From positions 1,054,001-1,118,000 of the forward strand of contig NZ_CP013074.1 of NCBI RefSeq assembly GCF_001889305.1: DNA of 64,000 nt, in the 5' to 3' direction. Within the stretch, counting starts at the first letter, position 1, and each line of letters starts with the position of its first letter. Positions 1-64,000 of the stretch are shown piece by piece. This stretch comes from Dehalococcoides mccartyi. GTDB lineage: Bacteria; Chloroflexota; Dehalococcoidia; Dehalococcoidales; Dehalococcoidaceae. The notes under the pieces were generated by a model, which was not told the origin of the DNA, searched no databases, and was given only the letters and a program-made list of their open reading frames with translations. Made by a program: the position numbers and the translations under genes.

Positions 1-1218
1 GCACATATTGACCACTGCGGACTTTTGCCAAAGTTGGTAAAGGATGGCTTTAGCGGGTCGGTATTTGCAACAGAAGCCACTGCAGAAATCGCCCGTATAT
101 CTCTGGCAGATGCCGGCAAATTACAGGAAGAAGATGCCGCTTTTAAGAAGAAACGCCACGAACATGAAGGCCGAAAAACCCGATATCCTGAAATACCCCT
201 TTACACTGCCGAAGATGCCAAAGCTGTATTCCCATTGTTTAATATCGTGGAATACAGCCGTGAAATACCTGTCTCCGCAGATGTAACCGCCACCTTTCAT
301 AATGCCGGGCATGTATTTGGGTCAGCCAGCATAGAACTACGGGTAACAGAGAATAATCAACATACCGTAATAGCATTTTCAGGTGACTTGGGTAACTGGA
401 ACAGACCTATTCTTAAAAACCCTGACCTTATAGACCAGGCAGATTATATTGTCATAGAGTCTACTTACGGTGACCGCACCCATGAAGATATAAATGAGGC
501 ATCGCTGAAATTAGCGGATATAATAAATCAAACCATTCAAAGAGGCGGGAATATTGTGATACCCAGCTTTGCCTTGGAGCGCACTCAGGATTTGTTGTAT
601 TTTCTTAACCGCTTTATGTCAGAGAGTAAAATACCCCGGCTGAAAGTTTTCGTAGACAGCCCCATGGCTATCAGCATCACTAAAATATTCACAAAATACC
701 CGGAACTATACGACCGTGAAACTGCCGGCTGGGTAAAAAACGGCAGTTCTCCGTTTGAGTTTGAAGGGTTATATTTTACCAATAAGGCAGCTGACTCAAA
801 AGCTATCCTTTCAGAAAAAGCCCCCTGCATAATAATAGCCGGCTCAGGTATGTGTACCGGAGGACGGATAAAACACCATTTGGTAAATAATATAAGCCGT
901 CCGGAATCAACTATTCTGTTTGTGGGCTTTCAGGCAACTGGCACTTTGGGCAGGCTGATAACTGACGGGGCAAAGGAAGTAAGGATATTGGGACAATACT
1001 ATCCGGTGCGTGCACATATCCAAGGACTGAGAGCCTTTTCGGCACACGCAGACCAGCCTACCCTGCTTCGCTGGCTGAGGGGATTTAAAAACAAACCCAA
1101 ACGGGTATTTGTAACCCATGGTGAACCGGAAACAAGTGAAACGCTTATAAAAGCTATTACAGAAACTTTCAGATGGGAAGCAACTGCACCGGAATACCAA
1201 GAAAAATTTAATTTATAA
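1..1218 (+). CDS. beta-CASP metallo-beta-lactamase RNA hydrolase (5' truncated by window)
   Basis: The reading frame is open from base 1, so the true start lies outside the window. The first residues, AHIDHCG, are the second half of the metallo-beta-lactamase HxHxDH metal-binding motif. A long insertion typical of the beta-CASP domain follows, and the C-terminus has the RMMBL-type FSAHAD and VFVTHGEPETSE segments carrying the late metal-binding histidines. The family includes archaeal and bacterial CPSF-like RNA exo/endonucleases acting in cytoplasmic RNA processing or decay. SGMCTGGRIKHHL is a strongly conserved loop of this group. The gene is convergent with the minus-strand unit that follows. 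The family is clear; the exact substrate is unknown. Confidence 0.9.
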   Translation, partial: AHIDHCGLLPKLVKDGFSGSVFATEATAEIARISLADAGKLQEEDAAFKKKRHEHEGRKTRYPEIPLYTAEDAKAVFPLFNIVEYSREIPVSADVTATFHNAGHVFGSASIELRVTENNQHTVIAFSGDLGNWNRPILKNPDLIDQADYIVIESTYGDRTHEDINEASLKLADIINQTIQRGGNIVIPSFALERTQDLLYFLNRFMSESKIPRLKVFVDSPMAISITKIFTKYPELYDRETAGWVKNGSSPFEFEGLYFTNKAADSKAILSEKAPCIIIAGSGMCTGGRIKHHLVNNISRPESTILFVGFQATGTLGRLITDGAKEVRILGQYYPVRAHIQGLRAFSAHADQPTLLRWLRGFKNKPKRVFVTHGEPETSETLIKAITETFRWEATAPEYQEKFNL

Positions 1219-1225
1219 TAAGAGA

Positions 1226-1251
1226 AAATAAAAAACCGCTGTAAACAGCGG
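1226..1251 (-). terminator. Intrinsic terminator of the minus-strand micro-ORF unit
   Basis: Read on the minus strand, a 6-bp stem CCGCTG-TTTA-CAGCGG is followed directly by TTTTTTATTTTC. On the plus strand the hairpin is followed only by CAAATTTTA, so it serves mainly minus-strand transcription, with weaker action for the convergent metallo-hydrolase gene. Confidence 0.75.
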
Positions 1252-1301
1252 CAAATTTTACACACATTCCAACCCAATCAGCTTAGGCAACCACTCTAAG
1301 G

Positions 1302-1382
1302 CTAATGCACTTCCGCCGTATCAAGGTTGCTGATACTGATGATAATAGCTATAAGTATAAGCCATAAACCCAGCGAAGACAT
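1302..1382 (-). CDS. Candidate 26-aa single-span membrane micropeptide
   Basis: An ATG at 1382 opens 26 codons ending in TAG at 1302. The product begins MSSLGLWLILIAIIISIS, a hydrophobic helix long enough to span the membrane, and ends in a short polar tail. A GGGG stretch 6 nt before the ATG could serve as ribosome binding site. The ORF lies between the structured RNA element and a strong minus-strand terminator, so it is inside a defined transcript. I do not recognise the peptide. It could be a regulatory peptide, a membrane anchor, or a chance ORF; conservation of the hydrophobic run in related genomes would decide. Confidence 0.4.
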   Translation of the reverse strand: MSSLGLWLILIAIIISISNLDTAEVH

Positions 1383-1403
1383 TATAAACCCCAAAAATAA
1401 CTT

Positions 1404-1524
1404 GGCAGATCCTTCCGATAACCGATTACACCTAGGGCTCAGCACACGGCAGGGGACCTGGATGAAATTTAAGCTTTAGCTGCCTCAAACTAAAGCACCC
1501 TAGTTTCCCCCGAAAGGATCCGCC
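1404..1524 (-). ncRNA. Candidate pseudoknotted structured RNA
   Basis: On the minus strand a 14-bp outer stem pairs 1511-1524 with 1404-1417. Two of its pairs are G-U wobbles on this strand and would be A-C mismatches on the plus strand, which sets the orientation. Inside it, CTAGGG (1498-1503) pairs with CCCTAG (1432-1437), and GCTTTAG/CTAAAGC (1490-1496 with 1473-1479) forms a hairpin with a 10-nt loop. GGGGA (1506-1510) can pair with TCCCC (1452-1456) across the second stem, giving a pseudoknot. A -10 box places the transcription start at the first base of the outer stem. It matches none of the riboswitch or ribozyme consensus sequences I can recall. The gene-poor interval 1219-1589 consists of this element, the micropeptide ORF, the terminator and the promoter. 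Confidence 0.5.
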
Positions 1525-1577
1525 CGCTGTTACTATAAACTATAACTGTTCTGATTAATATACGTATGTTTACGTAA
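1525..1577 (-). promoter_or_regulatory. Promoter and palindromic operator of the structured-RNA unit
   Basis: TATAGT at 1537-1532 (minus strand) is a good -10 box, with initiation expected at about 1524. No acceptable -35 hexamer is found at 16-18 bp. Instead two copies of TACGTA (1561-1566 and 1571-1576) form an inverted repeat at about -37 to -52, where an activator would bind. Confidence 0.4.
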
Positions 1578-1589
1578 TTAAAGGACGAA

Positions 1590-2288
1590 TTATCCCGTAG
1601 TTTCCTCAGGTATATTTTTTTCGGACATTTCGCACTTGTTTTCCGGAGGGATGATACCTCTTTGCAAAGCGTAACGCAACAATTGGGTTTGGTTACGCAA
1701 ATCCAGTTTACGCATCATGTTGGCACGGTGAACTTCTACGGTACGGGGTGATATAAAAAGTTTTTCTGCTATTTCGGCACAGGTATACCCCTGTGATACC
1801 AGATGCAACACTTCCCTTTCCCGTATAGTTAAAGTTTCATACGGATCAAGTGATGTTGCTTCGGCAGACTTTTCCATATAGGCTTCAATAGCTTTTTCAG
1901 AAAGCGGCGGACTGAGATAACGATGCCCAAGCATTGCTTCTCTCACTGACCTTACCAGTTCCTCGGAAGTGGAGTCCTTAAGCACGTAAGCCCGAGCCCC
2001 TGCCCTCAAGGCTTCATGTACATAAGCTTCATTACCATACATAGACAAAATTACTACCGCTGTTTTGGGTGAACGTTTGACTACCTGATAAGTAACCTCT
2101 ATGCCGCTCATACCGCCCATCATCAGGTCAGTTACCAGCACATTCGGCTGCAGGCTTTCGGTCAGGTTTACCGCTTCAATACCGTCTGAAGCTTCACCCA
2201 CCACATTAAAATCAATTTCAGCCTCAAGCAGTACCTTTAAACCATGCCGCACGATATGATGATCATCTGCCAGTACTATACTTATCAT
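1590..2288 (-). CDS. NarL/FixJ-family two-component response regulator
   Basis: 232 aa: receiver domain (about residues 1-120) with the acidic pair in VLADDHH, phosphoacceptor Asp in VTDLMM and Lys in VLKDST, then a LuxR-type helix-turn-helix (about 150-215) with LTIREREVLHLVSQG and ISPRTVEVHRANMM. Its ATG overlaps the TGA of the upstream kinase gene by 4 nt, so the two are translationally coupled and form a cognate pair. It should act as a DNA-binding transcription regulator phosphorylated by that kinase. Target genes are not evident; the structured-RNA unit immediately downstream, with its palindrome, is one candidate. Confidence 0.93.
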   Translation of the reverse strand: MISIVLADDHHIVRHGLKVLLEAEIDFNVVGEASDGIEAVNLTESLQPNVLVTDLMMGGMSGIEVTYQVVKRSPKTAVVILSMYGNEAYVHEALRAGARAYVLKDSTSEELVRSVREAMLGHRYLSPPLSEKAIEAYMEKSAEATSLDPYETLTIREREVLHLVSQGYTCAEIAEKLFISPRTVEVHRANMMRKLDLRNQTQLLRYALQRGIIPPENKCEMSEKNIPEETTG

Positions 2289-5200
2289 GGCTCGCCTCCG
2301 CTAATTCTGTCCTTTTCTTCACTCAAGGGCAGTTCAACTATAATATGTGTACCTGCACCCGGTTTGGATTCTATATCCAGTTTACCACCAAGAAAACGCA
2401 CCCGTTCTTTCATACCCTTTAAACCGCTTGACATACCGGTAGCACGCTGGGCAGGGTTGAAGCCTTTGCCTTTATCCTGAATAACCAAAGCCAGATGGTT
2501 TTTATCCGCCTTCGCCCGCACAAGCACGTTGTCAACCCCCGCGTAACGTACAACATTTGTAAGAGCTTCCTGAATAATCCTGTATACAGCAGTGCCCAAC
2601 TGGGGAGAAAACTTGCGTTTAAGACCGGCATGCTGGAAATTTACGTTTATACCCGTCTGGCTGGTAAAACGATCAAAATACCAGAGTAAAGCCGGCAGCA
2701 GACCCAAATCATCCAGCATACGGGGACGCAAATCAAGTGACATATTTCTGACACTGCTTATAAGTTCACTAACCAGAGGTTGAGCTTCGGCCAGTAATTC
2801 CTCTGCCTTGTCAGGAAGACCATCTTTTGCTTTATCCAGCATCAGTTTCAAAACCGTAAGCGATTGCCCCACTTGGTCATGCAGTTCACGGGCGATAATT
2901 GACCGCTCTTCTTCCTGAAGCTCAACCAAACGCTGGGAAAGGGTATGCAATTCGTATTCCGCAGCCTTCCGCTCACTTATATCACGCGACGCCCCCAGTA
3001 TACCCAGAAAATGGTGATTTTCATCATACAGCGGGCGCATAAGCGTCTCGGTCATTATTATCTTGCCGTCCTGCCGCATAACATCCAGTTCCAGCGGGTT
3101 TACAATAAGCTCAGACCCGGTTTTGCGTACCTGCTGATATACATCCAGCAATTTTTCGTAAGATTCGGGGGTAAATATCATGGAAATATGTTTGCCCAAT
3201 ATATCCTCAGGGTAATAGTTGAGCAGACGGATAATGGACGGGGAAAGATAACTGGTATTTAAATGTTCGTCAATAGTCCAGATAAATGCCACCATGTTAT
3301 CCGCCAGCAGACGATACCGTCTTTCGCTGTCCCTCAGGGCTTCTTCAGCCATTTTTTGTTCGGTGACGTCCTGAACAGTACCCAACACCCGCAGGGGAAT
3401 ACCTGTATCGCTCAGGGTTATTTCCGCCTGTTCATGCACATACCTCAAATGTCCGTCAGGCCGTATTATGCGGTGGTCTGTATTTATCTTCGATCCTGAA
3501 ATTATGGCCTTTTGGGCTTCGGACCGTACAATATCCCTGTCATCAGGGTGGATCATTTCCATAACCTGTTTCAAACCCGTGATACCGTTTTTAGGAGATA
3601 AACCGAGTATATTGTAGACCTCATCTGACAGCAGCAGTTTATGCCCTAAAAGGTCATAATCCCAATTGCCGATATGGGCAATCCTCTCTGCTTGAGCCAG
3701 CAAACCTGCCTGATACCGCAGAATTATCTGCTCCATCTGGCTCCGCTCCGTAACATCATGGAAAAGGGTCAGCTTGGAATTGCTGCCATCAGGGTTTTTA
3801 ATAGGTGTAGCCATAAGTTCATAATCCCGCTGGTTGTGCGGAGAATGCCACTCCCAGCGAACAGTCTGCCCGCTTAAAACTTCTTTGTTTTTGCAATATT
3901 CGCAGGGACTGCTGTTGTTGTGGAAATAGTCATAACATTTTTTGCCGTTTATAGGCCCGAACTGGGCCATAAGCGGCGGATTAACATACTCTATTTCATA
4001 GTCAGCATTTACAATATAAACCCCGTCTTCCATAGCATCCAGTATGCCCCGCAGCTTATCCCTCTCCAGTTTCAGGGCGGCGTCAGCTTTTTTCCTCTCG
4101 GTGATATCGCGGGCTACCGAAATAACCATAAGCTGTCCGCTCAACTCAAATTGCTGAATATTAACTTCAACCGGTATAGAAGTACCATCACGGCGTATAT
4201 GCCTCTGTTCAGTAATAACCCTACCTTCTTTTTTCAACATTTTGGTGGCGTCAGCCATTGCCCCGGTAGAAGCAGGGGCATCTATCTGGCAGGGAGACAT
4301 ATTTAACAACTCCTGGCGGCTGTATCCGAGACGCTTGCAGGCTACCTCGTTAACTTCCACAAAATTGCTATTGCAGCCGTCTGGAGTTATGTAATATACA
4401 AAAACCGCATCACCAAAGCTGTTAAACAAAAAGCGATAGCGCTTTTCGCTTTCTTCCAGCATTTCGCGAGTTCGGTTGCTCCTGAAAGCGATAGCGGCAA
4501 GCGAGCTAAAAGAAGCGGCTACCCTGATATCGGATACATCAAACCCGCCTGTCTTGTTGAAAAGAGCCATCAGGCCAACACTCCGCCCGCTAAGACGCAC
4601 CGGAGCAAAAAGAGCATTTTTTAAATCAGGGTAAGCGGCCGTATAAAATTCATTATCATTTTCAGCTGCAAAGTTGTTTTCCAATACAGGCTTTCCACTG
4701 AAACAGGACTGTAAAGCCAATCCGCTAAGAAGCACAAACACGGGAAGTTCCGGCTGATTTTTTGTGCTATCAAGGTAAATGATACGGCAAACTCCATCCT
4801 CTATATGCCCCACAAAACCGCTCTGGCAGGAGGTGATTTTCTTGCAGGAAGAATACACTGCCATAGCAGCTTCCGTAAAACCGGTATGCTCCAGTATGGC
4901 ACGTGACGCCTCAAGCAGTGCCGTCGTTTCACGGGTACGCCGGCGGGTTTCCTCCAGTGAAAATTTCAAAGCCAATTCCATCTGTTTGCGGACAGTAGTC
5001 TCTAACAAGGAAAATATCAGCCCTTGAACCCTCCCACGGGAGTTTTTGATAGGCACCAAGCTCCAATCCCAGTAGGTAGTACCCCTCCACGGCTGGTCAG
5101 AATACTCAAAAGGCTTGTCATGAAATTCCACGGATTTGCCGGTTTTAACTACCCTCTTAAAAATTGCTTCGTTTTCAGTACTAGGGAAGAGTACAAAATG

Positions 5201-5965
5201 GTTTGCACCTATCAGTTCATCTTCCGTATGTCCGCAATTTTTTACGTATGCTTTATTTGCTTTAACAAAGTTGAAATCTCTATCTAAAAAAACCAGCTGG
5301 GCGGTTGTATTATCCATAATAGACTTAAGAGATTGGTTGTCACGAGATATATCATCCCTTATTTCCTTATCCTGCAAGGCAGTGGCTTTTAACATTTTTT
5401 CCTGTTTGGAAATAATGTTTTTATACTTGCTTATATTTGAAACTACCATCAATACACCGTTAAAATTGTTACCCTTCCCGAATGGCACTGAAACGTGGAA
5501 AACTACCCAGACCAAACGCCCGTTACCCTTCCTTAGCTGAAGCTCATAACGGGATGAAACACCTTTTTTATGCCTTTCCCATTGGGCAAGAATAATTGGT
5601 ATATAGGATTTGCCTGCAAGTTCAAATATACTTTTGCCTTTGAGTACATCAAGCGGATAGCCGGCTATTTGGCTGAAACGGGGATTAACCAGCGTTATCC
5701 GTCCTGCGGCATCTGTGAGTATTACTCCCTCACCTGCAGTTTCCGCAATACGGCAACAGGCTTCTAAGGCATCCATTGCATTTTCCTGTACAAAACCCCC
5801 GGAAGATGTACCGCGAGTATTACTTAAAATCTGAAAAGACGCACCCGAAGATACTCTTTCGGAAGAACAAAGAGCGGTCTGGTTTGAAAGCAGTTTATCG
5901 TAGCGGCACTGCAGATCTTCAAGCTCTGCAACCAGCTGGGCATTGGTTTTGCGAATGTTACCCAT
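2285..5965 (-). CDS. Large cytosolic multi-PAS/GAF sensor histidine kinase (HisKA_3 type)
   Basis: 1226 aa without membrane segments. Approximate order: short N-terminal coiled region, PAS (77-180), PAS (215-330), GAF (345-510), four more PAS domains (520-630, 640-745, 760-875, 885-1005), then a HisKA_3 dimerisation/phosphoacceptor domain with RELHDQVGQS (His near 1029) and a HATPase_c domain (about 1110-1220) with ALTNVVRYA, DKGKGF and GLKGMKERV. The fourth PAS domain carries Cys residues in a C-x10-C-x2-C arrangement (CYDYFHNNSSPCEYC), suggesting a redox-active or metal-binding sensor. The ATG at 5965 follows GGGGGTGAT. A NarL-type partner overlaps downstream. The ligand is unknown; a soluble, multi-input sensor fits detection of cytoplasmic redox or small molecules. 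Confidence 0.92.
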   Translation of the reverse strand: MGNIRKTNAQLVAELEDLQCRYDKLLSNQTALCSSERVSSGASFQILSNTRGTSSGGFVQENAMDALEACCRIAETAGEGVILTDAAGRITLVNPRFSQIAGYPLDVLKGKSIFELAGKSYIPIILAQWERHKKGVSSRYELQLRKGNGRLVWVVFHVSVPFGKGNNFNGVLMVVSNISKYKNIISKQEKMLKATALQDKEIRDDISRDNQSLKSIMDNTTAQLVFLDRDFNFVKANKAYVKNCGHTEDELIGANHFVLFPSTENEAIFKRVVKTGKSVEFHDKPFEYSDQPWRGTTYWDWSLVPIKNSRGRVQGLIFSLLETTVRKQMELALKFSLEETRRRTRETTALLEASRAILEHTGFTEAAMAVYSSCKKITSCQSGFVGHIEDGVCRIIYLDSTKNQPELPVFVLLSGLALQSCFSGKPVLENNFAAENDNEFYTAAYPDLKNALFAPVRLSGRSVGLMALFNKTGGFDVSDIRVAASFSSLAAIAFRSNRTREMLEESEKRYRFLFNSFGDAVFVYYITPDGCNSNFVEVNEVACKRLGYSRQELLNMSPCQIDAPASTGAMADATKMLKKEGRVITEQRHIRRDGTSIPVEVNIQQFELSGQLMVISVARDITERKKADAALKLERDKLRGILDAMEDGVYIVNADYEIEYVNPPLMAQFGPINGKKCYDYFHNNSSPCEYCKNKEVLSGQTVRWEWHSPHNQRDYELMATPIKNPDGSNSKLTLFHDVTERSQMEQIILRYQAGLLAQAERIAHIGNWDYDLLGHKLLLSDEVYNILGLSPKNGITGLKQVMEMIHPDDRDIVRSEAQKAIISGSKINTDHRIIRPDGHLRYVHEQAEITLSDTGIPLRVLGTVQDVTEQKMAEEALRDSERRYRLLADNMVAFIWTIDEHLNTSYLSPSIIRLLNYYPEDILGKHISMIFTPESYEKLLDVYQQVRKTGSELIVNPLELDVMRQDGKIIMTETLMRPLYDENHHFLGILGASRDISERKAAEYELHTLSQRLVELQEEERSIIARELHDQVGQSLTVLKLMLDKAKDGLPDKAEELLAEAQPLVSELISSVRNMSLDLRPRMLDDLGLLPALLWYFDRFTSQTGINVNFQHAGLKRKFSPQLGTAVYRIIQEALTNVVRYAGVDNVLVRAKADKNHLALVIQDKGKGFNPAQRATGMSSGLKGMKERVRFLGGKLDIESKPGAGTHIIVELPLSEEKDRISGGEP

Positions 5966-5992
5966 ATCACCCCCAGAAAACCAATTGTTTTA

Positions 5993-6021
5993 ATTTTAGG
6001 CTATAAGTAAACTGGTAACAA
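5993..6021 (-). promoter_or_regulatory. Promoter of the histidine kinase operon
   Basis: On the minus strand TTGTTA (6021-6016), 17-bp spacer, TAAAAT (5998-5993). Initiation near 5986 leaves a short leader containing the GGGGGTGAT ribosome binding site before the ATG at 5965. Confidence 0.5.
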
Positions 6022-6078
6022 GACATTTTTTAACACTTATGCCCCTTGTATCTAAATTAAACTCCTAATCTTCATTTA

Positions 6079-6087
6079 TGCTACAAT
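6079..6087 (+). promoter_or_regulatory. Extended -10 promoter of the rRNA methyltransferase gene
   Basis: TGcTACAAT is an extended -10 element without a clear -35. Initiation near 6094 would place the ATG at 6099 only a few bases into the transcript, giving a leaderless mRNA, and would rule out the upstream in-frame ATG at 6078, which precedes the start site. Confidence 0.45.
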
Positions 6088-6098
6088 GCCCTCTGAAT

Positions 6099-7280
6099 AT
6101 GAACGAAATCACACCCGGAATAATTGAAAATGTCTGCCTTGAAGAAGGCCAAAGCTTCGGGCTGACCAAAGTAAGCCTGACAGATAGTACCCTTGAGGTT
6201 TTTGGGGGTATTAAAGGGGAAACAGTAGATATCCGCCTTTTTACCCATAAAGCCGGCCGGGGTTATGCCCAAGTAATAAAAGTACATACTCCTTCCTCTG
6301 ATAGGATTGCCCCGTCCTGCCCGTATTTCGGTGATTGCACCGGTTGCACTTTCCAGCATATAAAGTACCAACATCAATTGAATCTGAAGCACAGGATAGT
6401 CTCTGCTGAGTTTGAAAAAGCAGGTCTGCACAGTCTTAATATATCACCTGTAATCCCTTCAGATGATAAAGGCGGTTACCGCAATCATGCCCGCCTTTCC
6501 ATTTATCATGCCAATCTGGGTTTTGTAAACCGCTTTTCACGCCGCCATATACAGGTAGACCAATGCCAGATAATGAACCCCGGCATAAACAGGGTATTAG
6601 GAGAACTGCAAGGCAAATGCGGCGAAACCCGCCAGCTTTCCATCCGCCACGCAAGCAATAAGGATAGCTACCTTATCCAGCCTAAACTGATAAAGGCTGA
6701 CATAAACATCGAAAGCGGTCAAAAAGAGTACCATGACCTGCTGATGGGGCATGATTTCTGCATATCCGCCGCTTCGTTTTTTCAGGTAAACAACCCGCAG
6801 GCAGAAAAAATGGCAAAGCTTATTAAAGAACACCTGAACCTAAGCGGCAGTGAAACACTGGTAGATGCCTATGCCGGAGTAGGTACATTTGCCGTACTTC
6901 TCAGCCCAGACTGCAAACGGGTAATAGCCATTGAGGAATCTGCCGCCGCTGTTAAAGATGCAAAGCTAAATATTTCGGGCATAGACAACATTGAACTTAT
7001 CCAATCCAAGACAGAGGACGTTATAAACCGGTTTGAGGGACAGATGGACGCACTCATACTTGACCCATCCCGCAGCGGTGCCCACCCGTCTGTCTTAGCC
7101 ACCATATGCCAAAACCCGCCCCGGAATCTGGTATATGTGGCCTGTGACCCTTCTTCATTGGCCAGAGACCTTAAAATCCTGCTTGCCGGCCCGTTTGAAC
7201 TTTCACAGGTAATCCCGGTAGATATGTTCCCCCAGACTTACCACGTGGAAACCCTGGCCTTACTTAAATGCAAAGGATAG
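6099..7280 (+). CDS. 23S rRNA (uracil-5-)-methyltransferase, RumA/TrmA class
   Basis: About 393 aa from the ATG at 6099 (an in-frame ATG at 6078 overlaps the -10 box). An N-terminal TRAM-like beta-barrel is followed by cysteine motif CPYFGDCTGC, typical of the [4Fe-4S] site of RumA/RlmD-type enzymes, then a Rossmann SAM-binding domain with VDAYAGVGTF and the family signature LDPSRSGAH and VACDPSSLARDL; the latter contains the catalytic Cys. The protein methylates uracil C5 in rRNA (or tRNA) using SAM. No Shine-Dalgarno sequence precedes 6099. Which uracil is modified cannot be read from sequence. Confidence 0.9.
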   Translation: MNEITPGIIENVCLEEGQSFGLTKVSLTDSTLEVFGGIKGETVDIRLFTHKAGRGYAQVIKVHTPSSDRIAPSCPYFGDCTGCTFQHIKYQHQLNLKHRIVSAEFEKAGLHSLNISPVIPSDDKGGYRNHARLSIYHANLGFVNRFSRRHIQVDQCQIMNPGINRVLGELQGKCGETRQLSIRHASNKDSYLIQPKLIKADINIESGQKEYHDLLMGHDFCISAASFFQVNNPQAEKMAKLIKEHLNLSGSETLVDAYAGVGTFAVLLSPDCKRVIAIEESAAAVKDAKLNISGIDNIELIQSKTEDVINRFEGQMDALILDPSRSGAHPSVLATICQNPPRNLVYVACDPSSLARDLKILLAGPFELSQVIPVDMFPQTYHVETLALLKCKG

Positions 7281-7315
7281 TTTCATCGATTTAATTAACC
7301 GTAAAGTGGGCTTTT

Positions 7316-7852
7316 ATGAAAACTGTAAAAATAACCGATATCAGCCAGATACCACCTGAATATATGAATACCCCCATTGCCGAACTTATCGGGTATCAGA
7401 ATCTGGGCAAGGAATTACATGCCTGTCACTCTGCCCGTCTGCTTGTAGGCATGTGCATGGATAACCGGAAACAGCTCCGCATACCCGAAAACTTTGCATA
7501 TATACTCCGGACCGGCGGAGCAAATCTGCGAAACAGCGAGTTCAAGGTTTCGTACGCAATAGCCATAGGTGAAATCAAACATATAGCCCTTATCGCCCAT
7601 AACAATTGCGGCATGGTAAACTTGGCTTCAAAGAAATCTCAGTTTATAGAGGGGCTTTGCAAAAATGCCGGCTGGAACAGGGACAGAGCCGAAGAACACT
7701 TTATGAACTATGCCCCGATGTTTGAAATTGACAACGAAGCTGAATTTGTAGTTGCGGAGGCCAAACGCCTGGCGGATAAATACCCCGGCATAATGGTTGT
7801 ACCTCTTTACTACAGCCTTGAGGATAACCTGCTCAGCCTGATCTCAGATTAA
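7316..7852 (+). CDS. Beta-class carbonic anhydrase-like protein
   Basis: 178 aa. It has the CxDxR-type motif (MCMDNRK) and the HxxC motif (HNNCGM) that together supply the Cys2-His zinc ligands and the Asp-Arg dyad of beta-carbonic anhydrases, plus the ILRTGGANLR loop. Expected role: reversible CO2 hydration in the cytosol, useful for CO2/bicarbonate-dependent carboxylations such as carbamoyl phosphate synthesis, though no direct operon link exists. The sequence is short and divergent, so another zinc-dependent activity is possible. It lies 35 nt after the rRNA methyltransferase gene and 27 nt before maf, so it is probably cotranscribed. Confidence 0.75.
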   Translation: MKTVKITDISQIPPEYMNTPIAELIGYQNLGKELHACHSARLLVGMCMDNRKQLRIPENFAYILRTGGANLRNSEFKVSYAIAIGEIKHIALIAHNNCGMVNLASKKSQFIEGLCKNAGWNRDRAEEHFMNYAPMFEIDNEAEFVVAEAKRLADKYPGIMVVPLYYSLEDNLLSLISD

Positions 7853-7879
7853 ATATGAGGCACGAAAGCAAGTGGAATT

Positions 7880-8554
7880 ATGTCTGATAATCCAAGCGGC
7901 AAACTCCCTGAAATAATTCTGGCGTCAGCCTCACCCCGCCGACGCCAGATACTAAGTGAAATGGGCTTGGCGTTTTCAGTTTGCCCCTCACAAGCCGAAG
8001 TATCCCCTGACAGTTCGGCTGAACCTGCCGGATTTGCCGTTTTAAATGCAGAAACTAAAGCCAAAGATATTGCCGGCAAATGCAGCCACGGACTGATAAT
8101 AGCCGCAGATACCGTAGTGACAGATGATTGCGGCATACTCGGCAAGCCTGCATCAAAAAAAGAGGCTTTAGAATATCTGCTGAGGCTGGGCGGCAAGAGC
8201 CACAAAGTAATAAGCGGCGTTTGCCTTCTAAATACCGCAAACGGCCAAATTCACTCCGCCTCCTGCCTTAGCACCGTTATTATGCGCCCTTTTACTGCCG
8301 CTGAAGCCCAAAGCTATGTAGAAAGCGGCTTACCCATGGATAAAGCCGGTGCATACGGCATACAGGACGGCGAATTTAATCCGGTGGAAAAGATAGACGG
8401 GTGTTACCTGAATGTAGTGGGGTTGCCTGTTTGTACTTTAGTGCGTCTGCTGAACAAGGCGGGTTTTAACCCTAAACTTGCCCGAAGCTGGCAGCCTGAG
8501 GGAGATTGCTCTCTTTGCCGCATTTACCGCACCGAAATATCCCGATTACTTTAG
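7880..8554 (+). CDS. maf: Maf-family nucleoside triphosphate pyrophosphatase
   Basis: 224 aa. The N-terminal LASASPRRRQIL is the Maf signature loop, IAADTVV holds the catalytic Asp, and KSHKVISGVC and DKAGAYGIQ are conserved family blocks. Maf proteins hydrolyse non-canonical or pyrimidine NTPs to the monophosphate and have been linked to septum-formation control. The C-terminus is extended by about 25 residues beyond the usual end and has two Cys residues (CSLC), an unusual tail. The ATG follows AAGTGGAA. Probably the last gene of the 6099-8554 transcript; the next gene is convergent. Confidence 0.9.
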   Translation: MSDNPSGKLPEIILASASPRRRQILSEMGLAFSVCPSQAEVSPDSSAEPAGFAVLNAETKAKDIAGKCSHGLIIAADTVVTDDCGILGKPASKKEALEYLLRLGGKSHKVISGVCLLNTANGQIHSASCLSTVIMRPFTAAEAQSYVESGLPMDKAGAYGIQDGEFNPVEKIDGCYLNVVGLPVCTLVRLLNKAGFNPKLARSWQPEGDCSLCRIYRTEISRLL

Positions 8555-8599
8555 TCTGCAAGGCTTTCCTGCGGCTAAACCCTGCAGTGCAGGCACAAC

Positions 8600-9028
8600 C
8601 TATCGGGAGGAGTTATCTATCGGGTATGTTTTAAGGCAGGTACTGCAGGTGCGGTTATGAATGCAGATTATCCCTCCGCATTCTGGGCAACTAAGACGTT
8701 CTTTTTCACGGGCAAAAAATGCCTCAAAACCATTCTGTTTCAAAAACAGCCCGTTTTCAATCAGGCTGAGGCCGTAACGTAGTCTATACCTTTTGTCAAT
8801 ATTGACAATCAAACGGCAGGGAAACACACCGCAAGCAGCACAAGCATTCACCTCATGCTCTGCGGCACATGCTTTTATACGGCAATTCCGGCAGCTATCT
8901 GACTTAGTTCGGCTGTCAGTAAAACATCCCGGACAGACCTTTTTTTGCATAATATGAGCCTTGCAGCCGAGGCAGTTTATACCGCAGGGGGCAATTATTT
9001 CTGGGGCTGAAGTTTCAGGCATTTCCAT
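8600..9028 (-). CDS. DUF3795-type cysteine-rich protein
   Basis: 142 aa with 17 cysteines, many in pairs: CGINCLGCKAH, CPGCF, CRNCRIKAC, CAACGVFPC near the N-terminal half, and CPECGGIICIHNRTCSTC at the C-terminus, a likely zinc ribbon. This pattern fits DUF3795, a family of unknown function common in anaerobes. It probably binds zinc or iron-sulfur clusters. The ATG at 9028 is preceded by GGAG. It sits 27 nt downstream of nadE on the same strand and may share its transcript. Confidence 0.7.
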   Translation of the reverse strand: MEMPETSAPEIIAPCGINCLGCKAHIMQKKVCPGCFTDSRTKSDSCRNCRIKACAAEHEVNACAACGVFPCRLIVNIDKRYRLRYGLSLIENGLFLKQNGFEAFFAREKERLSCPECGGIICIHNRTCSTCLKTYPIDNSSR

Positions 9029-9055
9029 ATTGTTTACTCCACGCCAGTCATTTGC

Positions 9056-10756
9056 TTAGTTAGCGTGATTATAGCGGTTGGTAATAGGCAAACGGCGGTC
9101 GCGTCCGAAAGCTTTGGAAGTTATTTTAATGCCCGGGGGGGCCTGACGGCGTTTATACTCACTACGGTCTACCATTTTGACCACCCGTTTTACAATACTC
9201 TCTTCAAATCCAAGTGCCACAATCTGGTCTATGCTTTTATCCTGTTCTACATAAGCTTCCAAAATAGGGTCAAGTACTTCGTATGGTGGCAGTGAATCAG
9301 TATCAAACTGGTTGGGTTTAAGCTCGGCAGATGGCGGTTTGGTGAGCACATTATGGGGTATCAGCTCAAAGCCGGCTGATTTATTGCGGTTGTGAGCCAG
9401 GCGGTAAACCAGCACCTTGGGAACATCCTTGATAATGGCAAAACCGCCGGCCATATCACCATACAGGGTACTGTAGCCTATAGCGGTTTCGCTTTTATTA
9501 CTGGTATTAAGCACCAGCCAGTGAAATTTATTGGAAAGGGCCATAAGCAGATTACCCCGGATACGCGCCTGAATATTTTCTTCGGTTGTGTCAGTTTCAG
9601 TTCCGGCAAATACTTCTGAAAGGGTACTCAGAAATGATTTGAAAATGGGGCCTATGGGGATTTGCAAGGTTTTTATACCCAGATTTTCCGCCAGACGCAA
9701 ACTGTCTGAAATACTGCCCGCAGAAGAATAACGGGAAGGCATAATAACTCCCACTACATTATCCGCACCCAAGGCATCTGTGGCTATAGCAGCTACCAAA
9801 CTGGAATCTATCCCCCCGGAAAGACCGATAACCACCTTCTTAAAGCCATTTTTATTTATGTAATCTTTAGTACCCAGTAAAAGCGCCTGATAAACCTCTG
9901 CATCAGCATCCAGAGGAACACTGTCACTATTTTCAACCGGCAGTTTTGGCTCACTAAGACCTGATGCCGAAACAAATATAGAGTCCGGGACTTCTATATT
10001 TATATCCCTTTGTACAGGCGAAATAGGGATATCCAGGTCCAGCACCAGCAAATCTTCCTGAAACTGTTTGCCCCTTAACACCAGATTGCCATTATAGTCA
10101 AAAACATTGCTGGCACCGTCAAATACCAGCTCATCCTGCCCGCCTACCATGTTGGTGTAAGCAATATATACCCGGTTTTCCCGGGCACGGTTTGAAAGCA
10201 TTTTTTCGCGCTGATTTCTCTTGCCCAGATGATACGGCGAAGCACTTATATTAATAATAAGTTCCGCTCCCTTGCTGGCTTGGGCAGTGGACGGACCGGA
10301 AGTAAACCAAATATCTTCGCAAATATTTACTCCTACCTGCAGTCCGCAAATGGTGTACACTGGACAGCGGTTACCCGGCATAAAATAGCGGTTCTCATCA
10401 AACACGCCGTAATTAGGCAAAAATATCTTATGATAGCTGTCTATCAAACAGCCGTTATGGATAACAGCAGCAGAATTATGAAGGCCGTCGCTTGAATTTA
10501 CATACCCTACAACTACCGTAATACCCTGTGAAGCTTTTATTACCGCATCCAGCGCATGCAGGTTTTCTTCCACAAAGCGGGGTTTGTGCAGTAAATCTTC
10601 CGGAGGGTAACCGCAAATAGCCAGTTCCGGAAAGGCTATCACATCAGCACCCAGTGAACGTGCTTTTTGAATATTGCCGACAATACAGGCAGTGTTACCT
10701 GCTAAATCTCCCACCACACTATCAATTTGCGCCATTGCTAAACGCAGTTTTCCCAT
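9056..10756 (-). CDS. nadE: Glutamine-dependent NAD+ synthetase
   Basis: 566 aa two-domain enzyme. The N-terminal nitrilase-type glutaminase (about 1-260) has catalytic Glu in FPELAICGYPPEDL, Lys in YHKIFLPNYGVF and Cys in NICEDIW. The C-terminal ATP-pyrophosphatase domain has the P-loop GLSGGIDSS and NTSNKSE. It converts nicotinic acid adenine dinucleotide to NAD+ with ATP and glutamine. The gene lies downstream of glnA on the same strand, separated by an intrinsic terminator; it may depend on read-through from glnA or on the TATATA stretch before its GAGGG ribosome binding site. Placement beside glnA fits its use of glutamine as ammonia donor. Confidence 0.95.
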   Translation of the reverse strand: MGKLRLAMAQIDSVVGDLAGNTACIVGNIQKARSLGADVIAFPELAICGYPPEDLLHKPRFVEENLHALDAVIKASQGITVVVGYVNSSDGLHNSAAVIHNGCLIDSYHKIFLPNYGVFDENRYFMPGNRCPVYTICGLQVGVNICEDIWFTSGPSTAQASKGAELIINISASPYHLGKRNQREKMLSNRARENRVYIAYTNMVGGQDELVFDGASNVFDYNGNLVLRGKQFQEDLLVLDLDIPISPVQRDINIEVPDSIFVSASGLSEPKLPVENSDSVPLDADAEVYQALLLGTKDYINKNGFKKVVIGLSGGIDSSLVAAIATDALGADNVVGVIMPSRYSSAGSISDSLRLAENLGIKTLQIPIGPIFKSFLSTLSEVFAGTETDTTEENIQARIRGNLLMALSNKFHWLVLNTSNKSETAIGYSTLYGDMAGGFAIIKDVPKVLVYRLAHNRNKSAGFELIPHNVLTKPPSAELKPNQFDTDSLPPYEVLDPILEAYVEQDKSIDQIVALGFEESIVKRVVKMVDRSEYKRRQAPPGIKITSKAFGRDRRLPITNRYNHAN

Positions 10757-10770
10757 ATTGCCCTCATATA

Positions 10771-10822
10771 TAAAAAAACAGGGTCTGGTATAGGCTATTG
10801 TAACCTATTTCCCAGACCCTGT
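10771..10822 (-). terminator. Intrinsic terminator after glnA
   Basis: An 11-bp perfect stem (10778-10788 with 10812-10822) encloses a second inner pairing, ATAGG/CCTAT. On the minus strand the stem is followed by TTTTTTTATATA. It ends the glnA transcript and separates it from nadE. Confidence 0.85.
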
Positions 10823-10842
10823 GCCAATTTATTTAGTAAAGG

Positions 10843-12174
10843 CTATAGAACGGGCAGATATCTCTTAAGTTCCCAGTCCGTAACAGCCATGCTGTACTGA
10901 GTCCACTCTATTTTCTTGTTAGCAATAAATGCCTCGTGAACATGTTCACCCAAAGCTTCACGCATCAGGGCGCTGCCCTCAGTCAGCTTCAGGGCTTCCA
11001 GCAAACTGCCGGGCAAAGTACCGATGCCGCGTTTAGCACGCTCAGCTTCGTTCATCTCATAGACATTCTCTTCTATGGGAGCAGGAGGAGTCAGTTTGTC
11101 CTCAATACCCTTAAGACCGGCGGCCAGCATAACGCTGAAAGCCAGATAAGGGTTACAACCCGGATCAGCAGAGCGAAGCTCTATGCGGGTAGATTTTTCA
11201 TGTCCTGGTTTGTACTCAGGTACACGTACCAGATCAGCCCGGTTGCGCCGTGCCCAGGAAAGATACACAGGAGCTTCAAAACCGGGTACAAGCCGTTTAT
11301 ACGAGTTAATCCACTGGTTGGTGACTGCGGTAAATTCGGGGGCATACTTAAGGATACCGGCTACGTACTGCTTAGCCATAGGTGACAGATAGTAGGAATC
11401 TTTGGCATCAAAGAAAGCGTTTTTATCACCCTTGAAAAGACTCTGGTGAGTATGCATACCGGAGCCATTTACAGAAGCTACAGGTTTGGGCATAAAGCTG
11501 GCATGCAATCCATGACGCAAAGCCACTTCTTTGACCAGCAGCCTGTAAGTCATAACATTGTCCGCCATGGTTAAAGCATCGGTATAGCGGATATCAATTT
11601 CATGCTGGCTGGGAGCGACTTCGTGGTGGGCATATTCAACTATTATACCCATATCCTGCAAAGCCACTATGGTTTCGCGGCGAAGGTCAGTTGCCAAATC
11701 ACGGGGAGTCAGGTCAAAATAGCCGCCTTCATCTAAAAACTCGGTTGAGCGGTCATTCTTGAAGTAAAAATACTCCAGCTCAGGCCCGACATAGAATGTA
11801 AGACCCATATCAGCCGCTTTTTTCAGGTTCCTCTTAAGGACGTAGCGGGGGTCACCTTCAAACTGCTCGCCGGACGGATGTTTGATATCGCAAAACATCC
11901 GGGCAACCTGATATTCGCCATTAGACCAGGGCATAATCCGGAAAGTATCCGGGTCAGGCAAGGCAACCATGTCAGATTCATCTATACGGGCATAACCTTC
12001 AATAGAAGAACCGTCCAAACCCATACCGTCTTCCAAAGCCCTTTCAAGCTCGTTATAGGCAATGGAATAACTCTTCAAGGTGCCTAAAATATCAGTAAAC
12101 CACAGGCGGATAAACCGTACATTATGATCCTTAGCCGTTTTAAGAACGTACTCTACAGATTCTGCCCTCGTCAT
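10843..12174 (-). CDS. glnA: Glutamine synthetase type I
   Basis: 443 aa, the short class I-alpha length (no adenylylation segment of the long beta type is evident). Visible: N-terminal beta-grasp part, the latch motif LDGSSIEGYARIDESD, metal-site Glu in YVGPELEYFYF, HHEVAPSQHEID, and NGSGMHTHQSL. It makes glutamine from glutamate, ammonia and ATP and is the entry point of ammonia assimilation. The ATG at 12174 follows AGGAG. The 121-nt gap from glnB contains an 11-bp-phased GlnR-like operator and a hairpin, so glnA has its own regulated promoter in addition to possible read-through from amtB-glnB. Confidence 0.97.
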   Translation of the reverse strand: MTRAESVEYVLKTAKDHNVRFIRLWFTDILGTLKSYSIAYNELERALEDGMGLDGSSIEGYARIDESDMVALPDPDTFRIMPWSNGEYQVARMFCDIKHPSGEQFEGDPRYVLKRNLKKAADMGLTFYVGPELEYFYFKNDRSTEFLDEGGYFDLTPRDLATDLRRETIVALQDMGIIVEYAHHEVAPSQHEIDIRYTDALTMADNVMTYRLLVKEVALRHGLHASFMPKPVASVNGSGMHTHQSLFKGDKNAFFDAKDSYYLSPMAKQYVAGILKYAPEFTAVTNQWINSYKRLVPGFEAPVYLSWARRNRADLVRVPEYKPGHEKSTRIELRSADPGCNPYLAFSVMLAAGLKGIEDKLTPPAPIEENVYEMNEAERAKRGIGTLPGSLLEALKLTEGSALMREALGEHVHEAFIANKKIEWTQYSMAVTDWELKRYLPVL

Positions 12175-12199
12175 TTCTAACGTATCTCCTTTTATTGCC

Positions 12200-12216
12200 G
12201 GGGAAATATTTTCCCC
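12200..12216 (-). promoter_or_regulatory. Hairpin in the glnA leader
   Basis: A perfect 7-bp inverted repeat GGGGAAA-n3-TTTCCCC lies about 10 nt upstream of the glnA ribosome binding site (AGGAG). On the minus strand no T-run follows, so it is not a standard terminator; it could be an mRNA-stabilising hairpin or a protein site. Confidence 0.35.
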
Positions 12217-12245
12217 AAATCAGTTGTTTAGTCTACCAGTTATAT

Positions 12246-12283
12246 ATTTCAGTATTATTTCACAATTGTTTCAGAAATGTTAC
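12246..12283 (-). promoter_or_regulatory. GlnR-like operator upstream of glnA (four 11-bp-phased half-sites)
   Basis: Read on the minus strand from 12283: GTAAC-n6-GAAAC-n6-GAAAT-n6-GAAAT, each half-site exactly 11 bp from the next. The first pair matches the actinobacterial GlnR consensus gTnAc-n6-GaAAc as I remember it. It ends 71 nt before the glnA ATG, with only a weak TAGACT -10 candidate and no -35 downstream, as expected for an activator-dependent promoter. Confidence 0.7.
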
Positions 12284-12295
12284 GTCTCGTACAGT

Positions 12296-12634
12296 CTAGA
12301 CTGCTTCAGCGCCTGTTTCACCTGTACGGATACGTATTACCTGCTCAACCGGCATTATGAATATTTTACCATCTCCGATACGTCCGGTTCGAGCAGCCTT
12401 GACAATGGCATCAACTGCAACCTGGCAGTCATCATCATGGCAAATCATTTCCAGTTTCAGCTTGGGCAGGAACTCTACCCGGTACTCACCTACTCTCCAT
12501 TGCAGCGGAACGCCCTTTTGCTTTCCGCGTCCGCTTACTTCGGTTACAGTCAGCCCGGCAAATCCTGCCAGTTCCAATGCTTTTCTAACAGATTCCAATC
12601 TTTCTTCGCGGATAATGGCTTCTATCTTTTTCAT
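12296..12634 (-). CDS. glnB: Nitrogen regulatory protein PII
   Basis: 112 aa. The T-loop reads GRGKQKGVPLQW then RVGEYRVEFLP, keeping the Tyr of the E-Y pair that is uridylylated in many PII proteins, and the B-loop is TGRIGDGKIFI. PII senses 2-oxoglutarate and ATP/ADP and controls AmtB and nitrogen enzymes. The ATG overlaps the stop of amtB by 4 nt, the usual amtB-PII pairing. The T-loop middle (VPLQW) differs from the common QTEIYRG type, so partner recognition may be distinctive. Whether it is covalently modified cannot be told; no GlnD is in the window. Confidence 0.95.
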   Translation of the reverse strand: MKKIEAIIREERLESVRKALELAGFAGLTVTEVSGRGKQKGVPLQWRVGEYRVEFLPKLKLEMICHDDDCQVAVDAIVKAARTGRIGDGKIFIMPVEQVIRIRTGETGAEAV

Positions 12635-13857
12635 CTTAAACTCCCACCATAAGCCCGTTCAGAGTGCTGGGCAATATCAAGCCCTATCATTTCTTCGGGT
12701 TCTTTAACACGCAGACCTACCAGCTTATCCACAACCTTGGCTATTATGAAGCTGCCAACGAAGGCAAAGCCGGCTGTAACAGCCACACCCAAAGCCTGTT
12801 TTAGGAACAGTTCCACGTTACCGGACAAAAGACCGTCAGCACCGGCAGAGTTTACTGCTACGCTGGCAAAGATACCTGTTGCCAAAGCACCCCAGATACC
12901 GCCTACACCATGTACCGCCATAACATCCAGGGAATCATCAAATCCGCGTTTCATCTTGAATATCATAGCACCGTAGCAAACCAAAGCTGCCACCGCACCG
13001 ATAGCGATAGCCGCCAAAGGTGTTACAAAACCAGCCGCAGGGGTAATAGCTACCAAACCGGCAACTGCACCGGTAACAGCACCCAGCAATGATGGACGGC
13101 GGTGACGCCAGCTAAGGAATATCCAGCACAGAGCTGCGCTGGCAGCTGCAGTGTTAGTAGTAACAAAAGCATTTGAAGCCAGACCACCGGCAGTTAAAGC
13201 GCTGCCGCCGTTGAAACCGAACCAGCCGAACCAGAGCAGAGCCGCACCCAGCATAACCATGGGCAGGTTGTTGGGTTCCATCTGTTCCTTAAGGAAACCA
13301 CGGCGGGCACCCAGTGCAAATACCAAAGCCATTGCGGAAACACCAGCGTTAATGTGTACAACAGTACCGCCGGCAAAGTCCAAAACACCCAGATTGAATA
13401 ACCATCCGCCATCACCCCAGACCCAATGGGCAATGGGTGAGTAAATAAGGCAAAGCCAGAGCGCTCCGAACAGGAGCAAGGCGCTAAAGCGGATTCTCTC
13501 TACTACTGCACCGGTAATAAGGGCCAGAGAGATAATAGCAAACATACCCTGGAACATCATGAAGGCTAAATGAGGTACAGTAGTTGCATAAGTGTCAGAC
13601 GGGTCTTGCCCCACCCCATTTAAACCCAGAAAGTTCAGGCCGCCTACCAGACCGCTGATATCGTTACCGAAACCAAGGCTGTAGCCGATCAGAACCCAGA
13701 GTACGCCACCCAGGGCCATAGCGCCAAAGCTCATCATCAGGGTGGAAACCAGATTTTTACGCCGGACCATGCCTCCGTAAAACAGAGCCACGCCCGGAGT
13801 CATTAGCATGACCAGAGCGGTGGAGACAAGTAGCCAAGTCGTATCGCCGCTGTCCAT
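12631..13857 (-). CDS. amtB: Ammonium transporter
   Basis: 408 aa with about 11 membrane segments. Family features are visible: an early hydrophobic helix ending GVALFYGGMVRRKN, WVLIGYSLGFG, the pore segment FAGGTVVHINAG with the first conserved His, and DVMAVHGVGGIWGAL with the second. It conducts ammonium/ammonia across the membrane. It lies 4 nt overlapping glnB. GGAGGG precedes the ATG, and a GlnR-like operator ends 73 nt upstream, so expression is probably nitrogen controlled. The length is typical for Amt proteins that lack a long C-terminal extension. Confidence 0.96.
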   Translation of the reverse strand: MDSGDTTWLLVSTALVMLMTPGVALFYGGMVRRKNLVSTLMMSFGAMALGGVLWVLIGYSLGFGNDISGLVGGLNFLGLNGVGQDPSDTYATTVPHLAFMMFQGMFAIISLALITGAVVERIRFSALLLFGALWLCLIYSPIAHWVWGDGGWLFNLGVLDFAGGTVVHINAGVSAMALVFALGARRGFLKEQMEPNNLPMVMLGAALLWFGWFGFNGGSALTAGGLASNAFVTTNTAAASAALCWIFLSWRHRRPSLLGAVTGAVAGLVAITPAAGFVTPLAAIAIGAVAALVCYGAMIFKMKRGFDDSLDVMAVHGVGGIWGALATGIFASVAVNSAGADGLLSGNVELFLKQALGVAVTAGFAFVGSFIIAKVVDKLVGLRVKEPEEMIGLDIAQHSERAYGGSLR

Positions 13858-13872
13858 AACTAAACCCTCCTT

Positions 13873-13894
13873 CTGTATACTTATTTATATACAG
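13873..13894 (-). promoter_or_regulatory. Inverted repeat beside the amtB ribosome binding site
   Basis: CTGTATA-n8-TATACAG immediately precedes the GGAGGG ribosome binding site of amtB. It may form a weak leader hairpin or be a second protein site; the role is not known. Confidence 0.3.
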
Positions 13895-13930
13895 TTTAGC
13901 TATGGCAGGTTAAAAACAGATTAACGCCGT

Positions 13931-13968
13931 ATTGCAATCAAATTAAATTTAAGTTTCAGGAATATTAC
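13931..13968 (-). promoter_or_regulatory. GlnR-like operator upstream of amtB (11-bp-phased half-sites)
   Basis: Read on the minus strand from 13968: GTAAT-n6-GAAAC-n6-TTAAT-n6-GCAAT. The first 16 bp differ from the glnA site at only two positions (GTAATATTCCTGAAAC against GTAACATTTCTGAAAC). The second pair is weaker but keeps the 11-bp phase. It ends 73 nt before the amtB ATG. Confidence 0.65.
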
Positions 13969-14000
13969 GGTAAAAATGCCAAAGGAGAAAACCGAGAATG

Positions 14001-14672
14001 TCAAAAACGGCGTTTAAAACGGTAGCCTATGTTACGCACGGTCTCAACAAATGTATGAGAGGAATCTTCTATCTTGCCCCGCAGGCGGGTTATGTGGACA
14101 TCTACGGTGCGGTCTCCGCCGTAATAGTCATATCCCCACACCTTATTAAGCAAAGCCTCACGGGAAAAAACACGTCCCCGGTTTTGGGCTAAGAATTTTA
14201 AAAGTTCAAACTCACGGAATGTCAGGTCAAGCAGCCGCCCTGACAGAGTGACTTCACAGCCAAGGGTATCTATTACAAGATCACCTGCTTTTATAATACC
14301 CGGCTCACTCATCCCCCATTTTTCAGCCAACCGCGCCAGGCGGACTTTCAGTTCGCCCATAGAACCGGGCCAGCGGATAAAATCATCCAGCCCAGGGTTA
14401 AGAGCAATATTCTCGTAATCATCTACAGGTAACAGACCCATTACCAGCGGATTTCTATCTAAATGAACATCTTCAGGAATTTCCCATTCGGATGGCTCAT
14501 TTTGCAGGCTGGTAAAATCCAGCAAAATAATATCGGGGGCAACTTCGGATAATAAGGGGTAGGCTAAAACAAAAGAGGCCGCCTGTTTTATTTCAAACCG
14601 GTCAGCCTCCAATTCCCTAAGCAAATTACCAATTTTTTTTATATCAGCAGTGATAATTAACAGTTTTAACAA
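14001..14672 (-). CDS. GlnR-like orphan OmpR-family transcriptional regulator
   Basis: 223 aa. The atypical receiver (1-115) keeps the phosphoacceptor-position Asp (IILLDF) but only one of the two acidic N-terminal residues (ITADIK), and lacks both the Thr/Ser and the Lys that sense phosphorylation (Lys position is Trp in FIRWP). The winged helix (130-223) has LDLTFREFELLKFLAQ, VWGYDYYGGDRTVDVHITR and TVRNIGYRF, which closely resembles my memory of Streptomyces GlnR. The start appears to be TTG with AAGG upstream. It lies 21 nt after GltB domain 3 as the probable last gene of the glutamate synthase operon, with no kinase nearby. Likely role: nitrogen-responsive control of glnA, amtB and the glutamate synthase operon. 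Confidence 0.8.
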   Translation of the reverse strand: MLKLLIITADIKKIGNLLRELEADRFEIKQAASFVLAYPLLSEVAPDIILLDFTSLQNEPSEWEIPEDVHLDRNPLVMGLLPVDDYENIALNPGLDDFIRWPGSMGELKVRLARLAEKWGMSEPGIIKAGDLVIDTLGCEVTLSGRLLDLTFREFELLKFLAQNRGRVFSREALLNKVWGYDYYGGDRTVDVHITRLRGKIEDSSHTFVETVRNIGYRFKRRF

Positions 14673-14693
14673 CTGGCCCGCCTTAAGTGTTTC

Positions 14694-15464
14694 TTAATAA
14701 GCGTACATCCTGCCATAAGGCCTGAGATATTTCGGATAAAGCTTGTAGAAAGGCCTGGCAGCTATCTCCTCTGCATTATAACCAAAGTGGAGAGCAAATT
14801 CATCAATTAAAGGGCGTAAAGTTTTCCAGTCTGCCTCATCCAACTCAGCAATAGCCACTTCTTTGCCAAGCTGGTGTTCCTCAACCTTGCCGCTCATATA
14901 TATTACACCGCCATGCATGCCCGTGCCTATAAAGTTGGCCTTGTGGGTTTCGTTTTCCCCAAGCCCCAAACCCAGTACTACCAGCACGCCTCCAGCCATG
15001 TACTCACCCAGAAAGTCCTGAGCGGTATTCCCGATAACCAAAGAAGGTTTTTTATCCTGATAGGCTTTCATGTGAATACCGGCACGGTAACCTACGTAAT
15101 CACGTACAAAGAGTTTGCCGCCGCGGGCAGACATACCGAATATATCCCCGCCATGCCCGTGAACGACAATACAGCCATTATTCAGAGTATTGCCGCAGCA
15201 ATCCTGCACATTGCCGTTTACCGTTATGCTGGGGCCATCCATAAAAGCTCCAAGGTCATTGCCGGGTGTGCCGTTTATGGTTATTTTAAGGTCACCTTTA
15301 AGGCTGGTACCGATATAACGCTGGCCGCAGGCATTGTTAAGCTCCAAAGAGCGGACACCCTGATTTACCAGCTCTGCCAAACGGGTATTAAGCTCACGGT
15401 AATAAACACCGTGCAAATTTACACAGGCAGTATCCTGGTTTTGTTTCACTTCAATGCTATTCAT
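14694..15464 (-). CDS. Glutamate synthase, GXGXG (GltB domain 3) subunit
   Basis: 256 aa. The right-handed beta-helix repeats of the glutamate synthase alpha C-terminal domain are visible as glycine-rich turns: GTPGNDLGAFMDG, VQDCCGNTLNNGCIVVHGHGG, GYRAGIHMKAYQ, GTGMHGGVIYMSG. In archaeal-type split GOGAT the three domains of GltB are separate proteins; this is the structural third domain. Its ATG is directly adjacent to the stop of the domain 2 gene (no gap), indicating tight coupling and probable complex formation. Confidence 0.88.
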   Translation of the reverse strand: MNSIEVKQNQDTACVNLHGVYYRELNTRLAELVNQGVRSLELNNACGQRYIGTSLKGDLKITINGTPGNDLGAFMDGPSITVNGNVQDCCGNTLNNGCIVVHGHGGDIFGMSARGGKLFVRDYVGYRAGIHMKAYQDKKPSLVIGNTAQDFLGEYMAGGVLVVLGLGLGENETHKANFIGTGMHGGVIYMSGKVEEHQLGKEVAIAELDEADWKTLRPLIDEFALHFGYNAEEIAARPFYKLYPKYLRPYGRMYAY

Positions 15465-16967
15465 TTATTCACCTGCCGCCCTTACTCCAAGAATTTTCAG
15501 CTCTTCAGCGGATAGACCTACACCTCGCAGATGGAGGCGGTTGCCTCTGAGGCTTTCAATAGCATTTACGCCCAAGCCGCCCAGCATATCTTTAATCTCA
15601 AGGCTCCAGCCGCGCAGCAGATTGGAAAGGCGTTTAGCACCTATCTCAGGGTTTATACGCTTGGTTAAAGCTAAGTCCGAGGTACAAATACCCCAGGCAC
15701 ATTTGCCGGTATGGCATTGCTGGCAAAGATGACAGCCTAAAGCTACTAAAGCCGCCGTACCTATATTGACAGCATCAGCACCCAGGGCAATAGCCTTGAA
15801 AACGTCACCGCTGTTGCGGATACCGCCAGAAATCACCAGTGAAGCCTGATTACGGATACCCTCTTCACGTAAGCGTGAATCAACCGCCGCCAGAGCCAGC
15901 TCAATAGGTATACCCACATTATCACGGATAACCTTGGGGGCAGCACCGGTAGCACCCCGCATACCGTCAATGGTCACTATATCCGCACCCGCCCGAACTA
16001 TACCGCTGGCAATAGCCGAAACGTTATGTACCGCCGCAATCTTTACCGAAATAGGTACGCGGTAACGGGTGGCTTCTTTAAGCGCATATATAAGCTGAGA
16101 CAAATCTTCAATAGAGTAAATATCATGCTGGGGAGCAGGGGAAATAGCATCTGTCCCCATGGGTATCATACGGGTAAGTGAAACATCAGCACTCACCTTT
16201 TCACCGGGTAAATGGCCGCCAATGCCGGGCTTGGCACCCTGGCCTATCTTGATTTCCACTATACGCCCTGAATTAAGGTAATCATTTTGAACGCCGTAAC
16301 GTCCTGAAGCTACCTGGACTATGGTGTTATCTTTAAATTCCATCAAGCTGGAGTGAAGACCGCCTTCACCGGTATTCCACATAGTGCCCATATTTTTAGC
16401 TGCCTGAGCCAGAGAACGGTGGACATTCAGGCTGATTGCGCCGTAAGACATGGCAGAGAACATAACCGGCACATCTATTTTCACCAGGGGGGTAATGTTT
16501 TCTTTCACATTACCGCAATTATCAAAAGCGGCTTTTTCAGGCCTGCGCCCCAAATAGGTGGTAAGTTCCATAGGCTCACGCAGAGGATCTATGGAAGGGT
16601 TGGTTACCTGTGAAGCGTTTATAAGCAGTTTATCCCAGTAAATGGGTTTAGCCTTATCCATGCCCATACCGGTAAGGAGAACGCCGCCTGTTTCAGCCTG
16701 CTTGAAAATATCCTCTATCATTTCGGGCGTCCAGTTGGCATTCTGGCGGTATTCCAAAGGATTATTCCGCACGACCAGTGCATTAGTGGGACAGAAGGTC
16801 ACACAGCGGTGACAACCCACACAGTTCTGGTTGCGGACCTTTATCTGGTCATCATCTTCGTCGTAATAGTGGGTATCAAAGCTGCATTGAGTTATGCAAA
16901 CCTTGCACTTGATACAACGGTCTTCAATCCTGTCTACTATAAATTTAGAAGGTAAAAATGTCTTCAT
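15465..16967 (-). CDS. Glutamate synthase, FMN-binding synthase (GltB domain 2) with ferredoxin domain
   Basis: 500 aa. The N-terminal 70 residues hold two cysteine clusters (CIKCKVCITQC and CVGCHRCVTFCP) for [4Fe-4S] centres. The rest is the FMN-binding TIM barrel of glutamate synthase with PGIGGHLPGEKV, VTIDGMRGATGAAP, VISGGIRNSGDVFKAIALG and the Cys-rich CHLCQQCHTGKCAWG loop for the family [3Fe-4S]/[4Fe-4S] site. It transfers ammonia to 2-oxoglutarate, making glutamate with reduced ferredoxin or the associated reductase. One base separates it from hisF upstream; it abuts domain 3 downstream. Confidence 0.93.
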   Translation of the reverse strand: MKTFLPSKFIVDRIEDRCIKCKVCITQCSFDTHYYDEDDDQIKVRNQNCVGCHRCVTFCPTNALVVRNNPLEYRQNANWTPEMIEDIFKQAETGGVLLTGMGMDKAKPIYWDKLLINASQVTNPSIDPLREPMELTTYLGRRPEKAAFDNCGNVKENITPLVKIDVPVMFSAMSYGAISLNVHRSLAQAAKNMGTMWNTGEGGLHSSLMEFKDNTIVQVASGRYGVQNDYLNSGRIVEIKIGQGAKPGIGGHLPGEKVSADVSLTRMIPMGTDAISPAPQHDIYSIEDLSQLIYALKEATRYRVPISVKIAAVHNVSAIASGIVRAGADIVTIDGMRGATGAAPKVIRDNVGIPIELALAAVDSRLREEGIRNQASLVISGGIRNSGDVFKAIALGADAVNIGTAALVALGCHLCQQCHTGKCAWGICTSDLALTKRINPEIGAKRLSNLLRGWSLEIKDMLGGLGVNAIESLRGNRLHLRGVGLSAEELKILGVRAAGE

Positions 16968-16968
16968 C

Positions 16969-17730
16969 TTAGTTCTCCAGCCTTACCGGCAAACCCTTGC
17001 TCTTAAGATATTGTTTTACTTCGGCTATAGTGTAACGCCCGTAATGGAAAATGCTGGCCGCCAGCACCGCATCTGCCTGCCCTTTATCCAGGGCGTTATA
17101 CAAGTCTTCCGGGCTACCCGCCCCGCCTGAAGCGATAACGGGTATATTCAAGCGGGAACTGATTTCCCGGTTAAGCTCATTGTCATATCCGGTATTTTTA
17201 CCGTCGGCATCAATACTGGTCAGGAGTATTTCTCCAGCACCCAGTGCTTCTGCCTTAATAGTCCACTCCACCGCATCCAGCCCGGCGGGTTTCTTTCCGC
17301 TATGAGTATAAACCTGCCAGCCGCTGCCTTCACGTTTAGCATCAACAGCCACTACAATACACTGCCGGCCGAATTTTTCAGCTCCCCGGCTTATCAAATC
17401 CGGGGTAGATACGGCTGCCGAATTTATAGAGACCTTGTCAGCTCCGGCCCGAAGCAGAGTATTCATATCCGCAATGCTCCGCAAACCGCCGCCCACACAC
17501 AGAGGTATAAAAACCTCCTTAGATACCTGCTCTACCACCTCGGCCATAGTCTTGCGTTCTTCGGTAGTAGCTGAAATATCTAAAAACACCAGTTCGTCAG
17601 CACCTTCGCGGTAGTAACGCGCCGCCAGTTCCACCGGGTCACCGGCATCACGCAGATTTACAAAACTGGTACCTTTAACTACCCGTCCGTTATTCACATC
17701 TAAACATGGAATAACCCGTTTATTCAGCAT
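16969..17730 (-). CDS. hisF: Imidazole glycerol phosphate synthase cyclase subunit
   Basis: 253 aa, the normal HisF length. (beta-alpha)8 barrel motifs: [15 protein letters not shown] with the catalytic first Asp, [30 protein letters not shown] with the second catalytic Asp, [13 protein letters not shown]. With HisH it makes imidazole glycerol phosphate and AICAR in histidine synthesis. It overlaps GltB domain 1 by 7 nt and is 1 nt from GltB domain 2, so it is embedded in the glutamate synthase operon rather than a his operon. Both activities use glutamine-derived ammonia. Confidence 0.97.
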
Positions 17731-18854
17731 GCAGTAGCTTCCTTTTGCGCCTTGATGGGATTTTTCAAGCTGCCCACTACCGGAACACCGCCAACGGGCA
17801 ACCAGACTTTATCCAGTTCCGGTTGCACCAACCGGATAGCAGACTCTTCTGACGAAATAAACAGCTTTGACTGATATTCACCCACTACCATGGGTCGCAG
17901 ACGTATACGGTCTGTCATACCTATCATTTCGCCGGTATGGGCCACAATGACTGTAAACGGACCATTTAAAAGCAAACCGCCGTAAATCTGGCGAAGAGTA
18001 GTCATAATCTTGCGTTCGTGTTCCGGCAAACGGGCTATCTGATTCCAGAGAGGCGCAGACATTACTTTAGCCGCCAGCTCAATAGACAGACCGTGCTTAC
18101 GCATAAGCAGGTCTACCGCGTAGGCTACTACTTCGGTATCGGTTTCCATAGTGCATTTGTATCCGTACTGCTCCAGAAAACGCTTGTTTATGCCATAGGA
18201 AGAAATCTCCCCGTTATGCACCACTGTCCAGTCCAGCAGGCAGAACGGGTGAGCACCTCCCCACCAGCCTTTGGTATTGGTAGGAAAGCGTCCATGAGTA
18301 GTCCACAGATAACCTTCGTATTCTTCCAGGCGGAAAAAGCGCCCGATATCCTCAGGATAGCCCACACCCTTAAAGACACCCATGTTTTTGCCGCTTGAGA
18401 ACACAAAGGCATCATCTATGCAGGTGTTTATGTACATTACGCGGTCTACCACGTAATCTTCTTCAATAAATTTGCCGCATTTTTCAGGGCTGACCGAGGC
18501 AAAATACCGCCAGACAATGGGCGGGTTGGTAATTCCCTGCTGGTCACGGGTAGGAACTTCTTCCTTGTATTTCAGATTAAAAAAGCTTTCCAGAAAACAC
18601 TCTGTTTCCGTTTTAGCCTGCTGGCTGAGAAACATGATATGGAAAGCGTATTCTTCAGCAAAATCAGGGTAAATTCCGTAAGCGGCAAAGCCGCCGCCCA
18701 GACCGTTTCCACGGTCATGCATACTGCCGATGGCAGTAATCAAATCAGCCCCGGAGAAACGCCCCCCGGAGGTATCCATCATCCCGAAAAGCGAACAGGC
18801 ATCTATAACCTTGCTGTCCGAATGGCTATTGCTTACTCTAGTTAAGTCTCTCAT
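17724..18854 (-). CDS. Glutamate synthase glutaminase (GltB domain 1), class II amidotransferase
   Basis: 376 aa Ntn-type class II glutamine amidotransferase. Visible blocks: ACSLFGMMD with the likely nucleophile Cys at position 20, [31 protein letters not shown] and [12 protein letters not shown]. Because the Cys must be N-terminal in the mature enzyme, a 19-residue propeptide is predicted to be removed between Ala19 and Cys20. It releases ammonia from glutamine for the FMN synthase subunit. The gene lies 12 nt after the FAD oxidoreductase gene and overlaps hisF by 7 nt. Confidence 0.9.
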
Positions 18855-18866
18855 GGAAATCTCCTG

Positions 18867-20174
18867 CTAATGCTTGAAATCAGCCGGGGCTACCCTGCCC
18901 GAAGTATTGCCATGAAGGTGTTCTTCACGGCTGTCAGCCGGCAGATAGGCCAGACCAAAATTCTCATTAAGTATGTTATCTTTAATGGGGCGTACATCAC
19001 TCTGGTCACGCATAAGGCCGAATATAATACCGGCGGTATCCGTTTCGCCCAGGGTCAGCATGCCCACAATCTTGCCTTGTTCATTTAAAACCAGTTTCTT
19101 GTATCCGTTGGCGGTGAGTGCCGAAAGAACTTCAAGACCACTGGCATCCGGCGGCAATACCGACATACCAGCAGTGGCAATATCCATGCCGAAGTAGTTA
19201 AGAGAATTCATCACTGTACCGCCGTGATAGGTGGTAACCATACCGGCCATATTGTAACCGGCTATCCGCCCGCCTATATAAGCATTAGGCCAGATAGGAG
19301 TAACCCGGCGGCTGTTATAGATAAAATCAAAAGACTCACAAGCATCACCGCAGGCATATACATCAGGGTTGCTGGTACGCATATTGTCATTTACCACCAC
19401 CCCGCGGTTAACTTCCAGACCGGCGGCTTTAAACAGTTCTGTCCGGGGAATAACACCGATGGCTATTACCAGCATCTGGCTTTCTATCTGATGACCGTTG
19501 TCCAGCTCCACCCCGGCAACCTTGTGCAAACCCAGTACTTTACTCACAGTCCGTCCGGTGTTCAATTTTACACCATAAGAAGTAACTGTCTGAGCAGCTA
19601 TCTTGCCGGCTGCTTCATCCAGAATAGTATTCAGGATATGGCCTTTAAGCTCAATAATATCTACTTCAATACCCAGCTTAGTGAGGGCATCCGCGGCACT
19701 CATGCCAATAAGACCACCGCCTATGATAACAGCCTTCTTTACATTTTCGGCCTTTACATAGCTGTCTATCAAAGAGGCGTCTTTCATGTTTATAAAGTTA
19801 AAAACACCCGCCTTGTTTGACCCGTCAATCAGCGGTACAATGGGTTTGCCGCCGGGGGCAAGCAAGAGTTTGCCGTAACCAATCTTTTCCCCGTTTGAAA
19901 GGCTGACCTCATGGGCAGCAGTATCCACCGCTTCCACTTTGGTATCAGTCAGACAGGTAATATTGTTATTAGCATAAAATTCCGGACGGCGGAAAAGTAT
20001 TTTTTCCACGTTTTTTTGTCCGGAAAGATACTTGGCTATCATGGGGCGCGAATAAGCCAGATAAGGCTCTTCCCCCGCTATGACAATAGAACCGTCACGG
20101 TCCACTTCCCGAATAGCCTCTGCCGCGCCTATACCGCCGGCAGAACATCCTACAATCAAATAATCGGCTTTCAT
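18867..20174 (-). CDS. FAD/NAD(P)-dependent oxidoreductase of the glutamate synthase operon
   Basis: 435 aa pyridine nucleotide-disulfide reductase fold. The N-terminal FAD-binding motif reads LIVGCSAGGIGAAEAIRE, the NAD(P)-binding motif VIIGGGLIGMSAADAL, and the second FAD site VYACGDACESFDF. This resembles rubredoxin/NirB-type reductases. It probably moves electrons between NAD(P)H and the ferredoxin or GltB synthase subunit. Its ATG overlaps the stop of hisH by 4 nt. It does not look like the usual GltD beta subunit, so the reductant route may be different from that in proteobacteria. Confidence 0.85.
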   Translation of the reverse strand: MKADYLIVGCSAGGIGAAEAIREVDRDGSIVIAGEEPYLAYSRPMIAKYLSGQKNVEKILFRRPEFYANNNITCLTDTKVEAVDTAAHEVSLSNGEKIGYGKLLLAPGGKPIVPLIDGSNKAGVFNFINMKDASLIDSYVKAENVKKAVIIGGGLIGMSAADALTKLGIEVDIIELKGHILNTILDEAAGKIAAQTVTSYGVKLNTGRTVSKVLGLHKVAGVELDNGHQIESQMLVIAIGVIPRTELFKAAGLEVNRGVVVNDNMRTSNPDVYACGDACESFDFIYNSRRVTPIWPNAYIGGRIAGYNMAGMVTTYHGGTVMNSLNYFGMDIATAGMSVLPPDASGLEVLSALTANGYKKLVLNEQGKIVGMLTLGETDTAGIIFGLMRDQSDVRPIKDNILNENFGLAYLPADSREEHLHGNTSGRVAPADFKH

Positions 20175-20788
20175 TTTTTATCTCCCAGAGCCATCTTAAA
20201 AAAGTTTTGATATAACTTTAAGCCGTAGCTACCGCTCTTTTCCGGATGGAACTGGGTAGCGATAAGGCGTTTACTGATAACCAGACTGCAAAAATCCACT
20301 CCGTAGTCTGTGGTTGCCCCTATAATATGTTTGTCAGCAGGGCTGGCATAATAACTGTGGACAAAATAAAAATCAGCCCCGTCAGGTATACCCTCAAATA
20401 TGGGGTGTGAAACCCGCTGCTTGAGCTGATTCCAACCCATCTGGGGTATCTTTACCCCGTCAGGCAGGCGTTTTACTTTGCCTTTCAAAATACCAAGACA
20501 CTTTGCTTTATTCCCCTCTTCGGTGGAGTCAAAAAGCACCTGCATACCCACGCATATAGCCAGCAGGGGGATATCTCTCTTTACCAGCTCTTTTATAGCT
20601 TCATCCAGCCCCTTTGCCTTCAGCCCGGCAACCGTATCAGCCGCCGCACCCACTCCGGGCAGGATAACTGCCTGAGCAGAAAGAAGCTCCTTTGGGTCTG
20701 AAGTCAGGGTAAACTCATATCCCAAAGCATATATGGCATTCGCCACACTCTTTAGGTTACCCCCTCCGTAATCAACAAGCGCAATCAT
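20171..20788 (-). CDS. hisH: Imidazole glycerol phosphate synthase glutaminase subunit
   Basis: 205 aa class I amidotransferase. LVDYGGGNLKSV is the HisH start, Cys nucleophile in LLAICVGMQVLF, oxyanion region MGWNQL, and catalytic His-x-Glu in ATQFHPEKSG. It supplies ammonia to HisF. In this operon it is separated from hisF by the FAD oxidoreductase and GltB domain 1 genes, an unusual interleaving with glutamate synthase. Confidence 0.96.
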   Translation of the reverse strand: MIALVDYGGGNLKSVANAIYALGYEFTLTSDPKELLSAQAVILPGVGAAADTVAGLKAKGLDEAIKELVKRDIPLLAICVGMQVLFDSTEEGNKAKCLGILKGKVKRLPDGVKIPQMGWNQLKQRVSHPIFEGIPDGADFYFVHSYYASPADKHIIGATTDYGVDFCSLVISKRLIATQFHPEKSGSYGLKLYQNFFKMALGDKK

Positions 20789-20803
20789 CGTTTTACCAGC
20801 CTT

Positions 20804-21235
20804 TTAGCCGTCAACCAGCCCCAAGGCTTCATTTGGGCAGTTAGCTACACAGGCGGGTATTTCTTTACCGCCGCACAGATCACACTTGAGAATCACATGG
20901 TTTGCCTTGTCTTTTATAAGAGCACTGTTCGGGCAGGCCACAATGCATGTCCAACAGCCGATACATCTTTCAGGATCACTGGACACAATACCCGTTATAG
21001 GGTCACGGGTCATAGCCCCGCTGATGCAGGAATAAGCGCACCATGGCTCGTCACAGTGACGGCAGGGAACGGAGAAACTTATCTCACCCTTGCGTTCAAC
21101 CCGTATTCTGGGTTTCTGATTTTCCTTTTTGACGGCCTTTATAACGTCATGGGAGACTGAGTGTTCGGTCTGACAGGCTACACGGCACAGGCCGCAGCCC
21201 ATACAAAGTTCTTCTTTAATTTGTACCCTTTTCAT
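20804..21235 (-). CDS. Four-cluster ferredoxin-type electron transfer protein
   Basis: 143 aa from the ATG at 21235; an in-frame start further upstream at 21304 would overlap the -35 box, while 21235 follows AGGGG. Four cysteine groups are seen: CMGCGLCRVAC, CRHCDEPWCAYSC, CIGCWTCIVACP and CDLCGGKEIPACVANCP, the DmsB/HycB/CooF pattern for up to four [4Fe-4S] clusters. No signal peptide, so cytosolic. As the first gene of the glutamate synthase operon it probably donates electrons to the FMN synthase subunit, alone or through the FAD oxidoreductase. Confidence 0.85.
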   Translation of the reverse strand: MKRVQIKEELCMGCGLCRVACQTEHSVSHDVIKAVKKENQKPRIRVERKGEISFSVPCRHCDEPWCAYSCISGAMTRDPITGIVSSDPERCIGCWTCIVACPNSALIKDKANHVILKCDLCGGKEIPACVANCPNEALGLVDG

Positions 21236-21247
21236 ACTTACCCCTAC

Positions 21248-21304
21248 ATACGGTATATAACTTCCGTATTTATATAAATTAGCACTTAGATAATCGCTTG
21301 TCAA
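21248..21304 (-). promoter_or_regulatory. Promoter region and palindrome of the glutamate synthase operon
   Basis: A perfect TTGACA lies at 21304-21299 on the minus strand; the best -10 at 17 bp is a poor TAATTT, consistent with activation. ATACGG-n10-CCGTAT (21248-21253 and 21264-21269) lies between this promoter and the ATG, where a repressor could bind. Confidence 0.4.
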
Positions 21305-21332
21305 ATATCTGGCAAGCTAAATCAATGTAATT

Positions 21333-21370
21333 AATACATTATTATTTCGCAATCATTTCGCCTGTATTAC
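21333..21370 (-). promoter_or_regulatory. GlnR-like operator upstream of the glutamate synthase operon
   Basis: Read on the minus strand from 21370: GTAAT-n6-GAAAT-n6-GAAAT-n6-GTATT, all at exact 11-bp steps, matching the glnA site in layout. It ends 28 bp before the TTGACA and 97 nt before the ATG of the ferredoxin gene, and slightly overlaps the end of the mntP gene. Confidence 0.65.
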
Positions 21371-21948
21371 ACCAGTAGTTCCCAGCCAAGAGTATGTTCT
21401 GCTAGTATTTTTAAGCCTATTAAGACCAGCACCAACCCGCCTGCTATACCAACCCAACGGCTGGCAAAATGGCCGATACGGTTGCCCAGTTTAAAACCCA
21501 TAAAGCTAACCGCGAGCGAAACCAAACCTATCAGCAAAGCCGCAAGCCCGATATTGGCATCTTCAACTGCAAACGCCAATCCGACAGCCAGCGCATCTAT
21601 TGAAGTAGCCACCGCCACACCCAGTAAACCAAGCCCGCGGGTTAGGTCAAGCTTTACCAGCTTTTGGTCATCTTCACCCTGCACAGCTTCATATACCATG
21701 CGTACACCAATAACTGACAGCAGACCGAAAGCAATCCAATGATCAAAGGCAGATATAATATCTATGACACTCAGGCCGGCAAAATAGCCGATAGTAGCCA
21801 TCCCAGCCTGAAATATACCGAAAGCACCGGCAACCCGCCACATGACATGGCTTTTAATGTTTGTATGGGTACATGCTATGCCGATTGATACGGCAAAACA
21901 ATCAGCCGAAAGTCCCAGCGCAATAAACATAACCGATAATAAGCTCAT
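21367..21948 (-). CDS. mntP: Manganese efflux pump MntP family protein
   Basis: About 193 aa from the ATG at 21948; an upstream GTG at 21969 would precede the typical MntP start. Six membrane segments are expected. The family motif GLSADCFAVSIG and its repeat TSIDALAVGLAF carry the conserved intramembrane Asp residues. MntP exports Mn2+. No yybP-ykoY manganese riboswitch is visible upstream. It is divergent from cysK. The Cys in SADCFAV replaces the more common Ala. Confidence 0.88.
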   Translation of the reverse strand: MSLLSVMFIALGLSADCFAVSIGIACTHTNIKSHVMWRVAGAFGIFQAGMATIGYFAGLSVIDIISAFDHWIAFGLLSVIGVRMVYEAVQGEDDQKLVKLDLTRGLGLLGVAVATSIDALAVGLAFAVEDANIGLAALLIGLVSLAVSFMGFKLGNRIGHFASRWVGIAGGLVLVLIGLKILAEHTLGWELLV

Positions 21949-21994
21949 AATGAAGTAGTAGTATAACACGCATTAGGCTATTTTTAAAACATTC

Positions 21995-22023
21995 TTGACA
22001 AACCTGGGTTCATGCCCGACAAT
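21995..22023 (+). promoter_or_regulatory. Promoter of cysK
   Basis: TTGACA (21995-22000), 17-bp spacer, GACAAT (22018-22023). Initiation near 22030 excludes the upstream in-frame ATG at 22012 and leaves a 36-nt leader with AAAGGGG before the ATG at 22066. Confidence 0.6.
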
Positions 22024-22065
22024 CCTATTTATACTAGTTTTAAATATTGGTCTAAAGGGGTCCGT

Positions 22066-23028
22066 ATGGAAAACAGAGCATCTGAACCCAATACCCGCAA
22101 GGGATGCGGTATTGCCTCAAATATTACGGAACTTATCGGCAACACACCGCTGGTTCGCTTAAACAAGATAGGCAGCGGGCTGAAAGCCGAAATCATACTG
22201 AAACTGGAATCGTTCAATCCCACTCACAGCGCCAAAGACCGTCCGGCTCTGCATATGATAGAAAAGGCGGAACAAGAAGGTAAGCTCTCACCCGGAGGCA
22301 TCATAATAGAATCAACCAGCGGCAATACAGGTATAGCATTAGCCGCCGTTTGTGCCGCTAAAGGTTACCGTCTGATGCTTACCATGCCTGAAAACTTTTC
22401 GGTTGAGCGACGGCGTCTACTCCGTCTGCTGGGAGCTGAACTAGTGCTTACCCCGGCAGAATTAGGTATGCAGGGGGCGATAGAAAAAGCATCTGAATTA
22501 AAAAGCAGATTGCCGCAGGCCTTCATTCCAAACCAGTTTGAAAACCCGGCTAATCCCGAAAGCCACTACCGAACCACTGCTGAGGAAATTTGGCGGGATA
22601 CCGACGGCAGGATAGATATATTGGTAGCAGGCGTAGGTACGGGCGGCACTTTAAGCGGCACAGCCAGAGGATTAAAGGCCGCCAAACCATCTATACAGAT
22701 AGTAGCGGTAGAGCCGGCTGAATCACCTGTAATTTCCGGCGGGAAACCCCATTCTCACCTTATCCAGGGTATAGGTGCAGGCTTTATACCCCGCATACTG
22801 TCACTTGAACTGATAGACAAAGTTATACGTGTACCCGGTGAAGAAGCCGTAAAAATGGCACTGCGTTTAGCTAGCGAAGAAGGTATCATGGCAGGCATTT
22901 CATCCGGGGCAGCACTCTGGGCGGCACTGGAAACCGCCAAACAAGCTGAAAACTCCGGCAAACTTATTGTTGCCATTATGCCTGATAGCGGAGAACGCTA
23001 TCTCTCCAGCCTGCCTCTTGGTGACTAG
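22066..23028 (+). CDS. cysK: Cysteine synthase (O-acetylserine sulfhydrylase)
   Basis: About 320 aa from the ATG at 22066, chosen because AAAGGGG precedes it and an earlier ATG lies inside the promoter. PLP-lysine motif [12 protein letters not shown], substrate loop [12 protein letters not shown], phosphate-binding [10 protein letters not shown] and the C-terminal SSGAAL are all present. It makes cysteine from O-acetylserine (or O-phosphoserine) and sulfide. THSAKDR differs from the common AGSVKDR, a conservative variant. A single-gene transcript: the next gene is convergent. Confidence 0.93.
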
Positions 23029-23049
23029 ATGCATCTTTATATGTGTGTT

Positions 23050-23082
23050 AAAAATTGAAGGGGTATTTACACCCCCTTCAAT
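23050..23082 (-). terminator. Terminator between cysK and the convergent hypothetical gene
   Basis: A perfect 10-bp stem ATTGAAGGGG/CCCCTTCAAT with a 9-nt loop. On the minus strand TTTTTAAC follows, so it primarily ends the 168-aa gene; the plus side lacks a T-run. Confidence 0.7.
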
Positions 23083-23108
23083 ACGATAAACTTCCCGACA
23101 GGCACTTT

Positions 23109-23615
23109 TCATCCTAAACCGAATATGCCTTTTTTTATATCCAGCTTATCCCCCAGAACAGCTTCAAACAAACCTACCATTTCCTTGCTGGTACCATCAA
23201 TAAAATATTCCTGTTTCCCGCTTGCAGTTTCAATCTTTATCTCGGTAGTGTCCGCCAGATTTTCATCGCCTGTTTTTTTCTTTACAATTACCTTTGAAAT
23301 ATTATCAAGCTGCAGCTGGAAATTCTCTTTGCTCTCCTCCAGTATAGACTCGACAGGCATATTATAGTACTTTTGATAAAGAGTAAATCCGCTTTTTATC
23401 TGGTCACCCCAGCGGGCAAAAAAACCTTTCCCTGCTTCTTTAGCGTTTTTCTGGGCTTCAGCAGCAGCATCTTTTACCATCTGGCTAGTCATTAAAGCAA
23501 ATATAAAGCTCTGGTCTGTAACCACCAAAGAGTATGTATCCCATCTTCCCCATGACTTGGACTTCTTAAAATTAGGTACTACACCAAGGATTTTTTCTTC
23601 CACAGGGCACCTCAT
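23109..23615 (-). CDS. Hypothetical protein, 168 aa, possibly PH-like fold
   Basis: No family recognised. The N-terminal part (about 8-45) has VVPNFKKSKSW and YSLVVTDQSFIFALM, and the end alternates beta-type segments (VIVKKKTGD, TEIKIETASGKQEYFI, LFEAVLGDKL). A charged, Ala/Lys-rich helix (about 48-72) lies between. This beta-helix-beta layout is reminiscent of bacterial PH-type domains that respond to membranes, but that is only an impression. No signal peptide or membrane segment. The ATG at 23615 has no strong Shine-Dalgarno sequence. Confidence 0.6.
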   Translation of the reverse strand: MRCPVEEKILGVVPNFKKSKSWGRWDTYSLVVTDQSFIFALMTSQMVKDAAAEAQKNAKEAGKGFFARWGDQIKSGFTLYQKYYNMPVESILEESKENFQLQLDNISKVIVKKKTGDENLADTTEIKIETASGKQEYFIDGTSKEMVGLFEAVLGDKLDIKKGIFGLG

Positions 23616-23741
23616 ACAAAAAGATTATCCATTTATAATAACAACCCCTTTCCCTTTTGCCAATACTTGCACAAAATGCATCTGAAAATCATTTAAAATT
23701 GTATATTTTCAAAACTCCAAAACTATTTCGGGGGAATATTG

Positions 23742-23750
23742 TGCTATAAT
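23742..23750 (+). promoter_or_regulatory. Extended -10 promoter of the radical SAM gene
   Basis: TGcTATAAT, a full consensus extended -10 element. Initiation near 23757 gives a 25-nt leader containing TAGGAA before the ATG at 23782. Confidence 0.55.
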
Positions 23751-23781
23751 ATTAGATAATTTTTTGTAGGAATATATATTT

Positions 23782-24603
23782 ATGACCGCAAATTCTCATA
23801 CACCACGTATTATGCCTAACCGCCAAGCCAACCCGGAAATGACCAATGTTTATCATATAGCCTATGCTCCCGGCATAAAAAAAGCCTATCTGTTTCATTG
23901 GAACTGCAACTTGAAATGCCGCGGCTGTCTATGCAAAAAAGAAATCAACTGTCTGGCCCTGGAAGAAAATCTGGACGTGGTCTCACGTGACCCCCATTTG
24001 TCACCACCCCGTGGTCCGGAATCGTTCCTGAGTTTAGACGGGATTATGGAAACCCTGCGCAAAGTAGAGCTCAAAGAAGTTCTATTTGAAGGGCAGGAAG
24101 CGACCATAGACCCCCATTTCGAAGAAATATGCCGCCGCCTTAAAGCCGAGTTTGGCGTCTATATAACCTTAAACACAAATGGGTTGAAACTGCCTGATCT
24201 TTCCAACATAGACGAGGTAGTTTTCAGCCTCAAAGCGGTTACTCCGAAACTCTATCTGGATTACACCGAAGTATCCAATACTAAAATGCTGAAAAATTTT
24301 GAAGCTATTTTCCGTTCGGGCAAAAAGCTTAGAGCCGAAATGGTATTTATACCCGGTTATATAGACTTGGCTGAAACAGAAGCTATTGCCAAGCATATTG
24401 CCAGTCTCAGCCCGAATATTCCCCTGAGGATAGATGCATATTTTGAATGCGGTGATAATACATGGCGAAGAGCTACTCAGGAAGAAATGAGCCAGGCAGT
24501 AGCTCTTGCAAAAAAATATCTCAGCACCGTTACCTGCACCCAGCAAACCACTGACAATCTGGATAAAAAAGACCTCTTTTTTGAGGTAAAACGGCTATTC
24601 TAA
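23782..24603 (+). CDS. Radical SAM protein of unknown substrate
   Basis: 273 aa. HWNCNLKCRGCLCKKE has the CxxxCxxC cluster motif for the SAM-binding [4Fe-4S], and LFEGQEATIDP and TLNTNGLKL fit the radical SAM barrel as in activating-enzyme-like proteins. A fourth Cys follows in the next turn (CLC). It lies 49 nt before cbiB in a plus-strand series cbiB-cobO-nitrilase, so it may take part in corrinoid salvage or another anaerobic modification. The substrate is not predictable from the sequence. Confidence 0.82.
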   Translation: MTANSHTPRIMPNRQANPEMTNVYHIAYAPGIKKAYLFHWNCNLKCRGCLCKKEINCLALEENLDVVSRDPHLSPPRGPESFLSLDGIMETLRKVELKEVLFEGQEATIDPHFEEICRRLKAEFGVYITLNTNGLKLPDLSNIDEVVFSLKAVTPKLYLDYTEVSNTKMLKNFEAIFRSGKKLRAEMVFIPGYIDLAETEAIAKHIASLSPNIPLRIDAYFECGDNTWRRATQEEMSQAVALAKKYLSTVTCTQQTTDNLDKKDLFFEVKRLF

Positions 24604-24652
24604 GCAAACTACCCTTTTAAAAATGTTAATCAGGTATAAATATTAGCTAACT

Positions 24653-25576
24653 GTGGAAACTGTATATATAATTGTACTTGCCATTGCTTTAGACTTGGTA
24701 CTGGGTGAATATCCCGCACCTCTTCACCCGGTAGTTTGGCTTGGCAAATTCATATCCTTTCTGGATCGCTTCAGCCCGTCCCGCAATCCTAAAACCCAGT
24801 TTATTTACGGGGCATTCTTAAGCATACTAACCGTAAGCATATCCTTTACAGCGGTATTCTTCATTCTGGGATATCTAAAAGATTTTAACACCCTGATCTA
24901 TGTGTTTGCGGGAGGGCTGATACTTAAACCCGCTTTTTGCCTTCGTGAGCAGTGGGCAATAGCACTTAAAATAAAAAAACTGCTTGAAAAAAACAGCTCC
25001 GGTGCTCCGCCTAAAGAACTGGAAACCCTGCTGGGCACAGTCCCGCATGATAAAGAAAGCCTTAGCCGTGAGGATATTATCTCCGCTTCCATACGCTCCA
25101 TCTCAGAAAATGCCAGTGATTTTTTCGTTGCCCCCTTATTTTACTTTATACTTTTGGGCATACCGGGAGCATTTGCCTACCGTGCTATAAACACGCTGGA
25201 CAGCATGATAGGTTTTCACGGCAAATACGAATATCGGGGCAAATTTGCCGCCCGTCTGGACGACGTGGCTAATTTCATCCCGGCCCGGCTGACTGCTCTA
25301 CTTTTTATAACCGGTGCATTTATCATTCACCAGAATCATAAACAGGCACTTCGTTCTGCCATTTCAGACCATGCCAAGACTACCTCCCCAAATGCAGGCT
25401 GGCCGATGGCCGCCATGGCAGGGGCATTGGATGTTTCATTGAAAAAGGCCAGGTGCTACACTATGGGTAAATCTCTCCGTCCGCTAAGTACCCTATGTCT
25501 GAGTAGAGCGGCCAGACTTTATAAAACCAGCATGTTTATCTGGGCAGGCATATGCATAGCCATAGTCTGGATATAA
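24653..25576 (+). CDS. cbiB: Adenosylcobinamide-phosphate synthase
   Basis: 307 aa with several membrane segments, starting at GTG. Family features: LDLVLGEYPAPLHPVVWLGK at the N-terminus, EDIISASIRSISENASDFF, INTLDSMIGFHGKYEYRGKF, and PNAGWPMAAMAGAL. CbiB/CobD attaches aminopropanol (phosphate) to adenosylcobyric acid. In an organism that depends on scavenged corrinoids this supports repair or remodelling of imported corrinoids, needed by reductive dehalogenases. cobO follows after 33 nt. Confidence 0.93.
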   Translation: METVYIIVLAIALDLVLGEYPAPLHPVVWLGKFISFLDRFSPSRNPKTQFIYGAFLSILTVSISFTAVFFILGYLKDFNTLIYVFAGGLILKPAFCLREQWAIALKIKKLLEKNSSGAPPKELETLLGTVPHDKESLSREDIISASIRSISENASDFFVAPLFYFILLGIPGAFAYRAINTLDSMIGFHGKYEYRGKFAARLDDVANFIPARLTALLFITGAFIIHQNHKQALRSAISDHAKTTSPNAGWPMAAMAGALDVSLKKARCYTMGKSLRPLSTLCLSRAARLYKTSMFIWAGICIAIVWI

Positions 25577-25609
25577 ATAATATCCCCTAATATATGCAGG
25601 AGTTGAAAA

Positions 25610-26158
25610 GTGAATGACACCCGGCAGACTACTAAATACAATACAGGTCTTGTCCAGATATTTACCGGAGACGGCCGCGGCAAAACTTCGGCGGCACTGG
25701 GGACAGTTATGCGGGCATCCGGATACGGGCTGAAAGTTTATATAGTCTTTTTTATGAAGGGTATTCACGAAGGCGGTGAATATAACTCACTTAAGCGTCT
25801 GCCGGGTATAGATTACGCCATTTTCGGCCGCAGTGATTTTATGGGCCCGCAGTATACCACTCAAGCAGACTTGGATTACGCCCAAAAAGCCCTGGCTGAA
25901 GCAAAAAAAGTGATTTCCAGCGGTGAGTATGATGTAGTAATGCTGGATGAAATAAACACAGCCTCCGCCTGGAAACTAATAAATGTAGACGAGGTGGTTG
26001 AACTGGTAAAATCCAAACCCCCAAAAATAGAGCTGATACTGACCGGACGCCATGCGGATACCCGTCTAGTGGTGCTGGCAGATCAGGTAACCGAACTGGT
26101 CAACCGTAAACACCCGTTTGAAAAAGGGGTGGACGCAAGACAAGGGATAGACTACTGA
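25610..26158 (+). CDS. cobO: Cob(I)alamin adenosyltransferase, CobO/BtuR type
   Basis: 182 aa. P-loop-like IFTGDGRGKTSAALG near the N-terminus and VVMLDEINTA are the CobO/CobA signatures. It adenosylates cob(I)alamin/cobinamide with ATP. GTG start at 25610, supported by GCAGGAG 7 nt upstream; the nearby ATG is out of frame. The stop overlaps the next start by 1 nt (TGATG). Confidence 0.93.
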   Translation: MNDTRQTTKYNTGLVQIFTGDGRGKTSAALGTVMRASGYGLKVYIVFFMKGIHEGGEYNSLKRLPGIDYAIFGRSDFMGPQYTTQADLDYAQKALAEAKKVISSGEYDVVMLDEINTASAWKLINVDEVVELVKSKPPKIELILTGRHADTRLVVLADQVTELVNRKHPFEKGVDARQGIDY

Positions 26159-26940
26159 TGACCAGAATTATAAAAGTAGCCATGTTGCACATTGAACCCA
26201 GAACAGCGGATATAGACACGAACCGCACCTTAATCTCCAATGCCCTCCGTAAAGCTGCTCAGGCCGGGGTAAAATGGGTGCTCACGCCAGAGATGGCTGT
26301 TTCAGGCTATTTTTTTGAAGAAGTTATCGGTACAAAATGGATATCCCCCCAACCTGACTCATGGCTTAAAAAGATATTGGAGTTATGCAAATCTTTAGAT
26401 GTGGGGTTGTTCCTTTCCTACCCTGAAAAAGACCCGTCAAGCGGCAAATGCTATAACTGTCTGTTTGCCGTAAACCGCCAGGGAGAACTTGTCGGCAAAC
26501 ACTGCAAAATAGAGGTACACCCCGGTACAGAAGAAGGCTGGTCAAGCCCCGGATGCCGCCTTTCCGTCTTTGAAATGGACGGTTGCAAGCTGGGTATGCT
26601 TATCTGCGCAGATACCTACGATGGTGAACATGCCAAGATACTTGCAAAACATGGTGCCGAAATTATTATTGTGGCTGCAGCCTGGGGAAATAAATACCCG
26701 CCGGAAGAGCGCTGGAAAAAACGTTCAGCTGAAACAGGCCTGCCGCTTTGGGTTTGCAACCGCACAGGCAAAGAAAACCAGGTGGATTTCACTCAAGCCA
26801 GAAGCGTGGTAGTTGAAGACGGGTGTGAAAAGCTGGTTTACCTTGGAGAAACCCCTGCCATGCTTGTTTATGATTTTGATACGGCTACCAAAAAAACCCT
26901 CAGCCGATCTTTCACGGTTATTGACATGCCCCTGCTATGA
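26158..26940 (+). CDS. Carbon-nitrogen hydrolase (nitrilase superfamily)
   Basis: 260 aa. Catalytic triad visible: Glu in LTPEMAVSGYFFEE, Lys in GKHCKIEVHPG, Cys in LGMLICADTYDGEHAK. The family includes amidases, carbamylases and glutaminase-type enzymes. It is translationally coupled to cobO by a 1-nt overlap, which suggests a job related to corrinoid amide chemistry or another salvage reaction, but the substrate is unknown. Confidence 0.85.
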   Translation: MTRIIKVAMLHIEPRTADIDTNRTLISNALRKAAQAGVKWVLTPEMAVSGYFFEEVIGTKWISPQPDSWLKKILELCKSLDVGLFLSYPEKDPSSGKCYNCLFAVNRQGELVGKHCKIEVHPGTEEGWSSPGCRLSVFEMDGCKLGMLICADTYDGEHAKILAKHGAEIIIVAAAWGNKYPPEERWKKRSAETGLPLWVCNRTGKENQVDFTQARSVVVEDGCEKLVYLGETPAMLVYDFDTATKKTLSRSFTVIDMPLL

Positions 26941-26965
26941 CATGTTTTGACATATAGGCTATAAT
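26937..26965 (+). promoter_or_regulatory. Promoter of the GT2/deacetylase fusion gene
   Basis: ATGACA (26937-26942), overlapping the stop codon of the nitrilase gene, 17-bp spacer, perfect TATAAT (26960-26965). The ATG lies 8 nt after the -10 box without a Shine-Dalgarno sequence, predicting a leaderless transcript. Confidence 0.6.
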
Positions 26966-26973
26966 AACACCGT

Positions 26974-28413
26974 ATGATCAGTGTTGTATTGCCTGCTTGC
27001 AATGAGGAGCTATTTCTTCCGCGTTGTCTTGACAGCATATGCCGACAGGACTTTGACAGCTATGAAATCATAGTAGTGGTAAACGGCAGTACAGACAAAA
27101 CCGCACTGGTTGCCCGCAAATACCCCGTAAAAATACTGCATTGTGAAAAACACAGCGCTTTTTATGCCCGCCAGATAGGTGCGGCAGCCGCGGTAGGTGA
27201 AATAATTGTTCAGGCCGATGCCGATACCATTTACCCCCGGGACTGGCTATCCCGCATATACGCAGACTTTAAACACCAGCCTTCAGCGGTAGCGGTCGCT
27301 GGTATATACAGATATGCAGACCCTCCGTGGTGGGCATTTCTGGAGTATCTGCTGCGCCTGATATGCAACGCCTATACCTGCCTGTTTCACGGCCGCCCCA
27401 TGCTTATTTCCGGGGCTAACTTTGCCTTTAAACGCCACGTATTTGAACGGATTGGCGGCTACCATGTAAGTACCTTTTCGGCAGACCAGTATGATATATC
27501 CACCCGGCTTAGCCGGCAGGGTAAAGTACTCCTTGACCGCCGTTTGGTAGCCACTACTTCCGCCCGAAGAGTACACAAGCCATTTTTCAGAATACTCCGT
27601 GATGTATTTAAGAATATAGCCATGGTAACCGGCTGGGTTTTTCAGCATATCGGACAATTTTTCCACCGTTTGTACCGCAGCCCCTTATTTTTCCGTTCAG
27701 CGAAAAATACTCTACCCATACTCGGCTTAGTGGGCATACTCTTCTGGGGATACGCCAGCCCATCTTCCCAGCTGTTCGGCAAGGTGTATTTTGAAGGTGA
27801 AGGGCATACAAAGATTATAGCTCTTACGTTTGATGATGGTCCCAATCCCGAATACACCCCCGAAATACTGGCTATCCTGGATAAATATGGCATAAAAGCC
27901 ACCTTTTTTGTGGTGGGCAAAAATGTAGAGACCTACCCTGAACTAACCAGAGAAATACTTGAGCGCGGGCATATACTGGGCAACCATTCTTACTGCCATA
28001 ATGCCAACCATGCCCTGTCTGATTTCGGGGCAAAAGATATACTGCGATGTGCGGAGGTTATCTGTAAATCCACTGGCGTTACCCCTTGTCTTTATCGCCC
28101 GCCATATGGAAAAAGGTCTCCCTGGGAATTGTCAGCCGCAAGCGAAATGCAGATAGTAACCATCAGCTGGGGATATGCAGTGGAAGGTAAAAGTCTGGGT
28201 GAAACAGACAATGCTCTTTCAAAGATACTCGATAAAATCAGCCCCGGCTGTATTCTGCTGTTCCATGACGGATATGGCGTAGACTCAAACAGCCTTCAAT
28301 CTGACTGCCAGCTGACTGTTAAGGTACTGGATAGCTTGATATCAAACCTGCTCCATCAGGGCTATAAATTTATTACTGTGCCCGAAATGCTGGGGCTGAG
28401 TGCTTACAATTAG
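26974..28413 (+). CDS. Fusion of family 2 glycosyltransferase and NodB-type polysaccharide deacetylase
   Basis: 479 aa. Residues 1-230 are a GT-A fold: SVVLPACNEELFLPRCLDSI, VVVNGSTDKT and the metal-binding VQADADTIYP. A hydrophobic segment (about 245-262) separates it from a NodB domain (about 270-470) with catalytic TFDDGPNPEYT, the metal-binding His pair in LGNHSYCHNANH, YRPPYG, and LLFHDGYG. The transferase would be cytosolic and the deacetylase outside, so one polypeptide could make and then deacetylate a surface glycan. If this is Dehalococcoides, peptidoglycan is absent and the substrate must be another glycan or glycoprotein. Confidence 0.85.
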   Translation: MISVVLPACNEELFLPRCLDSICRQDFDSYEIIVVVNGSTDKTALVARKYPVKILHCEKHSAFYARQIGAAAAVGEIIVQADADTIYPRDWLSRIYADFKHQPSAVAVAGIYRYADPPWWAFLEYLLRLICNAYTCLFHGRPMLISGANFAFKRHVFERIGGYHVSTFSADQYDISTRLSRQGKVLLDRRLVATTSARRVHKPFFRILRDVFKNIAMVTGWVFQHIGQFFHRLYRSPLFFRSAKNTLPILGLVGILFWGYASPSSQLFGKVYFEGEGHTKIIALTFDDGPNPEYTPEILAILDKYGIKATFFVVGKNVETYPELTREILERGHILGNHSYCHNANHALSDFGAKDILRCAEVICKSTGVTPCLYRPPYGKRSPWELSAASEMQIVTISWGYAVEGKSLGETDNALSKILDKISPGCILLFHDGYGVDSNSLQSDCQLTVKVLDSLISNLLHQGYKFITVPEMLGLSAYN

Positions 28414-28421
28414 GTATTGCA

Positions 28422-29084
28422 GTGGATTTTGAAGCGCTAATCACCCAGAGTGTTGCCATGCTCTCGGAATTTAATCTGGTAGTATTGGTGATACTGTTCG
28501 GTATCTGTTTTATCAGTGAAACTGTCGGTCTCACCATACCTTATCTTTTGGAAACAGCCTGGCTGATGGGCGGCTATCAGGCAGCTAACGGAGAGTTGTC
28601 TATATGGCTTCTGATACTTTTGATACTGGTAGCTCAGGCTGGCCGCCAGATAGGGGCTTTAGCTCTATCACGTTTGGGCAGAGTAGGCAGCGGCCCCATT
28701 GAAAGGTTTATTACTTTTCTGCGTACCAGAACCCCTCTTAAGAAAATGTCCGAATCACCTGCCCTCCAGAAAATAAACTTTTATTCCCCCTTTGCCATAG
28801 CTGTAGGCAGATTTATGTGGCTGCGTATACCGCTGACCCTGCTTATGGGTGCTAAACGCAAAACCAAAGTACTGATGCTTGGGGTGTTGATATCCGGTTT
28901 ATTTTATGATGCCCTGTATGTTATCTTCGGAGCAGTCGTAGGAAAGGTATTTACGTTAAACCCTGTCCAAATGGTAATCATCTTCACGAGTGCATTGACC
29001 GTTCTTTATATAGGCACTTTTGCTATCCAGCAGATTGTAAGCCGCTTGAAAAAGAAACCCGCAAAAACTCTGCCGCCGGTCTAA
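28422..29084 (+). CDS. DedA-like integral membrane protein
   Basis: 220 aa starting at GTG, 8 nt after the fusion gene. About five membrane helices, with an N-terminal hydrophobic region carrying a conserved-looking ISETVGLTIPYLLE turn and a C-terminal half with AVGRFMWLRIPLTLLMGAKR. The arrangement recalls DedA/SNARE-associated proteins (lipid scramblases/transporters), but the match by eye is partial. Close spacing with the glycan gene suggests a shared role in the envelope. The C-terminus is basic and cytosolic. Confidence 0.6.
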   Translation: MDFEALITQSVAMLSEFNLVVLVILFGICFISETVGLTIPYLLETAWLMGGYQAANGELSIWLLILLILVAQAGRQIGALALSRLGRVGSGPIERFITFLRTRTPLKKMSESPALQKINFYSPFAIAVGRFMWLRIPLTLLMGAKRKTKVLMLGVLISGLFYDALYVIFGAVVGKVFTLNPVQMVIIFTSALTVLYIGTFAIQQIVSRLKKKPAKTLPPV

Positions 29085-29902
29085 AATAATAAATCTTTCC
29101 GCCGCAGTTGGTAACGGGCATGACGTATAGCCCTTATAAGTAGAAGCAGACTTAAAACAGCCACCGCCAGCAGCACTATTGCCGCCCAGACAACAGGTAG
29201 ATTCAACCCGCTGGCTATATCCCATACAATATGGAGACCCACTGCCAGTATAAATGCGCCAATAACCGCCAGATTTAGAGGCCCTCTGTTATATTCAACT
29301 CGTTGCCTCCACAAAACAGCACAGACTATACCCGTCCAGGCGGCATGTCCGGCAGGAGATAATAACCCCCTGAAAAGAAGCACCTGCTCCAGAAGGTTTA
29401 TATCCCCCTGACTCTGGATAAGGCTGACTACCCCATAACCCATAGTTTCCAAAGCTGCAAAACCCATACCGGCCGCCACTCCAAACAAAACCCCGTTAGC
29501 CTCAGCCCTGAAACCTCCACCCCAGAAAAGCATCATCGGGAATATTAGTTTGGCTGCTTCCTCTATAACCCCCACTGTCAGCAGTCCGGACGGACTCAGA
29601 CTGGAAACAGTGGCATATTCCAGCATGCCGGCCATCAAAAGTCCAATTATTCCGCCCACAAAGAAACTGGCCAGCACCCAGCGGATATTTATATTTGCCA
29701 GTGGCAGGCGTTCATATATAAAAACCACGAAAGTTACCGGCATAATGAAAGCGCCCAAAACTACCAACAGCGGCAAAAAATTAGTCCCGTGGGTCAGTTT
29801 GATAAGCTGCTCGGCACCTAAAAACAAACCTAACCCGCCTATCAGCACCCATATCCAGCGGTAGGTAGTCAGATATATTTTAATATTCTTCAGATAATTC
29901 AT
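29081..29902 (-). CDS. PrsW-family intramembrane metalloprotease
   Basis: About 273 aa from the ATG at 29902 (the longer frame begins with TTG). Some eight membrane helices. GVIEEAAKLIFP supplies the EExxK motif, and later HAAWTG and GLHIVWD carry the conserved His residues of PrsW/CPBP-type membrane proteases. In Bacillus PrsW cleaves an anti-sigma factor; other members have unknown targets. The gene is convergent with the DedA-like gene and overlaps it by 4 nt at the 3' ends. Confidence 0.8.
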   Translation of the reverse strand: MNYLKNIKIYLTTYRWIWVLIGGLGLFLGAEQLIKLTHGTNFLPLLVVLGAFIMPVTFVVFIYERLPLANINIRWVLASFFVGGIIGLLMAGMLEYATVSSLSPSGLLTVGVIEEAAKLIFPMMLFWGGGFRAEANGVLFGVAAGMGFAALETMGYGVVSLIQSQGDINLLEQVLLFRGLLSPAGHAAWTGIVCAVLWRQRVEYNRGPLNLAVIGAFILAVGLHIVWDIASGLNLPVVWAAIVLLAVAVLSLLLLIRAIRHARYQLRRKDLLF

Positions 29903-29983
29903 ATCCGTAAATATAAGCGTAACATCAAAAAGGCGCGCCTTCAATCACCCATATGGCTAAAATATAAATATACGCCATATCTA

Positions 29984-30012
29984 TTGAATAACCCAACTGG
30001 AACACTTATAAT
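29984..30012 (+). promoter_or_regulatory. Promoter of the 243-aa membrane-anchored protein gene
   Basis: TTGAAT (29984-29989), 17-bp spacer, perfect TATAAT (30007-30012), followed by a leader with GGGAGGG before the ATG at 30055. Confidence 0.6.
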
Positions 30013-30054
30013 CCCTTCATCTTTAAAAATTATAACGAACGGGAGGGTTAATAG

Positions 30055-30786
30055 ATGGTAAAAGGTATTGTTACCGCTATCATAACATTTGCGGTACTTA
30101 TACTGGCCGCCGCAGTGCTGATTATGGGCTATCTGGGTATAATGCCGGGTGTTTCCAGCTTGATGGGATCAGACAAACCGCGTGATTTGGGTGTAACCGC
30201 CACCAGTCAGGACTATCAAACTATGGTTTCTAAAAGCGGTGTTACTATAGGTACTTTACCATCTGACACCCCTCCGGCAGACAGCATTATTTTTTCAGGC
30301 TCCCGCATCGTTAATACCTCTTACACTGCTGAGGAATTGACCGCTTTCGTAAATCAAACTAATTACAGGTACACACCGGTAAAAAATTTTCAGGTAAGAA
30401 TAAACAATGACGGGACAGTAGAATGTTCCGGAATTTTTGATATACAAGTAATTCAGGATTTTATTACTGCTATGGACGGCAATGCCGAAGTTTCTGAGTA
30501 CTGGAACAAATACAGCCGCTATTTTATATCCAATCCTGCTTTTTATGTTAAATGCACACCATCCATGACCAATAACCATCTATCCTTGCAGCTAGAAAAA
30601 TTTGAGCTAGGCAGGTTTTCCATACCACAGGCTGCTTTGGATGAATTTAGCAGCAAACTCATCACCCTGACAGATGGTCTCATCAGCCATATACCCGGCC
30701 TTTCCGTCAATTCTATTACCATGGTAAACGGCAAAGCTGTATTCAATATGATCGGCCACAAGTATATATCTATAGCCACGCCATAA
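30055..30786 (+). CDS. Membrane-anchored extracytoplasmic protein, function unknown
   Basis: 243 aa. One N-terminal membrane segment (about 6-30) anchors a soluble domain of about 200 residues. The domain has repeated beta-type stretches and contains SYTAEELTAFVNQTN, which looks like the start of a small folded unit, and ends GKAVFNMIGHKYISIATP. Only one Cys pair region is present. I recognise no family. Own promoter and ribosome binding site, and a strong shared terminator downstream, so it is a single-gene transcript. Confidence 0.7.
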   Translation: MVKGIVTAIITFAVLILAAAVLIMGYLGIMPGVSSLMGSDKPRDLGVTATSQDYQTMVSKSGVTIGTLPSDTPPADSIIFSGSRIVNTSYTAEELTAFVNQTNYRYTPVKNFQVRINNDGTVECSGIFDIQVIQDFITAMDGNAEVSEYWNKYSRYFISNPAFYVKCTPSMTNNHLSLQLEKFELGRFSIPQAALDEFSSKLITLTDGLISHIPGLSVNSITMVNGKAVFNMIGHKYISIATP

Positions 30787-30808
30787 ATGCCGTTTGTACT
30801 GAAAACAA

Positions 30809-30840
30809 AAAAGGGGGAAGCGTATACGCTTCCCCCTTTT
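30809..30840. terminator. Bidirectional terminator between convergent genes
   Basis: A perfect 32-nt palindrome with 16-nt arms: an A4 run, a GC-rich core and a T4 run on both strands. It ends both the 243-aa gene and the convergent response regulator gene. Confidence 0.9.
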
Positions 30841-30880
30841 GACTAATATCCCGCATCATCAATAATACAATCTAATAAAG

Positions 30881-31630
30881 CTAAACAAGTCCGAATTTCA
30901 CAGCCGCAATACCTGCCAGAGTACGGTTAGAAACATTTAGTTTCGTCATAATACCTTTTACATATTTTTTAATGGTAATTTCAGCATAATCCAAATTAAC
31001 ACTGATTTCCTTGTTGGTATAGCCGCGGGCAACCATAATAAGTATCTCCAATTCACGCGGAGAGAGTACATCTTGCGGTATTATACTGACCGCAGCAGAT
31101 GAATATTCATTTACCATGTTCCGGCTGACAGTCTTTTCATTTACAAAGCAGGCAAGATTCTTAGAGGCAATTTCAAGCAAATTTCCCTGCCAGACACTGC
31201 CGCCGCAAGCTACTACCCTAATAGCATTGGAAAGAAGCTCAAGCGGGCAATCTTTGGTTAAAAACCCGTTCATTCCGCTAGACAAAGCCTCTGTTGCGTA
31301 TTGTTCTGCTTCATAGCCGGTAAGGATTATAACCTTTATCGGGGGATAGATTGTTTTCAACTGCTGACGAAGTTCACACCCGCCGGTACCGGAGATTTTT
31401 ATATCGGTTAAGACAACCTGCGGTTTTAATTCTGCTGCCAGCCTAAGTGTATCCGGGACATTGTCAGCTTCGCCTATTATCTCAATATCTGATTCAGAGT
31501 GTAGGATCTTTCTCAGCCCTTCTCTGGCAACTTCGTGATCATCTACAAGTAATACCCGAACGGGTGAAGTGCAATGACCTGTTTTGGGAGAGGATTTGCT
31601 GGGTTTCAAAATTATTTTTTCCACGGCCAT
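30881..31630 (-). CDS. Orphan NarL/FixJ-family response regulator
   Basis: 249 aa. A 24-residue basic N-terminal extension precedes the receiver, which has VLLVDDHEVAREGL, phosphoacceptor Asp in VLTDIKI and Lys in FLTKDC. A linker of about 40 residues with one Cys leads to a LuxR-type HTH, LSPRELEILIMVARGYT and ITIKKYVKGIM. No kinase gene is adjacent, so the cognate kinase is elsewhere. Single-gene unit bounded by terminators on both sides. Confidence 0.9.
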   Translation of the reverse strand: MAVEKIILKPSKSSPKTGHCTSPVRVLLVDDHEVAREGLRKILHSESDIEIIGEADNVPDTLRLAAELKPQVVLTDIKISGTGGCELRQQLKTIYPPIKVIILTGYEAEQYATEALSSGMNGFLTKDCPLELLSNAIRVVACGGSVWQGNLLEIASKNLACFVNEKTVSRNMVNEYSSAAVSIIPQDVLSPRELEILIMVARGYTNKEISVNLDYAEITIKKYVKGIMTKLNVSNRTLAGIAAVKFGLV

Positions 31631-31784
31631 CCCTTAATTTTCAGGTATACAAAAAGACAAGAATACAACCAGTATCCATACAATCAAAGCATTTCTCATG
31701 ATACTACGCATAAGCACGGAATAAAAGCCCTAAATTTTATTTCGGGTTGTTATTTTTGTTTGAATCAAACTGATAAATACAAGA

Positions 31785-31812
31785 AAGCGGCTCCGTGTAC
31801 ACGGAGCCGCTT
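31785..31812 (-). terminator. Terminator after the acyl-CoA synthetase gene
   Basis: A perfect 28-nt palindrome (14-nt arms, AAGCGGCTCCGTGT and its complement). On the minus strand CTTGTATTTATC follows, only moderately T-rich. Confidence 0.75.
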
Positions 31813-31841
31813 CAATCAATGATTGTTCTTGCAGTCTGGTT

Positions 31842-34517
31842 TTAGAGTTCCAGATTAACTTTATATTCGGTGGATTTATCCTTCTTAACGTTAAAGCCGA
31901 AATCCTTGCACAGGTTCAGCATAACCACGTTTTCAGCCAACACCACACCGTAGAAATTCTTCAAACCTTTTTCGCGGGCAATACCAATCAGCATATCCAG
32001 CAGTTTAGCGCCCAGTTCATGGTGCTGGAAATCATCAGCCACCAGTACCGAGAACTCACCGCCCAATCCGCTGTGATCAATAATCAAACGGCCTACACCC
32101 ACATTGCGTTTTTTACCCTTGTCGTTATACTCGGCAATAATGGCCATTTCGCGGTCATAATCAATATTGCAGAAACGCACCAGCAGGGAATGGTTGATGT
32201 CCTTGAGTATGTGGAAGAAGCGCATACGTGAAGATTCTTCGGACAAACCTTCCAGCAGGGCTTTTTCCATAGGCTCGTCTTCAGGGCGGATAGGCCTGAG
32301 GATAACATCACGTCCGTCCTTGGTATGCCACGGTTTGATATACTTGGCCGGATACGGGGTAATAATAAGATGGTTATGATCACCCGCCGGATTTTTAATG
32401 TATTCTTCGTCTATGATTATGCGGGCATCCAGGGCAATGGCCTCTGAACCCAGCAGTGCCAGCGGGTTAATATCAATCTCCATAATCTCAGGGAAATCCA
32501 CCAGCAAGTTGGAGAACTTAACCAGAGTTTCCTCAAGCAAACGTAAGTTCGCCGGGGGTTTGGTGCGGAAACCCTTGTAAAGCATTTCGTAGATTTTAGT
32601 GCCTTCCATGACCCGTCTGGCAAGTACCTGATTAAGGGGCGGCAGACCTACAGCCACATCTTTTTGGAATTCGGCTTCAATACCGCCGGAGCCGAACAGG
32701 ATAACCGGCCCGAAGACAGGGTCTTTCTTTGAGCCGATAATCAGCTCGTAGTCATATTTGTCTACCATTCGCTGCAGGGTTACACCTTCAATACTGGCCG
32801 CAGGACAAGCTGCCTTTACATTTTCCATCATGGTGGTAAAGGCTTTTTCAACTTCAGCCTCAGTTTTAAGCCCAAGGATAACCCCACCCACGTCTGATTT
32901 ATGGGAAATATCCGGCGAAGCAATCTTCATCACTACCGGGAAACGCAGAGCGGATGCAATCTGGGCGGCATCTTTGGCATCCCGTGCCAGAAACGGTACG
33001 GTTGCATCAATGCCGTAGGCCTGAAGAAACTTTTTGGATTCAGTTTCGGAAAGAAGGGTGCGTCCTTCACTAGCCACCTTCTTGAGAATAGTACGGATAT
33101 ATTCCTTGGAGGGGTCTACATCCACTGCCAGCTCTTCAGGGGTTTCATAAAGGTTTTCAAGTCCGCGAGCATAGCGGTACATGAAAATATAGCCCTTAAC
33201 CGCCTCTTCAGGAAATTCAAAACTGGGTATATTATTCTGATAGAAGAGTTTTCTGGCATCAGCCACGTTGGCATCACCCATCCACGAAGTAAGCACAGGT
33301 TTCTTGCTCTTCTTGGCAATTTTGACAATGGTTTTAGCAATATCCAAAGGATTAGCCGCACCCTGGGGAGTGTAAATTACCACTACGCCATCCACCCCGG
33401 GGTCTTTAATGGCAGCTTCAAGGGTGACTGCATACCTTTCGGGGTCTGCATCTCCCAGAATATCCATGGGATTGCCTTTGCTCCATGAAGGAGGCAGAAC
33501 CGGATTCAAAGCGGTAACAGTATCGTCAGATATATGAGCCAGTTTGCCCTTCTGTTCCATAAGGGAATCAGTAGCCAACACAGCAGGGCCGCCGGCGTTG
33601 GTTACAATAGCCAGATTCGGTCCTTTTGGCAGATTTGAAGTATTCAAAATGGCGGCGCAGCTGAAAAGGTCACCAATGTTGTCTACCCGAACCACGCCTG
33701 CCCGCTGGAAAATGGCGTCTACAAACATGGCATTACCCACCATGGAACCTGTGTGGGATTTGGCTGCCTGAGCGCTCTCTTCAAAGCGGCCGGGTTTGAT
33801 AACGATAATAGGTTTGGTGCGGGCAAAACCGCGGGCGGCACTCATAAATTTTTTAGCTTCGCCCATGGTCTCCAGATATACAATAATACTCTTGGTATTT
33901 TCATCAGTACCGAAGTAGTCAATAAGGTCACCAAAGTTGACGTCCATCATAGAGCCGATAGAAGCAAACCCTGAAAAGCCCACATTCCGGGCAATAGCCC
34001 AGTCAAGCACGGCTGAACCCAAAGCACCGCTCTGTGACAGGAAAGCCACGTTGCCTGTTTTGGGCATTTCCATACGGGCAAAGGTAGCATTGAAACCGCT
34101 TGCGGGGCTCATAGTACCCATACAGTTGGGGCCTATGATCCGGATACCATACTGTTTAGAAATTTCGGCAATTTTGTCTTCAAGGGCTTTACCCTCAGGC
34201 CCAACCTCTTTGAAGCCGGCCGAGATGATAATAACAGACTTAGTGCCCACTTTACCGGCATCTTCAATAACCTGGGGTACAAACTTGGCAGGGACTACCA
34301 CCAGTACCAAATCAGGTACTTCGGGCAAGTCTTTCAGAGTAGGATAGCATTTCTGTTCCAGTACAGACTCACGGTTCGGGTTAACCGGATAAACAGCCCT
34401 TCGGTCTTTACCTTTGATAAGATTCTGAAGGATAATTTTACCGGTTGAACCTTCTTTGTCTGTTGCGCCTACCAGAGCTACACTCTTAGGGTTGAAAAAT
34501 AGCTTGATTTTGTCCAC
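31842..34517 (-). CDS. ADP-forming acyl-CoA synthetase fused to a GNAT acetyltransferase domain
   Basis: 891 aa. Order: CoA-binding Rossmann domain (SVALVGATDKEGSTGK), succinyl-CoA-ligase-like domain with SHTGSMVG near residue 255, the position of the phospho-histidine in ADP-forming acetyl-CoA synthetases, an ATP-grasp domain (about 470-690), and a C-terminal GNAT domain (about 720-891). Related protein acetyltransferases (Pat) often lose that His, so its presence argues that ligase activity is retained. Possible roles: acetate activation, or protein lysine acetylation. GTG start with GAGGAG upstream. It is followed by a terminator and has its own transcript. Confidence 0.88.
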   Translation of the reverse strand: MDKIKLFFNPKSVALVGATDKEGSTGKIILQNLIKGKDRRAVYPVNPNRESVLEQKCYPTLKDLPEVPDLVLVVVPAKFVPQVIEDAGKVGTKSVIIISAGFKEVGPEGKALEDKIAEISKQYGIRIIGPNCMGTMSPASGFNATFARMEMPKTGNVAFLSQSGALGSAVLDWAIARNVGFSGFASIGSMMDVNFGDLIDYFGTDENTKSIIVYLETMGEAKKFMSAARGFARTKPIIVIKPGRFEESAQAAKSHTGSMVGNAMFVDAIFQRAGVVRVDNIGDLFSCAAILNTSNLPKGPNLAIVTNAGGPAVLATDSLMEQKGKLAHISDDTVTALNPVLPPSWSKGNPMDILGDADPERYAVTLEAAIKDPGVDGVVVIYTPQGAANPLDIAKTIVKIAKKSKKPVLTSWMGDANVADARKLFYQNNIPSFEFPEEAVKGYIFMYRYARGLENLYETPEELAVDVDPSKEYIRTILKKVASEGRTLLSETESKKFLQAYGIDATVPFLARDAKDAAQIASALRFPVVMKIASPDISHKSDVGGVILGLKTEAEVEKAFTTMMENVKAACPAASIEGVTLQRMVDKYDYELIIGSKKDPVFGPVILFGSGGIEAEFQKDVAVGLPPLNQVLARRVMEGTKIYEMLYKGFRTKPPANLRLLEETLVKFSNLLVDFPEIMEIDINPLALLGSEAIALDARIIIDEEYIKNPAGDHNHLIITPYPAKYIKPWHTKDGRDVILRPIRPEDEPMEKALLEGLSEESSRMRFFHILKDINHSLLVRFCNIDYDREMAIIAEYNDKGKKRNVGVGRLIIDHSGLGGEFSVLVADDFQHHELGAKLLDMLIGIAREKGLKNFYGVVLAENVVMLNLCKDFGFNVKKDKSTEYKVNLEL

Positions 34518-35000
34518 GTTTCTCCTCTAGTAAATTACTTGTGGGCAAAGAGGCTGATAAGTCCGCTCAGGGAAGATTATTACGGGAAAAAATAAAAAAA
34601 CTTCCCCCACGGTATTTTTCTGCCCAGCGCCGATGTGCAATAGAATACCATGACCCATACCCACTTTTCAAAGTTTTGCCTCAGTTATTTAAATATTTTA
34701 AGTCATTTTTCAAGGTTTATACCTAAATATCAGAATATTCACCGTAAATGCCGGAAAATATTTTTCACCCACAGCAATATTTCATTACCATCCAGCATCA
34801 AATCTCATATTGAACAAATCTTAACCGGAAATATTCAATGGACTTTTAGTAATTTTGAGACATATTACCTATATCTTTCTATTGACACCGGCAATATAAT
34901 AAGGGGTAACAATATATTGGGAATATATGGTATGTCCATTTGTGACCTCTGCTGATTAAGAAATAAATATTCCAATAAACCAGGATGAGGAGTATGAGAT
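34518..35000. other. 483-nt divergent intergenic region
   Basis: AT-rich spacer between the divergent acyl-CoA synthetase and surface-protein genes. On the minus strand TTGAAA (34671-34666), 18-bp spacer, TATTCT (34647-34642) is a possible promoter for the synthetase, giving a leader of about 118 nt. On the plus strand a TATAAT at 34895-34900 could serve the surface protein but has no -35 at a proper distance. No ORF or clear RNA gene is seen. Confidence 0.35.
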
Positions 35001-38000
35001 ATGATTTTGAAGCAAGGCCTGAAACTGTTTAGCCGTTTAGTACTCACTTTTGCCCTGCTGTTTCCCACTCTGCTGGCTGTTACCCCTGCCAGTACCATTT
35101 CTGCCAATACCTTTGCCGAATCAAGCCAGCTTTCGGTAACAGACGGGGTTTACACTGATTGGGGAAGTATGGCAACCCCCAGTCAGGGAGTGCATGTCTG
35201 CACAGATTATTCCAATAACGGCGTTGGTGACGGGTCTGGCTTTACCAATACCAGCAGCGATATAACCAATATCTGGGTAGCTCTTTCGAGCAGTTCAAAC
35301 GGGCTTCTTCCGGCCAGTCCTTCCAATCTTATAGAAAATATTTACTACCGTATAGACACCCGCGGTACTTCTATGAATCCCGGACAGAGTTATTTTATCC
35401 AGCTGAATCTGGGCATAGCCCCGGCAGGCAAAGCTGACCACCTGCTGCAGATATGGGCTCACAGTACCGAAACCCCCCAAATTAAAATCGTACTTTACCA
35501 GTACCAATCACCCTACCCCAATATAGGGGCTTTTACCAGCGGCAATTTTATTGGACTGCTATCCAACGTGGCTAATCCGTTCCCCGGTTTTACCGGCACG
35601 GTAGATGCCAATGCCGCCGGACGGCTGGCGATTTCTGACGGAATCCACTATAGTTTTGAAGCAAAAATACCATTTAACTGGTATACAGATAACGGCACAG
35701 TCACCGATGACGGCAGCGGCATGGCAACTATGATAACTGCTATTTATACCGCCACTGGCTCCATAGGGGCAGTGGGAACAGTAAAAGACACTGTCACCAA
35801 CAGTTTTGGAGAAACCTGTGCCGCCAAAATTGATGTCACTACCGGTGATGTAAGCCTGCTTACCCCGTATATGATTTTCACTACTTCTCCCCAAACAGTT
35901 GGGGCGGGACTTTCATCATCTATTATTACCGTACGGCTTAATGATTCCTTCGGCAACCCCAAAAATTACGCCGCAGATACTTATTTAAACCTTACCAGTT
36001 CTTCACCTACCGGCGTTTTCAGCCTGACCCCACTAGGTGCGGCAATAACCCAGATACTCACAAATTCCAGCCAGTCAACTGTGTCTTTCTATTACCGTGA
36101 TACTACGGCAGGGACTTACACTATAGAAGCGTCTGAAACACCCTCCAGAGGTTATACAGACACCACCCAATCCATTATCATAACTACAGGCGCACCGGCA
36201 TCTCTGACACTAAGCCCGGCTGCATCAAGCAACAATATTTATACTTCCAGCAATTATGCGGCCCGCCTAACCGATGCTTACGGTAACCCCATAGCCGGTG
36301 CGGCTATAGATTTTTCACTAAGCGGCACAGGCAGCATAACCTATGAAGACAGCCTGACGGATTCACAGGGATATGCCCATGCCATACTTTTTTCTACTGC
36401 CGCGGGTACTGCCACCCTGACAGTGACCTCAGGTTTGCTTAGCGACACCTCTGACCAAACATGGGTCGGGGTTGACCATTTTGAGGTTATTGTAAGCCCC
36501 ACACCTGATATTGTGGCCGGGGAAGATTTCAGCATAACAGTAAATGCCAGAACAGCAGATAACAGCCTGCTGGACACTTATAACGGACCGGTTACACTCT
36601 CAGATATTACCGGCACTTTGAGCACACTCAGCATCACTCTGGTTAACGGCACTGCTACCATTACTGATGCCACTGTTACCCAGGCCTATGAACATGACAC
36701 GATAACTGCCACGGACGGTCTGGTAAGCGGTACAAGCACCCAGTTTAACGTAATAGCCGCGGACATATATTCTTTGATACTGACCGCTTCGGATACAAAT
36801 CCTTATGCAAATACTACCGTGCTTATTACCGCCACCGCCACAGATTACTTCGGAAATCCGGTACCCGGAAAAACTATTACCTGGGAAGCACTGGCAGATG
36901 ACGGTATACTAGTCCCCTTGGATACAATAACTGATACCAACGGGGAGGTACACGCCAACCTAAGCTGGAATACAACCGGTGTTTCCACCGTTCAGGCAAC
37001 ATACGGCTCACTCACACCATCTGTTGTTGTAACATGGCAGGCAGGAACACTTTCCTATTTTGCATTTGACTATATCAACAACGTAACTGCCGGTACTGAT
37101 GTGGTTTGTGTTATCTATGCCAAAGACTCAGCCGGCAATACCCTGCCAGGATATACCGGCCCGGCTACCCTTACCTTTTACAGCCTTACCGGCGGAGCAT
37201 TACTTAACTACCCGTCCCTAGGTTTTACTGCGGGAAGCGTTACTCTCAATATCAGCTACACTACAGCCGGAACAAACTATTATCTGATTGCAGTTGACAA
37301 TGCCGACCCCGCTATAACCGGCCAGAGCAACTACTTTGACATCACTGCCGGTGCTGCCGCCAATATAACCCTTACCCCTGCCGCCAGCGCAGATTTGGTA
37401 GGCAACACTCAGCACTTTACCGCCACCGTGACTGATGCATATGGCAATCCTGTTTCCGGCGAAGCGGTAAGCTGGTCTCAGACCGGCTCAAATACTATTA
37501 ACTACTCCGAGAGTTTTACAGATGCAAATGGACAGGCACACGCCAGTATTATCTCAGCTGTCATTACATCATCCAGCGGTTCAATTACCGCTACTATCAC
37601 AGCTGACAATGACAGCTCCAGTGTAGACTGGATAGCGGTAGACCATTTTGAAGTTATTGTCAGCCCTACTCCGGATATTGTAGCCGGGGAAAATTTCAGC
37701 ATAACGGTAAATGCACTTGATGACACGGATACTCTGATAACCATTTACAACGGAACAGTCAATCTTTCAGAAATGACCGGCTTCCTCAGCCCGCTCACTA
37801 TTACGCTGGTAAACGGTACCGCTACCATTACAAATGCTGCTATCACCAAAGCATACGAGCATGACCAGATATTTGCCACAGACGGAATAGCAGACGGAGT
37901 AAGCAACTTATTTAATATTATCACAGGTGCAGCAGCCACTCTTGACCTTACCCCTGATATTGCCAGTGTTGTTGCCGGCAGCCTGCAAACAGTACAGGTA

Positions 38001-39893
38001 AGCGTTTATGACGCCTACGGCAATCTGGTTACCGGTTATACAGGCACAGTTGTGTTTACTTCCACAGATACGCTGGCAACCCTGCCCTTTGATTATACTT
38101 TTACGGCGGCAGATGCCGGCACACATACCTTCAGCGGTGAACTTATACTCCGCACCGCTTCTTCAGTTACCCTGACTGCAGATGATTCGTCTATGTCAGA
38201 TACCTCTAACTATACTGTAGGCACTGCCGAAATGGCCCATTTTATATTTACCCCCATATACAGCCATCAGGACGCAGGCGTACCTTTTGATATTACCGTA
38301 CTTGCCAAAGATGAATTCGGCAATACTATTACCGGCTATAACGGACCGGTAACTATAATAGATCAAACTGGCAGCCTATCCCCCCAGACTATTACCCTGA
38401 CAAACGGCACAGGCACTATAAGCATCAGCATCACCACTGCCTATCTGGGAGATTTCCTGAATGCTACAGACGGCACTTACAACGGTAAAAGCGGCAACTT
38501 TGATGTATACGCCGGAGCTCCTTTCAGCCTGAGCCTTAACCCCGAAACCGCAAGCGGCTATACCGGCGGAACCACCACTCTTACGGCTTTGCTGACAGAC
38601 CAGTACGGCAACCCAGTACCAAACGAATCTATTGACTGGGAGATTATCAGCGGTTCGGGTATTTTCCCTGACAGCGGTACTACCACCCATAGCACTGCCA
38701 CAGACCTTAACGGGCAATCAGTGGTGGCAGTTCAATCCAACGCTATTGGTACTACCACTATACAGGTAACCCATGCGGCTCTAAACGATACTTCCGTGAT
38801 AAATTGGGATATCAATTATATTTACCATATCCAGTTCACTATCATACCCGGTACGGTAAGTGCAGGGGTGCCATTTTCCGTAACTATCAGCATAGTTGAC
38901 CAGTTTGGCAACATAGCCACCGGATTTAACGGGCCGCTTACCCTTTCCGACCTTAGCGGCAGTCTATCACCGACAATAGTAAATTTGGTAAACGGAATAG
39001 CTATAGTCAACCTCACTATCAACACTCCGTTTAGTTCTGACTACATCACAGCAAACGGTTTCGGCATGAGCGGCACAAGCAATTCCTTTAATGTAGTAGC
39101 AGGTGCGGCACCTGCCTACCGTTTAGATCTCACCCCGAACAGCGGTACAGCCACTGCAGGAAGTCCTGTAAGCGTTACTGTGACCGTCTATGACCAGTTT
39201 GGACAGATAGCCAGCACCTATACAGGCACCATCCATTTCAGTTCGTCAGACTTGTCAGCCCTGCTGCCTGCCGATTACACATTTACTGCCGCAGATGGAG
39301 GTGTCCATACTTTCATTCTGGGAGTTACCTTTAATACCAACGGCACACAAACTCTGACGGCCACAGATATAAACACCTCATCACTTACAGATACCTCAAG
39401 CTGGGTTATTACAGGCGCTGACGGCCCCTCACAACCTCCCGTCACTCCGCCTGTAACACCGCCAGTTAACCCTCCGGTAAATCCTCCGGTTACGCCACCA
39501 GTGACACCTCCGGTAACACCGCCTGATACATCTTCAACTTCCGGTTTACCGGTTTGGGGCTGGATACTGATAGCACTGGTGACTATCCCGATTCTGCTGT
39601 TAGGTATCGTTTATATCCGAAGTGGCGTTTACGGGCACGTACGCTGTACCAGTGAAAACAAGCTGATAAAAGATGCCCGCGTTATTCTGAAAGATTCAAA
39701 GGGGAATGTAATAAGAGAAGCTATTACTGATGCCAACGGATATTTCTACTTTGGAGGGCTCAAATCCCAGGTATACTACCTTACCGCTACCTATCCCACC
39801 TGTAACCCCAGCCCGGCCAATGAGGGAATGGTAGAAACAGGAAAACTGAAACGCATCCACCATGACCTCACATTGGTAATGCCAAAAGAGTAG
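35001..39893 (+). CDS. Large secreted surface protein with Ig-like/invasin-type repeats
   Basis: 1630 aa. Signal peptide at 1-35 (basic start, hydrophobic run, ASTISA). From about 290 to 1475 there are tandem beta-rich units with the turns DAYGNPV, DQFGN and YNGPVT, typical of bacterial Ig-like (Big-1/invasin) domains. A proline-rich linker (about 1477-1510, PPVTPP repeats) leads to a membrane helix (about 1517-1540), and the last 85 residues look like a carboxypeptidase-regulatory-like fold (ARVILKDSKGN, DANGYFYFGGL). It is probably an adhesin or S-layer-associated protein. The ATG follows GAGGAG. Lysine is scarce and Ser/Thr/Gly abundant, as in exported proteins. Confidence 0.88.
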   Translation: MILKQGLKLFSRLVLTFALLFPTLLAVTPASTISANTFAESSQLSVTDGVYTDWGSMATPSQGVHVCTDYSNNGVGDGSGFTNTSSDITNIWVALSSSSNGLLPASPSNLIENIYYRIDTRGTSMNPGQSYFIQLNLGIAPAGKADHLLQIWAHSTETPQIKIVLYQYQSPYPNIGAFTSGNFIGLLSNVANPFPGFTGTVDANAAGRLAISDGIHYSFEAKIPFNWYTDNGTVTDDGSGMATMITAIYTATGSIGAVGTVKDTVTNSFGETCAAKIDVTTGDVSLLTPYMIFTTSPQTVGAGLSSSIITVRLNDSFGNPKNYAADTYLNLTSSSPTGVFSLTPLGAAITQILTNSSQSTVSFYYRDTTAGTYTIEASETPSRGYTDTTQSIIITTGAPASLTLSPAASSNNIYTSSNYAARLTDAYGNPIAGAAIDFSLSGTGSITYEDSLTDSQGYAHAILFSTAAGTATLTVTSGLLSDTSDQTWVGVDHFEVIVSPTPDIVAGEDFSITVNARTADNSLLDTYNGPVTLSDITGTLSTLSITLVNGTATITDATVTQAYEHDTITATDGLVSGTSTQFNVIAADIYSLILTASDTNPYANTTVLITATATDYFGNPVPGKTITWEALADDGILVPLDTITDTNGEVHANLSWNTTGVSTVQATYGSLTPSVVVTWQAGTLSYFAFDYINNVTAGTDVVCVIYAKDSAGNTLPGYTGPATLTFYSLTGGALLNYPSLGFTAGSVTLNISYTTAGTNYYLIAVDNADPAITGQSNYFDITAGAAANITLTPAASADLVGNTQHFTATVTDAYGNPVSGEAVSWSQTGSNTINYSESFTDANGQAHASIISAVITSSSGSITATITADNDSSSVDWIAVDHFEVIVSPTPDIVAGENFSITVNALDDTDTLITIYNGTVNLSEMTGFLSPLTITLVNGTATITNAAITKAYEHDQIFATDGIADGVSNLFNIITGAAATLDLTPDIASVVAGSLQTVQVSVYDAYGNLVTGYTGTVVFTSTDTLATLPFDYTFTAADAGTHTFSGELILRTASSVTLTADDSSMSDTSNYTVGTAEMAHFIFTPIYSHQDAGVPFDITVLAKDEFGNTITGYNGPVTIIDQTGSLSPQTITLTNGTGTISISITTAYLGDFLNATDGTYNGKSGNFDVYAGAPFSLSLNPETASGYTGGTTTLTALLTDQYGNPVPNESIDWEIISGSGIFPDSGTTTHSTATDLNGQSVVAVQSNAIGTTTIQVTHAALNDTSVINWDINYIYHIQFTIIPGTVSAGVPFSVTISIVDQFGNIATGFNGPLTLSDLSGSLSPTIVNLVNGIAIVNLTINTPFSSDYITANGFGMSGTSNSFNVVAGAAPAYRLDLTPNSGTATAGSPVSVTVTVYDQFGQIASTYTGTIHFSSSDLSALLPADYTFTAADGGVHTFILGVTFNTNGTQTLTATDINTSSLTDTSSWVITGADGPSQPPVTPPVTPPVNPPVNPPVTPPVTPPVTPPDTSSTSGLPVWGWILIALVTIPILLLGIVYIRSGVYGHVRCTSENKLIKDARVILKDSKGNVIREAITDANGYFYFGGLKSQVYYLTATYPTCNPSPANEGMVETGKLKRIHHDLTLVMPKE
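36474..37714 (+). repeat. Internal duplication inside the surface-protein gene
   Basis: The 74-nt segments 36474-36547 and 37641-37714 differ at only 8 positions and encode nearly identical stretches starting DHFEVIVSPTPDIVAG (residues 492 and 881). The 389-residue offset indicates duplication of a multi-domain block. More diverged copies begin near residues 1079 and 1275. Confidence 0.8.
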
Positions 39894-39916
39894 CTTTAGG
39901 CAAAATAAAATATATT

Positions 39917-39950
39917 AAGGGGCGGAAATGAAAGTTTCCGCCCCTTCTTT
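39917..39950 (+). terminator. Terminator after the surface-protein gene
   Basis: A perfect 12-bp stem, AAGGGGCGGAAA paired with its complement around a 6-nt loop, followed by CTTT. Confidence 0.8.
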
Positions 39951-40007
39951 ATCGAATGCAATAATCTATACTATCTGTTTTAAATGAATATACTTTCAGC
40001 CACACAC

Positions 40008-40415
40008 TTATTTGCGGCAATCAGAGCAAATACCGTTTATAACCATGTGGCTCAGATTCGGGGTGAAACCGTATTCTGACTGGATATCACAGCGAAGTTT
40101 TGCCAGCATCTCGTCACTGCATTCTATCCGTTGTCCGCAGCGGCTGCATATAAGGTGATGATGATGCCCTTCGTCAGAATGGTGATATACAGTCTGGTCA
40201 TCTATCTTGCTCTTAACCACACAACCAATACTCTCCAGCAAATCCAGCGTGCGGTAGACAGTGGAGCGATTGATATCAGGAAACTGCTCCTGAACCTTGT
40301 TTATTATCTCTTCAGCAGTCACATGGGCAGGAACAGAATGGATAACATCAACTACCAGCTTACGCTGGAGAGTCAGCTTATAACCGGACTGCTTTATAGT
40401 ATTTAAACAACTCAT
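40008..40415 (-). CDS. Fur-family metal-dependent repressor
   Basis: About 135 aa from the ATG at 40415, preceded by AAGGTG; earlier in-frame codons lie inside the -10 box. Winged helix (about 1-80) with TAEEIINKV and NRSTVYRTLDLLES, then the dimerisation domain with HHSDEGHHHHLICSRCGQ and CSDCR for structural zinc (two CxxC pairs). It could be Fur, Zur or PerR; the HHHH cluster fits Zur or Fur better than PerR, but this is not decisive. Single-gene unit with a strong promoter overlapping a palindrome, so autoregulation is likely. Confidence 0.88.
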   Translation of the reverse strand: MSCLNTIKQSGYKLTLQRKLVVDVIHSVPAHVTAEEIINKVQEQFPDINRSTVYRTLDLLESIGCVVKSKIDDQTVYHHSDEGHHHHLICSRCGQRIECSDEMLAKLRCDIQSEYGFTPNLSHMVINGICSDCRK

Positions 40416-40434
40416 CTCAGTTTCACCTTGTTGC

Positions 40435-40462
40435 ATTATAACAAGCATCAGGCATATGTCAA
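40435..40462 (-). promoter_or_regulatory. Consensus promoter with overlapping palindrome upstream of the Fur-family gene
   Basis: On the minus strand TTGACA (40462-40457), 16-bp spacer, TATAAT (40440-40435): both hexamers perfect. TTGTT-n7-AACAA overlaps the -10 box, where the repressor could bind its own promoter. Confidence 0.7.
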
Positions 40463-40531
40463 GAATAACTATCGTTGTTGCCCTGTCTGCTTTTGTAAGT
40501 TTTCCAAAGCACTAACACTGCCGCTCAGGCG

Positions 40532-41350
40532 TCAATTTTCGGTATTTGAGTGATATCGGATTTCCTCTTTCAGCAAAGCTATGAATTCTTCCCTCGCATA
40601 CGTTTCATGCCACGGGCAATGACCGCACCGCCTGAGCAAAACCGGAGAAAACTCCGTCAGATTGTTTACTAAATATTCGAAGACTGGTTTTGCAGGGTGA
40701 GGATCATAGTCCCCGTGAATAGCAATCACCGGACATTCCAGCAAAGCCAGATACCCTTCAAACTTATTTCCCTGTCGCAAAGAAAGCGCTTCCTGCCAGA
40801 CAGATTTATACGTTTGGTAACTGCACTCTGCCGCTGTATCAGGCAGATTCAGGGAAGAATATGTATCCGCCTGCAGAAACAGTTTCCCGACCTCAGCCAT
40901 AGCCTCATCAGCAACAGCAGTATTATCAGCTTCAGCCAGCAGCTGATTCAAAGCTGTTAATCTACTCCTCTGTTCTGTATTCAACCGCCCCAGGCGGATA
41001 TCAGCAATGCCATTTGCCTCTGTCTGACAGAATGGCGGGCAAGATACCAGTATCAGCTTTGAAATATACTGCGGGCAGGCCGCTGCCAATATAATGCCCA
41101 GCCATGCTCCCCATGAATGACCCAACAGCAGCACTTTTCGCTGCCCTATACTGGCAATAACATCCCGCAGATAATCTATCTGTGCCTTTATGCTGAGACT
41201 GTAAAGATGCGGCTCAATAACCCCCTTTATTTGGCTTATATCCTCTGCCAAGTGGGCCAATTCCCCGCCTGCACCCGGCCCGCCGTGCAAAAACATCAAA
41301 GTGTATGGCGGTTTTCCGTGAAGGACAAAACTGTCAGTTAAAATACTCAT
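40532..41350 (-). CDS. Alpha/beta hydrolase (proline iminopeptidase-like)
   Basis: 272 aa. HGGPGAGGEL is the oxyanion-loop motif common in proline iminopeptidase-type hydrolases, LLGHSWGAWLG carries the nucleophile Ser, and IHGDYDPHP and RCGHCPWHE supply the Asp and His. A cap region (about 125-190) lies between. Cytosolic; esterase or peptidase activity is likely but the substrate is unknown. It is divergent from marR across a 134-nt region with a MarR-type operator. Confidence 0.85.
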   Translation of the reverse strand: MSILTDSFVLHGKPPYTLMFLHGGPGAGGELAHLAEDISQIKGVIEPHLYSLSIKAQIDYLRDVIASIGQRKVLLLGHSWGAWLGIILAAACPQYISKLILVSCPPFCQTEANGIADIRLGRLNTEQRSRLTALNQLLAEADNTAVADEAMAEVGKLFLQADTYSSLNLPDTAAECSYQTYKSVWQEALSLRQGNKFEGYLALLECPVIAIHGDYDPHPAKPVFEYLVNNLTEFSPVLLRRCGHCPWHETYAREEFIALLKEEIRYHSNTEN

Positions 41351-41414
41351 ACCCGAATATTAACACTATCAGCCATAAAACCAAATGATTCTTTTAAGCA
41401 AACTAATCACCCGC

Positions 41415-41457
41415 TTGACAAATTTCTATTTAGCTACTAAATTATATAGTAACTAAA
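41415..41457 (+). promoter_or_regulatory. marR promoter with overlapping operator palindrome
   Basis: TTGACA (41415-41420), 17-bp spacer, TAAATT (41438-41443). TTTAGCTACTA (41429-41439) and TAGTAACTAAA (41447-41457) form an inverted repeat matching at 10 of 11 positions with a 7-bp spacer, covering the -10 box, as expected for autorepression by the adjacent MarR protein. Confidence 0.65.
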
Positions 41458-41484
41458 CTATAAAAGGAAGGACTCTAAAAGCAG

Positions 41485-41964
41485 ATGCCCGAAAAGCAAC
41501 TCCGGAAAGAAACTGATACGGTAAGAGATGAGCTGTTACAGCAACTTCTTTTACGTATGTTTTCTTTAATGAAAAATGTTCAGCGGGATGCTTCTGTAAT
41601 AAAGCCCTCCCTCAGCCCTCCCCAAGCCAGATTGGTCTTGATAATCAGCAGGTACAATGATGCGGGAATATCCGTCAAGGAGCTAGCCCGCCTGACTTCA
41701 GTAACCCCCGGTGCCATTACCCAATTTATAAATACATTAGTCGATAAAAAACTGATAACAAGGGAAACAGACCCGGCTGACAGACGCAGTATAAAGATAA
41801 AACTGACCCCGTCTGCCAGAAATGAAATCCATCAGTTTAAAAATGAACTTTTCAGCTCTGCGATCAAAAAATTTGACGTTCTGAACACTGATGAACTTAA
41901 AGAGCTAACCAGAATAATTGCCAAGGTCAGCCCTGAAATAGTCACCAAAGAAGAAATGTTCTAG
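41485..41964 (+). CDS. MarR-family transcriptional regulator
   Basis: 159 aa winged helix: GISVKELARLTSVTPGAITQFINTLVDKKLI is the recognition region in which the family signature is plain, followed by the wing with DPADRRSIKIKLT. It lies 41 nt before the ABC exporter pair, so it probably represses the exporter and is relieved by an exporter substrate. Confidence 0.92.
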   Translation: MPEKQLRKETDTVRDELLQQLLLRMFSLMKNVQRDASVIKPSLSPPQARLVLIISRYNDAGISVKELARLTSVTPGAITQFINTLVDKKLITRETDPADRRSIKIKLTPSARNEIHQFKNELFSSAIKKFDVLNTDELKELTRIIAKVSPEIVTKEEMF

Positions 41965-42005
41965 CTCCTTAACAGATAGACTGCCTTTTCAGGAGGAGAT
42001 ACCCT

Positions 42006-44231
42006 TTGTGGAAATTAATTAAATCGCTTAAACCGTTTACCTTGTCTATCATATTTATTTTTATCCTGCTGCTGGGTCAGGCTATGAGTGACTTGTCTTT
42101 GCCGGACCTTATGTCAAAAATTATAAACATAGGCGTACAGCAACAGGGCATTGAAAATGCCACCCCTACGGCTATACGTTCCAGTGAAATGTCCCGCATA
42201 CTCCTTTTTGTAGACAGTGAAGACAAGGCAGCGGTCACCGGGTACTACATACTGCTGGATAAAGATTTGCTGCCTGCCGCTGAATATAACCAATACCTGG
42301 AATCCTATCCCGGTTTGGCAAACGAACCTATATACAAGCTGAATACTGATGATGAAAATGCCCTAAACCGCTTAAACACCGTTATGCCTCTGTCGATACT
42401 GATGGTATCGTATATTGAAAATGGAACGGCGGCTGATATCCTGGGCGACCAGTTTGAACTGCCTGACGGAGCAGATATATTTGAGGCACTGGCAAATTTA
42501 CCGGCAGAACAGCTTGATGCCATTATCCAGAGTGCCAAAAGCCATCTGTCCGCTATACCCGAAAGTATGGTTGCCCAATCCGCCGTAAGTTATCTGGCCA
42601 CAGAGTATCAAACTATCGGCATTGACCTGAACAGGCTGCAAATGAACTATATGTTCAGAATCGGCGGACTGATGCTGCTGCTTACACTGGTCAGTGTAAC
42701 CCTTTCGGTTACCGTGGGGTTTCTGTCCGCAAGGGTAGCCGCAGGCTTCGGCAGGGACACACGCCGCAAGGTTTTTACTAAGGTGGAAAGTTATTCCAAC
42801 AGTGAATTTGATAAATTTTCTACGGCCTCGCTGATAACCCGCTCTACCAATGATATCCAGCAGATACAAATGATACTGGTCATGCTGCTCAGGATTGTAT
42901 TCTATGCCCCTATTATGGGTGTAGGCGGCATAATCAAAGCTCTGGGACAGGATGTCTCCATGTCATGGATTATTGCCTCCGCCGTAATGGCAATACTGGC
43001 TATGATAGGCGTAGTTTTCGCAGTAGCAATACCCAAGTTCAGAATAATCCAGAAGTTTGTTGATAAATTAAATCTGGTTACCCGTGAGATGCTAAGCGGA
43101 CTGATGGTTGTGCGCGCATTCAACAAGCAGCAACTGGAAGAAACAAAATTTGAAAAAGCCAACGCAGACCTTACTAAAACATCTCTGTTTATCAACCGGG
43201 TAATGGTATTTATGATGCCGGCCATGATGCTGATAATGAACGGGGTAGGAGTGCTGATTATCTGGGTGGGAGCACATCAGATAGATGCAGGTGCCATGCA
43301 GGTAGGCAATATGATGGCCTTTATGCAATACTCCATGCAGATTATTATGGCCTTCCTTATGGTCTCCATGGTATTTGTCATGATGCCCAGAGCTACCGTA
43401 TCCGCCCAACGCATTGCAGAGGTACTGGAAACTGAACCAGCCATCAAGGACCCCGAAAACCCCATAAGCTTTGATACCGATACCAGAGGCACAGTGGAAT
43501 TTCAAAAGGTAGGTTTTAAATACCCCGGCGCAGATGATTATGTCCTGAAGGATATTTCTTTTGCGACCAAACTCGGGCAAACTACCGCCATTGTAGGCGG
43601 CACAGGCAGCGGCAAATCAACTCTGGTTAATCTCATTCCCCGCTTTTACGATATAACCGAAGGCCAGATTTTGATAGATAACACTGACATACGCAGTGTC
43701 ACCCAGTATGCCTTGCGGGATAAAATCGGATACATCCCCCAAAAAGCCGGCTTATTCTCCGGCACTATAGAGAGCAATATAGGGTATGGAAATGAAAATG
43801 CGGATGAAGATTTACTAAAAAAAGCCGCCCGGATTGCCCAGCTGACAGAATATATTGACACTGCTGAAAACAGCCTCCAAACACCTATCTCGCAGGGAGG
43901 GGCAAATATATCCGGCGGTCAAAAACAAAGGATGGCTATTGCCAGAGCCGTAGCCAAGCAACCAGAAATATATATCTTTGATGACAGCTTCTCCGCCATT
44001 GATTTCAAGACAGATGCGGCTCTGAGAAAAGCCCTCAAAAAAGAGACTCACAATGCTACGGTCTTGATTGTAGCCCAAAGGATAAATACCGTTATGCATG
44101 CCGAGCAGATTATCGTGCTGGACAACGGGCGGATTGCCGGAAAAGGCACCCATAAAGAGCTGATGGAAAACTGCACAGTATACCGCGAATTGGCCCTCTC
44201 ACAGCTATCCATGGAGGAGTTATCAGCATGA
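42006..44231 (+). CDS. Heterodimeric ABC exporter subunit with degenerate catalytic site
   Basis: 741 aa. TM1 at about 13-30, TM2 at about 217-240, then four more helices and a nucleotide-binding domain: Walker A GGTGSGKST (about 530), signature ISGGQKQRM, Walker B IYIFDDSFSAID (about 654), where the catalytic Glu is replaced by Asp. About 185 residues lie between TM1 and TM2, much longer than the usual short loop, and would be outside. TTG start preceded by AGGAGGAG. It overlaps its partner by 4 nt. Likely a multidrug- or lipid-type exporter controlled by the MarR gene. Confidence 0.9.
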   Translation: MWKLIKSLKPFTLSIIFIFILLLGQAMSDLSLPDLMSKIINIGVQQQGIENATPTAIRSSEMSRILLFVDSEDKAAVTGYYILLDKDLLPAAEYNQYLESYPGLANEPIYKLNTDDENALNRLNTVMPLSILMVSYIENGTAADILGDQFELPDGADIFEALANLPAEQLDAIIQSAKSHLSAIPESMVAQSAVSYLATEYQTIGIDLNRLQMNYMFRIGGLMLLLTLVSVTLSVTVGFLSARVAAGFGRDTRRKVFTKVESYSNSEFDKFSTASLITRSTNDIQQIQMILVMLLRIVFYAPIMGVGGIIKALGQDVSMSWIIASAVMAILAMIGVVFAVAIPKFRIIQKFVDKLNLVTREMLSGLMVVRAFNKQQLEETKFEKANADLTKTSLFINRVMVFMMPAMMLIMNGVGVLIIWVGAHQIDAGAMQVGNMMAFMQYSMQIIMAFLMVSMVFVMMPRATVSAQRIAEVLETEPAIKDPENPISFDTDTRGTVEFQKVGFKYPGADDYVLKDISFATKLGQTTAIVGGTGSGKSTLVNLIPRFYDITEGQILIDNTDIRSVTQYALRDKIGYIPQKAGLFSGTIESNIGYGNENADEDLLKKAARIAQLTEYIDTAENSLQTPISQGGANISGGQKQRMAIARAVAKQPEIYIFDDSFSAIDFKTDAALRKALKKETHNATVLIVAQRINTVMHAEQIIVLDNGRIAGKGTHKELMENCTVYRELALSQLSMEELSA

Positions 44232-46141
44232 GCCAGAACAGAAATACCCCCCGAACCCAAATGCCGGTGAGCGGCGGACCTATGGGCGGCGGCATGCACA
44301 TGGGCGGCGGTCCTATGGGCGGAATGCGTATGGCTCATTCAGGTGAAAAAGCCAGAAATTTTAAGGACACCATGGCCAGCCTTTTGAAATACCTGACACC
44401 GTACCGTTTTACGCTTATTATTGCTCTGGTATTAGCCATTTTGGGTACGGTATTTACCATTATCGGCCCGAAACTGTTAGGCAATGCAACCACCAAGCTT
44501 TTTGAAGGTTTGGTCAGTAAAGTTACTAATGCAGTAGGTGCCGGCATTGATTTTACCTATATTGGCAATATCGTACTGATTCTGGTTGGGCTATACGCAA
44601 TCAGTGCCATATGCAGCTATATTATGGGCTACATAATGACCGGCGTATCCATCAAGGTTACTTATGACCTGCGTAAGCAGATAGCCGAAAAAATAAACCG
44701 CCTGCCAATGAAATTCTTTGACAACAAGACCTACGGCGAAGTGCTGAGCCACGTAACCAACGATGTTGATTTGATATCCAACACCCTGACCCAGAGCATG
44801 TCACAAATGGTCACCTCTATAGTTACCATACTGGGCGTACTGGTGATGATGTTCACTATAAACTGGGTTATGGCACTGGCTTCACTGATAATAGTCCCCG
44901 TCTCTATAGGCCTGATTTCCATGATAGTCGGGCGGTCCCAAAAATATTTCCGCAAACAACAGGACTATCTGGGTCATATAAACGGCCATGTGGAAGAAAT
45001 GTATTCCGCCCACAATGTCATGAAAGCCTTTAACGGTGAGGCAAAATCCATAGCTAAATTCAAAGGGCTAAATGAAGAGCTATACGGTGCATCCTGGAAA
45101 GCCCAGTTTTTATCCAGCATTATGATGCCCATGATGAACTTCATAGGCAACCTGAGTTATGTGGTTGTATGTATCTTGGGCGGCTTTTTGGCCATACAAA
45201 AGACTATTCAGGTAGGCGACATACTGGCCTTTGTCCAGTATGTCAGGTCATTTACCCAGCCGCTGGCACAAACCGCCAATATTGTGAACGTACTCCAGTC
45301 TACAGCGGCAGCAGCCGAGCGTATTTTTGAATTTCTGGGAGAAGGCGAGGAAGTACCCGAACCGTCTAACCCTGTTAGCCTGAAGGATATTTCAGGTGCT
45401 GTCAGCTTTAAAGATGTGTCCTTTGGCTACAGCCCGGCTAAAACTATAATTAAAGATTTCAATGCAGATATAAAACCCGGCCAGCGGGTAGCCATTGTAG
45501 GCCCTACGGGTGCAGGTAAAACTACCATGGTCAAACTGCTGATGCGCTTTTACGACGTAAACAGCGGGGCAATTCTGGTAGACGGGGTAAATATCCAGGA
45601 TATAAAGAGACAGGAATACCGGAGTGCTTTCGGCATGGTACTTCAGGATACCTGGCTCTTTAATGGCAGCATTATGGATAATATCCGCTTCGGCAAGCTG
45701 GACGCAACTGACGAAGAGGTTTATACCGCAGCCAAAACTGCCTACGTAGACCATTTTATACACACCCTGCCCAGCGGGTATGAAATGATAATGAACGAGG
45801 AGTCCAGCAATATTTCCCAAGGTCAAAAACAGTTGCTGACCATTGCCAGAGCCGTTTTGGCCAACCCCAAGATTTTAATTTTGGACGAAGCTACCAGCTC
45901 GGTAGATACCAGAACCGAAATGCTGATACAGCAGGCTATGGAAAATCTGATGAAAGGCCGTACCGCATTTATAATTGCCCACCGCCTGTCCACAATCCGC
46001 AACGCAGATATAATCCTTGTAATGAAAACCGGCGAGATTGTGGAACAAGGTAACCATACAAAACTGCTCGAAGCAAACGGATTTTATGCTTCACTATATA
46101 ACAGCCAGTTTGAATCAGGAATGGCAGAAGCAGACTCTTAA
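44228..46141 (+). CDS. Heterodimeric ABC exporter subunit with canonical catalytic site
   Basis: 637 aa. A Met/Gly/His-rich N-terminal tail (about 14-36, with PMGGGMHMGGGPMGGM) precedes six membrane helices and the ATPase domain: Walker A GPTGAGKTT (about 425), signature ISQGQKQLLTIARA (a Q replaces the usual second G), Walker B ILILDEATSSVD (about 549) with the normal Glu. It supplies the competent site for the pair, with its partner degenerate. The tail is unusual and might bind metal ions or be a disordered region. Confidence 0.92.
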   Translation: MSQNRNTPRTQMPVSGGPMGGGMHMGGGPMGGMRMAHSGEKARNFKDTMASLLKYLTPYRFTLIIALVLAILGTVFTIIGPKLLGNATTKLFEGLVSKVTNAVGAGIDFTYIGNIVLILVGLYAISAICSYIMGYIMTGVSIKVTYDLRKQIAEKINRLPMKFFDNKTYGEVLSHVTNDVDLISNTLTQSMSQMVTSIVTILGVLVMMFTINWVMALASLIIVPVSIGLISMIVGRSQKYFRKQQDYLGHINGHVEEMYSAHNVMKAFNGEAKSIAKFKGLNEELYGASWKAQFLSSIMMPMMNFIGNLSYVVVCILGGFLAIQKTIQVGDILAFVQYVRSFTQPLAQTANIVNVLQSTAAAAERIFEFLGEGEEVPEPSNPVSLKDISGAVSFKDVSFGYSPAKTIIKDFNADIKPGQRVAIVGPTGAGKTTMVKLLMRFYDVNSGAILVDGVNIQDIKRQEYRSAFGMVLQDTWLFNGSIMDNIRFGKLDATDEEVYTAAKTAYVDHFIHTLPSGYEMIMNEESSNISQGQKQLLTIARAVLANPKILILDEATSSVDTRTEMLIQQAMENLMKGRTAFIIAHRLSTIRNADIILVMKTGEIVEQGNHTKLLEANGFYASLYNSQFESGMAEADS

Positions 46142-46218
46142 TCTGATTTTTACCCCGGTATAACCCCGCTTTCAGACTTTGCGGCAAGCTAATTATATAT
46201 ATTTTAGAAAGGCAAAAC

Positions 46219-46518
46219 ATGCAGTCAAATAGCCATAAACATAATCCCGGTGATTTTACCCCGGCAATAAACACTTCAAAATGCGAGGGAGACGGAGAAT
46301 GCACCATGGTATGCCCCAATAGCGTATTTGAAATATATCACCTATCTGCGGAAGAAAAAGGCCGTCTGTCCTTTATAGCCAGACTGAAAGTATCGGCACA
46401 TGGCGGTAAACAAGCCCGTTTAATTCATGCGGAACGCTGTGAAGGCTGTGGCAATTGCGTAAGCGCCTGCCATGAAAAAGCCGTTAAATTAAAGAAAAAC
46501 CAGACAGCTGATACTTAA
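46219..46518 (+). CDS. Small two-cluster ferredoxin with an Asp in one cluster motif
   Basis: 99 aa. The second motif is CEGCGNCVSACH (four Cys, though the usual Pro is His). The first reads CEGDGECTMVCP: Asp replaces the second Cys of CxxCxxCxxxCP. In Pyrococcus furiosus ferredoxin the same replacement gives an Asp-ligated, redox-shifted [4Fe-4S] or interconverting [3Fe-4S] cluster. Between the motifs is a 40-residue insert. It follows the ABC operon by 77 nt and may be read through from it. Electron partner unknown. Confidence 0.8.
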   Translation: MQSNSHKHNPGDFTPAINTSKCEGDGECTMVCPNSVFEIYHLSAEEKGRLSFIARLKVSAHGGKQARLIHAERCEGCGNCVSACHEKAVKLKKNQTADT

Positions 46519-46529
46519 AAATAACCGGC

Positions 46530-46549
46530 AAAAGCCCAAGGGGCGTTTT
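46530..46549 (+). terminator. Probable terminator after the small ferredoxin gene
   Basis: GCCC-AAG-GGGC extended by AAA/TTTT with one bulged G, followed by ATATT. A short but plausible hairpin. The rest of the interval up to the tRNA gene (46550-46803) shows no feature I can support. Confidence 0.4.
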
Positions 46550-46803
46550 ATATTCAGATGGTTGCGAGGAAGCGGCAGCGGATTATTGACCAAGCAGGAT
46601 GCCATATCCTAAACTCTGTTCCAGCCTTATAAGTAAATAACACACCATTGATAATAAATATGTCTGAACTAGGTGAACACAGCTAAACCCGATATGTGGG
46701 GCTTTGTAAAACTATGCTGAAGAAGGTAATAAAACCGCTTTAGAATACTCAAACCGTTTGTTGCGGCAAATACAGAAAGTGCAAATATACCTATTGTACA
46801 GGA

Positions 46804-46880
46804 TGGTGGGCGGTAGTGGGGTCGAACCACTGACCTCAGCGATGTCAACGCTGCGCTCTAACCAACTGAGCTAACCGCCC
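46804..46880 (-). tRNA. tRNA-Val (GAC anticodon)
   Basis: Complete cloverleaf on the minus strand: acceptor stem GGGCGGT/ACCGCCC, D stem GCTC/GAGC, anticodon stem CAGCG/CGCTG with loop TTGACAT (anticodon GAC), T stem AGTGG/CCACT with loop TTCGACC. Discriminator A, and CCA is encoded. The anticodon reads valine GUC/GUU codons. Confidence 0.97.
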
Positions 46881-46891
46881 AAGAGAAACAT

Positions 46892-46920
46892 ATTTTACTA
46901 GCTTAGCACCTTAGCGTCAA
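46892..46920 (-). promoter_or_regulatory. Promoter of the tRNA-Val gene
   Basis: On the minus strand TTGACG (46920-46915), 17-bp spacer, TAAAAT (46897-46892). Initiation is expected a few bases before the mature tRNA 5' end. Confidence 0.7.
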
Positions 46921-46927
46921 ATGAGAC

Positions 46928-47575
46928 TTAGAAGATATTCCAGCCCGCCATTTTATGGGCATCCAGTTCGTTACCGAAAGCCTTTTTAGGAGTGACACCC
47001 TTTACAATAAGGGCGGCTACACCTATCTTGATAATATCCCCGGCAATAAAAGGCACAAGCCCCATAGACAGCAAAGCAGTAAAGCTGACAGGCTGCCCGA
47101 CAACAGATGACAGCCAGTAATTAAGCCAGAAAAGACCGGGTATATATACCAGGGCAAAGTTTGCAAATAGCATCAGGCCAAACATGGTGGTAAAACTGCG
47201 CGCCCGTATATATCTGTCAGCAAAATAGCCCAGGAAAAGAGACAGGCAAACAAATCCCGCCAGATACCCGGCTGTGGCGGTTACACCGGCACTCCAGCCG
47301 TTGAAAACAGGCATACCAGCCCAACCGGCAACTGCATACATGGCAACAGCTGCACCGCCCCACCACCTGCCCAGCAAAACAGCTGAAAGCAAGATGGCAA
47401 AAGTATGCAGTGTAACAGGTATGGGAGTCCACGGCAGGGGCAGTTTTATCTGGGCGGACAGAGCAATCAAGCCCGCAGCTGCCAAAGTCAGCCCTATTTT
47501 AGCCCATATATTTAAGGCACTACGCCGCTTAAAGACATCATAACGGAACTGACTGAGCGTACCTGTCATTTGCAT
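46928..47575 (-). CDS. bioY: Biotin transporter BioY
   Basis: 215 aa. Six membrane helices expected; the BioY signature LPWTPIPVTLHTFAILLSAV and GWAGMPVFNGW followed by GYLAGF are clear. BioY is the substrate-binding S component of an ECF importer and can work alone or with an EcfT/EcfA module. No energising genes are adjacent, so it relies on a shared module or acts alone. It indicates dependence on external biotin. Confidence 0.9.
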   Translation of the reverse strand: MQMTGTLSQFRYDVFKRRSALNIWAKIGLTLAAAGLIALSAQIKLPLPWTPIPVTLHTFAILLSAVLLGRWWGGAAVAMYAVAGWAGMPVFNGWSAGVTATAGYLAGFVCLSLFLGYFADRYIRARSFTTMFGLMLFANFALVYIPGLFWLNYWLSSVVGQPVSFTALLSMGLVPFIAGDIIKIGVAALIVKGVTPKKAFGNELDAHKMAGWNIF

Positions 47576-47623
47576 ATGTACATACCTCCCATAACATGAT
47601 AATGAAAAGTGATGCAGGAAAAT

Positions 47624-47860
47624 CTACTTGGATACAGTGGGTCTGCGGTTGCCTACCAGAGCAATATCCAGATTCTTGCCGCAGTGGGGGCAAGTAGTGG
47701 ATATAGTTATCGGCTGGCTCATCACCCGTTCAACCACTGCTGAAACTACCGAATCAATATTATCCAGCCTTTGGTCAAAAAGCTCCAGACGGTTATTGAT
47801 ATCGTCCAGGCTTATATCGTCACTGTGCTTTTTCATGGAGGGCTTGTCTTTGTTTGCCAA
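47624..47860 (-). CDS. Small protein with a CxxC motif, function unknown
   Basis: 78 aa with TTG start supported by GGAGG 7 nt upstream. The N-terminal half (about 15-45) is a charged, probably coiled-coil helix (DINNRLELFDQRLDNIDSVV), and the C-terminal part has CPHCGK, half of a zinc ribbon, perhaps completed by dimerisation. It precedes bioY on the same strand by 48 nt. Confidence 0.55.
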   Translation of the reverse strand: MANKDKPSMKKHSDDISLDDINNRLELFDQRLDNIDSVVSAVVERVMSQPITISTTCPHCGKNLDIALVGNRRPTVSK

Positions 47861-47944
47861 GTGATACCTCCGTTCAGATTTAACCCATTATAAGTAAGAA
47901 AGCAGAACATGTCAAAACATTTAGCGGGTTTTCGAACAAGGGTA

Positions 47945-47973
47945 TTGCCTGCGGGTGTATGCAGTTTTATACT
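47945..47973 (+). promoter_or_regulatory. Promoter of the EF-Tu domain 2-like gene
   Basis: TTGCCT (47945-47950), 17-bp spacer, TATACT (47968-47973). Initiation near 47980 makes the in-frame ATG at 47959 unusable and favours the ATG at 48004. Confidence 0.5.
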
Positions 47974-48003
47974 GAAAGCGAGAGGGCGGAAACGGATAAG
48001 GAA

Positions 48004-48255
48004 ATGCCTGAACTGCTGGTAGGTACGGTTTCCGATTATTTTGCCCATCCCGGGGTGGCCGGTATAGACCTGATAGACCAGCTCAAAGTGGGGGATACCA
48101 TACGTATAGAAGGCCATACCACTGACTTTGAGCAGGAAGTAGATTCCATCCAAATAAATCATGCCAACCTTACCGAGGCCAAAGCCGGCGATAGTGTTGG
48201 CATAAGAGTCTGCGACCGGGTACGGCCGGGAGACATGGTTTATAAAGTTACTTAG
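48004..48255 (+). CDS. Small translation-factor domain 2-like beta-barrel protein
   Basis: 83 aa from the ATG at 48004, preceded by TAAGGAA. The sequence [55 protein letters not shown] is that of EF-Tu/IF2-type domain 2 barrels, without a GTPase domain. Free-standing copies occur in various anaerobes, sometimes associated with U32 peptidases; the role is unknown. It is convergent with ribH. Confidence 0.75.
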
Positions 48256-48719
48256 CCGAGGTTTTTCATCAAATTGGCCACTTCAATAGCCTGAGTAGCC
48301 GCATCAAAGCCCTTGTTGCCCATCTTGGTGCCTGCCCGCTCAATGGCCTGTTCAATGCTATCTGCGGTTATAACCCCGAATATCACCGGCAGAGACGCAT
48401 CCAGCCCTACTCTGGCAATACCCTTGGACACTTCGCTGGATACATATTCAAAATGGGGGGTACTGCCACGGATAACCGCCCCCAGACAAATAACCGCATC
48501 GTAGCGGCCGCTCTTGGCCAGTTTCTGAGCTACAAGCGGAATTTCAAAAGCACCCGGAACCCAGGCTACGTCCGTATTGTCGGCACTCACCCCGTGGCGT
48601 TCCAAGCTGTCTTTTGCCCCTGACAGTAGCTTTGAAGTAATAAATTCGTTAAAGCGGGACACCACCAGAGCCACTTTCAAGCCCTGCCCGTTTAAAACAC
48701 CCGAAAACTCTTTACCCAT
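48252..48719 (-). CDS. ribH: 6,7-dimethyl-8-ribityllumazine synthase
   Basis: 155 aa. [48 protein letters not shown] and [17 protein letters not shown] are the lumazine synthase blocks. It condenses 5-amino-6-ribitylaminouracil with dihydroxybutanone phosphate, forming icosahedral or pentameric shells. Last gene of the riboflavin operon, 28 nt after ribBA. Confidence 0.96.
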
Positions 48720-48747
48720 TTTGCATACTCCTTAAGATGTATCTCTC

Positions 48748-49959
48748 TTAGTTTACCTTATCTACGTGTAAAATATGACCCATTTTTTTCTGTTTGGTCT
48801 CCAGATAATGGCGGTTATAGTTGTTGGGTTCAACAATTATCGGAACAGTTTCCACTACTTTAATGCCGTAACCTTCCAGACCAACCACCTTTTTGGGGTT
48901 ATTGGTCATCATACGGATTTTACTTAAGCCCAAATCTACCAATATCTGAGCACCTATACCGTATTCACGCAGGTCTGGTGCAAAACCAAGTTCAATATTA
49001 GCCTCAACAGTATCCAGACCCTTGTCCTGCAGGGCATATGCGCACAGCTTGTTATGCAGGCCTATGCCGCGGCCTTCCTGCCGCATATAAAGCAGCACTC
49101 CCCGCCCGGCTTTGGCTATTTGATTAAGCGCCATATCCAACTGCTCACCGCAATCACAGCGCTTGCTGCCAAAGACATCACCGGTGATACATTCGCTGTG
49201 TACCCTGACCAAAACCGGCTCCGGGCCGGAGATATCTCCCATTACCAGAGCAATATGTTCGTCAGCATCAAACTGGCTTTTATAGGCAACCGCTTTAAAC
49301 AAGCCGTGCGAAGTAGGCAGTTCGGCTTCGGTTATCTTTTTAACCATTTTCTCAGTGCGGCGGCGATAGGAAATTATGTCCTTGACGCTTATTATCTTGA
49401 TACCCCATTCGGCGGCTTTCGCTTCAAGCTGGGGCAGACGGGCCATAGTGCCGTCATCATTCATAATCTCACAAAGCACACCCGAAGGATACAACCCCGC
49501 CATACGGGCTAAATCCATAGAGGCTTCGGTATGTCCCGCCCTTACCAGCACTCCACCCTCGCGGGCGCGCAGGGGAAACATATGACCGGGCATGGCAATA
49601 TCTTCACGGGTAGCTGCCGTGTCAATCAAAACCTGAACGGTAGCCGCCCTGTCAGCCGCCGAAATACCGGTAGTAACTTTTTTACGGGCTTCTACCGAAA
49701 CTGTAAAACCGGTGCTGTAAGGCGAGGTATTTTCCGTAACCATCATGGGTATTTTCAGCTGTTCAAGCCTTTCGGCAGTAAGTGAAACACAAATAAGGCC
49801 GCGGGCATTTTTAGCCATAAAATTTATGACATCAGGCGTGACCATTTCAGATGCCATGACCAAATCACCTTCATTTTCGCGGTCATAGTCATCTACTACA
49901 ATAACAAACCGGCCTGCTTTTATATCTGCAATGGCGTCTTCAACACGGGCATTAGGCAT
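48748..49959 (-). CDS. ribBA: Bifunctional DHBP synthase / GTP cyclohydrolase II
   Basis: About 403 aa from the ATG at 49959; a longer frame would run into ribE. The N-terminal DHBP synthase domain has VVDDYDRENEGDLV and GHTEASMDLARMAG; the C-terminal GTP cyclohydrolase II has VRVHSECITGDVFGSKRCDC (zinc Cys) and LLYMRQEGRGIGL. It makes both riboflavin precursors from ribulose 5-phosphate and GTP. CAGGGGGAG lies upstream of the start. Confidence 0.96.
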   Translation of the reverse strand: MPNARVEDAIADIKAGRFVIVVDDYDRENEGDLVMASEMVTPDVINFMAKNARGLICVSLTAERLEQLKIPMMVTENTSPYSTGFTVSVEARKKVTTGISAADRAATVQVLIDTAATREDIAMPGHMFPLRAREGGVLVRAGHTEASMDLARMAGLYPSGVLCEIMNDDGTMARLPQLEAKAAEWGIKIISVKDIISYRRRTEKMVKKITEAELPTSHGLFKAVAYKSQFDADEHIALVMGDISGPEPVLVRVHSECITGDVFGSKRCDCGEQLDMALNQIAKAGRGVLLYMRQEGRGIGLHNKLCAYALQDKGLDTVEANIELGFAPDLREYGIGAQILVDLGLSKIRMMTNNPKKVVGLEGYGIKVVETVPIIVEPNNYNRHYLETKQKKMGHILHVDKVN

Positions 49960-49991
49960 AAGATATACTCCCCCTGCAAAGTTAAACGTAC

Positions 49992-50609
49992 CTAAAAACC
50001 GTTTTCGGCCAGAAATTGCGGGCTGATACCCTGTTCTGTCCGGCACAGTTTCTCCACGTATTTACCTATTATATCAGTTTCTATGTTTACCGTATCCCCC
50101 GACTTAAGCAGCCCCAGATTGGTTGATTTACGGCTCAGGTTTACCAGAGAAATGGAAAAGCGTCTTTCCTGCAAACTTGTGATAGTCAGACTAACCCCGT
50201 TTACCGCTACAAAACCCTTGTGAACCATATAACGAGTCAAGTTTGCTTCGCCTTCAAAGGTAAGCACATAGGCATTACCCTCAGGCACTGAGGAAATTAA
50301 CCTGGCAGTGCCGTCTACGTGCCCCTGCACCAGATGCCCGCCCATTCGGCTGTTAGGAGTAAGGGCACGTTCCAGATTTAGAGGGGAATTAGAGGGCAAT
50401 TTGCCCAGATTTGAAAGACGCAGGGTTTCGGGCATGATATCCGCATGAAAAGAAGAGCTATCAAAACGGGTGACTGTCAGGCAGACGCCATTAACCGCTA
50501 TGCTGTCACCTACTTTCAGCGATTCCAGCACCAGCTTTGCCCCAATATGTAAACCGGCGGGGCTTTGGGTTTTGAAAAACCCAAGTTCCTCAACTATGCC
50601 TGTAAACAC
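49992..50609 (-). CDS. ribE: Riboflavin synthase alpha chain
   Basis: 205 aa. Two lumazine-binding repeats: MFTGIVEELG, DSIAVNGVCLTVT in the first and GGHLVQGHVDGTA, FVAVNGVSLTI in the second. It dismutates two lumazines to riboflavin. GTG start, 2 nt after the stop of ribD. Confidence 0.96.
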   Translation of the reverse strand: MFTGIVEELGFFKTQSPAGLHIGAKLVLESLKVGDSIAVNGVCLTVTRFDSSSFHADIMPETLRLSNLGKLPSNSPLNLERALTPNSRMGGHLVQGHVDGTARLISSVPEGNAYVLTFEGEANLTRYMVHKGFVAVNGVSLTITSLQERRFSISLVNLSRKSTNLGLLKSGDTVNIETDIIGKYVEKLCRTEQGISPQFLAENGF

Positions 50610-50611
50610 GG

Positions 50612-51709
50612 TTACTCCTTAATAACGTAACCGGAAATCAAAACGTCCTGTCCAAAGGCAGTGGTGGTAATATCCCGAAGTTTGGCCGAATCTGTAATTA
50701 GCTCTGCTCCCAAACCCGCAACCGGAATCTTGGCATCCTTGCCGCCTATGATGATAGGAGCGACAAATACCAAAACCTTGTCTACCAGTTTCAGGTCAAA
50801 AAGCGAACCCAGCACAATGCCGCCGCCTTCCACCAACACACTGGTTACCCCATTTTGCCCCAGATAACGCAGCAGGGCTTTTAAATCTACCAGCCCCCGT
50901 TCATCAGGCAGCTCCACCACTTTCGCCCCAACTTCATCATACGCCTGTTTTTCCTCAGGGGTAAGCCCCTTGGCTACAGCTACAATGGTATTGCCGGGAA
51001 CATGAAAAACGTTTGAACTCAAAGGCGCCCGGCCGTTATCGTCAATAATTACCCTGGTAGGCTGACTGTGTGAAGTACCACCCCGCCCGCAGTTTACTCT
51101 GGCTGTCAGATGGGGATCATCTTTGAGTATGGTATTAAGCCCGGCCATAATCACATCTGATATATGGCGGATATAATGGGCAAAATGACGGGATTCTTCG
51201 TTGGAAATCCATTTGGAATCACCGGTGCGGGTACCCGTTTTGCCGTCAAGGCTCATAGCGTATTTGGCAGTCACAAAGGGCATGCCGGTGGTAATATACT
51301 TGAAATAGGCTTCATTCATCTGGCGAGCTTCACGCTCCATCATGCCCAGATGCACCTTGATACCGGCATTTTCCAGCTCTTTTTTACCTTTCCCGGAAAC
51401 CAAAGGATTATCATCCAGGGTGGCAATATAAACCTCTTTGATGCCTGATTCTATAATAGCCACAGCGCAGGGCGGAGTTCGCCCATGGTGGCAGCACGGC
51501 TCTAAAGTCACATATAAAGCAGCCCCTTTGGCCTTTTCAGCCGCCTGCTTCAAAGCTACTATCTCAGCGTGGTCACCGCCGGGCGGCTGGGTGAAACCTT
51601 GACCGACCACTTCGCCGTTTTTAACAATAACAGCCCCCACCGACGGATTGGGGCTAACCTGACCAATGGCCAGCTTGGCAAGTGATAAAGCTTGAGACAT
51701 ATATTTCAT
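50612..51709 (-). CDS. ribD: Bifunctional pyrimidine deaminase/reductase
   Basis: 365 aa. The N-terminal deaminase has zinc ligands HAEIVAL and CCHHGRTPPC (PCxxxGxTPPC variant), and the C-terminal reductase has KYAMSLDGKTGTRTGDSKW and LVEGGGIVLGSL. It carries out the second and third steps of riboflavin synthesis. First gene of the rib operon; there is no Shine-Dalgarno sequence and the start follows a promoter by 9 nt, predicting leaderless expression. No FMN riboswitch lies upstream. Confidence 0.95.
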   Translation of the reverse strand: MKYMSQALSLAKLAIGQVSPNPSVGAVIVKNGEVVGQGFTQPPGGDHAEIVALKQAAEKAKGAALYVTLEPCCHHGRTPPCAVAIIESGIKEVYIATLDDNPLVSGKGKKELENAGIKVHLGMMEREARQMNEAYFKYITTGMPFVTAKYAMSLDGKTGTRTGDSKWISNEESRHFAHYIRHISDVIMAGLNTILKDDPHLTARVNCGRGGTSHSQPTRVIIDDNGRAPLSSNVFHVPGNTIVAVAKGLTPEEKQAYDEVGAKVVELPDERGLVDLKALLRYLGQNGVTSVLVEGGGIVLGSLFDLKLVDKVLVFVAPIIIGGKDAKIPVAGLGAELITDSAKLRDITTTAFGQDVLISGYVIKE

Positions 51710-51718
51710 AATGCTGGC

Positions 51719-51748
51719 ATTCTAGCATCAAATCTTCATTTTTTGCAA
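51719..51748 (-). promoter_or_regulatory. Promoter of the riboflavin operon
   Basis: On the minus strand TTGCAA (51748-51743), 18-bp spacer, TAGAAT (51724-51719); the ribD ATG at 51709 is 9 nt further, so the mRNA is likely leaderless. Confidence 0.55.
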
Positions 51749-51796
51749 ACCTGCACTGGTATTAATGCATTGCCGAATATCCATATAATATACACT

Positions 51797-51829
51797 AAAA
51801 ACCCGGAGCCGCCCTCAAAGGCGGCTCCG
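51797..51829 (-). terminator. Terminator after the SIMPL lipoprotein gene
   Basis: A perfect 10-bp stem CGGAGCCGCC/GGCGGCTCCG with a 6-nt loop; on the minus strand GGTTTTTAG follows. Confidence 0.85.
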
Positions 51830-51854
51830 AATCAGCTAGTTGGATATTCCGAAT

Positions 51855-52619
51855 TTATTTTATACTGTAAACGGCCTGAACAGTTACCGTTACCGTGGTT
51901 TCCCCTGAAGTAATCGGGGTGATTTCGGGAGCAGAGCTTACCATACCTGCATCTTTAGTGTAGTCCCAGCGGGGTATATAATTGCTGGTTTCAGAGATGT
52001 AAATAAGTTTGCCCAAGCTTATGCCAGCCACGGAAGCCATTTGTTCAGCCTTGGCCTTGGCATCCTGAATGGCAAGGGCACGAGCCTGTTCATAGGCAGC
52101 AGAGGGGTCATCTATTGAGAAATACAGACCGTTTACACGGCTGTCATTTCCACCAGCTCGGACTGCATCATCAAGAATACTGCCAGTCTGGGCAATCTCG
52201 CGGATTTTTACTTCTGCCTGATTGCTTACCCTATAACCCACAATAGTAGACTTGTTATCAACCCATTCGGTAACAGGGTAGATATAATAGCTGCTGGTTT
52301 TGATATCTTTTTCCAGCACACCGTTGGCCTTAAGGGAGTTTATCATGGCATTCATGGCCTGAGCGGCCTGAGCCTGGGCTGTCTCTATGCTGATACCCGT
52401 GCTTTCTACTCCAAGAGTCAAAATGGCTACATCAGGGCTGACGGTGACCGCACCGCTTCCGTTTACCCAAACACCGGTATTTTGCTGGCTCCAGATAACG
52501 CCGGGGCTGTCCGTATTATCTGTTTCGTCAGTGGTAGTAGAAGCACACCCTGCTATGCCTCCGGCCAGTGAAACTACCAGTAAACCGCTTACTATGGGCA
52601 ATAATATTTTTTTGTTCAT
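51855..52619 (-). CDS. SIMPL (DUF541) domain lipoprotein
   Basis: 254 aa from the ATG at 52619, preceded by a perfect AAGGAGG. Lipoprotein signal peptide with lipobox GGIAGC. Mature part: a Thr/Asp-rich spacer, then a SIMPL domain with VNGSGAVTVSPDVAILTLGV, AQAAQAMNAMINSLK and the closing ETTVTVTVQAVYSIK. The domain is widespread on bacterial surfaces and forms oligomeric shells in some cases; its function here is unknown. Confidence 0.85.
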   Translation of the reverse strand: MNKKILLPIVSGLLVVSLAGGIAGCASTTTDETDNTDSPGVIWSQQNTGVWVNGSGAVTVSPDVAILTLGVESTGISIETAQAQAAQAMNAMINSLKANGVLEKDIKTSSYYIYPVTEWVDNKSTIVGYRVSNQAEVKIREIAQTGSILDDAVRAGGNDSRVNGLYFSIDDPSAAYEQARALAIQDAKAKAEQMASVAGISLGKLIYISETSNYIPRWDYTKDAGMVSSAPEITPITSGETTVTVTVQAVYSIK

Positions 52620-52725
52620 CTTTACCTCCTTGATATTCAAATAATATAACGCCCCCATCAAAAAGAAGTTAGCACCGTTTTAAAAAATGGATGGATTTTT
52701 TGTAGAATGAATATGAGAAAGGTTG

Positions 52726-52731
52726 TATAAT
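52726..52731 (+). promoter_or_regulatory. -10 box of the lepB gene
   Basis: Perfect TATAAT, 9 nt before the ATG at 52741; no convincing -35. An in-frame TTG at 52723 overlaps the box and is rejected as a start. Predicts a leaderless transcript. Confidence 0.45.
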
Positions 52732-52740
52732 TTGCCACAG

Positions 52741-53301
52741 ATGAATATTGCAAACGTGAAAAGCCTCCTGCTGGAACTAGCCGGTATAATTTTGGTTGCC
52801 ATGGTTATATTCGGAATATCCAAAGCTACCCTGTCCTACTCTATTGTAGACGGAAGCAGCATGGACCCCACCCTGAAAGATGAACAACGCCTGCTGGTAA
52901 ATAAGGTTTCCTATTTATTCGGGGAACCCCAGCGGGGTGATATTATTGTCTTTCCCCCTCCCGCCCAGTATCCCTATGAAAATGACTTTATCAAACGGAT
53001 TATAGGGCTGCCTGGTGAATCTGTAGAAGTAAAGGCAGACGGCACGGTATATATAAATGACCAGCCCCTGTCAGAACCTTATGTTGTTTATCCTAAAGCC
53101 TTCCCCACTGCCAAGGTATATGTGCCGGAAGGACAGTACTATGTAATGGGAGACAACCGTGTGGTAAGCCTTGACTCCCGTTACGGATTTTTCGTTTCCC
53201 GGGAGGATATTGTCGGCAAAGCCTGGGTATCGGTCTGGCCTCTGGGTGAATTTCACTTTTTGGCCGTTTTGCCTATTTTATTAATAATGAAACGGGATTA
53301 G
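52741..53301 (+). CDS. lepB: Signal peptidase I
   Basis: 186 aa. One N-terminal membrane helix (about 8-28) is followed by the Ser box VDGSSMDPTL, the Lys box NDFIKRIIGLPGE, and YYVMGDNRVVSLDSRYGF. The Ser-Lys dyad enzyme removes signal peptides outside the membrane and would process exported proteins such as the large surface protein here. It has only one N-terminal anchor, plus a hydrophobic C-terminus. The stop abuts pyrE. Confidence 0.94.
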   Translation: MNIANVKSLLLELAGIILVAMVIFGISKATLSYSIVDGSSMDPTLKDEQRLLVNKVSYLFGEPQRGDIIVFPPPAQYPYENDFIKRIIGLPGESVEVKADGTVYINDQPLSEPYVVYPKAFPTAKVYVPEGQYYVMGDNRVVSLDSRYGFFVSREDIVGKAWVSVWPLGEFHFLAVLPILLIMKRD

Positions 53302-53303
53302 TG

Positions 53304-53867
53304 ATGGAAGACGTAGAAACACTCTTTGAAAAGACCGGAGCGATACTGAAGGGTCATTTCCTGTTGACTTCGGGACTGCACTCCCCCATTTACTGGGAAA
53401 AATTCAGAATCATTGAAAATCCGGAATATAACCAGCAGCTTTGCGGCATGATAGCCGAGCATTACAAAGACAAAGGGATAGAACTGGTAGCCGGACCTAC
53501 CACCGGGGGTATAGTTCTGGCCCATGAAATAGCCCGCCAGATGGGGCTGAAATGTGTCTTCGCCGAAAAAATTGCCGACAGCGAGCGCGGTTTCCGGCGG
53601 GGTTTCGTAATAAAACCGGGAGCCAAAGTACTGGTGGTAGATGATATATTAACCACCGGCAAATCTGTCCGCGAGGTGCTGGCCGCAGTTAAAAAAGCCG
53701 GGGGTGAAGTGGCAGGCATAGGCGTACTGGTAGACCGCTCGGATACCGCTCTGGAATTTAACGCTCCCGTTTTCAGCTGTCTGCGTTCAGCCACTACCAC
53801 CTATAAACCGGATGATTGCCCGCTCTGCCGTCAGGGTCTGCCCCTGACCAAACACGGCAGCAGCTAA
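53304..53867 (+). CDS. pyrE: Orotate phosphoribosyltransferase
   Basis: 187 aa from ATG at 53304 (a GTG at 53301 is possible). PRPP-binding motif VLVVDDILTTGKSVREV and the early LTSGLHSPIYW are diagnostic. It forms OMP from orotate and PRPP. It lies away from the main pyr operon, directly after lepB. The C-terminus has a CPLCRQG Cys pair. Confidence 0.94.
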   Translation: MEDVETLFEKTGAILKGHFLLTSGLHSPIYWEKFRIIENPEYNQQLCGMIAEHYKDKGIELVAGPTTGGIVLAHEIARQMGLKCVFAEKIADSERGFRRGFVIKPGAKVLVVDDILTTGKSVREVLAAVKKAGGEVAGIGVLVDRSDTALEFNAPVFSCLRSATTTYKPDDCPLCRQGLPLTKHGSS

Positions 53868-53887
53868 AACCCTTTCAGAAAGGTTTT
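53866..53887 (+). terminator. Weak hairpin after pyrE
   Basis: CCTTT-CAG-AAAGG flanked by AAAA and TTTT with one bulge. A possible weak terminator, but the next gene starts only a few bases later. Confidence 0.3.
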
Positions 53888-53894
53888 AAGAAGT

Positions 53895-54422
53895 ATGGAC
53901 ACGCCCTTAATAGTAGCCCTTATTGTGGTAATTACCGCCATACTTTCAATATTCGCGGTTTATTATTATATGCGCTGGTCTTTTGAAAGGCGTTTTAAAC
54001 GCTGGCAGGATGCGGCGGTAATTCTCTGGCAAAAAGACATGGAGCGGGTACAAAAACAATCTGTTACCCAAAGCCGTGCCACTCTGGGAGGCCGCTTTGC
54101 CGAACAGATGACCCCTTACCTGCCCGAATTCAAATATGACCCCACCGAAGCCCGTTTTCTGGGCAGCCCCATAGACCTTATAGTCTTTCCAGGGCTGGCA
54201 CAGGGCAATCCCCGTGAGATAGTTATTGTGGAAGTCAAAACCGGCAAACACTGCCAGCTCACAGATTCCGAAAAGAAAATTCGCCAGCTTATAGAAGACG
54301 GCATGGTACGCTGGGAGCTTATTCAGCCGGGGGTACTGCTTGAAAAACCCCTGCAGGAACTGCTGGACAGGAACACCCCTGAAGGAGACTGCCCCAGAGA
54401 GCCGCTGGCAGATACAGACTAA
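53895..54422 (+). CDS. Membrane-anchored protein related to Holliday junction resolvases
   Basis: 175 aa. N-terminal membrane helix (about 5-27), a basic helix (FERRFKRWQ), then a restriction-endonuclease-like core: LGSPIDLIVFPGLA and IVIVEVKTGKH with the typical D...ExK active-site pattern. This resembles the group described as endonucleases related to archaeal Holliday junction resolvases. Its stop overlaps the convergent mutL end by 4 nt. Role unknown; membrane anchorage is odd for a DNA-processing enzyme. Confidence 0.65.
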   Translation: MDTPLIVALIVVITAILSIFAVYYYMRWSFERRFKRWQDAAVILWQKDMERVQKQSVTQSRATLGGRFAEQMTPYLPEFKYDPTEARFLGSPIDLIVFPGLAQGNPREIVIVEVKTGKHCQLTDSEKKIRQLIEDGMVRWELIQPGVLLEKPLQELLDRNTPEGDCPREPLADTD

Positions 54423-56119
54423 GTACGCTTGAAATCTTTTTCAAGCTGGCTGAAGTCTATCTTTACAATAGTGGGGCGCCCGTGAGGGCAGTGGCCGGGT
54501 ACAGCGGTTTTCTCCAATTTGAGCAGCAGTTCACGCATCTCCACCTCGGTAAGCACCTGTCCTGCCCGAACTGCAGTATGGCAAGCCATCAGTCGTCTCA
54601 AACGTTCCTTTATCTCTGCCGGGGCATCTTTTGGGTTATCAACAAGCTCTGCAAGAAGTGCTTTGGCCTGGGGTGCGGTAAAACCGGCTGGGATTGATTG
54701 CACACGGTAGACTCTGCGGCCGAATTCTTCTATTTCAAACCCCATTAAATCCAGCTCTGATTTGCATTTTTCAATCATGGCTTCCTGCACCGGGTTTAGT
54801 TCCAGTATAAACGGAGCAAGAAGGCTCTGGCGCGCATTTTCAGAGGGGGTTTGTGAGGCAATTTCTTCATAACGGATACGCTCATGGGCGGCGTGCTGGT
54901 CTATTATGTAAAGCCCATCCGGCCCTTCGGCCAGCAGGTAAAGGCCGCCTATCTGCCCCACCAGCCGCAGCAGCGGCAAAGAAGATGTTTTGGCACTTTG
55001 GATAAGGGGCGAAGCATACTGCTGGGTAACACCGATGGGTTTTGGAATATCACCCCAGATTAGCTCTTGTCTGGCAGATTCCTGCAGGTAAACAGACGCT
55101 TCTTCGGCTATATGAGGGATGGGCGGTTTTTCCACCAGTGCCGTGCGGACTGCCCGCTGGACAGAGGTAAAGACGGCACTTTCATCTGAAAACTTCACTT
55201 CTGCCTTAGTGGGGTGAATATTTACATCTACCAGCGCCCCATCCAGCCATATATTTATAACCCCCATAGGGTAACGCCCCACCGTAAGCAAGCCGCTGTA
55301 GGCCTGTTCCACCGCTTTTTGCAAAGCCCTGCTCTGGATAAGACGGCGGTTAACAAAGAAATGGAGAGAATTACGGTTGGAACGGCTGATTTCAGGCGGG
55401 CTTACCAGACCGCTGATATTTATGGCAGATGAACGGTAAGAGTCTGTTTCCAAATCCAGCATTTTACTTGCAACGTCGTTTCCGTATATTTCCAGCACGG
55501 CATCCCGCAGTTTGCCGTTACCGGGGGTATTTAAGGTATTCCGCCCGTCAATGCTCAGAGTAAACTTCACCTCAGGGTAAGCCAAAGCATAGCTCAGCAC
55601 CACTTCCGACACTTTGGAAGCTTCGTGCTGGGGGGTTTTAAGGAATTTCAGGCGGGCAGGCACCCGGCTGAAAAGGCGGGTGAGCTTTATAGTAGTACCG
55701 GGTGAACGTGCCATATGGGTATGCTTAACCATTTCGCCGCCGGACAAAGACAAATAAGTGCCGCATTCTTCAGTTCGGGCAGCCGTCAGCATTTCCAAAT
55801 CTGCCACCGCCGCAATACTGGGCAGGGCTTCACCCCTGAAACCCAGACTAGAGATGGCATAAATATCTTCAAAGCTGGAAAGCTTGCTGGTGGCATGGCG
55901 TTCAAAGGCCAGCAAAACTTCCGAAAAAACTATGCCGCACCCGTCATCACTTACTTCTATGTAGCCAATGCCGCCTTCGCGGATAACAATATCCACCCGT
56001 TTAGCCCCGGCATCAAGAGAGTTTTCCAGCAGCTCTTTGACCACTGAAGACGGCCTTTCAATGACCTCCCCGGCGGCTATGCGGGCAATAGTTGCCTTGT
56101 CCAGCAGTTTTATAGGCAT
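54419..56119 (-). CDS. mutL: DNA mismatch repair protein MutL
   Basis: 566 aa. N-terminal GHKL ATPase (LDKATIARIAAGEVIERP, DAGAKRVDI, DDGCGI, SSLGFRGEALPSIA) and C-terminal dimerisation/endonuclease domain with IIDQHAAHERIRYEE (the DQHAx2Ex4E metal motif) plus CHTAVRAGQ and GHCPHGRPT. The presence of the motif indicates a nicking MutL as in bacteria without MutH. No mutS lies nearby. ATG preceded by AAGAAAG. Confidence 0.96.
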   Translation of the reverse strand: MPIKLLDKATIARIAAGEVIERPSSVVKELLENSLDAGAKRVDIVIREGGIGYIEVSDDGCGIVFSEVLLAFERHATSKLSSFEDIYAISSLGFRGEALPSIAAVADLEMLTAARTEECGTYLSLSGGEMVKHTHMARSPGTTIKLTRLFSRVPARLKFLKTPQHEASKVSEVVLSYALAYPEVKFTLSIDGRNTLNTPGNGKLRDAVLEIYGNDVASKMLDLETDSYRSSAINISGLVSPPEISRSNRNSLHFFVNRRLIQSRALQKAVEQAYSGLLTVGRYPMGVINIWLDGALVDVNIHPTKAEVKFSDESAVFTSVQRAVRTALVEKPPIPHIAEEASVYLQESARQELIWGDIPKPIGVTQQYASPLIQSAKTSSLPLLRLVGQIGGLYLLAEGPDGLYIIDQHAAHERIRYEEIASQTPSENARQSLLAPFILELNPVQEAMIEKCKSELDLMGFEIEEFGRRVYRVQSIPAGFTAPQAKALLAELVDNPKDAPAEIKERLRRLMACHTAVRAGQVLTEVEMRELLLKLEKTAVPGHCPHGRPTIVKIDFSQLEKDFKRT

Positions 56120-56211
56120 AAAATACTTTCTTTCTTAGAAAATATATTTAATTCTAAACTCTAAGCGGAGTTTGGTAAATAGGTGAAGGTGAAACAGGCG
56201 GCAGAAACTGC

Positions 56212-58428
56212 CTAGTTTTCCAGTTTGATCAGGCGGGCAAAGCTGAGCATCAGGCGTTTCATGCCTACCGAATGGAAAGATATCATAACCTCGGCATCAT
56301 TTTTTACCCGGTTGATACTGGTTACAATCCCTTCGCCAAACTGGGGGTGCAGCACCTTATCACCCGCTTCCAGTTCCAGCAGTTTGGGGGCGGGAGCAGC
56401 GGCAGACTTAATGGGCATACCCGCACTTTGCAGATGCTGTTTGATAACAGGTGAAGCTGCCGAAGCGGCAGTATGCTGCCCGGACAAGGGCTGTTTTTCA
56501 CGGCCTTTGGTGATACCCTGGGGTATATCCTTAAGATAACGTGATGGTTCGTTTACATTGCTCTGCCCCATAAGGGAGCGGCGGAAAGCCCGCACCAGGT
56601 AAAGCCGTTTGCGAGCACGGGTTACACCCACATAACACAGGCGGCGTTCTTCCTGCATCTGGGCGGGGTCATCAAACGAACGGCTGTGCGGCAGGACACC
56701 CTCTTCCATACCCACCATGAAAACCACCGGGTACTCCAGCCCTTTGGCCTGATGCAGGGTGATAAGGGTAACAGCCGAAACACCTTCTTCAAGGCTGTCT
56801 AAATCTGATACCAATGCCACGCTTTCCAGAAAAGCCGAAAGCCCTTCGGGCGGGGATATTTCCTGATACTGCTGGGCAACTGTCCGCAGTTCTAGTATAT
56901 TATCCCAGCGCTCCTCCCCGTCTTCGGAGGCAAACAGGAATTCGCGGTAATTTATACCCTCAAGCAGTCTGTCCAGCAGGTTTAAAAGGGGCAGATTACG
57001 GGCATCCGCCACCAGTGACTTCAGTAAAAGACCGAAGTCAGTCAGGGGTTTTAAGCCCCGGCTGGGTATGGGCGGTTTGGGGGCATTTTCATCTGATAAA
57101 TTTACAAGTGATTCATACAGGCTGATATCCTGCTCTCTGGCAAACTGGCCCAAATCAGAAAGGGTTTTAGCCCCTATTCCGCGGGTGGGTATATTTATAA
57201 CCCTCTGGAGGCTGACGCTATCCTGAGGGTTTTGCAGCAAACGCAGATAAGCCACAATATCTTTAACCTCACGCCGCTGGTAAAAGCGGGTGCCGGAAAC
57301 CAGACGGTAAGGCATGCCGTAACGGATAAATGCTTCTTCCAGGGCCCGTGACTGGGCATTAGTGCGGTAAAGAATAGCTATATCACCAGAACTGAACTTT
57401 TCATACCGGGTCAGTTTTTCAATTTCAGAAACTACAAACTGGGCTTCTTCCTGCTCGTTAAAGGTTTCAACTACTGCTATAGGCTGGCCGGATTCATTTT
57501 CAGTCCACAAAGTGATAGGTTTACGCCCGCTGTTCGGGGCAATTACACACGAAGCCGCTTCCAGAATATTTTTGGTAGAGCGGTAATTCTGCTCCAGCAA
57601 AATCACTTTGGCACCCGGATTGTCTGTTTCAAAATTAAAGACATTTCTCAGGTCTGCCGAACGCCACGAATAAATGGACTGGTCAGGGTCACCCACCACA
57701 CAGATATTTTTGTACTTGGCAGACAGCATCTTTACCAGCTCATACTGAACCAGATTGGTATCCTGAAACTCATCTACCATTACATGCAGATAACGTTCCT
57801 GATACCTGGCCAGCACCTCAGGGTGCTGCTTAAACAGTTGAACAACCTTCAGCAGCAGGTCATCAAAATCCAGTGCCTTGTTCTGCTTAAGGCGTTTTTC
57901 GTAGAGTTCGTAAACCCTGCCTACCACCTCTTCAAAATAGCTCCGGCCTTTTTCAAAGTAATACGCCGGAAGCACCAGCTGGCTTTTGGCCTGACTGATG
58001 GCATTTCTGATAGAAGCGGGAGGATAACGCTTGGGGTCCAGCTCCAGCTCGGCCATAGCCTGCTTGATAAGGCTTTGCTGGTCATCATCATCGTATATTA
58101 CAAAGTCAGCCGGCACACCTAAAGGCAGACCGTCCTGCCTGAGTATGCGGGCGCAGATAGCGTGAAAAGTGCCCATAGTCAGGCGTCCCACCGCTGAGGG
58201 AGCCAGCAGGTTTAAGCGGGTCTCCATTTCGCGGGCGGCCTTGTTGGTAAAGGTAACAGCCATAATGCGGTGAGGGTTTATACCTACTACTTTAATCAGG
58301 TAGGCAATCCGGTGGGTAATAACCCTGGTTTTACCGCTGCCCGGACCGGCCAGTATAAGCACCGGCCCTTCCACGGCTTCAACGGCCTGTTTTTGAGCGG
58401 GGTTTAGCCCTGTAAGTATGTCTTGCAT
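56212..58428 (-). CDS. UvrD/PcrA-type superfamily 1 DNA helicase
   Basis: 738 aa. Motif Ia/Walker A ILAGPGSGKTRVITHR, Walker B VMVDEFQDTNLVQYEL, motif III VGDPDQSIYSWRSAD, YRSTKNILEA, RAVIN (QRVINIPTRGIG), TLHQAKGLEYPVVF and VTRARKRLYL. A 3'-5' helicase for repair and replication restart. The C-terminal 60 residues form a PcrA-like Tudor domain (KVLHPQFGEGIV) that can contact RNA polymerase. The ATG lies 11 nt after an extended -10 box with no Shine-Dalgarno sequence. Confidence 0.95.
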   Translation of the reverse strand: MQDILTGLNPAQKQAVEAVEGPVLILAGPGSGKTRVITHRIAYLIKVVGINPHRIMAVTFTNKAAREMETRLNLLAPSAVGRLTMGTFHAICARILRQDGLPLGVPADFVIYDDDDQQSLIKQAMAELELDPKRYPPASIRNAISQAKSQLVLPAYYFEKGRSYFEEVVGRVYELYEKRLKQNKALDFDDLLLKVVQLFKQHPEVLARYQERYLHVMVDEFQDTNLVQYELVKMLSAKYKNICVVGDPDQSIYSWRSADLRNVFNFETDNPGAKVILLEQNYRSTKNILEAASCVIAPNSGRKPITLWTENESGQPIAVVETFNEQEEAQFVVSEIEKLTRYEKFSSGDIAILYRTNAQSRALEEAFIRYGMPYRLVSGTRFYQRREVKDIVAYLRLLQNPQDSVSLQRVINIPTRGIGAKTLSDLGQFAREQDISLYESLVNLSDENAPKPPIPSRGLKPLTDFGLLLKSLVADARNLPLLNLLDRLLEGINYREFLFASEDGEERWDNILELRTVAQQYQEISPPEGLSAFLESVALVSDLDSLEEGVSAVTLITLHQAKGLEYPVVFMVGMEEGVLPHSRSFDDPAQMQEERRLCYVGVTRARKRLYLVRAFRRSLMGQSNVNEPSRYLKDIPQGITKGREKQPLSGQHTAASAASPVIKQHLQSAGMPIKSAAAPAPKLLELEAGDKVLHPQFGEGIVTSINRVKNDAEVMISFHSVGMKRLMLSFARLIKLEN

Positions 58429-58439
58429 GAAACAGGGGT

Positions 58440-58448
58440 ATTATAGCA
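58440..58448 (-). promoter_or_regulatory. Extended -10 promoter of the uvrD/pcrA gene
   Basis: On the minus strand TGcTATAAT, a full-consensus extended -10, ending 11 nt before the ATG at 58428. Predicts a leaderless or nearly leaderless mRNA. Confidence 0.6.
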
Positions 58449-58546
58449 TTATTATCACCCCAAGGTCATTTCGCCCGCAGTCTGGCCCAAACCTGAAGAT
58501 AAACTATTTTTGCTTTTCAAATATTTTTTATAAACTGAAAATAAAT

Positions 58547-58575
58547 TTGCCCGTCTTGACCGGAGGTGATATAAT
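58547..58575 (+). promoter_or_regulatory. Promoter of the pyrimidine operon
   Basis: TTGCCC (58547-58552), 17-bp spacer, perfect TATAAT (58570-58575). Initiation near 58582 gives a 114-nt leader carrying the PyrR attenuator. Confidence 0.65.
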
Positions 58576-58602
58576 ACTGGCAGTAAATTACATACAGGGT
58601 TA

Positions 58603-58633
58603 CCTTTAAGCTGGTCCTGAGAGGCCGGTAAGG
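58603..58633 (+). promoter_or_regulatory. PyrR-binding RNA element
   Basis: CTTTAAGCTGGTCCTGAGAG followed by GCCGGTAAGG agrees with the PyrR anti-antiterminator binding consensus known from Bacillus-type pyr operons (TTTAAG..AGTCC.GAGAGGCT). With UMP/UTP bound, PyrR would hold this hairpin and let the downstream terminator form. Confidence 0.85.
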
Positions 58634-58660
58634 GATTTTAGACAAAGAAGTGTCTTTTGA

Positions 58661-58695
58661 CCTCTTGCCGGCAAATGTTGGTAAGAGGTTTTTTT
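58661..58695 (+). terminator. PyrR-controlled attenuator terminator
   Basis: CCTCTTGCC pairs with GGTAAGAGG (9 bp with one G-U) and is followed by seven T residues that end directly at the pyrR ATG at 58696. The AGAGG of the stem is also the only ribosome binding site candidate, so the hairpin may block both transcription and translation. Confidence 0.8.
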
Positions 58696-59244
58696 ATGGC
58701 ACAAAAAGTAATACTGGGCGCCGAAGATATCCGCCGCACTTTGGCCCGTATTGCCCATGAAATACTGGAAAGAAACCATTCCAGCCGTGACCTTGTTATT
58801 ATCGGCATGTATACCCGGGGTGTACCTCTGGCAAACCGCCTGGCCGAAAATATCCTCCGCTTTGAAGGGCTGGAAATACCGGTGGGGACACTGGACTTTT
58901 CACTTTACCGTGATGACCTTGATTCCCAGCGTTTTCACCCCACCATTAAAAATACCGACATCCCTTTCAGCATAAACAACAAAATAGTGGTGCTGGTAGA
59001 TGACGTCCTCTTTACCGGGCGTTCCACCCGGGCGGCTATGGATGCCCTGATAGATTACGGACGCCCCAAAGCTATTCAGCTGGCAGTGCTGGTAGACAGA
59101 GGCCACCGCGAACTGCCGGTACGGGCGGATTATATAGGCAAGAATATACCCAGCTCACGTGACGAGAAGATAAAAGTGCGCCTGACCGAAACAGACGGAC
59201 GGGATGAAATACTTATACTGGATAATGAAGCAGGTGAGGTATAA
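58696..59244 (+). CDS. pyrR: Pyrimidine operon regulator PyrR
   Basis: 182 aa from the ATG at 58696, since an earlier in-frame start would lie inside the attenuator. Phosphoribosyltransferase motif [17 protein letters not shown] and the early EILERN and [14 protein letters not shown] are diagnostic. PyrR binds the leader RNA and may also have uracil phosphoribosyltransferase activity. The next gene begins 2 nt after its stop. Confidence 0.95.
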
Positions 59245-59246
59245 AC

Positions 59247-60242
59247 ATGACGAACACCCCCAAAACCCCCGCAGAAACTGAAACCCTGCTTTCCGAGGTA
59301 CGAGGCTGGAAACACCGCCATGTGCTGGATTTGGATAACTTCAGCCGCGAAGAACTGGACATGGTTATGCAAACAGCCGGTGTCATGCTGGATATTTTAT
59401 CCCGCCCGGTAAAGAAAGTGCCGGCCCTGAAAGGCAAGACTATAGCCACCCTCTTTTACGAACCCTCCACCCGCACCCGTTCATCATTTGAGCTGGCGGC
59501 CAAAAGTTTATCTGCTGATGTATTAAACCTGAATGTCTCCCAGAGCAGCGTTTCCAAGGGGGAAAGCCTGCTGGATACGCTGGATACACTGGAAGCACTG
59601 GGGGCGGATATGGTAGTCATGCGCCACCCCCTGTCAGGAGCGCCTTATCTGGCGGCAAACCACTGCCGGGCAAACATTATAAACGCCGGTGACGGCTGGC
59701 ATGCCCACCCCAGCCAGGCCCTGCTGGATATATTTACCATACTAAGGCACAAACCAGCCCTGGAAGGGCTGAAAATAACCCTGATAGGGGATATAAAACA
59801 CAGCCGGGTAGCCCACTCCAATATCTGGGGGCTAAGCAAAATGGGGGCTGAAATCACCCTGTGCGCCCCCTATACCCTGCTGCCGGAGGGCTTAAATACC
59901 GACAGCCAAATATTCCCTGAAGTAACGGTAAAAACAGATATAAAACAGGCAGTCAGCGGGGCTGACGTGGTAATGGGGCTGCGCCTTCAGCGTGAACGCC
60001 AGCAAAGCGGGCTTCTGCCGGGAATACGGGAATACGCCCAGTACTTTCAGCTGAATGCAGAAATACTCAAACTGGCCAAACCGGACGCACTGGTGATGCA
60101 CCCCGGCCCGGTAAATGAAGATATAGAACTTTCGCAATCTGTGGTACACGGAGAGCAATCTGTCATAAACGAACAGGTAAAAAACGGGGTAGCCATACGC
60201 ATGGCCCTCTTTTACCTGTGCAGCGGAAGCAAGGAAATATAG
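59247..60242 (+). CDS. pyrB: Aspartate carbamoyltransferase catalytic subunit
   Basis: 331 aa. Carbamoyl phosphate site [33 protein letters not shown] and the C-terminal [12 protein letters not shown]. It commits carbamoyl phosphate and aspartate to pyrimidines. The N-terminus is about 20 residues longer than usual. No pyrI regulatory chain gene follows, so the enzyme is probably an unregulated trimer. Confidence 0.95.
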
Positions 60243-60244
60243 AT

Positions 60245-61528
60245 ATGAAAATACTGATTAAAAACGGGCGCATCATAGACCCTGCCGGAGGCACAGACCA
60301 AGTGGCAGACCTGCTGCTGGAAAACGGGTTGGTTGCCGGAATAAACAATAATATACCCTCAGATAAAGCCGATGAAGTTATAGATGCCAAAGGCAAAGTG
60401 GTTTGCCCCGGTTTTATAGACCTGCACGTACACTTGCGTGAGCCGGGTTTTGAAGGCAAAGAGACTATTGAAAGCGGCTGCAAGGCTGCCGCAGCCGGAG
60501 GGTTCACCACCATCTGCCCCATGCCCAATACCAATCCCGCAGCTGACAATCTGCCGGTGATAGACTTTGTTAAAAACACCGCCGCCAAGGTTTCGCCCAT
60601 ACGTGTGCTGCCCATAGCCGCCATTACCAAAGGGCGCAAAGGACAGGAACTTTCACCCATGGGAGAACTGGCCGAAGCAGGAGTGGCCGGTTTTTCAGAT
60701 GACGGTGACTACGTATCAAACAGCTCACTGCTCCTCCATGCCCTGCTTTACAGCCGCACTTTTGACCTACCCGTTATGGAACACTGCGAAGAGCCGTGTC
60801 TGGCGGAAGGCGGGGCAATGAACGAAGGGCTTTTAGCCTGCCGTTTGGGATTAAAAGGTATACCTGATGCCGCTGAAGAAATTGCCCTAAGCCGGGATAT
60901 TGCCCTGGCCAAAGAAAGCGGCGGGCGGCTGCACCTTTGCCATATCAGCACTGCCGGTTCGGTGGAACTGGTACGCAGAGCCAAAGCCGCAGGCATACGG
61001 GTAAGCACAGAGGTTACCCCCCACCACCTGACCCTGACCGAATCTGAAGTAAGCGGCTACAACACCAGTGCCAAAGTCAACCCGCCGCTTCGCACCCAGA
61101 GTGATATTGAGGCATTGATAACAGGGCTGAAAGACGGCACTATAGATGCCATTGCCACAGACCATGCCCCCCACACCGCCAATGACAAACTGTGTGAATT
61201 CGGTCTGGCCGCAAACGGCATTTCGGGGCTGGAAACCGCATTTGCCAGCCTGATGGGGCTGGTACACTCAGGCTCTATCAGCCTAAACCTGCTTATAGAA
61301 AAGCTGACACTTGGCCCCCGGCAGGTACTGGGCGAAAAACACAAAAACATCGGCAATTTGAAACCAGGCTCAAGTGCAGATGTGGTTATATTTGACCCTG
61401 ACGAAGAATGGACGGTAGATACCGCCAGATTCTTCTCCAAGGGCAAAAATACTCCCCTTGAGGGACGCAGGCTGAAAGGCAGGGTAAAAGCCACCATTGC
61501 CTGCGGCCGGATAGCATACCGGGAATAA
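60245..61528 (+). CDS. pyrC: Dihydroorotase
   Basis: 427 aa from the ATG at 60245, 2 nt after pyrB and preceded by AAGGAAAT. Class I dihydroorotase: metal-binding DLHVHLREPG, PMPNTNPAAD, DDGDYV, HICHIS-type HLCHIS, and ATDHAPHT. It cyclises carbamoyl aspartate. Confidence 0.95.
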   Translation: MKILIKNGRIIDPAGGTDQVADLLLENGLVAGINNNIPSDKADEVIDAKGKVVCPGFIDLHVHLREPGFEGKETIESGCKAAAAGGFTTICPMPNTNPAADNLPVIDFVKNTAAKVSPIRVLPIAAITKGRKGQELSPMGELAEAGVAGFSDDGDYVSNSSLLLHALLYSRTFDLPVMEHCEEPCLAEGGAMNEGLLACRLGLKGIPDAAEEIALSRDIALAKESGGRLHLCHISTAGSVELVRRAKAAGIRVSTEVTPHHLTLTESEVSGYNTSAKVNPPLRTQSDIEALITGLKDGTIDAIATDHAPHTANDKLCEFGLAANGISGLETAFASLMGLVHSGSISLNLLIEKLTLGPRQVLGEKHKNIGNLKPGSSADVVIFDPDEEWTVDTARFFSKGKNTPLEGRRLKGRVKATIACGRIAYRE

Positions 61529-61566
61529 CAGACTTGCCAGTTTAGAAAGTGAGAAGGATAGATTAA

Positions 61567-62661
61567 ATGACAAATACAGCATACCTGGTACTGGAGGACG
61601 GAACAGTATTCAGCGGAAAAAGCTTCGGGGCGGAAACCGAAGCCATAGGCGAAGTGGTCTTTAATACAAGCATGAACGGATATCAGGAAATGCTGACTGA
61701 CCCTTCGTATACCGGCCAGATTATTATCCCCACTTACCCTCTTATCGGCAATTACGGGGTAAACCCCTTTGATAACGAATCCGCCTGCATCAGGGCAACA
61801 GCCTTTGGGGTACATGAGGAATGCCTGCTGCCAAACCACTACCAGAATAACCAAACCATTCACTCCTTTCTGGAAGAATCCGGCATACCCGGCATAAGCG
61901 GCATAGATACCCGCGCCATTACCCGCAAGCTGCGCTCTGCCGGGGTAATGAGGGGCATGATAACCACTACCAAAACCCCTGAAGAAGCCTTTAAAACTAT
62001 CCGCAGCGCACCTGACTACGGGCAGATTGACTTTGTACGCAAGATAAGCACACCCGCAGCCTACGAATGGCAAAAGGAAAAACCCTCTTTTGCCGGGTTT
62101 CATATAGCGGTACTGGACTGCGGGCTTAAGTACTCTATACTTAACCAGCTGAAATCCCACGGCTGCAAGGTAAGCGTTTTGCCCTGCACTGCCAGCCCGC
62201 AAGACATAGATGCCCTTAATCCCGACGGGGTGCTTCTTTCACCCGGCCCCGGCAACCCTGAACTGTTGGACTATCTGGTAAATACAGTCAGATACGCCTG
62301 TGAAAAATACCCGGTCATGGGCATATGTCTGGGAAACCAGCTGATAGGCAAAGTCTTCGGTGCTAAAACATTCAAACTGAAGTTCGGCCACAGGGGCGGA
62401 AACCACCCGGTTAAAGACCTTACCAGCGGGCGGGTATATATAACCTCACAAAATCACGGCTACTCCCTTGACCCCGCCACCCTGAAAGAAGGGCTGGAGG
62501 TCAGCCACATAAACCTGAATGACGGCACGGTGGAAGGGCTTCGCCACCGCGAACTGCCAGTGTTCTCCATACAGTACCACTCCGAAGCTTCACCCGGCCC
62601 GATGGATTCCACCTACCTGTTCAAACAGTTTGTGGAAACGATAAAACAAACCAAAAAGTAG
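61567..62661 (+). CDS. carA: Carbamoyl phosphate synthase small subunit
   Basis: 364 aa. The N-terminal domain has LEDGTVFSGKSFGAE and FNTSMNGYQEMLTDPSY; the C-terminal class I amidotransferase has Cys in VMGICLGNQLIG and His in SIQYHSEASPGP. It supplies glutamine-derived ammonia to CarB. Own ribosome binding site AGAAGGA. Confidence 0.96.
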   Translation: MTNTAYLVLEDGTVFSGKSFGAETEAIGEVVFNTSMNGYQEMLTDPSYTGQIIIPTYPLIGNYGVNPFDNESACIRATAFGVHEECLLPNHYQNNQTIHSFLEESGIPGISGIDTRAITRKLRSAGVMRGMITTTKTPEEAFKTIRSAPDYGQIDFVRKISTPAAYEWQKEKPSFAGFHIAVLDCGLKYSILNQLKSHGCKVSVLPCTASPQDIDALNPDGVLLSPGPGNPELLDYLVNTVRYACEKYPVMGICLGNQLIGKVFGAKTFKLKFGHRGGNHPVKDLTSGRVYITSQNHGYSLDPATLKEGLEVSHINLNDGTVEGLRHRELPVFSIQYHSEASPGPMDSTYLFKQFVETIKQTKK

Positions 62662-62716
62662 CTGACACCACTCAGAGATGGATTAGTTGAGAAAGCAAAA
62701 AGGAATATTAGAAGTG

Positions 62717-64000
62717 ATGAATAAACCCAAAAAAGTTCTTATTATCGGCTCCGGCCCGATTATCATCGGCCAGGCTGCCGAATTTGATTACGCCGGTACC
62801 CAGGCCTGCAAAGCCATGCGCGAAGAAGGAGTGGAATCCATACTGGTAAATTCCAACCCGGCCACTATTATGACTGACGAAAATGTTGCGGACAGGGTGT
62901 ATATTGAACCCCTGACTGTTGAATCTATAACCAAAATCATTGAAAAAGAACGGCCTGACGGTTTGCTGCCTACTTTAGGCGGGCAGACCGGGCTCAACCT
63001 GGCGGTAGACCTGGCAGATGCGGGCGTGCTTGCCAAGTACAATGTCCGTTCCCTGGGCACACCCATAAATACCATCCGCACTGCCGAAGACCGCGAACTT
63101 TTTAAAGAACTGCTGGCCAAAATAGGCGAACCTGTCCCCCCTTCGGAGACAGTAACCACCGCCGAAGACGCACTTAAAGTCGCCCGTAAAATAGGCCTGC
63201 CGGTAGTAATACGCCCGGCTTATACCCTAGGCGGTACAGGCGGCGGTTTTGCCCACAATTGGGATGAAGTTGAGGAAGTAGCCCAAACGGGACTGAATGC
63301 CTCCCCCATCCACCAGATACTGGTGGAAAAATCGGTTGCCGGCTGGAAGGAAATTGAATATGAAGTAATGCGTGACGGGGCGGACAACTGCATTACCATA
63401 TGCAACATGGAAAACTTTGACCCCATGGGAGTCCATACCGGAGACAGTATTGTAGTTGTCCCGGTGCAAACCCTTACCAACAAAGAATCCCAGATGCTGC
63501 GCACCGCTTCCATAAAGATAATACGGGCACTTGGTATTGAAGGAGGCTGTAACGTACAGCTTTCTTTAAACCCGAACGGCAATGAATATTATGTAATTGA
63601 GGTTAATCCCAGAGTATCCCGTTCATCAGCCCTGGCCAGCAAGGCTACCGGCTACCCCATTGCCAGAGTGGCGTCTAAAATAGCCATCGGCAAGCGGCTG
63701 GACGAAATACCAAACGCAGTTACCGGAAAGACATTGGCCTGCTTTGAGCCGGCCGTAGACTATATAGTAGCCAAAATCCCCCGCTTCCCCTTTGACAAGT
63801 TTGCACTCGGTGACCGCGGACTTGGCACCCAGATGAAAGCCACCGGCGAAGTAATGGCCATTGACCGCAGCTTTGAAGCGGCTATCCACAAATCTATCCG
63901 CTCTCTGGAGTTCGGCAAGAAAACCATACTCTGGGAAGACAGAAGCTGGATAATGGGGGATGATCTTTCCACCTATCCCCTGCACGCCCATGATACCCGC
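62717..64000 (+). CDS. carB: Carbamoyl phosphate synthase large subunit (3' truncated by window)
   Basis: The frame is open from the ATG at 62717 to the last base, 428 codons without stop; the full protein should be about 1070 aa. [20 protein letters not shown] is the characteristic N-terminus, ATP-grasp signatures [11 protein letters not shown] and [18 protein letters not shown]-type [13 protein letters not shown] are clear. This is the first ATP-grasp (carboxyphosphate) half. An in-frame GTG sits just before at 62714. Last visible gene of the pyr operon. Confidence 0.95.

Follow-up and report, generated by a model that had tools for sequence, protein, structure and literature searches.

A GlnR-like regulator with a degenerate receiver and putative promoter boxes at nitrogen assimilation genes in Dehalococcoides mccartyi

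PhoB recognises 11-nt direct repeats, and its site lies about 10 nt from the −10 element. Bacillus GlnR and TnrA are members of the MerR family, unrelated as proteins and with an unrelated DNA site, and have only the name and the nitrogen role in common with the regulator described here. The circuit in which they act has been described (PMC9249791). Orphan OmpR-type regulators that act independently of phosphorylation and, like the present one, have degenerate receivers include H. pylori HP1043, Chlamydia ChxR and cyanobacterial NblR (PMC12632262), but these have other targets. GlnR itself has been described as an actinomycete regulator, and how it learns the nitrogen state of the cell is an open question; its published box is gTnAc-n6-GaAAc, and activation involves four winged helices placed head-to-tail together with a receiver tetramer (PMC10704036). 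At S. coelicolor amtB there are six GlnR sites, one of them at the −35 position (PMC5826061).

The regulator gene analysed here was found at 14001–14672 of the window, that is, the whole 64,000-nt stretch of D. mccartyi DNA that was analysed; this gene and all features of the window given below lie on the minus strand. Computation showed kinship of the encoded protein (223 aa, TTG start) with GlnR, a degenerate receiver, a conserved gene context, and box arrays with fixed spacing and genome-wide specificity. Immediately upstream lies the gene for the GXGXG domain protein of a split glutamate synthase (14694–15464), and these coordinates agree with the sequence-only reading that the regulator follows the last glutamate synthase gene by 21 nt. 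The run continues with the glutamate synthase FMN/ferredoxin-type subunit (15465–16967) and with hisF-like, amidotransferase, FAD oxidoreductase, hisH-like and ferredoxin-type genes (16969–21304), of which hisF, hisH and the ferredoxin-type gene were named from their sequence. The mixed histidine/glutamate layout, with hisF and hisH inside the split glutamate synthase run (16969–20788), recurs in relatives. The regulator ORF ends 143 nt ahead of amt, encoding an ammonium transporter (12631–13857), which is followed by glnB, the sole P-II gene of the genome (12296–12634), and by glnA, encoding glutamine synthetase (10843–12174); all three are predicted targets. Like the GlnR genes of Streptomyces, Mycobacterium, Saccharopolyspora and Amycolatopsis, this is an orphan OmpR-type gene with a similar winged helix, but it lies inside a nitrogen cluster, in a genome without GlnD/GlnE.

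No sensor kinase gene was found next to the regulator in the 64-kb window, as had been noticed from the sequence alone; the closest histidine kinase (2285–5965) is 8 kb off and adjoins its own LuxR-type regulator (1590–2288). This 1226-aa multi-PAS histidine kinase and its LuxR-type response regulator (1590–5965) form a self-contained pair unlinked to the nitrogen cluster. The TTG start of the regulator is common to both other genus members, and among 56 orthologs, with start codons picked as nearest to the homologous position, TTG was the most frequent (25), followed by ATG (24) and GTG (7). As the sequence-only reading proposed, a TTG start may keep the level of the protein low.

A survey of 301 Chloroflexota genomes gave strong matches to the regulator only in the class Dehalococcoidia, and the named relatives came from Dehalococcoidia and from a few MAGs labelled Omnitrophota, Deltaproteobacteria and others. 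This differs from the actinobacterial distribution of GlnR. The order gltS, GXGXG, regulator, amt, glnB, glnA, nadE was found at about 25 loci, with local gains and losses. In one Omnitrophota MAG (L041:4330–5411) two tandem regulator matches, possibly a duplication, were found between nadE and amt-glnB. Three MAGs labelled Deltaproteobacteria or Thermodesulfovibrionales (L017, L023 and L057) carried the full Dehalococcoidia gene order and may be misbinned or mislabelled. A literature search, which covered part of the literature, found no relevant report of GlnR in Chloroflexi or Dehalococcoides. Taken at the level of sequence, the results indicate a GlnR-like control circuit in Dehalococcoidia, a Chloroflexota class for which we found no earlier report.

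The pseudo-receiver domain (residues 1–120; 14313–14672) keeps Asp52, but Thr and Lys are gone and the acid pair is incomplete. In a 71-row alignment its active-site columns held T8/A9 (acid pair), D52, L80 (Thr site) and W101 (Lys site), with D10 one residue past the acid pair columns, whereas the acid pair, Asp, Lys, and Thr or Ser were kept in 10/10 typical regulators. The earlier description of a receiver with its Asp, without Thr/Ser and Lys and with an incomplete acid pair was thus confirmed. The same reading had named the presence of the missing residues at shifted positions as speaking against it; the sequence alignment showed no such Ser/Thr or Lys. No Pfam receiver family matched the regulator with an E-value as good as 0.1, as would be expected of a degenerate receiver. 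In the AlphaFold model (mean pLDDT 87.7), D52 lies where beta3 ends and W101 where beta5 ends; the receiver lacks helix 3, and the winged helix attached to it is modelled with confidence. Across the 56 orthologs the D-site was occupied by Asp in 28, Glu in 14, Asn in 5, Ala in 5 and other residues in 4, so the Asp stressed at first is lost in half of them; the Thr site was lost in 54/56 and the Lys site in 40/56. The genome also encodes another OmpR-type protein (L005; G000:C1, about 1502889–1503600) whose receiver has Asn at the Thr site but keeps Asp and Lys; this is possibly a further atypical receiver.

In actinobacterial GlnR, too, the receiver retains the Asp and lacks Thr and Lys, and an LDD motif stands before the lost Lys. 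That GlnR is characterised as a homodimer that carries no phosphate and switches on transcription when nitrogen runs short. It differs in its length (about 255 aa against about 223 aa), in having helix 3, which the model of the regulator lacks, and in its Arg52, whose position is not occupied by Arg in the regulator; in addition, half of the Dehalococcoidia clade has Glu, Asn, Ala or another residue at the D-site. In terms of the Asp50-Arg52-Thr9 network of GlnR, the regulator has Thr54 instead of the Arg, and Thr8 is present. Because this network is incomplete, the protein was classed as GlnR-like, a sister or variant lineage, and not as GlnR proper. From the missing residues we infer that the receiver serves as a dimerisation or oligomerisation module no longer run by aspartyl phosphorylation.

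The winged-helix DNA-binding domain (residues 124–222; 14007–14303) matched Pfam Trans_reg_C with 97 bits and showed about 52–54% identity to the GlnR domain 8hig (54% in the structural alignment). The top three matches of a sequence search against the PDB were all GlnR (8hig, 8hml and 8hih; 116, 111 and 110 bits), with the next protein at 86 bits, and a profile of the orthologs matched full-length GlnR at 176 and 168 bits, compared with 75 bits for HP1043 (2hqr). The Foldseek/VIA ranking gave the OmpR/PhoB fold; the whole protein did not single out GlnR, and within the VIA list the GlnR winged helix had the top identity (54%).

For the trees, GlnR was represented by genes of Nocardia, Nonomuraea and Tsukamurella, together with plasmid-borne GlnR-like genes of Rhodococcus; the Tsukamurella glnR has sulfurtransferase, LmeA and pst neighbours, as does glnR in M. 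tuberculosis. GlnR grouped with the regulator and its orthologs in an 86-row tree, apart from all typical OmpR/PhoB regulators (SH-aLRT 99), and a 68-row tree gave the same split (SH-aLRT 99.8). The winged helix alone repeated the GlnR grouping without intruders, at a support of only 77. A tree with GlnR beside two Nocardia regulators was 23 log units worse and was not rejected by the AU test (p 0.195). Actinobacterial GlnR was nested inside the Dehalococcoidia clade in the 86-row tree, but this nesting was not kept because a sister arrangement fits equally well (68-row tree, p-AU 0.776). Placement in a PhoB/WalR clade, which would have gone against the initial assignment, did not occur: the trees grouped the regulator with GlnR, and it reached only 115, 108 and 106 bits with the NCBIfam models for PhoB, MtrA and YycF (WalR), whose cut-offs are 296, 300 and 340. 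The NblR type, raised as an alternative at the outset, was rejected (82 bits with the NCBIfam NblR model, cut-off 300). Judged from its sequence, the Dehalococcoidia regulator is a GlnR-type nitrogen regulator and kin of actinobacterial GlnR. The resemblance of the winged helix to GlnR, first noticed in the sequence-only reading, was borne out by the sequence search, the whole-protein trees and the winged-helix tree, and also by boxes in the target promoters, which support it independently of the protein.

These cis-regulatory boxes go beyond the earlier reading. The amt promoter contains six putative five-mer GlnR boxes at 11-nt phase (GTAAT, GAAAC, TTAAT, GCAAT, TTAAT and TTAAC; 13909–13968), with a −10-like hexamer, TAAACT, 10 nt past the last box (13893–13898). 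The glnA promoter contains four (GTAAC, GAAAC, GAAAT and GAAAT; 12246–12283), again with a −10-like hexamer, TAGACT, 10 nt past the last box (12230–12235). Three putative boxes ahead of the regulator's own gene run (21344–21370) are kept in three genus members, which suggests autoregulation at this putative site, where there are just three good boxes and a conserved −10 is absent. The published GlnR box was found in 34/76 amt/glnA upstream regions compared with 1/119 control regions taken from the same loci (Fisher p=1e-15), counts that are not fully independent since the loci are related. Nearly all boxes upstream of amt and glnA had a single orientation. Arrays mostly had four or six five-mers (range 4–6) at 11-nt phase, and in 31/32 arrays the distance from the array end to TANNNT was exactly 10 nt. 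The geometry, with six boxes at amt and four elsewhere, is like that of actinobacterial GlnR promoters, which share the gTnAc-n6-GaAAc boxes, the 11-nt phase, four to six boxes per promoter, a box at the −35 place, and amt-glnK/glnB and glnA as targets (PMC10704036, PMC5826061). A Nocardia amtB promoter showed GAAAC boxes at 11-nt phase, with no clear −10.

Searching the 1.52-Mb genome with the full grammar returned two sites, glnA (12230–12283) and amt (13893–13946, the array extending to 13968), and the reversed-genome control gave zero matches. A loose two-box pattern, GTNAY-n6-GAAAC, had 26 matches compared with 52 in the reversed control and was dropped as too weak for genome-wide evidence; specificity was seen with the multi-box grammar alone. 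One perfect four-box match without the −10 spacing (G000:C1:1184684) was taken as chance. Across genomes, the full grammar was present in 28/38 Dehalococcoidia and in 4/263 other Chloroflexota (p=6.5e-27). Five of the 29 class genomes with an ortholog lacked a full array, and four of the nine without a clear ortholog had one. Among the 27 class loci with the full pattern, the array directly preceded amt or glnA in 25, and preceded nifH in one and pstS in one. The nifH locus, from a genome of the same family (L198:587–1435, minus strand, genome G020), has a perfect four-box array with TATAAT at 10 nt, and nifH is followed by two P-II genes; from this array, nitrogen fixation seems to belong to the regulon in one relative. 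At the other locus (L206, Dehalococcoidia genome G106), a pstS-like gene is preceded by a TTAAC-type array, again with a spacing of 10 nt. A Pho-type box can thus satisfy the array pattern, and the grammar of Pho-type control seems to be very similar.

We consider it highly probable that the regulator is a GlnR-type activator of nitrogen assimilation with a phosphorylation-independent receiver that binds the amt and glnA arrays; what we infer is its binding to the boxes, activation upon binding, and a shortage of nitrogen as the trigger. The winged helix would bind GTAAY/GAAAY five-mers, four to six of them, arranged head-to-tail at 11-nt intervals, with amt-glnB, glnA, the regulator's own glutamate synthase run (three boxes) and, in one relative, nifH as predicted targets. 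It would oligomerise on the array and substitute for the −35 contact. As the last boxes lie over the −35 place, 10 nt from the −10, the geometry makes it most likely that the bound regulator recruits RNA polymerase as GlnR and PhoB do. Ammonium uptake and glutamine synthetase would be raised and, via the regulator's own gene run, glutamate synthase as well.

As to the signal, no GlnD or GlnE domains were found in the genome, and the single P-II protein (glnB) has a T-loop with Trp at the position of the Tyr that is uridylylated in E. coli GlnB. The genome thus probably lacks the usual covalent P-II route, and P-II here probably works by ligand binding alone. With a single P-II and no GlnD/GlnE, the signal would probably come through direct contact, another modification or the amount of the regulator; candidates for direct contact are P-II, glutamine synthetase or a metabolite. 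We tentatively raise a further reading, possible though doubtful, in which the Dehalococcoidia clade is a sister lineage of GlnR whose receiver is a direct protein or metabolite sensor needing neither phosphate nor Asp. This receiver would be informed of the nitrogen state by the single P-II, by glutamine synthetase or by a metabolite; if true, GlnR control would exist here in a minimal and perhaps ancestral form.

Several other explanations were weighed. That the regulator is an always active oligomer whose output is set by its amount only, through autoregulation and a weak TTG start, with no nitrogen sensing, we regard as unlikely. Such a constitutive activator would accord with the absent phosphorylation site set, the genome without GlnD/GlnE, the possible autoregulatory site and the frequency of TTG starts in the clade, but the output of actinobacterial GlnR varies with nitrogen while its own transcript changes little (PMC10704036), and P-II and GlnA are encoded next door. 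Convergence, with a receiver that decayed independently and boxes that reflect a widespread ancestral winged-helix specificity, appears improbable: the non-degenerate winged helix yields the same grouping without intruders, the receivers have the LDD(F/I) motif in common, and box sequence, 11-nt phase, box numbers and target genes are all the same as for GlnR, against which stand the long receiver branches, the missing Arg52, the winged-helix support of 77 and the other GlnR placement left unrejected by the AU test. It is very improbable that the arrays are real but bound by another OmpR/PhoB paralog, such as the PhoB-type protein of the genome, with the regulator as a bystander or co-regulator. 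Pho-type regulators also read 11-nt direct repeats, and the array before pstS in one relative is rich in TTAAC; however, the arrays track the class that carries the regulator (28/38 against 4/263), the box sequence agrees with the one published for GlnR, the genes targeted, amt, glnA and nifH, are not phosphate genes, and the regulator gene, which may have its own upstream site, lies between its own predicted targets. Least credible is an ordinary PhoB/WalR-type response regulator that lies near nitrogen genes by chance and is phosphorylated by a distant kinase: PhoB, PhoP, WalR and MtrA share its domain order and fold, Asp52 is kept, the genome has many other sensor kinases and loss of Thr or Lys does not always prevent phosphorylation of a receiver (PMC12632262), but those regulators keep the phosphorylation residues and a partner kinase and are separate in the tree, whereas here the acid pair, Thr and Lys are all altered, Asp is replaced in 28/56 orthologs with the same gene context, the family models score far under their cut-offs, the tree places the protein with GlnR and a kinase gene nearby is absent.

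A GlnR-like regulator using the same promoter code in a genome of 1.5 Mb that has a single P-II and lacks GlnD/GlnE offers a much smaller system in which to search for the GlnR signal. Orthologs with Asp, Glu, Asn or Ala at the D-site form a natural series that provides a ready test of the role of the receiver without phosphate. For Dehalococcoides-like bacteria, which are used in the clean-up of chlorinated solvents, the arrays give a precise and testable regulon prediction.
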